Shown here in pieces: positions 1-33,159 of a DNA stretch of 33,159 nucleotides. This DNA comes from Chloroflexota bacterium. GTDB lineage: Bacteria; Chloroflexota; Limnocylindria; Limnocylindrales; CSP1-4. The stretch lies in the NCBI GenBank assembly GCA_003156975.1, contig PMIE01000115.1, positions 5,556 through 38,714 on the forward strand, read 5' to 3'. Position 1 is the first letter of the stretch; every line of letters starts with the position of its first letter. The notes beneath the pieces were generated by a model. That model saw nothing but the letters and a program-made list of their open reading frames with translations. It was not told where the DNA came from and did not search any database. Position numbers and translations under genes: made by a program.

Positions 1-45
1 GTCGAGGCGGGCAAGATCACCGCGATCAACCTGACGCCGCGCTAG
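1..45 (+). CDS. C-terminal end of an unidentified protein (truncated by window edge)
   Basis: Frame 1 is open from the first base and ends at a TAG (43-45). It encodes a 14-residue tail, VEAGKITAINLTPR, that looks like an ordinary soluble C-terminus. Nothing in so short a piece identifies the family. It is read as coding because the next gene, on the opposite strand, ends at 108 and would be a convergent neighbour. The frame could also be open by chance. Confidence 0.4.
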   Translation, partial: VEAGKITAINLTPR

Positions 46-107
46 ATTCCCTGCGTAGCCCAAATGGTCCATCGCTGGGGCATGGAAGCGCCACTACAAG
101 AGCAACC

Positions 108-1094
108 CTACGATGCGCTGGGCGTGGCCTCAGGCGGCTGATACCCCGGCAGTGGGACCTTGATGGTCTGACCGATCATCACGATGTACGCGGGAGCCTT
201 GATGCTCGGGTTCAGGGCCAGTATGTCGCGGTAGTCCACCTGGTACCTATTCGCGATAACCATCACGGTATCGCCGGCGATGACCCTGGTCGTGAAGTAG
301 TTGTGGCTGGGCTCCGGAGATGGCGTGAGCTGGTCCGTCGCTTGGTCGGTCTGCCCACTGCCCCCGCCGTTCAAGGTCGGCGCCGATGTTCCTGCGCCGC
401 CGCCGGTGCCGCCGCTCTTAGGGCTGTTGAAGATCGGAAACAAGATGAGCGCGACCATCACCAGGGACATGCCGACGACGACAATCAGGAGCGGCTGATT
501 GCCTCTGCGGTCTTCGCGGCTGCGCAGCCGCGGGAAGTTCTCCAGGCGCGGGGGATTCTCCCACCCAGGATGGCTGGGGCCTCTGCGAGCCATTGCGACT
601 GCAGGCGCCCCAAGCGACGAGGGCGGAGGCGGCGCGGCCGGAGCCTGCGACCGCTTGGTCTCGCTGTCGTAGGTCCACAAAGTTGCGCTGGCATCCGCGG
701 CGCGCCGGGACGAGAGGGTCGTATCAACGCCTGGAGCGGTTCGCGACCGAGCGGCGAGGAATGCCGGGGCGTTCTCATCTTCGGTGATGGCTGCTGCAGC
801 AGCGGCTCCGGCAGTCAGGGCTACGCCTGCGGGCGTAGACGCCGAGGCGTTGGCGGCCTTGACTCCCGCGGCTTCCTGACGCGCCCAATCGAGAAAGACA
901 GGGCATGCCGGAAAGTCGGCTGAGAGGCAGTAGCGCTCCTGGTGCGGGAACGCGCGCGGCTCCGGCTCCGGCGCGGCAAAGCAGCGGTGGCGATAGTCGG
1001 GGCTGCTGGAGCGGTGGTCCCGGTCATCCTCAAAGGCAACGAACGGGCAGGCGCTCGGGCCGCCATCGAACTGGGTAGTCGGCTCGTCAATCAC
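108..1094 (-). CDS. Single-pass membrane protein with C-terminal LysM domain
   Basis: The 328-residue protein has three parts. The N-terminus (about 15-68) carries spaced cysteines in the pattern CPF...RC...YC...CPVF (C16, C38, C56, C64), which could bind metal or form disulfides. A low-complexity Ala/Pro linker leads to one hydrophobic helix at about 201-222. A Gly/Ser/Pro-rich spacer is followed by a LysM module at about 267-316 (AGDTVMVIANRYQV, then DILALNP and GQTIKVP). LysM binds N-acetylglucosamine polymers such as peptidoglycan, so the C-terminus is probably outside and the cysteine part inside. The motif RRGPSHPGWENPP at 170-182, just before the membrane helix, recurs in the second LysM protein at 13818-14507. 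The start is GTG. The function beyond wall binding is unknown. Confidence 0.85.
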   Translation of the reverse strand: MIDEPTTQFDGGPSACPFVAFEDDRDHRSSSPDYRHRCFAAPEPEPRAFPHQERYCLSADFPACPVFLDWARQEAAGVKAANASASTPAGVALTAGAAAAAAITEDENAPAFLAARSRTAPGVDTTLSSRRAADASATLWTYDSETKRSQAPAAPPPPSSLGAPAVAMARRGPSHPGWENPPRLENFPRLRSREDRRGNQPLLIVVVGMSLVMVALILFPIFNSPKSGGTGGGAGTSAPTLNGGGSGQTDQATDQLTPSPEPSHNYFTTRVIAGDTVMVIANRYQVDYRDILALNPSIKAPAYIVMIGQTIKVPLPGYQPPEATPSAS

Positions 1095-1254
1095 GCCCCA
1101 AATGATACCCGGGCCTGCCGGTCTTGTGCCGAGCCAACATCGTTGCCACTCAGTGGACCGTCGAACGGGACACTAGCGCGCGAGGGCGATACCGGGAATA
1201 CTGCCCATGGAAGTCACGTCCGCCGCGGTTCGGCCAACGGCAAGGAGGAGGAGC

Positions 1255-1971
1255 ATGACTGCTTTCGTCGGTACTGATGGGGTCGGCAGACAAGGACGGG
1301 CGAGTCGGCGCGGAACAGCCGCGTTCATGGCGTCCATCTTGCTCGGCGCCGTTGTCGTCGGCTGCACGGGATCGAGTGTCACGCCTAAGACCATCTACCG
1401 GACCTTCCCTCCCACGGCCACACCGATTGCGTCGGCCACGGTCGCGGCAACACCGACCCCAACACCTCCTCCCACGGATACGCCCGCACCCAAGCCGACA
1501 CCTACGCCCAAGCCGACGCCCGTTCCGGCGGCCGGTCCCTGCAACGCGTCCGTCCTGGCGCTCACCATCAAGAGCAGCGGTGGCATCTACTGGCAGGGTG
1601 GCGCTGGTCATGCACTGGCGACCTTCGTTCTCAAGAACAACGGATCGGTTGCCTGCACGATCAAGGCCAAGAATCAACCGCTATTCCTCAACGGCAACGG
1701 GTCGATCCTGATCCTCGGCGCGGCCGCGGGAACCTCGTCAACCATCAAGCTCGCGGTGCACGGCACCGTTCACGCCGACGTCCAGACCGGGAACTTGTGT
1801 GACGCGCCGGTGATCGTTGCCCCGACAAAGGTGGCCTTCATGATGGGCGGAGGCACCGGCCTGGTTGTTGCCACGGCACTGTCTGCTTCGGACAAAGGTG
1901 GCGTGCCGCCCTGCTTTGGAGATCCTTCGGTCTATTCCGGCTCAATCGACGCCCAGCCCTGGGCTCCGTGA
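1255..1971 (+). CDS. Secreted lipoprotein, Pro/Thr-rich stalk plus DUF4232-like domain
   Basis: The start is placed at the ATG at 1255 because AAGGAGG lies 6 nt upstream (1242-1248). An upstream in-frame ATG at 1207 has no such site. The 238-residue product begins with a basic stretch and a hydrophobic segment ending in the lipobox VVGC (Cys37), so it should be lipidated and anchored outside the membrane. Residues of about 46-94 are a Pro/Thr/Ala repeat stalk built from TPTP and KPTP units. The remaining region has the look of a DUF4232-type beta-sandwich: short hydrophobic strands, a conserved VACTI-like segment and several cysteines. No enzymatic motif is visible. It converges on the FMN-binding protein gene, with a hairpin between them. 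Confidence 0.8.
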   Translation: MTAFVGTDGVGRQGRASRRGTAAFMASILLGAVVVGCTGSSVTPKTIYRTFPPTATPIASATVAATPTPTPPPTDTPAPKPTPTPKPTPVPAAGPCNASVLALTIKSSGGIYWQGGAGHALATFVLKNNGSVACTIKAKNQPLFLNGNGSILILGAAAGTSSTIKLAVHGTVHADVQTGNLCDAPVIVAPTKVAFMMGGGTGLVVATALSASDKGGVPPCFGDPSVYSGSIDAQPWAP

Positions 1972-1995
1972 CGCCGCGCAGCCCGATGGCCACCA

Positions 1996-2023
1996 GGAGC
2001 CGCAGCTCTCGTTCTGCGGCTCC
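1996..2023. terminator. Hairpin between convergent genes, probable bidirectional terminator
   Basis: GGAGCCGCAG (1996-2005) pairs perfectly with CTGCGGCTCC (2014-2023) across an 8-nt loop. It lies 25 nt after the lipoprotein stop and 33 nt beyond the stop of the convergent gene. No T-tract follows, so termination is inferred from position and stem strength. Confidence 0.6.
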
Positions 2024-2052
2024 AGTTCTGCGGCTCCAGTTCTGCGGCTCTG
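2011..2052. repeat. Three tandem copies of a 14-bp unit
   Basis: GTTCTGCGGCTCCA occurs at 2011-2024 and 2025-2038, and with two changes at the end at 2039-2052. Each copy contains the right arm of the neighbouring hairpin, so the left arm at 1996-2005 could pair with any of the three. It is probably a slippage expansion in a non-coding spacer. Confidence 0.85.
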
Positions 2053-2056
2053 GTCC

Positions 2057-2494
2057 TTACGCGCCGGCCTGGCTGAGGGCCGACTGCAGAGACTGGATGT
2101 AGCCCTCGCTCGTGTAAGTCGCGCCCGAGACCGTGTCGATCTGGGCGCTCTGGGCCGTCAGAACCTCGCTGCGCAGCTGCGGACCGGCGTAGGAGCTGAT
2201 CTGGCCGGTGTGACCCCCGCCGCTCGGAAGCTGCAATGCCTGGACGTCGGTGATCTTCCCGTTCTGGAACGTCACCTGAACCTGGACTGTGCCAAACGGA
2301 ATCTGAACTGCCTTCCCCGTCACCTGACCGGAGTAGGTGCCCTTGTTTCCGGACACGGTGCCGGAGCTGGAGCCAGAACCGGTGCCGGTGGCGCCGGTAA
2401 TGGCCAGACCGGCCACCTGGGGCGTCTTGAAGCTCAGCAGGAGAGCTAGCGCGGCGACGGTCAGGACGGTCGCAACAACTGGTCGTTTGGGCAT
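2057..2494 (-). CDS. Exported FMN-binding domain protein
   Basis: This 145-residue protein has an N-terminal hydrophobic segment (about 7-22) that serves as a signal or anchor, a Gly/Ser/Thr-rich linker, then an FMN_bind-type domain. The domain contains QVQVTFQNGKITDVQAL and the flavinylation motif DTVSGATYTSEG at 120-131. In NqrC/RnfG-like proteins FMN is attached through a phosphoester to the Thr of this SGAT motif (here T126) by ApbE, which is not in this window. The start at 2494 is preceded by GAGGAGA. It lies 17 nt downstream of the ferric-reductase-like gene on the same strand, so the two are probably cotranscribed. The flavin would sit outside the membrane and take electrons from that partner. 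Confidence 0.88.
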   Translation of the reverse strand: MPKRPVVATVLTVAALALLLSFKTPQVAGLAITGATGTGSGSSSGTVSGNKGTYSGQVTGKAVQIPFGTVQVQVTFQNGKITDVQALQLPSGGGHTGQISSYAGPQLRSEVLTAQSAQIDTVSGATYTSEGYIQSLQSALSQAGA

Positions 2495-2511
2495 CGTTGT
2501 GTCTCCTCGGC

Positions 2512-3921
2512 CTAGAAGGCGAAGCGTTCGTAGTGGACTTGCTGATCTGGGATCCGCAGGCGCCTCAGGCTGCTCAGCACTCGAGTCATCATTCCGGTCG
2601 GGCCGCAGACGAAGATGTCGCGTTCGTGGATGTCGGGCACGAGCTTCCGCAGGGCCCTCGGATCGAGCGGATCGACCGGCATCTCGGGCGAGCCGCGGCG
2701 GCCCACCAGGTAGTGGACCGTGGCGCCGCGCAGGCTGGCCAGCTCATCGATCTCGCGCTTGAACACCACTTCTTCAGAACCGCTGGCCCGGTACAGGAGC
2801 GTCAGGTTTCCCCGTGACGCCGGCAACTCTTCGAGCAGCGCCCGCAGCGGCGTGATGCCTATCCCGCCGGCGACAAGCAGAACCTTGGCCCGGGTGCGGG
2901 CCGCTCCGGTCATGGCACCGTGCGGTCCTTCCAGGAAGACACGCGTTCCGACCGGGATCGCCTGGAGCGTCTTTGTGTAGTCGCCCAGTTCCTTGATCGT
3001 GAACCGGAGGAACTTGCCATTGGGCGCGGCCGAGATAGAGAACGGATGAGCCCGGTACCAGCCCTGGCTGGTCAGGAAACGAAGACGGAACCACTGACCG
3101 GCCCGCACGGGAAGCTGATCGAGATCGCGGCCGGCCACGTAGAGCGAGGCAACTCCGGGCGCTTCCTCGACCACGTTGGCGACGTGGAACCGGTGCCGCC
3201 AGGTGATGGCGATCGGCTGGTAGAAGCGGAAGGCGGCCAGCGTGCCAAACGCCAGGACGTAGAGGGCGATCCAATACAAGCGGGCGACCGGATCGGTCGT
3301 GAAGTCCACTCCGACGGAGAGCTGGTGCAGGAAGCCCAGAGCGATAGCCAGATATGTGTAGAGGTGGATGGCGTACCAGGTCTCGTACGAAGCATGGCGG
3401 CGGACCGCCCGGACGGAACTGAAGCCGATGAACACGAACAGCGCCAGGGACACCGCCGACCACAGAACGTACGGATACGTGCCCAACAGCGCGATGAACT
3501 CGTCGACCGGCGAGGCGCCAATTCCCATGGCATAGCCGGCCGTGGTCAGAACTGCATGACCGAACAGCAGCCAGATCGCCCCGAAGCCAACCCAGCGATG
3601 GGCGTCCGTGATTCGATCCTGACCGAAGACCTGGTCAAGCCATGGGCTGCGCGACATCAGGATCAGCTGGATCAGGACCAGATATGTCCCAAAGAGCGCG
3701 CTGATCTCGCCGGCGGCCGTGAAGATGCCGGCGGCAGTGGCAAGTTCGTTGAGGCCGCCGTGGCGGACCCACATGGCCAGGATCAGCAGAGCATTGCCGC
3801 CCAGGATCGCGTACACATCGGTGGCCGTGACGGGCCATATCCGCGGCACCGGCACGCGGCGGGCCTTGCGGGCCGGCGCTGCTGCCAGAGCCGTGTTTCG
3901 TGTGGCGCTAGTGGCGTTCAT
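2512..3921 (-). CDS. Ferric-reductase-type transmembrane flavoprotein with FAD and NAD(P) domains
   Basis: Residues of about 33-240 form a membrane domain of several helices with candidate haem histidines at H108, H122, H186 and H199. A ferredoxin-reductase-type FAD domain follows, with RAHPFSIS at 290-297, then an NAD(P)-binding domain with AGGIGITP (351-358) and a C-terminal FVCGP (437-441). The family moves electrons from NAD(P)H through FAD and haem across the membrane to iron, oxygen or another acceptor. I chose the ATG at 3921 (469 residues): the frame stays open to 4089, but that extra sequence is Cys-rich and unlike the family. The downstream FMN-binding gene suggests a flavin relay outside the membrane. 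The natural acceptor cannot be read from the sequence. Confidence 0.85.
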   Translation of the reverse strand: MNATSATRNTALAAAPARKARRVPVPRIWPVTATDVYAILGGNALLILAMWVRHGGLNELATAAGIFTAAGEISALFGTYLVLIQLILMSRSPWLDQVFGQDRITDAHRWVGFGAIWLLFGHAVLTTAGYAMGIGASPVDEFIALLGTYPYVLWSAVSLALFVFIGFSSVRAVRRHASYETWYAIHLYTYLAIALGFLHQLSVGVDFTTDPVARLYWIALYVLAFGTLAAFRFYQPIAITWRHRFHVANVVEEAPGVASLYVAGRDLDQLPVRAGQWFRLRFLTSQGWYRAHPFSISAAPNGKFLRFTIKELGDYTKTLQAIPVGTRVFLEGPHGAMTGAARTRAKVLLVAGGIGITPLRALLEELPASRGNLTLLYRASGSEEVVFKREIDELASLRGATVHYLVGRRGSPEMPVDPLDPRALRKLVPDIHERDIFVCGPTGMMTRVLSSLRRLRIPDQQVHYERFAF

Positions 3922-4061
3922 CGAGCTGTAGAACTCCAGATCCTGGCTGCTGGGTGCGCCGACCGCGATGACGATGCTCACCGTGTCGGTGCGACTGTGA
4001 TTGCTACAGAGTGGCCTGACAGGGCAAATCATCGTGCAGCCGTCTGTAGTGAAGCTGAACA

Positions 4062-4093
4062 CTCCATGGTGCCCGCATGTGTTTCCCATGGAG
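4062..4093. promoter_or_regulatory. Inverted repeat CTCCATGG-N16-CCATGGAG, candidate operator
   Basis: CTCCATGG at 4062-4069 and CCATGGAG at 4086-4093 are perfect complements separated by 16 nt. Each arm contains the palindrome CCATGG, and their centres are 24 bp apart, close to two helical turns. The site lies between two divergent redox genes (reductase and sodN). The binding protein is unknown; a nickel- or redox-responsive regulator is only a guess. Confidence 0.4.
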
Positions 4094-4173
4094 GCAACGT
4101 GGAGGCGCGGCCGGGTGGCGAACCGGCGAGAACTCGGACCTGGGCCGGCTGCCGGGCCGCAACCACCCTCAGA

Positions 4174-4202
4174 TTGACAGCCAGGCCCGCCGCTCCAACA
4201 CT
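4174..4202 (+). promoter_or_regulatory. Candidate sodN promoter
   Basis: A consensus -35 hexamer TTGACA (4174-4179) is followed after 17 nt by AACACT (4197-4202), a weak -10 with three matches to TATAAT. This would give a leader of about 70 nt before sodN. Confidence 0.35.
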
Positions 4203-4277
4203 TGCTGCAGCCGAGGCCCAGCGAAGCTGCCTGCTTGACTCTTGCCTCGCCAGACGTCCCGTTCCCGGAGGAGACCG

Positions 4278-4697
4278 ATGCCCAGAGTCACAAGCTGGCT
4301 GAAGCCCACAACCACGGTCTATGCACACTGCGACATTCCGTGCGGCATCTACGACCCGCACGCGGCCGAATTGGCCGCCCGAACCGTGGCCCGCATGGTG
4401 GAAATGATCGGCAAGCTGCCGATCGAGAATCCGAGCGTGGCAGATCGCGCCAATCTAGTTCGCTGCATCACGATCAAGGAGCAGCACGCGGAGATCGTGA
4501 AGCACGAGATCCAGGTCATCTGGAGCGACTACTTCAAGGCCGAGCATGTCGAGCGCTACCCGGACCTTCACGACCGGACCTGGAAGATCCTCAAGCTCGC
4601 TTCGAAGAACAAGCAGAACATCGACGCCGCGGCAGCCGCCGAGCTCGAGGCCGCCGTCAAGGAGTTCGCCGACATCTTCTGGTCGACCAAGAAGTAG
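4278..4697 (+). CDS. sodN: Nickel superoxide dismutase
   Basis: The 139-residue product contains HCDIPCGIY at residues 17-25, the nickel hook of Ni-SOD (family consensus HCxxPCGxY). The 16 residues before His17 form the propeptide that must be cleaved so that the His amino group can coordinate nickel together with Cys2 and Cys6 of the mature enzyme. The mature part (123 residues) has the expected helical content, for example the segment KEQHAEIVKHEIQVIWSDYF. The enzyme dismutates superoxide to O2 and H2O2 in the cytoplasm. The start at 4278 is set by GGAGGAG just upstream; an earlier in-frame ATG at 4242 lacks a site and would lengthen the propeptide. The maturation protease gene follows 13 nt downstream. 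Confidence 0.97.
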   Translation: MPRVTSWLKPTTTVYAHCDIPCGIYDPHAAELAARTVARMVEMIGKLPIENPSVADRANLVRCITIKEQHAEIVKHEIQVIWSDYFKAEHVERYPDLHDRTWKILKLASKNKQNIDAAAAAELEAAVKEFADIFWSTKK

Positions 4698-4710
4698 GGA
4701 TCTCCTGAAC

Positions 4711-5157
4711 ATGAACGAGACGCCGGAGGACAACCCTCCGGCGTTCCCTTTTGCCAGAGAGTGGCACCAGGCCCGGCGCGGAACCTGGCGGGTGGCCGTC
4801 GCGGAAGACAGCATGGCCCCGGCCCTGGCCCCGGACGACTGGCTGCTCATCGATCCGACCTGCGATCGCTGGCCGCGCCGCGGGAGCATCGTCGTCTTCC
4901 GCGAGCCGGACACGGATCTGCTCGCGATCAAGCGGGTGGCAGCCCGCCCAGGGGACCGCGTTCGGATTGCCGCCGGGCTCCTCCACCTGGCGGCAGACGA
5001 AGCCTGGCTGCTCGGAGACAACGCCGCCGTCTCGCTGGACTCGCGCCGCTACGGCCCTGTTTCGCTCGACGACCTCGTGGGACGGGCGTGGTTCCGCTAC
5101 TCGCCGGCTAGTCGCATCGGGACGATCAGGCGCCGCGCCGTCAAACCCGGCCGATGA
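4711..5157 (+). CDS. sodX: Nickel-type SOD maturation protease (S26 family)
   Basis: This 148-residue S26 peptidase has the catalytic serine in AEDSMAPAL (Ser34), the general-base lysine in LLAIKRVAARPGD (Lys74) and the late family box LGDNAAVSLDSRRYGPV (101-117). It lacks the N-terminal membrane segments of leader peptidase I, consistent with a soluble enzyme acting on a cytoplasmic substrate. Position directly after sodN identifies it as the protease that removes the Ni-SOD propeptide. The ATG lies 13 nt after the sodN stop, so they probably share a transcript. Its last 17 nt overlap the end of the convergent oxidoreductase gene. Confidence 0.93.
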   Translation: MNETPEDNPPAFPFAREWHQARRGTWRVAVAEDSMAPALAPDDWLLIDPTCDRWPRRGSIVVFREPDTDLLAIKRVAARPGDRVRIAAGLLHLAADEAWLLGDNAAVSLDSRRYGPVSLDDLVGRAWFRYSPASRIGTIRRRAVKPGR

Positions 5158-6094
5158 GCTCGCGGGCGGCCAACTCAATCATGGCGTGGTCCCGAGGCAG
5201 CATGTCCTGGAGCATGATTCGCTCCGCGCCGGCCGCCCCGAACCGCGCGGCCATTGCCCGGGCCTGATCCGGAGTCCCCAGAATCCAGCGTGGTCGATGC
5301 TCTTCCAGCCAGGCCGAGGCATCGGTCCCCGCTTCTCCGACCATCTCCAGAAGGTCCCGCACTCGCCGATCCACTTCGGCCTGATCGGCTCCAATCAGGA
5401 AGCCGGCCATCGCGGACTTGCGCATCGTGGCCGGGTCCCGCCCGATCTTGCGGCACTCGGCGTCCAGCAGAGCGAACTTCTCGGCGCACAGCTCCGGCCC
5501 CGAGCTCGACATGTTGTACTCATCGGCGTATCGAGCGGCCAATCGCAGGGACCTGGGTCTGCCCTCACCGCCCACGATGATCGGAGGGTGCGGTCGCTGA
5601 ACCGGCTTGGGGTTGAAGGAGGCATCCTTGATGGACACCTCCTTGCCCACGAATGACCAGCCGTCCGGCTCCTCCCACAGCCCGTGCAGGATCGCCAGTT
5701 CGTCCTCCATCAGGTCGGCGCGCTTGGCAACATCGGGAAACGGCAGGCCGAGCTGGCTGTGTTCGGCGTCGTTCCACCCCGCACCCACACCAACGTCGAT
5801 CCGACCGCCGCTCATCTCGTCGACCGTCGTGACGACCTTTACGAACGATCCGGGGTGGCGAAACGTGACCGGCGAAACGAGCGTGCCGAGGCGGATGGTA
5901 GTGGTCTCGCGAGCTATGCCGGCGAGAACGGCCCATGCGTCGGTAGTCGGTTTGTCCGTCGGCCCGGGGAAGCTGCGGTAGTGGTCGGACCGGAAGAACG
6001 CCTCAAATCCAAGCCGCTCGGCGAGGCGCGCCAGCTCGAGCTGTTCGACGTAGGTGAGGCCCTGCTGGGGCTCGGTCATCAGTGCGAAGCGCAT
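5141..6094 (-). CDS. LLM-class, probably F420-dependent, oxidoreductase
   Basis: This is a luciferase-like (TIM-barrel) flavin/F420 oxidoreductase of 317 residues. It starts MRFALMTEPQQGLTYVEQLE and contains FFRSDHY, IRLGTLVSPVTFRHP, SGGRIDVGVGAGWN and a later PPIIVGGEGRPRSLRLAARYADEYN segment, all typical of the family. Members transfer hydride between F420H2 (sometimes FMNH2) and small organic substrates; the substrate here is not predictable. The start at 6094 is chosen because CGGAGA lies 7 nt upstream and the protein then begins at the first strand. The frame continues upstream to 6223 but that part looks non-coding. It is convergent with sodX, with a 17-nt overlap. Confidence 0.88.
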   Translation of the reverse strand: MRFALMTEPQQGLTYVEQLELARLAERLGFEAFFRSDHYRSFPGPTDKPTTDAWAVLAGIARETTTIRLGTLVSPVTFRHPGSFVKVVTTVDEMSGGRIDVGVGAGWNDAEHSQLGLPFPDVAKRADLMEDELAILHGLWEEPDGWSFVGKEVSIKDASFNPKPVQRPHPPIIVGGEGRPRSLRLAARYADEYNMSSSGPELCAEKFALLDAECRKIGRDPATMRKSAMAGFLIGADQAEVDRRVRDLLEMVGEAGTDASAWLEEHRPRWILGTPDQARAMAARFGAAGAERIMLQDMLPRDHAMIELAARELIGRV

Positions 6095-6253
6095 CGGCGT
6101 TCTCCGGGCGGGCTGCTTGTGAAGCCGCGGGTTGCAGGCCCGAGGCACGATCGCCGCCGGATCGGCGGACCGGCGGATCACCGCTAGTTTGAACCATTCC
6201 CTCCTCATCCGACTACCGTGCACTTAGGTGATGCAAGAATCTGCCAGGCCAGC

Positions 6254-6325
6254 TAGACTTCGCCCGTTCCGTCGGGATAGGGGCCGATGGTGCCCCTCGG
6301 AATCGCTGTAAGTTGCATATCCCTA
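6254..6325 (+). ncRNA. Candidate structured leader RNA or small RNA upstream of the GNAT-Rieske gene
   Basis: GGGATA (6274-6279) can pair with TATCCC (6318-6323), and directly stacked on it GGGGC (6280-6284) pairs with GCCCC (6292-6296) around the loop CGATGGT. An alternative outer helix pairs TTCCG (6267-6271) with CGGAA (6298-6302). A possible -10, TAGACT, lies at 6254-6259. A strong terminator hairpin begins 2 nt after the structure. Such competing helices before a terminator are typical of attenuators and riboswitches. I do not recognise a known class, so this is a candidate only. Confidence 0.4.
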
Positions 6326-6366
6326 GGCGGGCCGGCCCCCCCTCACCGGCCCGCCTTCTTCTTTTT
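6326..6366 (+). terminator. Intrinsic terminator hairpin ahead of the GNAT-Rieske gene
   Basis: GGCGGGCCGG (6326-6335) pairs perfectly with CCGGCCCGCC (6346-6355) across a 10-nt loop and is followed by a T-rich run (6356-6366). It points to the right. The only sequence it can terminate on that strand is the roughly 70-230 nt before it, because the upstream gene runs the other way. It therefore ends a small RNA or acts as an attenuator for the next gene. Confidence 0.75.
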
Positions 6367-6391
6367 CCGTGACTCAGGGCATACTTTGCCT

Positions 6392-7474
6392 ATGCCCGAC
6401 AAGCTCACCCCGCCCAGTCCTCATTTGAGCGACGGCGTCATCGCCCTGCGGCCCCTTCGCGCCGAGGACGCACCGGCCATAACGGCCGCCTGCCGGGACC
6501 CCGAGACCCAGCGCTGGGTTCCGATCATCCCGGTGCCATACGAGGAAGCCGACGCCCGCCGCTTCATCCTACTGACTCTGCAGGCCTGGCACGATGGCTC
6601 CGGCTACGAGTTCGCGATCGTGGACGCCGCCACGGACCGTTACCTCGGCTCGATCGGCCTCCACCTCGGCCCCAACGTCCGCCGCCACGCCATCGGCTAT
6701 CAGGTCTCCCCGGAGGCACGCGGCCGCGGCTACGCGACCAGGGCCGTTCGCCTCGTCACGCGTTGGGCTTTCGAGCGGCTCGGCATAGAACGGCTGGCCC
6801 TGTGGTTCCTGCCCGGCAACGCGGCCTCCCAGGCCGTGGCCGAGAAAGCCGGCTTCCGCTACGAAGGGCTCGTCCGAAACTGGGAGTCGGATCGAGACGA
6901 AATGCCCCTGGATGCGGTCATGTATTCGATGACGCCCGAGGATCTGGCGGATTCGATCGCGGCGGAGGCGGCGGAGGCGGCGGAGGCGGGCACGCTCATT
7001 GCCGCTATACCCCCGGATCTGTCGGCCGCCGGCACGCGTACGGCGCCGTTCGTGGAACTCGCCGCAGTGGCGGATCTTGCTCCCGGGACGATGCGCCGTA
7101 TCACGCGGGCGGACCTGGACCTGCTGGTCGCCTGGACCGAAGACGGCATCGTCGTGACCGACGACCGCTGCCCGCACATGGCGGCGCCCCTCAGTGTTGG
7201 GGAGCTGAACGGCTGTGTGGTCGCCTGCCCGCTACACGAGGGCCGCTTCGATCTCCGCACCGGGGAACCCGCGCAGATGCCTACGACCGGCGGCCTCGAC
7301 GCAGACGGCAACTACCACAAGCCGTGGTCGCCCAGCGGGGCGGCGCTCAAGCCGGAGCCATCGTCCAGGAAGCTCGAGGCACGGCGCCTGACCCGGGTCA
7401 ACCGGCTGCGCTACTACCCGACGCGCGTCCGAGACGGCAAGCTCGAGGCCCAGCTCCCCATCGTTCCGGAGTAG
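6392..7474 (+). CDS. GNAT acetyltransferase fused to a Rieske [2Fe-2S] domain
   Basis: The 360-residue protein joins two unrelated domains. Residues of about 14-182 are a RimJ/RimL-type GNAT fold: VIALRPLRAEDAPAI, an acetyl-CoA loop SPEARGRGYATRAV and the AVAEKAGFRYEG segment. A short (AEA)-rich linker at 190-199, encoded by a tandem GCGGAGGCG repeat, leads to a Rieske domain with ligands C260, H262, C279 and H282 (CPHM...CPLHEGRFDLRTGEP). GNATs acetylate N-termini or small amines; Rieske clusters carry electrons or sense redox state. The ATG at 6392 is preferred over the frame's earlier ATG at 6287, which would place the terminator hairpin inside the gene. No strong ribosome site is visible; CATACT 6 nt before the ATG could give a leaderless mRNA. 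Substrate unknown. Confidence 0.85.
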   Translation: MPDKLTPPSPHLSDGVIALRPLRAEDAPAITAACRDPETQRWVPIIPVPYEEADARRFILLTLQAWHDGSGYEFAIVDAATDRYLGSIGLHLGPNVRRHAIGYQVSPEARGRGYATRAVRLVTRWAFERLGIERLALWFLPGNAASQAVAEKAGFRYEGLVRNWESDRDEMPLDAVMYSMTPEDLADSIAAEAAEAAEAGTLIAAIPPDLSAAGTRTAPFVELAAVADLAPGTMRRITRADLDLLVAWTEDGIVVTDDRCPHMAAPLSVGELNGCVVACPLHEGRFDLRTGEPAQMPTTGGLDADGNYHKPWSPSGAALKPEPSSRKLEARRLTRVNRLRYYPTRVRDGKLEAQLPIVPE

Positions 7475-7501
7475 CCGGCAGCCTTCACTCGGCGCGAACC
7501 G

Positions 7502-8437
7502 CTACTTCGACCCCACGCTCCGCTCGGCCGCCTTGTCTGCCTTCGCCGCTTCCTGCGCCCGTTTCGTGGACCCGGCCGTCAGCCATGCGCAGGCCTCAAC
7601 CATGTCATCGGTACAGCTGAACAGGTCGAGGTCCAGGGCTTCGATCGTGGCGTGTGCGACGGCCTCGCGGCGCAGCCAGTCGAGCAGGCCGCTCCAGTAC
7701 GCGGTACCGACGAGCACGACGGGGAAGTGGCGAATCTTGCCCGTCTGAATGAGAGTCAGCGATTCGAACAACTCATCGAGCGTACCGAAGCCGCCGGGGA
7801 AGATTGCGAAACCGTCGGCGTACTTGACGAACATGACCTTGCGGGCAAAGAAGTAGCGGAACTCGACGCCGAGATCCACGTACGGGTTGGAAGCCTGCTC
7901 GTGAGGTAGCTCGATGTTGCATCCGATCGAGAGCCCGCCCGCCTCGTGGCAACCGCGGTTGGCGGCCTCCATGATGCCCGGCCCGCCGCCGGTGATGACC
8001 GCGAAACCCTCTTTGGCGAGGAGCCCGGCCAGTTCGCGAGCTTTGGCGTAGTAGGGATCGCCTTCGTGGAGGCGGGCCGACCCGAAGATCGTGACCGCCT
8101 TGCCAACCGCCGCCAGGGCGTCGAACCCCTCCACGAACTCGGCCATGATGCGCAGCGAGCGCCACGGATCCGAATCCAGGAAGGCGGGCCGGTGGCGCGG
8201 AGAGAGCAGCCGCTCGTCTTCCGTGCGGGCGTGGACCGTCAGCATCTCGGTGGCCTTGGGCCGGTACGTCACCCGGCCACTGCGTCGCCGATCGTGGTTG
8301 CCGTTGCCGTTGTGGTTGTGGTTGCCGTTGCCGTTCGTGGGGCGGGCTTCCACCTCAGCGCCGGCCGCTCCGGGAGACTGAGCCAACTCTGGCGTCTCGG
8401 GGCCCTCGTGGAGCTTCTTGGACTTGCTGTGAGGCAT
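7502..8437 (-). CDS. LOG-family protein (TIGR00730-like nucleotide phosphoribohydrolase)
   Basis: Residues of about 110-290 form the Rossmann-like LOG fold with GGGPGIMEAANRG (150-162) and PGGFGTLDE (214-222), the nucleotide-binding motif of the family. Characterised members release the base from N6-modified AMP or hydrolyse AMP/GMP to ribose 5-phosphate. The 311-residue length includes about 90 extra N-terminal residues, among them an Asn/Gly/His-rich tract at 36-48 encoded by a simple repeat near 8286-8336. The start is supported by AGGAG about 6 nt upstream of the ATG. It is convergent with the GNAT-Rieske gene and 27 nt from it. The exact substrate is uncertain. Confidence 0.88.
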   Translation of the reverse strand: MPHSKSKKLHEGPETPELAQSPGAAGAEVEARPTNGNGNHNHNGNGNHDRRRSGRVTYRPKATEMLTVHARTEDERLLSPRHRPAFLDSDPWRSLRIMAEFVEGFDALAAVGKAVTIFGSARLHEGDPYYAKARELAGLLAKEGFAVITGGGPGIMEAANRGCHEAGGLSIGCNIELPHEQASNPYVDLGVEFRYFFARKVMFVKYADGFAIFPGGFGTLDELFESLTLIQTGKIRHFPVVLVGTAYWSGLLDWLRREAVAHATIEALDLDLFSCTDDMVEACAWLTAGSTKRAQEAAKADKAAERSVGSK

Positions 8438-8537
8438 TCAATTCTCCTGATCGTACGAACAGAGCATGCCACGGAGAGCCGTTGCTGTCGGCACGACTAG
8501 GTAGGGATCGGCTGAAGGACGGAATTGATCACTATTC

Positions 8538-8562
8538 TCGGGGAGCGACCCGCACTCCCCGA
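8538..8562. terminator. Hairpin after the ABC permease gene, possible terminator
   Basis: TCGGGGAG (8538-8545) pairs with CTCCCCGA (8555-8562) over a 9-nt loop, 29 nt beyond the permease stop on the minus strand. No T-tract follows in either direction, so its role is inferred from position. Confidence 0.4.
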
Positions 8563-8590
8563 CATTGACTTGACCGACGCTGAGGTCCGC

Positions 8591-9412
8591 CTACCCAGTT
8601 ATCTCCACGCGATCCGAGAAGAGCGCCGTGATCAGGAGAGAGCCAACCAGCCATAGCGCCACCAGAACGAGAGCCTGGTCCGCCGGCAGCGAGACGGTTG
8701 CCGCCCCACCACTGAAACCGCTTCCAGATCCCGTCGCCAGCGCTGCGTTGGCAACGCTGAACGGCATGTACTTGACGATGTCGGGCAGGAAGATGCTGGC
8801 GAAGCTCTCCCCAAAGTAGAAGGCGATGCCGGCGCCGATTCCGGCTAGCTGGCTGCGAGCCAGAGTGGCGATGGTGAACCCAAGACCTGCCTCCTCAGCG
8901 ACCGCGAACCAACCCTTGAGGAGCCGCTCCGGGAGGTGGCTGAGTGTGGAGGTGTCGCCCAGGCCGCTCGTCGAGACGCCGGCCAGGTGGGCCCCCACGA
9001 TGGCTGCCACGATCGAAATCCCGAAGGCGACAACTACGCCGATACCGATCATCAACGAGATCGACGCGAACGACACGAGCATGTATCGAACGCGGCTCTC
9101 ACCGCGAGCCACGGCCGATTTGAGCGTTCCCCAGCTCCACTCGGAGCCCGCAATCGCCGCGCCGTAGACCATCGCGAAAAGCCCGCCGAGGCCGGTTATG
9201 AAGGTCAGCATCCGGTCGTATGCGCCCGGGAATGTAACCAGTTCCTTGGCCGCCGTGCCGCGTCCGCTTCCACCAGGCCCGCCCAAGTTGCTGTTGGCCG
9301 TGGCTCCGACCGCAACGACGATAAGCACGAGCAATCCAACCAGCAGCCCGAATGTCACCCACGTCGCCGGCCGACGGATCAGCTTTCGAATTCCCGAGAA
9401 GAAGAGCCTCAT
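8591..9412 (-). CDS. ABC-2-type transporter permease subunit
   Basis: The 273-residue protein has about six hydrophobic helices. The first (about 16-37) follows a basic N-terminus RKLIRRPATWV, and others include LTFITGLGGLFAMVYGAAIAG, the SFASISLMIGIGVVVAFGISIVAAIVGAHL region and a C-terminal LVLVALWLVGSLLITALF. The SEWSWGTLKSAVARGESRVRYMLV segment is typical of ABC-2 permeases, where it forms the coupling region. Its ATG overlaps the stop of the ATPase gene (9409-9412, ATGA), so the two are translationally coupled and form one exporter. With a MarR regulator in front, export of a toxic small molecule is the likeliest role; the substrate is unknown. Confidence 0.88.
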   Translation of the reverse strand: MRLFFSGIRKLIRRPATWVTFGLLVGLLVLIVVAVGATANSNLGGPGGSGRGTAAKELVTFPGAYDRMLTFITGLGGLFAMVYGAAIAGSEWSWGTLKSAVARGESRVRYMLVSFASISLMIGIGVVVAFGISIVAAIVGAHLAGVSTSGLGDTSTLSHLPERLLKGWFAVAEEAGLGFTIATLARSQLAGIGAGIAFYFGESFASIFLPDIVKYMPFSVANAALATGSGSGFSGGAATVSLPADQALVLVALWLVGSLLITALFSDRVEITG

Positions 9413-10428
9413 GCCGCGGCCCCCTTTCCGGCGGGGGTGCCGCCATCTTGCCCGTCGATTGGCCCGGTCAGACCGACGAACGTTCCTTCGCCATCGGGCG
9501 ACCCGTTGCCACCCGTAAGGTCCAGGAAGAGCATCTCCAGGTCGGCGCTCGACTCGAGGCCGGACGCGAAAATGCCCGCGCCGGCCAGCATCTGGTTGAC
9601 GTCCTCTGCCCGATCGGGGGCGAGATGGACCGATAGCCAGCCTTCATCGCGGTCCGTTTCCGCCAGCGGCTCTGCCTTGGCGAGCGGAGCTAGAGTCTTG
9701 ATCGCCGCATCAACCAGGCTGGGCCTAACGCGAACTCTGACCACTCCCTCCAGAGACAGCAGTTCCTTGAGCGGGCCTTCGCGAACGAGCTTGCCGGCCG
9801 CGATGATCCCGACCACGTCCGCCATGACTTGAACCTCGGCCAGCAAATGGCTCGAGATGAAGACCGTCTTGCCCAGGCCTGCCAGCGTCTTGAGCGTGTC
9901 GCGCATCGCTACGATGCCGGCCGGATCGAGGCCGTTGGCGGGCTCGTCGAGCAGCAGCAACTTGGGATCATTCAGCAATGCGCCGGCGATTCCGAGCCGC
10001 TGCTTCATGCCCATCGAGTAGTTCTGGACCTTGTCGCCGGCGCGATCGGCCAGCCCCATGAGATCGAGCAGCTCGTCGATCCGCCCGGCCGGGACCGGGG
10101 CGCCTGCCGCAGCCAGTTCACGGAGGTTGGCTCGGCCCGATAGGAACGGATAGAAGGTCGGCGATTCGACCAGCGCCCCGACTTCGAACAGGCGGCGTCT
10201 GTCTCCGCGCTTGAACGGCTTGCCGAGCAACTCGACCGTGCCGCCGTCGGAGTGGACGAGTCCCGTCAGGACTCGCATCGTCGTCGTCTTGCCGGCACCG
10301 TTGGGACCAAGGAAGCCATACACGACGCCCGTCGGCACCGACAGATCGAGGCCGTTGAGAGCACGCCGCGAGCCGTAGTTCTTGCGCAGGCCGCGAGTCG
10401 CCAATGCAAGGCCGTCCGTGCCGCTCAT
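9409..10428 (-). CDS. ABC transporter ATP-binding protein
   Basis: A 339-residue ABC ATPase of the DrrA/CcmA type. The Walker A motif GPNGAGKTT is at 41-49, the signature region NYSMGMKQRLGIAGALL is at 137-152 and Walker B LLLLDEP is at 157-163. The C-terminal part (about 215-339) is an extension of the sort seen in multidrug and antibiotic exporters, with VRVRVRPSLVDAAIKTLAPLA and an acidic end. It energises the adjacent permease. Its start overlaps the marR stop by four bases (10425-10428) and its stop overlaps the permease start, so the three genes form a tightly coupled operon. Confidence 0.93.
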   Translation of the reverse strand: MSGTDGLALATRGLRKNYGSRRALNGLDLSVPTGVVYGFLGPNGAGKTTTMRVLTGLVHSDGGTVELLGKPFKRGDRRRLFEVGALVESPTFYPFLSGRANLRELAAAGAPVPAGRIDELLDLMGLADRAGDKVQNYSMGMKQRLGIAGALLNDPKLLLLDEPANGLDPAGIVAMRDTLKTLAGLGKTVFISSHLLAEVQVMADVVGIIAAGKLVREGPLKELLSLEGVVRVRVRPSLVDAAIKTLAPLAKAEPLAETDRDEGWLSVHLAPDRAEDVNQMLAGAGIFASGLESSADLEMLFLDLTGGNGSPDGEGTFVGLTGPIDGQDGGTPAGKGAAA

Positions 10429-10961
10429 GCGCGCCCTTCGCCGGCACCGCGCGCCGCGCTCGAGGGTGGCAATTCGGAATTCACGCGAGTTCCTCCTTCG
10501 GTCGAAACCGACGACTGGATTGCGGCCGACAATCGCTCGACCATGATTTGGAGAAGACGATCGAAGTCGGCCAATTCATCGGCAGTCAGGAGGCCGAGCA
10601 CTCGTCGCATTGCCTGTTGCCGAGTGCCCTGAATCTGGGCGAGCAGGCGAACGCCCTCGTCGCTGAGCTTGCAGTCGACAACGCGACGGTCGTCGGCTCG
10701 GTGGCTTCGGACGACAAGGCCGCGGCGCTCCACTCGATCAATCAGCTCAGAGGCAGTGGCGTCGGTCACGCCCAACTTGTTCGCCAGCTGGCCAATTGAA
10801 ACCGGCCCTGATTGGCCCAGAACGAACAGAAGCCGCAACTGCCCAAACGTCATGTCATGGTGGGCCCACTCCGGCGGGTCCTTCGGCATCAGTTCGAATA
10901 GCGCCTGAGAGTGCTGATCGACTTCGTCCAACGTTATGGCATGTCCAGATATTTCGGGCAT
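10425..10961 (-). CDS. MarR-family transcriptional regulator
   Basis: The 178-residue protein carries a winged helix-turn-helix at about 38-115. The recognition-helix region is PVSIGQLANKLGVTDATASELIDRVERRGLV, followed by the wing RSHRADDRRVVDCKLSDEG. MarR dimers usually repress neighbouring efflux genes until a phenolic or drug ligand binds. It is the first gene of a regulator-ATPase-permease operon, so it probably controls its own exporter. A palindrome 24 nt upstream of its start (10985-10998) is a candidate operator. The last 30 residues are low-complexity and overlap the ATPase start. Confidence 0.92.
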   Translation of the reverse strand: MPEISGHAITLDEVDQHSQALFELMPKDPPEWAHHDMTFGQLRLLFVLGQSGPVSIGQLANKLGVTDATASELIDRVERRGLVVRSHRADDRRVVDCKLSDEGVRLLAQIQGTRQQAMRRVLGLLTADELADFDRLLQIMVERLSAAIQSSVSTEGGTRVNSELPPSSAARGAGEGRA

Positions 10962-10984
10962 GTCCTGATCTTACGGCACATTCC

Positions 10985-10998
10985 TCAGGAACTCCTGA
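10985..10998. promoter_or_regulatory. Candidate MarR operator
   Basis: TCAGGA-AC-TCCTGA is a 14-bp inverted repeat in the 79-bp gap in front of marR. A further TCCTGA copy occurs at 10963-10968, next to the start codon. MarR proteins bind palindromes of this size, usually overlapping their own promoter. Binding is inferred from position. Confidence 0.45.
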
Positions 10999-11040
10999 AA
11001 GCGCCACGAATTCTCGCCGGGGCCTCCCACGGCCGCGCAC

Positions 11041-11415
11041 CTACTTCGCGGTTCCGACCAGCCAATCCTTCCACGTGGCCTCGGCCGGGCCGGCAGTGAA
11101 CGAGTTGCCGAATCGGACGAGCGGCAGACGAAGCAGGCCGTTGTTGGCGAGCAACCGCTCCACGATCTCGTCGTCGGCCAGGCGCATGTATGCCAGGCCG
11201 AGGTCCTTGTAGCGGCGACTCTCCGTGTCCAGGAGCGCGGCCGCACCCAGCCGCTCGACGAACCGGCGCAACTCCCCCGCCGCGATCGGCTTGCGCCTCA
11301 GGTCCACGAACGTGACCGTCGCGCGGCGTTCCTTGAAGAAGCGCTGCGCCGCCTGGGTCGGGCGCGAGTCGACCAGGCCGAACATCTGGACGGTGGGAGC
11401 TGTGGGATTCGGCAT
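11041..11415 (-). CDS. ArsC/Spx-fold protein lacking the catalytic cysteine
   Basis: The 124-residue protein follows the ArsC/Spx layout: strand VQMFGL, a helix starting SRPTQAAQRFFKER, VTFVDLRRKPIAAGELRRFVERLG in the middle and LLRLPLVRFGNSF near the end. The redox CxxC (or single Cys) expected right after the first strand is replaced by S17 and T20, and the protein has no cysteine at all. It cannot act as a classical arsenate reductase or thiol switch, so a protein-binding role is more likely. The start at 11415 is the ATG that begins at the fold; an upstream extension to 11484 looks non-coding. It is divergent from the ACT-domain gene, with 83 bp between. Confidence 0.75.
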   Translation of the reverse strand: MPNPTAPTVQMFGLVDSRPTQAAQRFFKERRATVTFVDLRRKPIAAGELRRFVERLGAAALLDTESRRYKDLGLAYMRLADDEIVERLLANNGLLRLPLVRFGNSFTAGPAEATWKDWLVGTAK

Positions 11416-11498
11416 GCGCGTAGGGTAACGAAGCCGCCGGACGCGCGCCTCTCCCCCTCCATCGCCGCGCCGGGTACCATCCACGCAGGAGGTGCGGT

Positions 11499-11780
11499 GT
11501 GATCTGGTTCACCGTTGAGTTGAGCGACAAGCCCGGGTCCCTGGCGAAGATGGCCGCCGCTCTCGGCGACAGCGGCATAAACATCAGCGCCATCGTCGGC
11601 ATTGCCGAGGACACGGACGGAGCGTTGATGCTGGCTACGAGCGACGCGGAGGGCACGCGCAAGGCGTTCACCGCGCTGGGCCTCGCATTCGACGAGCACA
11701 ATGCGGAAGAAGGGCTCGAGATCGCCAACAACCCCCGAGTGGCACGCGGTCTGGCAGACCGCGGACTGGGCGTCGGCTGA
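11499..11780 (+). CDS. Stand-alone ACT-domain protein
   Basis: This 93-residue protein is little more than one ACT domain: WFTVELSDKPGSLAKMAAALGDSGINISAIVGIAE, then a second beta-alpha-beta half. ACT domains bind amino acids or other small ligands at dimer interfaces. The GTG start at 11499 is set by AGGAGG at 11487-11492. The next gene starts 1 nt after its stop, and that product also begins with an ACT domain, so the two are likely partners. The ligand is unknown. Confidence 0.85.
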   Translation: MIWFTVELSDKPGSLAKMAAALGDSGINISAIVGIAEDTDGALMLATSDAEGTRKAFTALGLAFDEHNAEEGLEIANNPRVARGLADRGLGVG

Positions 11781-11781
11781 G

Positions 11782-12468
11782 ATGGCAAGTCCGGCCCACG
11801 TCGCCCCCACAGTCGCCGTCCGGCTCGACTATGCCGACCGGCCCCGCGCCATTCAAGAGATCGTCGCCCACGTCGCGGACAACGGCGGCACACTGCGAAC
11901 CCTGAGCACGGTGCGGCGCTGGCAGGATGATTCGGGCAGAGCCCTGGTCGAGATCGAGTTGGAGGTCGAAGGGCTATCCGAAGAGCTGGTCACCGGCATT
12001 CTCGGCCAGCTCCCGGATATCGCAGGCTGCCGCCTGACGCAGTCCCTGGACAAGGTCTTCGGCAAGCGGCTCATCGTCATCGGCGGAGGGGCCCAGATCG
12101 CTCAGGCCGTCCTCGGCGCCGTGAGTGAGGCCGACCGCCACAACCTTCGCGGCGAGAAGATCAGCGTCGATACGATTCCGCTGGTCGGCGAGGAGAACCT
12201 TGCCGCTGCCGTCCGCGCCGTGGCAGACCTGGACCGAGCTCGGGCCCTCCTCCTGGCCGGTTCGATCATGGGCGGAGACATAACCAGGGCCGTCCAGGAA
12301 CTCCAGGCCGTCGGCATACCGGTCATCTCGCTGAATATGGTTGGCACCGTGGTGGACGTTGCGGACCTCGTCGTTACGGATCCGGTGCAAGCCGGCACGA
12401 TGGCCGTCATGGGCATCGCGGACACCGCCAAGTTCGACTTCGCCCGCCAGAAGGGCCGGCGCTACTAG
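11782..12468 (+). CDS. ACT-domain protein with C-terminal DUF5612-like domain
   Basis: Residues of about 9-90 of this 228-residue protein are an ACT domain (VAVRLDYADRPRAIQEIVAHVADNGGTLRTLSTV). The remainder contains GKRLIVIGGGAQIAQAVLGAVSEADRHNLRGEKISVDTIPLVG and LLLAGSIMGGDITRAVQELQAVGIPVISLNMVG, ending TMAVMGIADTAKFDFARQKGRRY. This resembles a family I know mainly from methanogens as ACT plus DUF5612; that assignment is from memory and needs a profile search. The GGG motif suggests binding of a phosphate or nucleotide, but no catalytic residues are evident. The ATG follows the stop of the preceding ACT gene by one base. Confidence 0.8.
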   Translation: MASPAHVAPTVAVRLDYADRPRAIQEIVAHVADNGGTLRTLSTVRRWQDDSGRALVEIELEVEGLSEELVTGILGQLPDIAGCRLTQSLDKVFGKRLIVIGGGAQIAQAVLGAVSEADRHNLRGEKISVDTIPLVGEENLAAAVRAVADLDRARALLLAGSIMGGDITRAVQELQAVGIPVISLNMVGTVVDVADLVVTDPVQAGTMAVMGIADTAKFDFARQKGRRY

Positions 12469-12489
12469 GCATACGGGAGAAGCAGGAAG

Positions 12490-12897
12490 TTGGGCAGACC
12501 ATTCGGGGACCCCGCGGTCAAGCCAATCGAGTCCGTCCTCGAATCGACGCTGGGCAAATCATTCAGCCGGTTCGGGGCGACGCTCGCGTTGGCCGCCGCC
12601 TTCTCGCAGGAGTGGAACTTCAGCAAAGGCAGTGGTTGGATGCTCAAGGTGCACGACGGCAAGAAGGCGCTGCTCTACGTGATCCCTCTGGCCGGTTGCT
12701 TCAGGATCAGCATGGCCATCCGCGAATCGGAACGAGACGCCCTGCTGGCGGACCCCGATCTCCTGGCGGTGCACGATAGGCTGGCCTCGTCGAAGAAGTT
12801 CTCGGAGGGTTACGCCATCGGGTTCGACGTCGATGAAACCTCCGACTTCGCGTCGGTTGAGTCGTTCGTGTCGAAACTCATCGCGGCACGGCGCTAG
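12490..12897 (+). CDS. DUF3788-like protein
   Basis: This 135-residue soluble protein has FSQEWNFSKGSGWMLKVHDGKKALLYVIPLAGCFRISMAIRE, a pattern seen in small DUF3788-type proteins that resemble the DUF1801/YdhG fold. No enzymatic residues are known for this group. The start is a TTG at 12490 preceded by GCAGGAAG; the frame shows no better start. It follows the ACT pair by 21 nt and precedes exonuclease III by 16 nt on the same strand, so it may be cotranscribed. Its relation to either neighbour is unclear. Confidence 0.75.
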   Translation: MGRPFGDPAVKPIESVLESTLGKSFSRFGATLALAAAFSQEWNFSKGSGWMLKVHDGKKALLYVIPLAGCFRISMAIRESERDALLADPDLLAVHDRLASSKKFSEGYAIGFDVDETSDFASVESFVSKLIAARR

Positions 12898-12913
12898 GCG
12901 CGCGGAGGCAGGA

Positions 12914-13747
12914 ATGCGCATTGCGACCTGGAACGTCAACTCGCTCAAGGCTCGCATGGAGCGAGTCGAGGGATGGCTGACCGAGAAGCAGCCGGATGTC
13001 CTTCTGATGCAGGAAACCAAGCTCGCGGACGAGACGGCGCCGACGATGCCGTTCAGCATGGCCGGCTACGACCTGCTCCACCACGGCGAGGGCCGCTGGA
13101 ACGGCGTGGCAATCGCCAGCCGAATCGGCATCTCGGAGGTTGTAACCAACTTCGGCGACGGGCCTGTACGCCGCTCCCCGGGCTCGGATGCGATCGCCGA
13201 AGCCCTGGAGGCCGAGGCGTCGGAGGCATCGGCTGACGAAGCCCGAATGGTATCGGCGGTCTGCGGGGGCATTCGCGTAGTCAGCATCTACGCCCCGAAC
13301 GGCCGCGCCCTCGACACGCCCTTCTATCGGGCCAAGCTTGCCTGGTTCGATCGACTGGCTCGCTGGCTGCGCGAGGAATGCGACCCGAGCCAGCCCATCG
13401 CAATCGGCGGGGACTACAACGTCGCGCCGGAGGATGCGGACGTCTACGACATGGCCTTCTTCGCCGGCGGCACCCACGTCTCCGGACCGGAACGCGCCGC
13501 CCTTGCGACTCTGCGCGACTGGGGCCTCATCGACGCCTACCGGCTTCATCACCCCGAGCCGGGCAAGTTCTCGTGGTGGGACTACCGGGCCGGCAACTTC
13601 CACAAGGGCCTGGGCATGCGCATAGACCACATGTATGTGACGAAGTCCGTTGCAGAGCGCTGCACCGCGGCCGAGATAGACCGCGACGCCCGCAAGGGCA
13701 CCTTGCCGTCAGACCACGCCCCGCTCTACATCGATCTCGCGGACTGA
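12914..13747 (+). CDS. xthA: Exodeoxyribonuclease III (AP endonuclease family)
   Basis: The 277-residue enzyme has the family signatures in order: RIATWNVNSLKAR (Asn7), VLLMQETKL (Glu34, metal ligand), VVSIYAPNGR, GGDYNVAPEDADVYD and the terminal SDHAPLYIDL with the catalytic Asp-His pair. It cleaves at abasic sites and removes 3' blocking groups during base excision repair. An Ala/Glu-rich stretch (about residues 95-113) between strands is slightly longer than usual. The start at 12914 matches the first beta strand and is preceded by GGAGG (12904-12908). Confidence 0.95.
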   Translation: MRIATWNVNSLKARMERVEGWLTEKQPDVLLMQETKLADETAPTMPFSMAGYDLLHHGEGRWNGVAIASRIGISEVVTNFGDGPVRRSPGSDAIAEALEAEASEASADEARMVSAVCGGIRVVSIYAPNGRALDTPFYRAKLAWFDRLARWLREECDPSQPIAIGGDYNVAPEDADVYDMAFFAGGTHVSGPERAALATLRDWGLIDAYRLHHPEPGKFSWWDYRAGNFHKGLGMRIDHMYVTKSVAERCTAAEIDRDARKGTLPSDHAPLYIDLAD

Positions 13748-13768
13748 CGAGGCGCCGCAGGCCAAGCT

Positions 13769-13797
13769 CGCCGGGCGACGAGGTAAACCGCCCGGCG
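13769..13797. terminator. Hairpin between convergent xthA and LysM genes
   Basis: CGCCGGGCG (13769-13777) and CGCCCGGCG (13789-13797) form a perfect 9-bp stem with an 11-nt loop in the 70-bp spacer between two convergent genes. It has no T-tract, but the GC-rich stem would serve both directions. Confidence 0.6.
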
Positions 13798-13817
13798 TGA
13801 CCCGCCCGGCTCCGGCG

Positions 13818-14507
13818 CTAGGTAGCCTGTGGAGAGGGGCTGGGTGACGGCGCCGGGAGTGAGGGGACGGTAAGTACCTGGCCGATCCTGATCGAGAAAT
13901 TCGCCGGGATCTTGGGATTCAGGGCCATGAGTTGAGCCCTGGTCGTGTGGTACTTGGTGGCGATCTTGGTCAGAGTGTCGCCGGCCACGACCGTGTATTG
14001 GGTCAAGCTGCCGCTCGGGCCCGGAGTCACGACGATGCCCGGAGATGCTGACTTGCTGCCGCCCGGAACGGGGCTGCTTGAATCGACCGGTCCGCTCTCC
14101 GCCGGCGTGGTGGACGCAGTCGGACCCACCGCGGCGTTGCTGTGGCCCAGGAGCGACGGGATCACCACCAGCACGCCGATGACCAGCACCGCGCCGAGTG
14201 CGGCGGCAACGAGGGGCCACAGAGTGCGGTGGCTCTCTCGGCCTCGGAGTTCCGGGTAGTCGTACTGAGTCGGCGGCTTCTCCCAGTTGGGATGGCTCGG
14301 TCCGCGACGGGGCTGAAGCGCAGGCGTCCACGGCTCCGACGACGACGCCTGGAGCGTGTTCGGCCTCATCCTCGTCTGCGGTCGGGAGGGCGGGCGCGGC
14401 CGCTGGTCGCCCGAACCTGTTCCCTCGAGGGCGCCCGGCTTGCGCTCGACTCGTTCGTCCGCCTGTGAGCCCCTCAGCTCTTGCCCGTTCTCTTCGTCTC
14501 GATACAT
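13818..14507 (-). CDS. Single-pass membrane protein with C-terminal LysM domain (paralogue)
   Basis: The 229-residue protein starts with a charged, Arg/Pro-rich cytoplasmic part, has one membrane helix at about 96-120 and ends with a LysM module at 169-215 (YTVVAGDTLTKIATKYHTTRAQLMALNPKI, then GQVLTVP). It is expected to sit with the LysM outside, bound to the cell wall. Just before the helix it carries RRGPSHPNWEKPP (67-79), nearly identical to the motif in the LysM protein at 108-1094, although it lacks that protein's N-terminal cysteines. The start at 14507 is supported by GAGG 7 nt upstream; a longer frame to 14594 exists but has no such site. Function unknown. Confidence 0.87.
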   Translation of the reverse strand: MYRDEENGQELRGSQADERVERKPGALEGTGSGDQRPRPPSRPQTRMRPNTLQASSSEPWTPALQPRRGPSHPNWEKPPTQYDYPELRGRESHRTLWPLVAAALGAVLVIGVLVVIPSLLGHSNAAVGPTASTTPAESGPVDSSSPVPGGSKSASPGIVVTPGPSGSLTQYTVVAGDTLTKIATKYHTTRAQLMALNPKIPANFSIRIGQVLTVPSLPAPSPSPSPQAT

Positions 14508-14709
14508 CGTTCGTCCTCGTCGTGAGGCGCCGCCGCAGGGTCCAGAGCCCGGTTGACGCATTGAGTGGTGCGGCCCCAGGAGCACCCGAGGCACGGCCGA
14601 TCCGCCCTAAGGGTACGGCAGGTGGGTTACGAGGGTACAGGATGCCACGTCAGAGTTCGGGCGGCACGCCGGATATTGCTCAGCCGACGCCCATTTCACT
14701 GGGACATGG

Positions 14710-14733
14710 CGATTGGCGCCGCGCACCCAATCG
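14710..14733. promoter_or_regulatory. Inverted repeat upstream of the beta-CASP RNase gene
   Basis: CGATTGG (14710-14716) and CCAATCG (14727-14733) are perfect complements around a 10-nt spacer, ending 22 nt before the start codon. The site could be an operator or an mRNA hairpin next to the translation start. It lies in the 248-bp divergent region between the LysM and RNase genes, in which I see no gene. Confidence 0.35.
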
Positions 14734-14755
14734 AACGGGATGGCACTATTCACCA

Positions 14756-16468
14756 ATGGAAATTCGCTTTCTCGGCGCTGCCAATACCGTCACCGGATCT
14801 CAATACCTGCTCGTCACCGAGCGGGCCAAGATTCTCATCGACTGCGGCATGTTCCAGGGTGGGCCGCACGAAGAGATGCGCAACCGCGTTCCCCTCGCCT
14901 ACGACCCCACGAGCCTCGACGCGATCGTCCTGACCCACGCCCATCTGGACCACTGCGGCCTGATCCCGCATATCGTGGCCCAGGGCTTCAATGGTCCGAT
15001 CTACGCCACCAAGGGCACGATAGAACTGGCTTCGCTGGTGCTGCTCGACTCGGGCAAGCTGCAGGAGCAGTTCGCTCAGCGCCATCGCCGCTGGGCTTCC
15101 AAGAATCCGGACAAGGCCGCTCGCGAGGATCAGAAGGACGAGGCCGAGCTTCTCGCCCAGGAGAAGATCGCGGCAGAGGGAGACGCAGGTTCGAGCGTTG
15201 CCGCAAGCGCAACCACGACATCCACGGGCGGGCACATCGGCGACCTAACACCCGACGGTCACGTCATCGCCTCAGGCATAGACGAACTGGCCCTGCGGGA
15301 TGAGCAAGGCATCGGGCCGCGAATGGGCTACCTGCCCGTTGCCCAGCTGAGCGCCACCGTTCCGGCTGCCGGCACCCCGGGCAGTCTCCCGGGCGCAGAC
15401 CTGAACCTCGGCGAGCCGGTCTACGATCTGGCTCAAGCCCAGAACTCGCTGGCGAGTTTCCGAGCCACGGACTACGACAAGCCCATCGACGTCGCGCCGG
15501 GCATCACCGCCGTATTCCACGACGCCGGCCACATCCTCGGTTCCGCCATCGTGGAGCTGCGAGTCGAGGCTCAGAAGGATGTCCCGGCCCGCACGCTCAT
15601 CTTCTCCGGCGACCTCGGCCGAACCGGCGCGCCGATCCTGCGAGACCCGACGATCATCACTGCGGCGGACTACGTCCTGGTCGAGTCCACCTACGGCGGC
15701 CGAACGCACGAGCCGGAAGAAGAGTCGCTGGCCGCGCTTGCGCAAGCCGTCAATGACGTAGTCGCCCAGCAAGGCGTCCTCCTCATTCCATCGTTCGCAA
15801 TCGGTCGAACGCAGGAAGTCGTCTGGGCGCTCGAGCATCTCCTCGACGCCGGCCGGATCCCGAAGATCAAGCTCTTCCTGGACTCGCCAATGGCCTCGAA
15901 GGCTTCGACCATCTACCGCGAGCACACGGACTACTACGACTCCGAGACTCTGGCGCTGCTCAATCGCGGCGAAGGCCCGATCGACTTCCCCGGCCAGCTC
16001 GAGACGCCCACGGCCCAGCAGTCGGAAGCGATCGAGCGGTCGCGTCGGCCGTACGTCCTCGTCGCCTCGAACGGCATGCTGACCGGCGGTCGGGTTCTTG
16101 GTCACCTTGAGTCGCTCGTCGGCGACACGAAGGCGATGATCCTGTTCGTCGGCTATCAGGGCGAGATGACTCTCGGCGCCCGACTCCAGGCAGGAGCCAA
16201 GGTGGCCCGACTCGACGGCCAGGAATACCAGGTCCGCTGCGCCATCCGGTCGATCACCGGCTTCTCGGCCCACGCCGATGAGCCCGGGCTGCTGTCATGG
16301 CTGGGCAACTTCATCGCGGGCCGCAAAGCCGGCGATACGGGCGTCCCGCGGCGCGTCTTCATCGTCCACGGCGACCCGGACGCTCAGGCGATCCTGGAGC
16401 CCAAAGTCCAGGCCCTCGGTCTGCCGACCATGGCCCCGCACTGGCACCAGCACGTTACGTTGGACTGA
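14756..16468 (+). CDS. Beta-CASP metallo-beta-lactamase RNase with central insertion
   Basis: The 570-residue protein has the metallo-beta-lactamase core with HAHLDH (61-66), GHILGSAIV (259-267) and FSGDLGR (283-289). The beta-CASP region follows with SFAIGRTQEVVWALEHLL (346-363), LDSPMA (375-380) and SNGMLTGGRVLGHLE (438-452), then the RMMBL C-terminus with GFSAHAD (502-508) and VHGD (537-540). Members are exo- or endoribonucleases of the CPSF-73/Ysh1 class. About 100 residues at roughly 113-222, rich in Ala, Gly, Thr and charged residues, are inserted before the segment DLAQAQNSLASF, making it longer than usual. The start is the ATG at the first strand. No clear ribosome site is visible. 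Confidence 0.92.
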   Translation: MEIRFLGAANTVTGSQYLLVTERAKILIDCGMFQGGPHEEMRNRVPLAYDPTSLDAIVLTHAHLDHCGLIPHIVAQGFNGPIYATKGTIELASLVLLDSGKLQEQFAQRHRRWASKNPDKAAREDQKDEAELLAQEKIAAEGDAGSSVAASATTTSTGGHIGDLTPDGHVIASGIDELALRDEQGIGPRMGYLPVAQLSATVPAAGTPGSLPGADLNLGEPVYDLAQAQNSLASFRATDYDKPIDVAPGITAVFHDAGHILGSAIVELRVEAQKDVPARTLIFSGDLGRTGAPILRDPTIITAADYVLVESTYGGRTHEPEEESLAALAQAVNDVVAQQGVLLIPSFAIGRTQEVVWALEHLLDAGRIPKIKLFLDSPMASKASTIYREHTDYYDSETLALLNRGEGPIDFPGQLETPTAQQSEAIERSRRPYVLVASNGMLTGGRVLGHLESLVGDTKAMILFVGYQGEMTLGARLQAGAKVARLDGQEYQVRCAIRSITGFSAHADEPGLLSWLGNFIAGRKAGDTGVPRRVFIVHGDPDAQAILEPKVQALGLPTMAPHWHQHVTLD

Positions 16469-16505
16469 GGTCGGCTTCAGGGCAAGTTCTGCATCCCGCG
16501 CGCCT

Positions 16506-17183
16506 CTACCCCGCCGCGGTCCCCGTGCTGCCCGGCGCGTGAAGCGGGATTCCGGCCTTGCAGGCCGGACACGTCTCGGCGCCGGGCTCGTAGGTCGGGA
16601 GCTGGAGCTGCCACAGGGCTGAGAGCGGGTAGTTGCGACCCGTCTTCGGTGAGGTGAGCGAGGCCAGCCCGCCGGAGCGATCGGCCATGACGGCGCACGA
16701 GACGATCTCGCCGCCGAACGCCTCGACGGCCGGCAGCATCGCCAGCAGCGAGCCGCCCGTGGTCAGGATGTCGTCCACCAGCAGGACGCGCTCTCCGGGG
16801 GCGATGGTGAAGCCGCGCCGGAATTCGCGCCGCGTGGTGCCGTCCGGATCTTTGACTTCCTCGGCGAAGATGCTCCGGACGCCGAGCTGGCGAGCGGTCT
16901 CGAATGCGAGCACGACGCCGCCGGTCGTGGGCCCGGCCACGAGATCCACCAGCGGCGACCCATCCGGAGCGCGATGCCGCGCCGCCCAGAAACCGCACAG
17001 CTCACTCGTGGCGGCCGTGTCCTGAAGAACCAGGAACTTCTCCAAATACCGCTCCGAGTGCTTGCCGCTCTTCAGCAGGAAGTGGCCTTCCTTGAGCGCT
17101 CCAGACAGGCGGAATAGGTCCTCTGTCCGCGAGGCAATGGCCCGCGCGGCGGCCAGCTGGGCCTCGGATCGAAGTGTCGTCAT
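16506..17183 (-). CDS. pyrE: Orotate phosphoribosyltransferase
   Basis: The 225-residue enzyme shows the type I PRTase layout with the PRPP loop RVLLVDDILTTGGS (132-145), the segment AGPTTGGVVLAFETARQLG and the K/R-rich loop EEVKDPDGTTRREFRRGF. It joins orotate and PRPP to give orotidine 5'-phosphate, the fifth step of pyrimidine synthesis. The C-terminus adds a CPACKAG motif (205-211) and about 15 further residues, not essential in the family. The start is well supported by GAGGAGG upstream. It is the last gene of the minus-strand pyr operon, 31 nt after pyrD, and ends 37 nt from the convergent RNase gene. Confidence 0.93.
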   Translation of the reverse strand: MTTLRSEAQLAAARAIASRTEDLFRLSGALKEGHFLLKSGKHSERYLEKFLVLQDTAATSELCGFWAARHRAPDGSPLVDLVAGPTTGGVVLAFETARQLGVRSIFAEEVKDPDGTTRREFRRGFTIAPGERVLLVDDILTTGGSLLAMLPAVEAFGGEIVSCAVMADRSGGLASLTSPKTGRNYPLSALWQLQLPTYEPGAETCPACKAGIPLHAPGSTGTAAG

Positions 17184-17214
17184 GGGGTCCTCCTCGCGGG
17201 CTCAGCGGTCGTTG

Positions 17215-18447
17215 TCACGGGCGATACTCGGCGCCCTTGGCCGACGGCGCGCCGGTGCGCTTCGGCAAGGCCGTTCCGATGAGCGACCGATAGGAGTCCA
17301 GCCCGCGGCGCAGGCAATCCGCTCGCAGCTCGTCGCCCAGGCGGACCGGCAGCTCCGGGTCGGCGAAGATGGCCGTGCCAACCTGGACCGCGACCGCACC
17401 GCAGGCCAGGAAGTCCAGGACGTCGTCCAGGTTCGTGACCCCGCCGATGGCCACGATCGGGATCGAGACGACCTGCGCCACCTCGTAGACGATGCGCAGG
17501 GCCACGGGCTTGATGGCGGGCCCAGAAAGCCCGCCGTACGTGTTGCCCAGGAACGCCCGGGTCCGATCGGCCGAGACGGCAAGTCCAGACAGCGTGTTGA
17601 TCGCGCAGATCGCGTCTGCGCCGGCTTCCTCGATCGCTTTGGCGATGGGCCGGACGTCCGTCACGTTCGGCGAGAGCTTGACCAGCAGCGGCAGATCCGT
17701 TGCTCGCCGGACCGCGGCGGTGACAGCGCGGGCGGCATCGCGATCTATCGCGAACTGGAGCCCGCCCTTGCCGACGTTGGGGCAGCTTATGTTCAGCTCG
17801 ATGCCGGCAACGCCGGGCACGCCGTCCAGGCGGCGCGCGACTTCCACGTAGTCCTCGATCGATTCGCCGGCCACGTTGACGATGACCGGCACCTTCCAGC
17901 CCTGCCAGATGGGGCCGTACTTCTCGATTACCGCGTCCACGCCCGGGTTCTGCAGGCCGATGGCGTTGAGCATTCCGCCCGGCGTTTCGGTTACGCGGGG
18001 CGGCGGATTACCCGCCCGCGGCCGGAGAGTGGTCCCCTTGCAACAGATCGCCCCGATCCGCTGGACATCCACGACCTCGCCGTATTCCACTCCGTAGCCG
18101 AACGTGCCAGAAGCCACGAGGATCGGGTTGTCGAGCACCAGGCCGCCGTGGTCCGGCGCTCCCCGCGCCGGGGCGAGGTCCACCGACAGGTCGATCCGAT
18201 CGAGCGCCGCCTGCACGGCGAGCGTAGGTCGGGCAGCCGTCGGGGCACCGAGATCGGCCACAGCGGATCCGCCCGTCTCGACCCGAGGCCGGCCGGCAGG
18301 AGCCTTGAACCGATCGGCAGGCTCGATTGCGCCCTTCGCCTTCCGAACGGTGGGTGTTCGTTTGGACCTGTTGGAGTCCGTCCCTACGCGCATGTCGCCG
18401 AACCTGATGAGGACCTGCTTTGGCGACTTCGCCTTCTTCGGTGTCAT
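17215..18447 (-). CDS. pyrD: Dihydroorotate dehydrogenase, class 1B catalytic subunit, with N-terminal extension
   Basis: The core (about residues 85-395) has LDNPILVASGTFGYG, KGTTLRPRAGNPPPRV, NAIGLQNPG, ELNISCPN with the catalytic Cys222, LLVKLSPNV and PIVAIGGV, all diagnostic of class 1B enzymes that pass electrons to PyrK and then NAD+. It oxidises dihydroorotate to orotate in the cytoplasm. The frame begins about 85 residues before the usual start with a basic, Pro-rich stretch. No downstream ATG fits the family start well; a GTG at residue 78 is an alternative. The pyrK gene ends 10 nt upstream, so the two subunits are coexpressed. Confidence 0.92.
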   Translation of the reverse strand: MTPKKAKSPKQVLIRFGDMRVGTDSNRSKRTPTVRKAKGAIEPADRFKAPAGRPRVETGGSAVADLGAPTAARPTLAVQAALDRIDLSVDLAPARGAPDHGGLVLDNPILVASGTFGYGVEYGEVVDVQRIGAICCKGTTLRPRAGNPPPRVTETPGGMLNAIGLQNPGVDAVIEKYGPIWQGWKVPVIVNVAGESIEDYVEVARRLDGVPGVAGIELNISCPNVGKGGLQFAIDRDAARAVTAAVRRATDLPLLVKLSPNVTDVRPIAKAIEEAGADAICAINTLSGLAVSADRTRAFLGNTYGGLSGPAIKPVALRIVYEVAQVVSIPIVAIGGVTNLDDVLDFLACGAVAVQVGTAIFADPELPVRLGDELRADCLRRGLDSYRSLIGTALPKRTGAPSAKGAEYRP

Positions 18448-18457
18448 GCGACGCGCC

Positions 18458-19318
18458 TCACAACGCCGGCCATGCGATCTCCTCGGCCGCGAAAACGGGA
18501 CCTTCCCGGCAGACGCGCAACGGACCCTCTACACCGATCACCGTGCAGCCGAGACACGCGCCTACGGCGCAGCCCATCGTCTGCTCCATGGAAACCTGCA
18601 GGAATGACTTGCGGCGAGCGGTCGTGGAGCCGAGCGGATCGGCCTTGCCGGCGCCCCTCTTTCGGCCGAGCTTGGCCACGCCCAGCCGGTCTCGCCGCCC
18701 AACGGCGAGCGCAGCGAGCCGCGCCAGCATCGGGTGCGGACCGCAGGCGAATGCCTGATCCGCCCAGGCCTCGTATTCCTGAACCAGCTCCGTCACATAG
18801 CCGTGATGGCCGAGCGACCCATCGTCCGTGGCCACGACGTATTCGACTTCGTCGGGCAGAAGGTTCGAGGGATAGACGTGCGCGGCGCTCAGCGCCCCGA
18901 ACAGGATCGTGACCTGCCGGCCGTCGCGGATTGCCTCGTCGGCGAGCATCCGGACACCGGCCATGCCGAGGCCGCCGGCAATGAGCAGCAGGTGGCGGCT
19001 CCGTGGGTCCACCTCGAACGGCCTCCCCAGCGGACCGAGCATGTCGAGCCGCTCACCCTCGCGGACGCGGGTCATCCACTCCGTTCCACGGCCGACGGTT
19101 CGGAAGTGGAGCGTGACGATGCCCGTGCCGGGATCCGCCGTGTTGATCGAGAACGGGCGCCGCAGAACCAGGCCGGAGCAGTCGCCCGTGCGAACGTGGA
19201 CGAACTGCCCGGCCCTCGATCCACTGGCAAGCTCAGGTGCGTGGAACGATTGAAGCCACTGTCCCGGCAGAATCTGCCGGCTCTCGACCAGTTCGGCGGC
19301 GACCAGGCGCATCGTCAC
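18458..19318 (-). CDS. pyrK: Dihydroorotate dehydrogenase electron-transfer subunit
   Basis: The 286-residue protein has the ferredoxin-reductase fold of PyrK: the FAD motif RRPFSIN (53-59), AGGLGMAGVRML (114-125), FACGPHPML (190-198) and the [2Fe-2S] ligands C250, C255, C258 and C270 in MGCAVGACLGC and RVC. It receives electrons from the PyrD FMN and passes them to NAD+. Between the NAD domain and the cluster domain there is an extra Arg/Lys/Gly-rich loop at about 207-238 that typical PyrK proteins lack. The start is GTG at 19318 or the in-frame ATG at 19312. Confidence 0.93.
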   Translation of the reverse strand: MTMRLVAAELVESRQILPGQWLQSFHAPELASGSRAGQFVHVRTGDCSGLVLRRPFSINTADPGTGIVTLHFRTVGRGTEWMTRVREGERLDMLGPLGRPFEVDPRSRHLLLIAGGLGMAGVRMLADEAIRDGRQVTILFGALSAAHVYPSNLLPDEVEYVVATDDGSLGHHGYVTELVQEYEAWADQAFACGPHPMLARLAALAVGRRDRLGVAKLGRKRGAGKADPLGSTTARRKSFLQVSMEQTMGCAVGACLGCTVIGVEGPLRVCREGPVFAAEEIAWPAL

Positions 19319-19333
19319 CGGCGGTCGTCGCCC

Positions 19334-20260
19334 CTACTTGTCCGCGTCGTCGGAGTGGTCTTCCTGGGGCTCTTCGTCCGCTTCGCTCTCGCCGCCTTCG
19401 TCGCCATCCTCGGAGGCTCCGTCCGCTCCGGACAGAGCCGGGAAGGCCTCGGCCAGCGTGTCGGCGAGATCGCCAAAGATGTCCGTCGGGTCGTAGAACT
19501 CGACGATGTCGTCCGGACCGTCGAGCTTGCGCCAGGTCCCGGCTTCGGCTTCGGCCTCAGGTACGACCTCGGCCGTGAAGGTGCCTGAAGCCCGCAGGGT
19601 GAGCCGCTCGTCGTCGTCGTCGATGATCACCAGGTCGCCCAGGAATGCGGTCAGCTGTGAAGCCGCGCTCTCGAACTGCTCGAGGAGATGGGCCTCGGTC
19701 TGCTGGCTGCGCTCCTGGAATGCCAGGGCCAGGTCGTAGAGCCGCCCGGCGGCCTCTTCCTCGGTCTCGGGCGCCTCGTCGACATCGCGCCCACCGGCGG
19801 CCCAATCGTCTGCGGCTGCGGCGTATGGATTCTCACCGCCGAGGGGGATCGTGTCCGTTGACGAGATGTCGGCCGACTTGAGCAAGTCGGCGGTGCCGGT
19901 CGGCTCCTCATCGAGACCGGCTTCGGCCTTGGTCGCTTCCTGGAACGCCGCGAAGACGTCGGCCAGGTTGTACAGCTCGATCAGCTCCGACGGGTTCTCG
20001 ATGGTCTCCGTCTCGCTGACCCACTTGCCGGTGGCCTCATCGAGGTAGCGGCTGCGGCTACGGAAGGTGAGGTCCTCGGCGACGGCAAGGTAATCCACCT
20101 CGTCGTCGATGAGAACCAGACCGCCGAGGTCGGCGATCCGTTCGGCATTCGCGTCCAGGAACTTGCCCAGCTGGGCCGACGCGGCGGCCAGAAAATCGGT
20201 CCTCTCAAGTGAGGCGTCCGCGGCGAGTTCGCCGAGCTGGTCATTGCGGCTCGTATCCAT
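19334..20260 (-). CDS. Acidic protein with internal duplication, function unknown
   Basis: I do not recognise this 308-residue protein. It contains two related units. Unit A (about 26-108) has AASAQLGKFL, LGGLVLIDDEVDYL, a GKW and SELIELYNLADVF. Unit B (about 198-272) has AASQLTAFL, LGDLVIIDDDDERL, a GTW and DIVEFYDPTDIF in the same order. The linker (110-190) and the tail (276-308) are rich in Asp and Glu. It has no signal peptide or membrane helix, so it is probably cytoplasmic. The start at 20260 follows AGGAGGG at a normal distance; a longer frame upstream overlaps the preceding gene. It lies 13 nt after orf108 and 15 nt before pyrK, so it is expressed with the pyr genes. Confidence 0.85.
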   Translation of the reverse strand: MDTSRNDQLGELAADASLERTDFLAAASAQLGKFLDANAERIADLGGLVLIDDEVDYLAVAEDLTFRSRSRYLDEATGKWVSETETIENPSELIELYNLADVFAAFQEATKAEAGLDEEPTGTADLLKSADISSTDTIPLGGENPYAAAADDWAAGGRDVDEAPETEEEAAGRLYDLALAFQERSQQTEAHLLEQFESAASQLTAFLGDLVIIDDDDERLTLRASGTFTAEVVPEAEAEAGTWRKLDGPDDIVEFYDPTDIFGDLADTLAEAFPALSGADGASEDGDEGGESEADEEPQEDHSDDADK

Positions 20261-20273
20261 CGCTGTGGCCCTC

Positions 20274-20600
20274 CTAGCCCTTGAACTCGAGATCCGGGCC
20301 CATTCGCTCCCGGAGGAACATCGAATGATGTCGTTCGAACATCCATTCCCCGGCTCGGTGGCCAAGGGCTCTCGTGGATTCGTCGGCTTCGAGCTTGTCC
20401 AGCGTGCCGTAGTCGGGCAGGTCAAGCATGATCACGTTGTCGAAGTCCCAGCCATGAGCGACGTTGAACCAGCCGACGAACTTGATCCCGAACTTCTCTT
20501 CGTACTGCTTCATCTGCTTGGCAAACAGAGTCTTCATGAAGAACTTGAAGAACGGGTCTCGTCCGCGACGGACCGAGAAGTAAGTCGCGAGGACTGGCAC
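20274..20600 (-). CDS. Small protein resembling dimeric alpha-beta barrel (EthD/NIPSNAP-like), function unknown
   Basis: The 108-residue product begins VPVLATYFSVRRG and contains KFFMKTLFAKQMKQYEEKFGIKFVGWFNVAHGWDFDNVIMLDLPDYGTLDKLEAD. This is a strand-helix-strand pattern with an aromatic and histidine-rich centre, as in small dimeric ferredoxin-like barrels. The family call is tentative. The GTG start has AGGAGA about 10 nt upstream. It follows pyrC after a 170-bp gap that may hold an internal promoter, and precedes the duplicated acidic protein by 13 nt. No catalytic function can be assigned. Confidence 0.75.
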   Translation of the reverse strand: MPVLATYFSVRRGRDPFFKFFMKTLFAKQMKQYEEKFGIKFVGWFNVAHGWDFDNVIMLDLPDYGTLDKLEADESTRALGHRAGEWMFERHHSMFLRERMGPDLEFKG

Positions 20601-20770
20601 GGGCTATGCGGTCTCCTGGTTGATGAACTCCCGCGGTTGCCGAGGCGCACCGCAGCGCGGCGCCTATTCTCGCACGCCAGCCGGTAGCGCGGTTCCTCTC
20701 GTTTGGGCCGGGCGACGCAAACCCCCTCTCGCGCGGAGCCACGCGGCGATGCTGAACGGCCGGTCAGGCC
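20601..20770 (-). other. 170-bp gap inside the pyr gene cluster
   Basis: This spacer between pyrC and orf108 holds no credible gene. GCTGA (20751-20755) and TCAGC (20771-20775) can close a small GC-rich hairpin at the pyrC stop codon. The gap may therefore end the pyrRBC transcript or hold a second promoter for orf108-orf308-pyrKDE. No convincing promoter hexamers stand out. Confidence 0.4.
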
Positions 20771-22240
20771 TCAGCCGTCGCCTTCGTCCGCTTCCGCGTC
20801 CTCGTATGCCAGGCGGCCGGCGGCGATCGTCAGCAGCACGCGGCCGGGCAACTCACGGCCGATGAGCGGCGAGTTCTTGCCCTTCGAGAGAAGTGACTCG
20901 GGCGTGACCGTCCAGCGGTCGGACCGATCGAAGACCACCAGGTCGGCCGGGGCTCCCTCGGTCAGGCCGCGGGGCCGGGCGGCGGCCACGACCTCAGCCG
21001 GACCCGTTGTCAGCGCCGCGATCGCGCGAGCGAGCGGCAGCCGGCCCGCATCGACGAGAGACAGCAGCACGCCCAACGCAGTCTCGATGCCGCTGATCCC
21101 GTTCGAGGCTTTGCCGAACTCCACTTCCTTGTCCACGATCGTGTGCGGTGCGTGGTCCGTGGCAACCGCGGAAGCGGTCCCGTCCACAAGCGCCGCAAGA
21201 CACGCGGCCGCATCGGCGGCGGTGGCGAGCGGCGGGTTGACCCGCAGCGACGTGTTGTAGGGACCGTCCGTCAGGGCGCCGTCGATCCACGGATCGCGCG
21301 ACGTGCCGTCCGCGGCGAGGGCTTCCCAGGCCCAGCGCCGCGCACCCGCGATCCACTCGTCCGTGAAGGCGAGGTGATGCGGCGTGACATCGCACGTTAC
21401 CGGAAGTCCGGCGGCACGCGCCCGGCGAACCAGGTCCAGCGCCGGAGCGGTCGAGAGATGAGTCAGGTGGAGGCGCGCGCCTGGCTGATCGCCGAGAGCG
21501 TCCGCGAGAACGGCCAGATCACGCGCCACGGCCGAAACCTCCCCGGCCGTCGGCCAGCCGGCCAAACCCATGACGGAGGCGACGTAGCCTTCGTGGGCCT
21601 CGGAGCCGGCGGTGAGTTCAAGGTCCTCGGCGTGCTCCACGATGGGCAGCCCGAGCATGCCCGCGTACAGCAGCGCGCTGCGCAACAGCTTCGGCGTCTT
21701 GACCGGCGCGCCGTCGTCCGAGTAGCCGATCACACCGGCGTCGGCCAGCTCGCCCATGGCGGACAACTGCTCGCCGCCACGCCCGGCCGAAATGGCACCG
21801 AACGCCAGGACTTCGACCGGCGAACCGCTGGCGGCCGCCGCCGAGCGAACGCGCGCCAGAACGCCCGGGTCGTCGAGCGCCGGCTGGGTGTTCGGCATCA
21901 ATGCAACCGTGGTGAAGCCACCGTGTGCGGCCGCGGCAGAACCGGTGGCCACGGTCTCGGCATCTTCAAAGCCCGGCTCGCGGAAATGGGCGTGGATATC
22001 GAAGAAGCCCGGGGCCACGACGACGCCCTTGTCCGTGACGCCCTCGGCTTCGGCGCCGTCAAGCCAGGTGACGGACTCGAGGATGCCGTCAATGACGACG
22101 ACCTCACCCGGGCCTTCGCGCCCGGAGACCGGGTCGACGAGCCAGGCCTTCTCCAGCTCGAACCGCTCGACCAGCTCCCCAACCTTGGGACCGAGGCCGG
22201 TGGTGCCGCTACCGCCCGAGACGCTCTTGGCCGCGCTCAT
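20771..22240 (-). CDS. pyrC: Dihydroorotase
   Basis: The 489-residue class I amidohydrolase has the metal motif DIHAHFREPG (81-90, His83 and His85), LMPNTQPALDDP, GYSDDGAPV, IVEHAED, LHLTHLST, CDVTPHHL and the catalytic VATDHAPH. It cyclises carbamoyl aspartate to dihydroorotate, the third step of pyrimidine synthesis. The first 28 residues or so precede the normal fold start and are low-complexity. Its ATG overlaps the pyrB stop by four bases (22237-22240), indicating coupled translation. Confidence 0.95.
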   Translation of the reverse strand: MSAAKSVSGGSGTTGLGPKVGELVERFELEKAWLVDPVSGREGPGEVVVIDGILESVTWLDGAEAEGVTDKGVVVAPGFFDIHAHFREPGFEDAETVATGSAAAAHGGFTTVALMPNTQPALDDPGVLARVRSAAAASGSPVEVLAFGAISAGRGGEQLSAMGELADAGVIGYSDDGAPVKTPKLLRSALLYAGMLGLPIVEHAEDLELTAGSEAHEGYVASVMGLAGWPTAGEVSAVARDLAVLADALGDQPGARLHLTHLSTAPALDLVRRARAAGLPVTCDVTPHHLAFTDEWIAGARRWAWEALAADGTSRDPWIDGALTDGPYNTSLRVNPPLATAADAAACLAALVDGTASAVATDHAPHTIVDKEVEFGKASNGISGIETALGVLLSLVDAGRLPLARAIAALTTGPAEVVAAARPRGLTEGAPADLVVFDRSDRWTVTPESLLSKGKNSPLIGRELPGRVLLTIAAGRLAYEDAEADEGDG

Positions 22241-23274
22241 CGACCGGGCTCCGTCGTATGCGCTTCGTCGTGAGAGCCCGCCAGCAAGTACAGCAACGCC
22301 ATCCGGACCGCCACTCCGTTCGAGACCTGATCCAGGATCACCGACCGGCCGCTGGTGGCGATGTCCGGCGCGATCTCCACACCTTCGTTCATCGGTCCGG
22401 GGTGCATGACGATCGCGTCCGGCTTCGCCAGTGAGAGTCGCTCGGCGTTCAGCTGGAAGCGAGCCGCGTATTCTCGCAGCGACGGAAGCAGCCCGCCCTG
22501 CATCCGCTCACGCTGGATGCGCAGACCCATTACGACGTCCGCGTCCTTCAAGGCCGCGCCGATGTCGCTGGTTACGTTGAAGCGGCCGTGACCGGGGACC
22601 TTGCCACTCGACCACTCGGCCGCCCAGCGATCCATCCCCCGCAAGAGAGTGGCCGGGCCACACAGCCAGAGGTCGGCGCCGGCAGCGGTCAGGGACCAGA
22701 TGTTGGAGCGCGCCACTCGGGAGTGGAGGATGTCGCCCACGATCGCGACCTTCTTGCCGCGCAGGTCGCCCCCGGGGACGTTCTCGCGCATCGTGTAGAG
22801 GTCCAGCAGTGCCTGCGTCGGATGGGCGTGCCAGCCGTCCCCACCGTTGAGGACGTGGCCGCTGAAGATTTCGGCCGCCAGATACGGCGCACCGGAAACG
22901 GAGTGGCGCATCACGAGGATCTCGGCGCCGAGCGCCTCGAGTGTCCGGATCGTGTCCACCAGCGACTCGCCCTTGGTCACGGAGGAAGTGGCCGGCGCCA
23001 CCGAGACCACGTCCGCGGAAAGGTTGCGCGCCGCGGACTCAAACGAGACGCGGGTCCGCGTCGAAGCTTCGTAGAAGAGAGTGGTGACGCGACGCCCATT
23101 GAGGGCCGGCACCTTGCGGATCGGGCGGGCGAGGATGCCCTTCATCTGCTCCGTGGTCCGCATGATCAGTTCGATCTCGGGCCACGTCAGGACATCCACG
23201 TCGATGAGGTGGCGGTGATGCCACGCGACGACGTCCGTACCGGCGCTGCTTGCGGCGGGAGCCACGGTTGTCAT
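22237..23274 (-). CDS. pyrB: Aspartate carbamoyltransferase catalytic subunit
   Basis: This 345-residue protein has the carbamoyl-phosphate motif [13 protein letters not shown] (67-79), the [18 protein letters not shown] loop, [12 protein letters not shown] and the aspartate-binding [11 protein letters not shown]. It makes carbamoyl aspartate from carbamoyl phosphate and aspartate, the committed step. About 25 extra residues precede the fold start. No pyrI-type regulatory subunit is present in the window, so control is probably through PyrR. It overlaps pyrR (23271-23274) and pyrC by four bases each. Confidence 0.95.
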
Positions 23275-23840
23275 GAGTTGCCCGCCGCGGTCGCGTCGGG
23301 GGCGCGGAGCTCGCGGGCGATGCTGACTTCGTCGGACCCGTCCGTCTCCGCGACGTGGACGTGGACGATCTCTTCGCGTGAAGTAGGCACATTCTTTCCC
23401 ACGTGGTCCGCCCGGATCGGCAGCTCACGGTGGCCGCGATCTATCAGCACCGCCAGCCGAATTGCCCGCGGCCTCCCAAAGTCGATGAGGGCATCCATGG
23501 CGCAGCGGATCGTGCGGCCCGTATACAGCACGTCGTCAACCAGCACGATCGTGGTGCCGTTCAGGTCGAAGGGAAGGTCCGTGCCCTTGACGATGGGCTG
23601 CTGCGCAACGAGCGAGAGGTCGTCGCGGTAGAAGGTGATGTCGAGCGCACCGACCGGGAGCCGCACACCCTCGTGCTCCTCGATCGCGTCGGCTATCCGC
23701 TTGGCGAGGGGGACGCCGCGGCGCTGGATGCCCACGAGGGCAAGCCCCTGCGTGCCGGCCTGCTTCTCGACGATCTCATGGGAGATCCGGACGATCGCCC
23801 GTCTGATCTCCTCGCCCGTCATGATCTGCCGGTCGGTCAT
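23271..23840 (-). CDS. pyrR: PyrR: pyrimidine operon regulator / uracil phosphoribosyltransferase
   Basis: The 189-residue PRTase-fold protein has the PRPP loop [32 protein letters not shown], the [16 protein letters not shown] segment and [28 protein letters not shown], which are diagnostic of PyrR. It binds a specific mRNA hairpin when UMP/UTP is high and also has weak UPRTase activity. It is the first gene of the operon, and a matching hairpin lies 31 nt upstream of its start. The ATG at 23840 has no ribosome site of its own at normal distance; the nearest AAGGAGG is 28 nt away and serves a short upstream frame that overlaps this start. Confidence 0.95.
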
Positions 23841-23860
23841 CGATTCTTGCTGCCCTGCAC
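23837..23860 (-). CDS. Seven-codon upstream reading frame (leader peptide) overlapping the pyrR start
   Basis: GTG at 23860 opens a frame encoding MQGSKNR and stopping at a TGA (23839-23837) that overlaps the pyrR ATG as ATGA. An ideal ribosome site, AAGGAGG (23875-23869), lies 8 nt before this GTG. That site overlaps the 3' end of the PyrR-binding hairpin. The reading is that ribosomes load here and reinitiate on pyrR, so hairpin occupancy controls both. It is inferred from sequence alone; so short a frame could be fortuitous. Confidence 0.55.
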
Positions 23861-23871
23861 GGCGCAGTCCT

Positions 23872-23904
23872 CCTTCCCGGCCTCACGGAGCCGGTCGTTA
23901 AAGG
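23872..23904 (-). promoter_or_regulatory. PyrR-binding RNA hairpin in the pyr leader
   Basis: Read on the minus strand, the element starts CCTTTAACGACCGGC, has the loop core TCCGTGAG and ends GCCGGGAAGG. CCTT pairs with AAGG, and CCGGC pairs with GCCGG across an asymmetric internal bulge. This matches the PyrR recognition element known from Bacillus and actinobacteria (UUUAA bulge and a CCGUGAG-type loop). No terminator/antiterminator pair follows, and its 3' arm abuts AAGGAGG, so it probably acts on translation rather than by attenuation. A TATCCT at 23918-23913 could be the -10, placing the mRNA start just before the hairpin. Confidence 0.85.
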
Positions 23905-24000
23905 TCGAGGGAAGGATACAGCGCCCAGGCCGCGAGCGCCGGTAGGCAGTTGCATCGGCCGGCCGACGGCGAGCGCCTGGTTCCCGGGCGTGGCCGTGAA

Positions 24001-25995
24001 CTACGGCGCCGGTGACTCCGACGCGGAACCGCCGGACGGCAACTCGCCGACGACCGTGGGATTGGGTGTCGGGACCGGCGTCGATGGCACAGCGGGGATG
24101 GTCCGAATGTACGTCTTGCCGTCCACGGCCGAGGTGTAGATGAGGTGGCCGTGGTCGAACGCAATGGAGTCGAGAACATCGCCGACGGCCAGGATGGGCT
24201 CGTTGGGGTTCACCAGTCCGGTTGTTCGATCGACAGAGAAGACACTCACGCGACCGCTCCGCGAGCTGCCCCGATCGGCCACCCAGATCGCCAGATGACC
24301 CGACTCGTCCCACCGGACTATCCAGCTGTGAACCTGATTTGGCCCGGCCGCAACCGGCAGAACCTGTGGAAGCAGGGACTGGCCCGGATCCTGCGTCCTC
24401 GGAGCATCGGTCGCCACGGCGGATGTTGCGTCCGGCCCCGCTGCTGGCGCGTCTGACGACGTCGCTTCAGGCATCTCGCTCGGCAGAGGCGACGCCGTAA
24501 CCACAGCGTCCGGCGTCGCGGCGATCGTCGGGCTCGGGGACTCGGTCGGCAGCGCGACCGGCCCAAGCGACACCGGTGTCAACGTGAGGTCGGACCATTT
24601 GTCGAAGTAGAGATCCCCGGTGCCCGGCTGCCACAGCCCCGACTCCGGATCGAATTCAACCGTGCCCGACCAGTAGACGAGGAACCGGCCCGCCGGGTCC
24701 AGGGCCGGCAGCAGCATCGGCACATCTATCTGGCGGGCGGTCCCAGTGCCCGGGTCCAGGACACATGAGGTTGAGCCGTCGGATGCCGACCCGCTCGGGA
24801 CGCCAGCGGCAGAGATCTCGCTAACGAGGATCTGCCGGCCGTTCCACCCGGCGAGCAAGTCCGCATGGCGGAAAGTGACCGGTTCGGCGCGCTGCTGACC
24901 GATGCGCCAGACGAACACGTCTGGGCCGGTGCTGCGGTCTGCCGGTCTGGCCGCGAAGGCCAGCATGGTGCCGTCGGCCGAGAACTCGGGGTCGCGACCG
25001 ACGATCTCGTATCCGGACAGAATCGCGATCGGTCCATTCTCGGCGGAGACGGAGGGCACAGGCGACGGCGTCGACCTTGGCGAGGGCGAGGCCTCCGGGG
25101 TGCCGGCCGGTGAGGCGGTCGGCACTTCCGTGGCCGGCGCCGTCGGTGAGGTCGGCGGAGTGGTCGGTGAGGTCGGCGTGGCCGAAATCGTCGGCGCGGT
25201 CGTCGCAACCGGCCCTGAGGGCCGTGGCGTCAGCTCGTCCAGCAAGACCGTCTTGGGCGTGGCGGAGAGCGGGACGACGGCGATCTTGTCCGCGGTCCAG
25301 ACCGCGGCTCTCTTCGCGTCCGGGGCAATTGCGGCCGAAACCGTCGAGCCGCTCGCGATCGAACCGAGAGTCTGGCCGTTGGCCGCGCTGCAGCTGCCGT
25401 TCGTGGCGGGACATCCGCTGGAACTGCTCTTGATCTCATAGACGCCCGCGTTGGAAGCGATCCAGTATCTTGTGCCGCCGACGACGGCCAGCGGCCCCGC
25501 AGGAGCGGCGGACGCGCGGTCCGACGCCACGGAGGTCCCGATCGCGACGAGGGAGCTGGGCGTGGGGATCGACCCGATCGTCCCGACGGGGCTCTTCTGC
25601 ATGATTGCGGTCGCCGTCACGACAACGATGACCCCCACGGCGACGGCCGTGAAGAGAAGTGGTCTGTTCCCTGAGCGAGTGGCCTTGCTCAAGCCGGGCA
25701 TTCTCCTCGCGCCGGCCGAATCGACCGCGTCGAGAGCCGCCGACGTCCTTGCCCAGAGATCGCGCGGCGGCTCGGGCATGACCAGGCCACGCAGCTCCCC
25801 GCGGATGGAGCGGTGTTCCCGAGCCGCGGCAGCGCAGTCGGGGCATGAGGCGAGATGGCCCGCCAGCCAGGCCGCGTCGGTGGGCTGGAGCGGCGCATCG
25901 ATCGACTCGGCCGCCAGCAGGCAGGCTCTCTCGTGGGCCCCTTCCGCCGTCCTGTCCGGGCGCTTGGTCTCCGAGCGCTTCATGTCGGGGCTCAT
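24001..25995 (-). CDS. Transmembrane zinc-finger anti-sigma factor with large extracytoplasmic region
   Basis: The 664-residue protein begins with a zinc-binding anti-sigma domain (H47, C51, C54 in GHLASCPDC), has one membrane helix at about 111-132, and continues outside with about 530 residues. That part contains WD40/PD40-like strands (RDPEFSADGTMLAFAAR, VFVWRIG, AGRFLVYWSG, HLAIWVADRG, LIYTSAVDG), interrupted by Pro/Thr/Ser/Ala-rich linkers at about 265-320 and 490-545. The inner domain should bind the sigma factor encoded just upstream; the outer propeller-like part would sense an envelope signal. Its ATG overlaps the sigma stop by four bases (25992-25995), and an alternative start lies at Met5. 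Confidence 0.88.
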   Translation of the reverse strand: MSPDMKRSETKRPDRTAEGAHERACLLAAESIDAPLQPTDAAWLAGHLASCPDCAAAAREHRSIRGELRGLVMPEPPRDLWARTSAALDAVDSAGARRMPGLSKATRSGNRPLLFTAVAVGVIVVVTATAIMQKSPVGTIGSIPTPSSLVAIGTSVASDRASAAPAGPLAVVGGTRYWIASNAGVYEIKSSSSGCPATNGSCSAANGQTLGSIASGSTVSAAIAPDAKRAAVWTADKIAVVPLSATPKTVLLDELTPRPSGPVATTAPTISATPTSPTTPPTSPTAPATEVPTASPAGTPEASPSPRSTPSPVPSVSAENGPIAILSGYEIVGRDPEFSADGTMLAFAARPADRSTGPDVFVWRIGQQRAEPVTFRHADLLAGWNGRQILVSEISAAGVPSGSASDGSTSCVLDPGTGTARQIDVPMLLPALDPAGRFLVYWSGTVEFDPESGLWQPGTGDLYFDKWSDLTLTPVSLGPVALPTESPSPTIAATPDAVVTASPLPSEMPEATSSDAPAAGPDATSAVATDAPRTQDPGQSLLPQVLPVAAGPNQVHSWIVRWDESGHLAIWVADRGSSRSGRVSVFSVDRTTGLVNPNEPILAVGDVLDSIAFDHGHLIYTSAVDGKTYIRTIPAVPSTPVPTPNPTVVGELPSGGSASESPAP

Positions 25996-26615
25996 CGTCG
26001 CGCTCCGGTGGTGTCGTCCTTGCCACGACTCGAGTCACCGCCGCGCGCGCGATCGGCGTAGGTAGCATCGAGCGCGGCTTCCCGTTCCTTCTCCAGGCGC
26101 TTCTCGTCGGCGAGTGCCTGGCGCAGGCTTTCCCTCGCCCGGGTCAGGAGAGCTCGAGCTGCAACGTGGCTGACGCCGAGGGTTTCGGCCAATTCCATGC
26201 CCGTCAGGTCGTTCACTTCGGCGAGCAGCAACGCTGCCTTCTGCCGCTCGGGAATACGTTCCAGGGCGCGGGCAAGTGGGCCCGAGAGCCGCATCTCCAT
26301 GGCCAGGTGCTCGGCAGATGGGGCGGCGCCGTTACTCTCGCCCGTCCACGGCATGAAGCGAACGATGCGCCGGCGGCGCATCTCATCGAGGACCACCCGA
26401 TGGGCGATCTGATAGAGCCACGCGCGGGCCTTGGCCCTGTCCTCGAGGGAGTCCTGTGCCTTGTAGGCTTTGATGAATGCATCCTGGGTGAAGTCGGCGG
26501 CCACATCGGCGTCGCGGACCATCCGGAACACGTAGGCGTAGATCTCGCCGTGGTGGAGGGCGAAGAGTTCCTCGATGAAGGCCCGATCGCGGGCGCCTTC
26601 AGACGCGGCAGTCAC
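25992..26615 (-). CDS. ECF-type RNA polymerase sigma factor
   Basis: The 207-residue protein has sigma region 2 at about 9-80 (FIEELFALHHGEIYAYVFRMVRDADVAADFTQDAFIKAYKA) and region 4 at about 115-170 (LERIPERQKAALLLAEVNDLTGMELAETLGVSHVAARALLTRARESLRQ). It directs RNA polymerase to a stress or envelope regulon while the adjacent anti-sigma factor holds it inactive. I place the start at the GTG at 26615 because GGAG lies 6-7 nt upstream. The frame is open to a TTG at 26711, which would add 32 residues outside the fold. The C-terminus ends in a charged low-complexity tail. Confidence 0.9.
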   Translation of the reverse strand: MTAASEGARDRAFIEELFALHHGEIYAYVFRMVRDADVAADFTQDAFIKAYKAQDSLEDRAKARAWLYQIAHRVVLDEMRRRRIVRFMPWTGESNGAAPSAEHLAMEMRLSGPLARALERIPERQKAALLLAEVNDLTGMELAETLGVSHVAARALLTRARESLRQALADEKRLEKEREAALDATYADRARGGDSSRGKDDTTGARR

Positions 26616-26769
26616 GCCGCTCTCCAATCGCCAGCTGGTTGCGCTGATGGACACTCTCTCGCCGCCGTTACGTGCCGCGTCAACAGACAGTAGGGCGTCC
26701 CCGCGCGCCAACTATCAGAGACGGGGCCATACCCGCCCCTGTGACGCCGCAACACCATGTCCCCTCTTG

Positions 26770-27762
26770 TCATGATCGACCCGCAGCTCCCCCATTCGGC
26801 CCGAAGCGCATCAACTCTTCCACGGCCTCCTCGGGCGAGACCGGATTGACTGGAAGACCAGTGCCGAGTTCCAGCCCGGCGATCTCGCGCAGTCTCGGGT
26901 GGACTTCCCAGTGCCAATGGTACGTCGCGTCGACACGCTCACGGAGCGGGGCTGCGTGAAGCACGAGATTATGCGGAGGACCGTCCAAGCAGGCCAGGCG
27001 CCCCAGAACCTGCCGCAGGGCCTCCGCCGTCGAGGCGAGGCCGGCATCGGAGGTGGTCGCGAAGTCGGCGGCGTGGCGGCGCGGCACTACCCACACTTCG
27101 AACGGCGATCGCGAAGCGAACGGGGCGAACGCGACGCTGGCCTCGTCCTCCCAGATCATCCGCGTTCCCAGCCGAGGCTCTTCCCGGACGAGGCGGCAAT
27201 ATGGGCACTCACCCTCGCGGATCAAATAGCGGGCTGCGCCGCCGATTTCCTCCGCCACTCGGTGTGGAATCTGGGGGAGGTCGTAGAGGTCGAGGCAGAG
27301 ATGGTTGGTTCGAGCGCCGGCCTGGGCGCCCCAGTTCTGGACAACCTGCAGATACTCCGTCTGACCGAGCCGCTGGGCGTCGACGAACGCCTTTCGAACG
27401 GCGGTCAGCATGGTCACGAGCATTTCACTGCCGACGGCCTGAAGGGGACGATGCTCACCCGGCGGCGCAACGATCGTCCGCCAGCTTCCCGAGGCGCGGG
27501 CTTGAGCCATTGCAACCTGGGCCAGGTTCCTGTCCATTTCCCGAGCTTCGCCCTGGGCTCCAACGACGTTGAAGGCATAGTCCTTGAGAGTCCTGACCCG
27601 AACGCCCTCGCCCGACGGCTGGGTGCAGTTCTGGCAGGGGCCGTCGTCCACGGCCGCCGCCGCGAGCGCGAAACGGCCGCGATGGAAACGGCGGTCGACG
27701 ACCGTCGCCACCCACCAGCCGGTGATGTCGTCGCGGCGCAGTTCGAAGAGGCCGGCGCCCAT
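26770..27762 (-). CDS. Galactose-1-phosphate uridylyltransferase-like (HIT-superfamily) protein
   Basis: The 330-residue protein has a zinc-type CQNC motif at 43-46, a second CPYC in GECPYCRLV and the HIT-like active site DATYHWHWEVHPRL followed by ELGTGLPVNPVSPEEAVEELM. This C-terminal block is typical of GalT relatives including ADP-glucose phosphorylase, which form a uridylyl- or adenylyl-histidine intermediate. The true substrate cannot be told from this. The start at 27762 has GGGAGG 8 nt upstream and overlaps the lipB stop by one base (TGATG). A much longer open frame reaching 28242 is only the antisense of other coding sequence. Confidence 0.85.
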   Translation of the reverse strand: MGAGLFELRRDDITGWWVATVVDRRFHRGRFALAAAAVDDGPCQNCTQPSGEGVRVRTLKDYAFNVVGAQGEAREMDRNLAQVAMAQARASGSWRTIVAPPGEHRPLQAVGSEMLVTMLTAVRKAFVDAQRLGQTEYLQVVQNWGAQAGARTNHLCLDLYDLPQIPHRVAEEIGGAARYLIREGECPYCRLVREEPRLGTRMIWEDEASVAFAPFASRSPFEVWVVPRRHAADFATTSDAGLASTAEALRQVLGRLACLDGPPHNLVLHAAPLRERVDATYHWHWEVHPRLREIAGLELGTGLPVNPVSPEEAVEELMRFGPNGGAAGRS

Positions 27763-28637
27763 CAGTAAGCCCTCCCGGCGCCCGGCTCGATCGCAGACGC
27801 GATGGCAGGCTCGATCGCAGGCCCGGCTGCAGGCGCCTCTTCGGGGGCGGCTGAGGGCGTGAGTCCGGCCAGCAACGCTTCCAGCTCGGTCCTTACCGCG
27901 CCAGGTTCGGCGAGGGGCGGGATCGCTCCGAGAAGCGGCGCACCCAGGGCGCCGGCCAGGGCAACCGCGAACGCGGCAGCCGCTCGTCCGACAGACTCGG
28001 TCGAAGGTGCCGACGCGAGCCCGAGTTCGCGGTCGATCGAGGTCGACTCGACGTCGGGCATGCCGCAGGCGTCGATCAACTCGAAATCGGCGAGTCTGGC
28101 AGTCACGTTGAGGGCAACGCCGTGGTAGCTCACGCCGCGCTCGATGCGCACCCCCACGGCGCCGATTTTGCGACTCCCGTCGCCGCACCAGCAACCCGGA
28201 TAGTCCTGCTTCGGCCCTGCCGCGACCCCAAAGGACGCGCAAGTATCCGCGAGCGCCGACTCGAGGGCACGAACCAGCGGTCGGACGAGGAGGCCGCGGT
28301 CCACCAGCTTCACGATCACATAGCCGGTCAGCTGGCCCGGGCCGTGGTACGTGACCTCGCCTCCGCGTTCGGTCTGGATCAGTTCGATGCCGCGGGCCGA
28401 CAGCTCGCCGGGCGTGGCCACGACGTGAGACGGGTCACTGTGCCGGCCGAGAGTGAGGACTGGCTCGTGCTCCAGGAGCAGCAACTGGTCGCCGACCAGG
28501 CCGGCCACCCGCGCCGCAACCACCCGGTGCTGCAAGTCCCAGGCGTCTCGATAAGCCGTCCGACCCAGCCACCAGACGCCGAGCGGAGACGTCGGCGTGT
28601 TGCGTTGACGTTGCGAGTCTTGTTCGGGGCGATCCAT
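27762..28637 (-). CDS. lipB: Octanoyltransferase (lipoate-protein ligase B)
   Basis: The 291-residue protein contains [17 protein letters not shown], the signature [19 protein letters not shown] (91-109), the catalytic lysine in [12 protein letters not shown] (Lys157), YHGVALNV and the catalytic cysteine in [17 protein letters not shown] (Cys191). It transfers octanoyl from acyl carrier protein to lipoyl domains of 2-oxoacid dehydrogenases and the glycine cleavage system. No lipA follows in the window. The C-terminal 40 residues or so are an Ala/Pro/Ile-rich extension made from short repeats. I use the ATG at 28637; the frame stays open far upstream but that part is antisense to the phosphofructokinase gene. 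Confidence 0.93.
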
Positions 28638-28931
28638 CGCCGCCACGATAGCAAACGCGGATGGCACGGCCCTGCAGCTGGCCGCCGGCGTCCCGTCGCC
28701 GATCGGCGCCTCGCTCGTGGCCGAACCCAGGAGATCTGTTGCTGCGCCGTCAACCGGCCCGATGGCGCCTCGCAACCGAAAACTCCAGCGCAAACCGCGA
28801 GCCGGAGCCTCTCGTTCAAGAATGGCCATCGCCCAAACGGTCAAGCCGACGTATTCTCGTTCCCGGAAGCGGGCCGGCGTACACCGCCAAATGGCTCGGC
28901 GTACGGCAAGAAGACGCAATGGAGCGCAAAC
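28638..28931. other. Divergent intergenic region, lipB to phosphofructokinase
   Basis: I find no gene in these 294 bases. The direct repeat CGGCGTAC occurs at 28875-28882 and 28897-28904, 22 bp apart start to start, just upstream of the phosphofructokinase. It could be a regulator site. Promoters for both genes should lie here but I cannot place them. Confidence 0.4.
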
Positions 28932-30056
28932 ATGGCCCCTGCCAGGCGCATCGGCATCCTCACCGCCGGGGGCGACAGCCCGGGCTTGAACGCGGCAATT
29001 CGAGGGATCGGCAAGGCGGCCATCGGTCAGCACGGCATGCAGGTCATCGGCTTCCGCGATGGCTTCCGAGGGCTTGCCGAAGACCGCTCCGTGTTGCTCG
29101 ACAGAAGGCTCTCCGGGATTCTGACCGTCGGGGGGACGATCCTCGGCACGAGCCGCGACAAGCCGCACAGGATGCTCGTCGACGGCGATATCGTGGACAT
29201 GACCAGCGCCGTCGTCAGGACGTACCAGAAGCACCGTCTCGACGCCCTCGTTTGCCTCGGCGGCGGCGGCACCGCGAAGAACGCCCTGCGGCTCGTCCGG
29301 GCCGGCCTGAACATCATCACCCTGCCCAAAACGATCGACAACGATGTCGTCCTGACCGACGCGACGTTTGGGTTCGCGACGGCCCTCGACATTGCCACCG
29401 ACGCAATTGACCGGCTTCACAGCACCGCCCACAGCCACCACCGGATCATCGTCGTCGAGATCATGGGCCATCGCGCCGGCTGGCTGACTCTGGGGGCCGG
29501 AATTGCCGGCGGAGCGGACGTGATCCTGCTCCCTGAGATCCCGTACCGCGTGGAATCAGTTTCCGAGGCGATCCTCCGACGCGTCCGGCGCGGATCCCAT
29601 TTCAGCATCGTCGCCGTTGCCGAGGGTGCCAGGAGCCAAGAGGACGCCGAGACATATCGGGAGGCAGAGTCCCGCAAGCGGGCGGCATCCACTCCCGACG
29701 AAGAACGGGCCGCAGTCGCTGCCCTTGCGGCAGTCGAGGCGGCTCACGCCGGCAACACCCTCCGGCTCGCTGCCCAACTCGAGGCCCTCACTGGGCTCGA
29801 ATCACGGGTCACGATCCTCGGCTACGTTCAGCGAGGTGGAGCGCCGTCGGCCGCCGACCGTTTGCTCGCGACGCGCCTCGGCAGCGCCGGCGCCGATCTG
29901 ATCGACCAGGGCGTCTTCGGGGTGATGGTCGCGGCGCGGGGCGAAGGCACGGAGCCGGTTCCGCTGGAGCGCGTGGCCGGCAAGCGCAGACCGGTGCCAC
30001 TCGACCATCCGTGGGTCCTGGCAGCGCGACACGTCGGGACCTGCCTGGGCGACTGA
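28932..30056 (+). CDS. 6-phosphofructokinase family protein, PPi-type features
   Basis: The 374-residue protein opens [20 protein letters not shown] and carries GTSR (72-75), GGGGT (110-114), PKTIDNDV (132-139) with the catalytic aspartates, MGHRAGW (178-184) and LPEIPY, in the order of the PFK-A family. In this family a lysine at the second position of PKTIDND is associated with pyrophosphate use, whereas ATP enzymes usually have PGTIDND. The metal-binding loop, normally GGDGS or GGEGT/GGEDT, is GGGGT here and lacks an acidic residue, so phosphoryl donor and even activity are uncertain. The start at 28932 has GGAG 7 nt upstream. It phosphorylates fructose 6-phosphate in glycolysis if active. 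Confidence 0.9.
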
Positions 30057-30165
30057 GCGAACGCATGCCGCGGTCAGACGGTCCCCCCCCAAATGTAGGG
30101 TCGACTTTGGCGCATAAACGCCGATCCTCTACGTAGGCTCCGTGTCCGCGGCAAGCCTTGGCCTT

Positions 30166-30185
30166 GGGGAGCAGAACAGCTCCCC
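30166..30185 (+). promoter_or_regulatory. Leader hairpin upstream of the diguanylate cyclase gene
   Basis: GGGGAGC (30166-30172) and GCTCCCC (30179-30185) form a perfect 7-bp stem with a 6-nt loop, 22 nt before the ribosome site of the next gene. No T-tract follows. A short palindrome CTACGTAG lies at 30129-30136 in the same 162-bp spacer. The hairpin may regulate translation or be an operator, and nothing resembling a known c-di-GMP riboswitch is seen. Confidence 0.35.
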
Positions 30186-30218
30186 GGGGCTGAACCTGAC
30201 CAGTTCTGGAGATGAAAG

Positions 30219-32282
30219 GTGATACGTGCCGGTCCGGACAGCCTCCCACCGATCTTGAGCGCGGCCAGAGTGAATGGATCCGCTGACCGACTGGGTGCAA
30301 TGCTGCGCGGTCGGACATCGACGTCGCCCTCGCATGTACCGGGAGTGAGCTTGATCAACGTCGGGCTGTGGCTGGCCGTCGGCGGTCTGGCTGCGGCTGC
30401 AGCGCTGGCCTTGGCGGGCCAACCGGGAGTGGCGACCATGGTCGCCGTCGGCAGCGCCGGGATGGCCGCGGGCTGGGCGGTAATGTGGGTGATCGTGCGG
30501 CGAACCATCACGCGGCCGATGGATCAGGTAGCGAGTTCGATGGAAACCCTGGCGGCCCGAGACGTTCTCGCGCTCGTCGACGAGCTGTCGAACCTCGCGG
30601 AAGGGGAACAGGCGCAGCAGATCCAGGTCTACGCCAGGCCGGTGGCCCTGCCATCGGACCCGAGTGCCCGGCGCCTGGCCGAGGCTCTGAACACCACCAT
30701 CTCCCGCCTCCAGGGTGGCGCGCATCAGTTTTATGCGGCATCGCAGGACCCCTGTCGGCGGCACTTCTATGTCGGTCCGGACGATTACCTGCTCGGATGC
30801 GGTTGTGCCGAAGCCATGGGCACCCTGCTTCCGGACGGCGGCGTGGTCCTGCTCATGACGCCCCGCTTCCGGCATGCCGGCGTCGAGCTCAGGCGGCGAG
30901 GCTTTGAGAACACGCTGCGCGAGCGATCGCCCAGAATTCACGTTGCTGGAGCGCTCGAGAGCCGTTTCGACGCGACTCGGACGGCGAGTCTGGTCAAGTC
31001 GTTTGTGAAGACACATCCGGATCTTGCCGGCATCTACTGCACCGAGGCGACAGGGGTAGCAGGCTGCATCGAGGCTCTGACCGACCTGAATCTCACGGGA
31101 CGCGTCGTCGTGATCAGCCACGACACCGTCGATGTGACGATGGCCGCCGTTCGAGCCGGCCAGGTGGCGGCCACGATCACCCAGGATCCGTTCGGACAGG
31201 GCCACGACACGGCGATACATCTCTTCAACAGCGTCGCCTTCGGTTGGCGGCCGGATGAGGCTCGGCTGATTACCGTTTCGGACACTGTCACGCGAGACAA
31301 CATCAGTAAGTACTGGCGGCCGTACCTTGGTCCAATCGAGTCCGATGCGATGGCCGAGCGCCGTCCTCGACCGCTGGGCATCTCGGCCCGGCACCTTCGG
31401 ATCGCCATCCTCGGGCTCAAGGACAGCCCCTTCTGGGCGCCGGTAAAGGGCGGCGTCGCAGTCGCGATCGAGGAGCTGGAGCGCTGCAACGCTTCCGTCG
31501 AATGGATCGTGCCCGAGGCGGACGGCCAATACAGCGTCGCGGTCCGCGGCCCGGCCGTGGATGCCCTGGTTGAGGAGGGCTACGACGCCATTGCGACCCC
31601 GATTTACGACTCGGGTCTTGTCCCGTACCTGAACCGAGCGGTCGACCGTGGTGTCGTGGTGGCAACCTTCAACTCGGAAGCATCGAGCCTCCAGGGTCTG
31701 GTCACATCGCTTTCGAAGGAACGGCGGCAACTCGAGATTGCGGCCGGCGACCTTCAGGTTGAGGCGCACCGCGACCCCCTTACCGGTTCCTTCAACCGCC
31801 GGGTCATGGACACCGATCTGGAGGAGATCCAGGTCTCTATCGGCATCTCGAGACGGCCGGCCACAGTGATCATGCTCGACATCGACCACTTCAAGGCATA
31901 CAACGACATCTACGGTCATGCTGCCGGCGACCAGGTCCTCCGGCTGGTTGCACAGCGGATGCAGAAGGAGACAAGGTCCGCGGATCGCCTGTACCGGTAT
32001 GGAGGCGAGGAGTTCCTCGTCCTGCTTCCGGAGACCGCGCTCGAAGAGGGCGAAGCAATAGCCACGAGGATCGCCCGCGCCATCACGATGCTGGGTCTGC
32101 CACATTCGAGGAACGATCCATGGGGCGTCGTGACCGTGAGCGCCGGCGTGGCGGCAATCGACCCGTACAACCCGGCCGCCGGCCTCTCCGTGGCAGCAGC
32201 CGACGCAGCGCTATACCGTTCCAAGGCATCCGGGCGCAACACCGTCGCCACCTCCCACTTGGAGCCCATCACGGACTTCTAA
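30219..32282 (+). CDS. Membrane diguanylate cyclase with permuted periplasmic-binding-protein-like sensor
   Basis: The 687-residue protein has two membrane helices (about 44-66 and 70-93) and a HAMP-like helical stretch beginning RRTITRPMD. It continues with a sugar-binding-protein C-lobe at about 182-346 (FYVGPDDYLLG, HPDLAGIYCTEATGVAGCIEAL, VVVISHDTVDVTMAAVRAGQVAATITQDPFGQG), then an N-lobe at about 392-490 (LRIAILGLKDSPFWAPVKGG, YDAIATPIYDSG, GVVVATFNSEAS), so the two lobes are in reversed order. A GGDEF domain follows (517-680) with DPLTGSFNRR, DIDHFKAYND, the active-site GGEEF at 595-599 and an inhibitory RxxD (586-589). It makes c-di-GMP. With no helix after residue 93, the sensor should be cytoplasmic. 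The GTG start has GGAG at 30208-30211. Confidence 0.88.
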   Translation: MIRAGPDSLPPILSAARVNGSADRLGAMLRGRTSTSPSHVPGVSLINVGLWLAVGGLAAAAALALAGQPGVATMVAVGSAGMAAGWAVMWVIVRRTITRPMDQVASSMETLAARDVLALVDELSNLAEGEQAQQIQVYARPVALPSDPSARRLAEALNTTISRLQGGAHQFYAASQDPCRRHFYVGPDDYLLGCGCAEAMGTLLPDGGVVLLMTPRFRHAGVELRRRGFENTLRERSPRIHVAGALESRFDATRTASLVKSFVKTHPDLAGIYCTEATGVAGCIEALTDLNLTGRVVVISHDTVDVTMAAVRAGQVAATITQDPFGQGHDTAIHLFNSVAFGWRPDEARLITVSDTVTRDNISKYWRPYLGPIESDAMAERRPRPLGISARHLRIAILGLKDSPFWAPVKGGVAVAIEELERCNASVEWIVPEADGQYSVAVRGPAVDALVEEGYDAIATPIYDSGLVPYLNRAVDRGVVVATFNSEASSLQGLVTSLSKERRQLEIAAGDLQVEAHRDPLTGSFNRRVMDTDLEEIQVSIGISRRPATVIMLDIDHFKAYNDIYGHAAGDQVLRLVAQRMQKETRSADRLYRYGGEEFLVLLPETALEEGEAIATRIARAITMLGLPHSRNDPWGVVTVSAGVAAIDPYNPAAGLSVAAADAALYRSKASGRNTVATSHLEPITDF

Positions 32283-32414
32283 GGGGTACTGGGAAGTGGC
32301 CGGCCCGCTATACCATTGCCTGAACGGGCCAGGAGCCCGGTTCAGCTTGTGCGAGCTGCTCGCCGAACGGCGGCTCCCCGGCGCTCCACTCGGCCACGCA
32401 CTGGATAGAGGGCC
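32283..32414 (+). other. Spacer with imperfect hairpin before the hydrogenase protease gene
   Basis: TGAACGGGC (32321-32329) can pair with GCCCGGTTCA (32335-32344), leaving one bulged base, about 40 nt after the cyclase stop. It lacks a T-tract. It may be a weak terminator of the cyclase transcript. Confidence 0.35.
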
Positions 32415-32933
32415 ATGCCCGACCTGCACTCCAAGCCGCGACGACCTCGCCCGGTAAGCGGTGCGGAGGGCACCCTCATCGTCGGCTACGGCAATACCCT
32501 GCGCCGTGACGATGGCCTGGGCTGGCGCGCGGCTGAGCTCCTCGCCGACGATCCGCGGCTCCGTGGAGCGCGCGTTCTCTGGCAACAGCAGCTGACCCCG
32601 GAACTGGCAGTCGACGTCGGTGAGGCGTCGCTCGTCATCCTGATAGACGTCGCCGACGGGGACGAGGCGGGCGCTCTCTCGGTCCGACGGCTTGATCCGG
32701 CCGTCATGGCCGCTCCTGCCGGATCGGCCATGACGCACCACCTGGAGCCGGAGACACTGATCGCGCTGGCGCGCGACCTGTGGAACGCATCACCGGCCGT
32801 CTTCGTCGTGAGCGTCGTCGCGGCCTCCCTGGAGGTCGGCGACGGCCTTTCGGAAGCGGTAGAGCAGGCACTCCCGGCCGTTGTCGACGCGGTCGTCGCC
32901 ATCGTCGCCGAACACGATCGGCCGGCAGGCTAG
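32415..32933 (+). CDS. Hydrogenase maturation protease (HybD/HupD family)
   Basis: This 172-residue protein has the family N-terminus TLIVGYGNTLRRDDGLGWRAAELL (20-43), where the acidic residue after the first Asp is a nickel ligand. The second Asp lies in VILIDVADG (Asp78), and the histidine region is AMTHHLEPETLIALA (108-109). These endopeptidases remove the C-terminal tail of the large subunit of [NiFe] hydrogenases once nickel is inserted. No hydrogenase structural gene is in the window; it may lie just beyond the right edge. About 18 residues precede the fold start. The start ATG has GAGGG upstream. Confidence 0.9.
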   Translation: MPDLHSKPRRPRPVSGAEGTLIVGYGNTLRRDDGLGWRAAELLADDPRLRGARVLWQQQLTPELAVDVGEASLVILIDVADGDEAGALSVRRLDPAVMAAPAGSAMTHHLEPETLIALARDLWNASPAVFVVSVVAASLEVGDGLSEAVEQALPAVVDAVVAIVAEHDRPAG

Positions 32934-33159
32934 AAGGACGCCTTCGCCCGGCGGGTCATCGAACTCCCGGCTCAGCCATTCGACCTGTCGCGATAGGCAA
33001 TCTCGGCGGTCGCTTGAGATTCTCACCTGCCGGCCGGCTCCCCTTGTGCCAAACGTGCCGTTCCATTCCCGTCCGGATGGCCCTATTGCGCAGACTCGTC
33101 CAAACCCTACGCTGGCCGCCATTGCCGTGCTTTACGCGGGCCATGCGATCGTAAGCGGC
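32934..33159. other. Right-end sequence without an assignable gene
   Basis: After the protease stop no frame on either strand shows a recognisable domain, a ribosome site or family-like composition. It is probably intergenic, or the edge of a gene that begins beyond the window. Confidence 0.4.

Follow-up and report, generated by a model that had tools for sequence, protein, structure and literature searches.

The window, by which we mean the whole 33,159-nucleotide stretch of DNA analysed here, carries a diguanylate cyclase gene whose open reading frame, placed at 30219-32282 by the initial annotation, was confirmed, and whose start region, VIRAG, is common to the nearest ortholog (L039). The 687-residue product runs from a membrane hairpin through a HAMP-like stalk to the C-lobe of a sugar-binding protein, a linker, the N-lobe and a GGDEF domain. 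Its features are as follows.

30219..32282, + strand: whole cyclase gene, an open reading frame of 687 aa with a GTG start
30348..30500, + strand: two-helix membrane hairpin, about aa 44-94, from a hydropathy scan and the sequence
30495..30602, + strand: HAMP-like segment, aa 93-128, a Pfam match below cut-off
30660..30743, + strand: incoming signalling helix, aa 148-175 (H56-83 of the AlphaFold2 model)
30729..30776, + strand: incoming junction, aa 171-186, with N-lobe strand 5 (FYVG) at its end
30750..31316, + strand: C-lobe piece of a type I sugar-binding protein, aa 178-366, with pocket residues R225, H301, D302 and Q322
31317..31388, + strand: linker, aa 367-390, between the former C-terminus and the former N-terminus
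31389..31685, + strand: N-lobe piece (strands 1-4), aa 391-489, with pocket residues F405, W406 and N485
31689..31772, + strand: outgoing helix toward the output domain, aa 491-518 (H399-426 of the AlphaFold2 model)
31764..32240, + strand: GGDEF diguanylate cyclase domain, aa 516-674, from Pfam
31974..32015, + strand: RSAD inhibitory-site motif and GGEEF active-site loop, aa 586-599

An open frame of 658 aa also lies antisense to the cyclase (30129-32105, - strand) and is probably a product of high G+C content. Downstream of the cyclase (32415-32933; L127) the genes resemble, by eye, one for a hydrogenase maturation protease and, after it, a NiFe-hydrogenase operon; the protease-like gene gave no Pfam match at 1e-5.

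The membrane hairpin has a very short loop and an Arg-rich cytoplasmic side. The stalk behind it had been read as HAMP-like; the cyclase's own HAMP score is below the Pfam cut-off (17.8 bits against 25), although 13 of 38 relatives match HAMP at E <= 0.01, with a best E of 5.5e-6. At the other end of the protein, the output is a GGDEF domain (PF00990, 140.3 bits), as the initial annotation had it, and it looks intact. All six cyclases of the family described below retain DxDHFKxxND (DIDHFKAYND in the window cyclase), RxxD and GGEEF, the inhibitory site RxxD (here RSAD) lying five residues ahead of the GGDEF motif, and with these motifs intact the enzyme is expected to be active and product-inhibited.

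The sensor between these two ends matches Peripla_BP_4 (PF13407) at 106.2 bits against a curated cut-off of 35.1, and 38 of 38 relatives match the same family at E <= 0.01. The match falls into two stretches in swapped order, profile positions 91-245 at aa 177-330 and then positions 7-90 before the GGDEF domain; the canonical order of N then C is absent and the lobes run C then N, in agreement with the earlier reading. The lobe borders, aa 178-366 (C) and 391-489 (N), come from profiles of relatives. When the N-lobe piece was moved ahead of the C-lobe piece, PF13407 matched in a single continuous run over positions 7-245 at 121.4 bits; in the same test the natural order scored 108.7 bits, split over two stretches. 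The re-permuted sequence also gave the better best single alignment for 41 of 41 unpermuted relatives, which excludes chance. The closest of these relatives are free sugar-binding lipoproteins, 39-45% identical after re-permutation; L075 aligns to the re-permuted sequence at 245 bits over 294 columns with 44% identity and to the natural order at 156 bits. In addition, when each lobe was searched separately, the N-lobe profile matched sugar-binding proteins of known structure in their N-terminal lobes (2qvc residues 3-93, E 4.5e-11) and the C-lobe matched them in their C-lobes.

An AlphaFold2 model of the module using 38 natural sequences (mean pLDDT 86.8, pTM 0.83) passes from a long helix to a strand at model residues 91-94, the C-lobe, the linker, four N-lobe strands and a long exit helix. 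The best whole-module structural match is permuted TpMglB-2, which aligns to model residues 77-384 (286 residues, rmsd 3.4, Z 23.8, 13% identity), whereas, of the canonical binding proteins among the matches listed, most align to about 85-280 only, the C-lobe, with Z 23-27. A Foldseek comparison agrees, with TpMglB-2 matched over both lobes and canonical proteins over the C-lobe. As Foldseek and the other structure alignments keep chain order, a canonical protein can match one lobe only; such one-lobe matches are therefore expected and are no argument against a single unit. The N-lobe piece predicted alone reached a pLDDT of 87.1, and its model matched the N-lobes of ribose-, glucose- and AI-2-binding proteins with Z 10-13. 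The model and its alignment with TpMglB-2 over both lobes support the earlier proposal that the two lobes form one bilobed unit; neither two complete domains in normal order nor lobes folding apart were seen in the prediction.

The model also locates the cut point. Four N-lobe strands (E301-306, E333-338, E365-368 and E388-392) follow the linker and one (E91-94) precedes the C-lobe, and the cut therefore lies between N-lobe strands 4 and 5. These two strands are adjacent in the order 2-1-3-4-5-6 given for canonical proteins (PMC4990184), and from this order we infer that chain entry and exit are side by side, with the entry and exit helices close together beside the hinge. The C-lobe that the initial annotation placed at residues 182-346 is indeed there, but it ends near aa 366 rather than 346, and it does not start at the crossover: the cut is inside the N-lobe, one strand ahead of the first crossover.

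The same arrangement recurs well beyond this gene. The permuted module was found in 41 rows (39 distinct sequences), with the lobes in the order C then N in all of them and a linker of 24-29 residues in every member (24 in the cyclase). The output is an MCP domain in 35 rows and GGDEF in six, the window cyclase among these six. The window's genome encodes a second permuted protein, a chemoreceptor (MCP) with the same lobe order, and some 20 other proteins of the genus show that order too. Within the phylum the permuted family is rare and patchy, with modules in 5 of 400 genomes, 4 of these in the same genus. Public genomes with the module are labelled Chloroflexota, Bacteroidota, KSB1, Acidobacteriota and Spirochaetota, labels that derive from metagenome bins in which single contigs may be mislabelled; a search for phage or viral relatives of the module found none. 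As the module also serves chemotaxis receptors in several phyla, it would be a reusable chemical sensor for the cell interior.

In a tree of both lobes, obtained by a quick search with SH-aLRT support only, the permuted rows form one clade (SH-aLRT 100). Its sister group in this tree, from which TpMglB-2 was absent, consists of canonical free sugar-binding proteins (L075, L076, L077 and L079), and the six cyclases form one clade nested among the MCPs. With a single permuted clade and a single cyclase clade, one permutation and one later output switch suffice. The junctions are suggestive of how the permutation came about. The peptide [FLY]NxxT...CxRLxxVG precedes the first strand in 35 of 35 MCP rows and is a copy of the canonical strand 4-strand 5 loop (L075 TFNSETAEPNKRLFFVG), part of which the cyclases lack, while the far end of the module reads FNSE or a near variant in 41 of 41. 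This loop at both ends of the module is as expected from a trimmed tandem duplication, and the repeat, although short, may be its scar. The module arose once, from a free sugar-binding protein; the probable route is a tandem duplication that lost sequence at either end, and the tree supports a single transfer onto GGDEF in this Chloroflexota lineage.

In order to map the pocket, we used what we take to be the ligand-contacting residues of E. coli RbsB. The positions of R141 and D215 are each kept in 41 of 41 permuted rows, Q235 in 40 and F15 in 39, and the F16 position is aromatic (W or F) in 41 of 41. D89 is replaced by Asn in 40 of 41 permuted rows and likewise in the free relatives shown. 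The F214 position is His in 41 of 41 permuted rows, compared to Phe or Tyr in 36 of 37 canonical sequences. As judged from these residues, the pocket looks functional but altered. Among individual residues of the window cyclase, C179 in the incoming junction, H301, H334 and W343 (nt ~30753, 31119, 31218 and 31245) are near-invariant in the permuted clade and differ in most canonical relatives; the H301 position is within the sugar pocket, and C179, H334 and W343 are likewise specific to the clade.

GGDEF and MCP signalling domains act in the cytoplasm. A hydropathy scan placed all membrane helices of the family ahead of the sensor, with none between sensor and GGDEF or MCP output; an isolated match at residue 750 of L069 falls inside the MCP tail. 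One member, L070, has no membrane helix, and its start codon stands behind a purine-rich stretch. The lack of a span between sensor and output, together with this membrane-free member, places the sensor in the cytoplasm, where the initial annotation had put it from the position of both helices upstream of the sensor. L070 itself (~2989-5235, labelled Acidobacteria) joins the permuted sensor to an MCP domain as a soluble receptor.

Gene neighbourhoods gave less direction. The adjacent phosphofructokinase gene had been taken as support for a metabolic role, a point that did not survive comparison: such a gene lies beside one of the five other cyclases, that of the nearest ortholog L039, and the linkage, common to L039 only, was rejected as a functional clue. 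The cyclase L041 is on the same contig (matched by coordinates) as a flagellin gene (947-2113), about 1 kb upstream, and the cyclase L042 sits among MCP and CheW genes; flagellin was found in 6 of 7 genomes of the genus checked, the window's genome included. The paralogous MCP of the same genome (C61; L007, L125) adjoins a rhamnose-type cluster and a CUT2 transporter, its neighbours including rhamnulokinase-like, RhaD/ADH-like and transaldolase genes, and L065 adjoins GH97, GH109 and sugar-kinase genes. The rhamnose-type cluster is absent beside the other permuted genes and was rejected as a general clue. The neighbours of the paralogous MCP and of L065 point to sugars, without conservation and with no consistent ligand.

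Several known systems resemble parts of this arrangement. TpMglB-2 (Tp0684; PDB 6bgc), a circularly permuted glucose-binding lipoprotein described as 'Type Ic / Cluster Bc' (PMC4990184), is likewise a type I sugar-binding protein that is permuted in nature, its N-lobe strands following the C-lobe, and the module is therefore not categorically new. In TpMglB-2, however, three N-lobe strands have moved (cut 3|4; PMC4990184) compared to four here (cut 4|5), and that protein is extracytoplasmic (periplasmic), unfused and a proposed ABC-transporter partner, whereas the sensor described here is cytoplasmic and fused to GGDEF or MCP. PDB 5er3, a sugar-binding protein of Rhodopirellula baltica, also matches the family in non-canonical order, with the break inside the C-lobe (chain 31-261 corresponds to profile 149-387, and chain 183-329 to the start of a canonical relative); from these alignments it appears to be circularly permuted within the C-lobe, a third natural cut point. 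No paper on this structure was found among the open-licence papers searched. The Anaerolineae CUT2-type lipoproteins L075, L076 and L079 belong to the same family and share the R/D/Q/N/W pocket, but are secreted and have the canonical lobe order; L079 adjoins an ABC permease and ATPase.

The clostridial protein L085 also combines a Peripla_BP_4 domain with an MCP signalling domain, its sequence showing no membrane span that separates the two, and represents a second, unpermuted route by which a sugar-binding protein comes to lie beside a chemoreceptor output inside the cell. In the clostridial proteins (L085-L118, ~700 aa) the domain has the canonical order and sits at the C-terminus; being at the chain end, it needs no permutation. 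Binding-protein sensors on c-di-GMP enzymes are known from CdgH, a diguanylate cyclase with a periplasmic PBP-clan sensor (PMC5431781), and RmcA, an arginine-sensing enzyme with SBP_bac_3 (PMC8846402), but these are described as periplasmic, and neither has a permuted Peripla_BP_4 inside the cell. A search of open-licence papers for receptors or GGDEF proteins with a permuted binding-protein domain yielded TpMglB-2 and engineered permutants only, which is weak evidence of absence; the permuted cytoplasmic sensor module has apparently not been described before.

We therefore read the gene as encoding a diguanylate cyclase regulated by an in-line, cytoplasmic, permuted type I sugar-binding (Venus-flytrap) domain that arose once and was later moved to GGDEF, and we give this reading a probability of roughly 85%. 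Sequence and model show a binding protein cut between N-lobe strands 4 and 5, its old ends bridged by a linker of about 25 residues and its new ends bearing long helices, one leading to the membrane and HAMP-like stalk and the other to GGDEF; catalytic and pocket residues are intact. Such a cut would place chain entry and exit on adjacent strands near the hinge. If the cleft closed on a small, sugar-like metabolite of the cytoplasm, it would displace the entry and exit helices, or the dimer that they form, and thereby turn c-di-GMP synthesis up or down.

Four other explanations were weighed against this one. That the sensor consists of two incomplete or decaying binding-protein domains side by side could be read from the two separate partial stretches given by Pfam, but the profile ranges of the two pieces (91-245 and 7-90) complement each other exactly, and the pieces occur together in 41 rows from several phyla and score higher when rejoined; two separate domains were rejected on these re-permutation scores, and we regard this explanation as highly improbable. 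We give just as little credence to a sensor that faces the periplasm. A review does place the PBP-clan domains of c-di-GMP proteins there (PMC8846402), but here the two membrane helices precede the sensor, no span separates it from the GGDEF or MCP output, and L070 has no membrane helix at all.

The remaining two are unlikely to a lesser degree. The sensor might now bind no small molecule and act within the stalk as a structural part or as a docking site for another protein, such as a transporter or metabolic enzyme; the unconserved neighbourhood would fit, as would the His that all permuted rows carry where nearly all canonical relatives have Phe or Tyr, but a pocket that had lost its function would hardly be expected to retain its R (41/41), D (41/41), Q (40/41) and stacking W or F (41/41), and we consider this improbable. 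Marginally less probable still is a domain-swapped dimer in which each cleft is formed by the C-lobe of one protomer and the N-lobe of its partner. In general, cyclases and chemoreceptors function as dimers or in larger assemblies, and a 24-residue linker could permit either pairing. Engineered halves of ribose-binding protein swap segments in crystals (PMC9815098). Against this, the two lobes of the single-chain model are already arranged as in TpMglB-2, and linkers of constant length (24-29 aa) are found across phyla.

A cytoplasmic permuted flytrap in line with its output, the reading that we prefer, is a natural circular permutation whose functional rationale is plain. At a chain end no rearrangement is needed to fuse a free binding protein, and the clostridial receptors are examples of this; an in-line seat between two signalling helices needs adjacent ends, and the permutation supplies them. 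The finding adds a cytoplasmic sugar-type Venus flytrap to the known sensors of chemoreceptors and diguanylate cyclases. Its 39 distinct sequences in one clade make a testable family for how a fold of this kind drives coiled-coil signalling, and the module is a natural template for permuted biosensors. We tentatively suggest, as a possibility that falls somewhat short of an even chance, that the module is a transport-type sugar-binding protein turned by one permutation into an in-line intracellular metabolite sensor, pluggable between HAMP-like stalks and various outputs (chemotaxis, c-di-GMP), and that its His-for-Phe pocket reads a cytoplasmic, perhaps phosphorylated, sugar, in which case motility and c-di-GMP would follow the internal carbon status of the cell rather than the outside medium.
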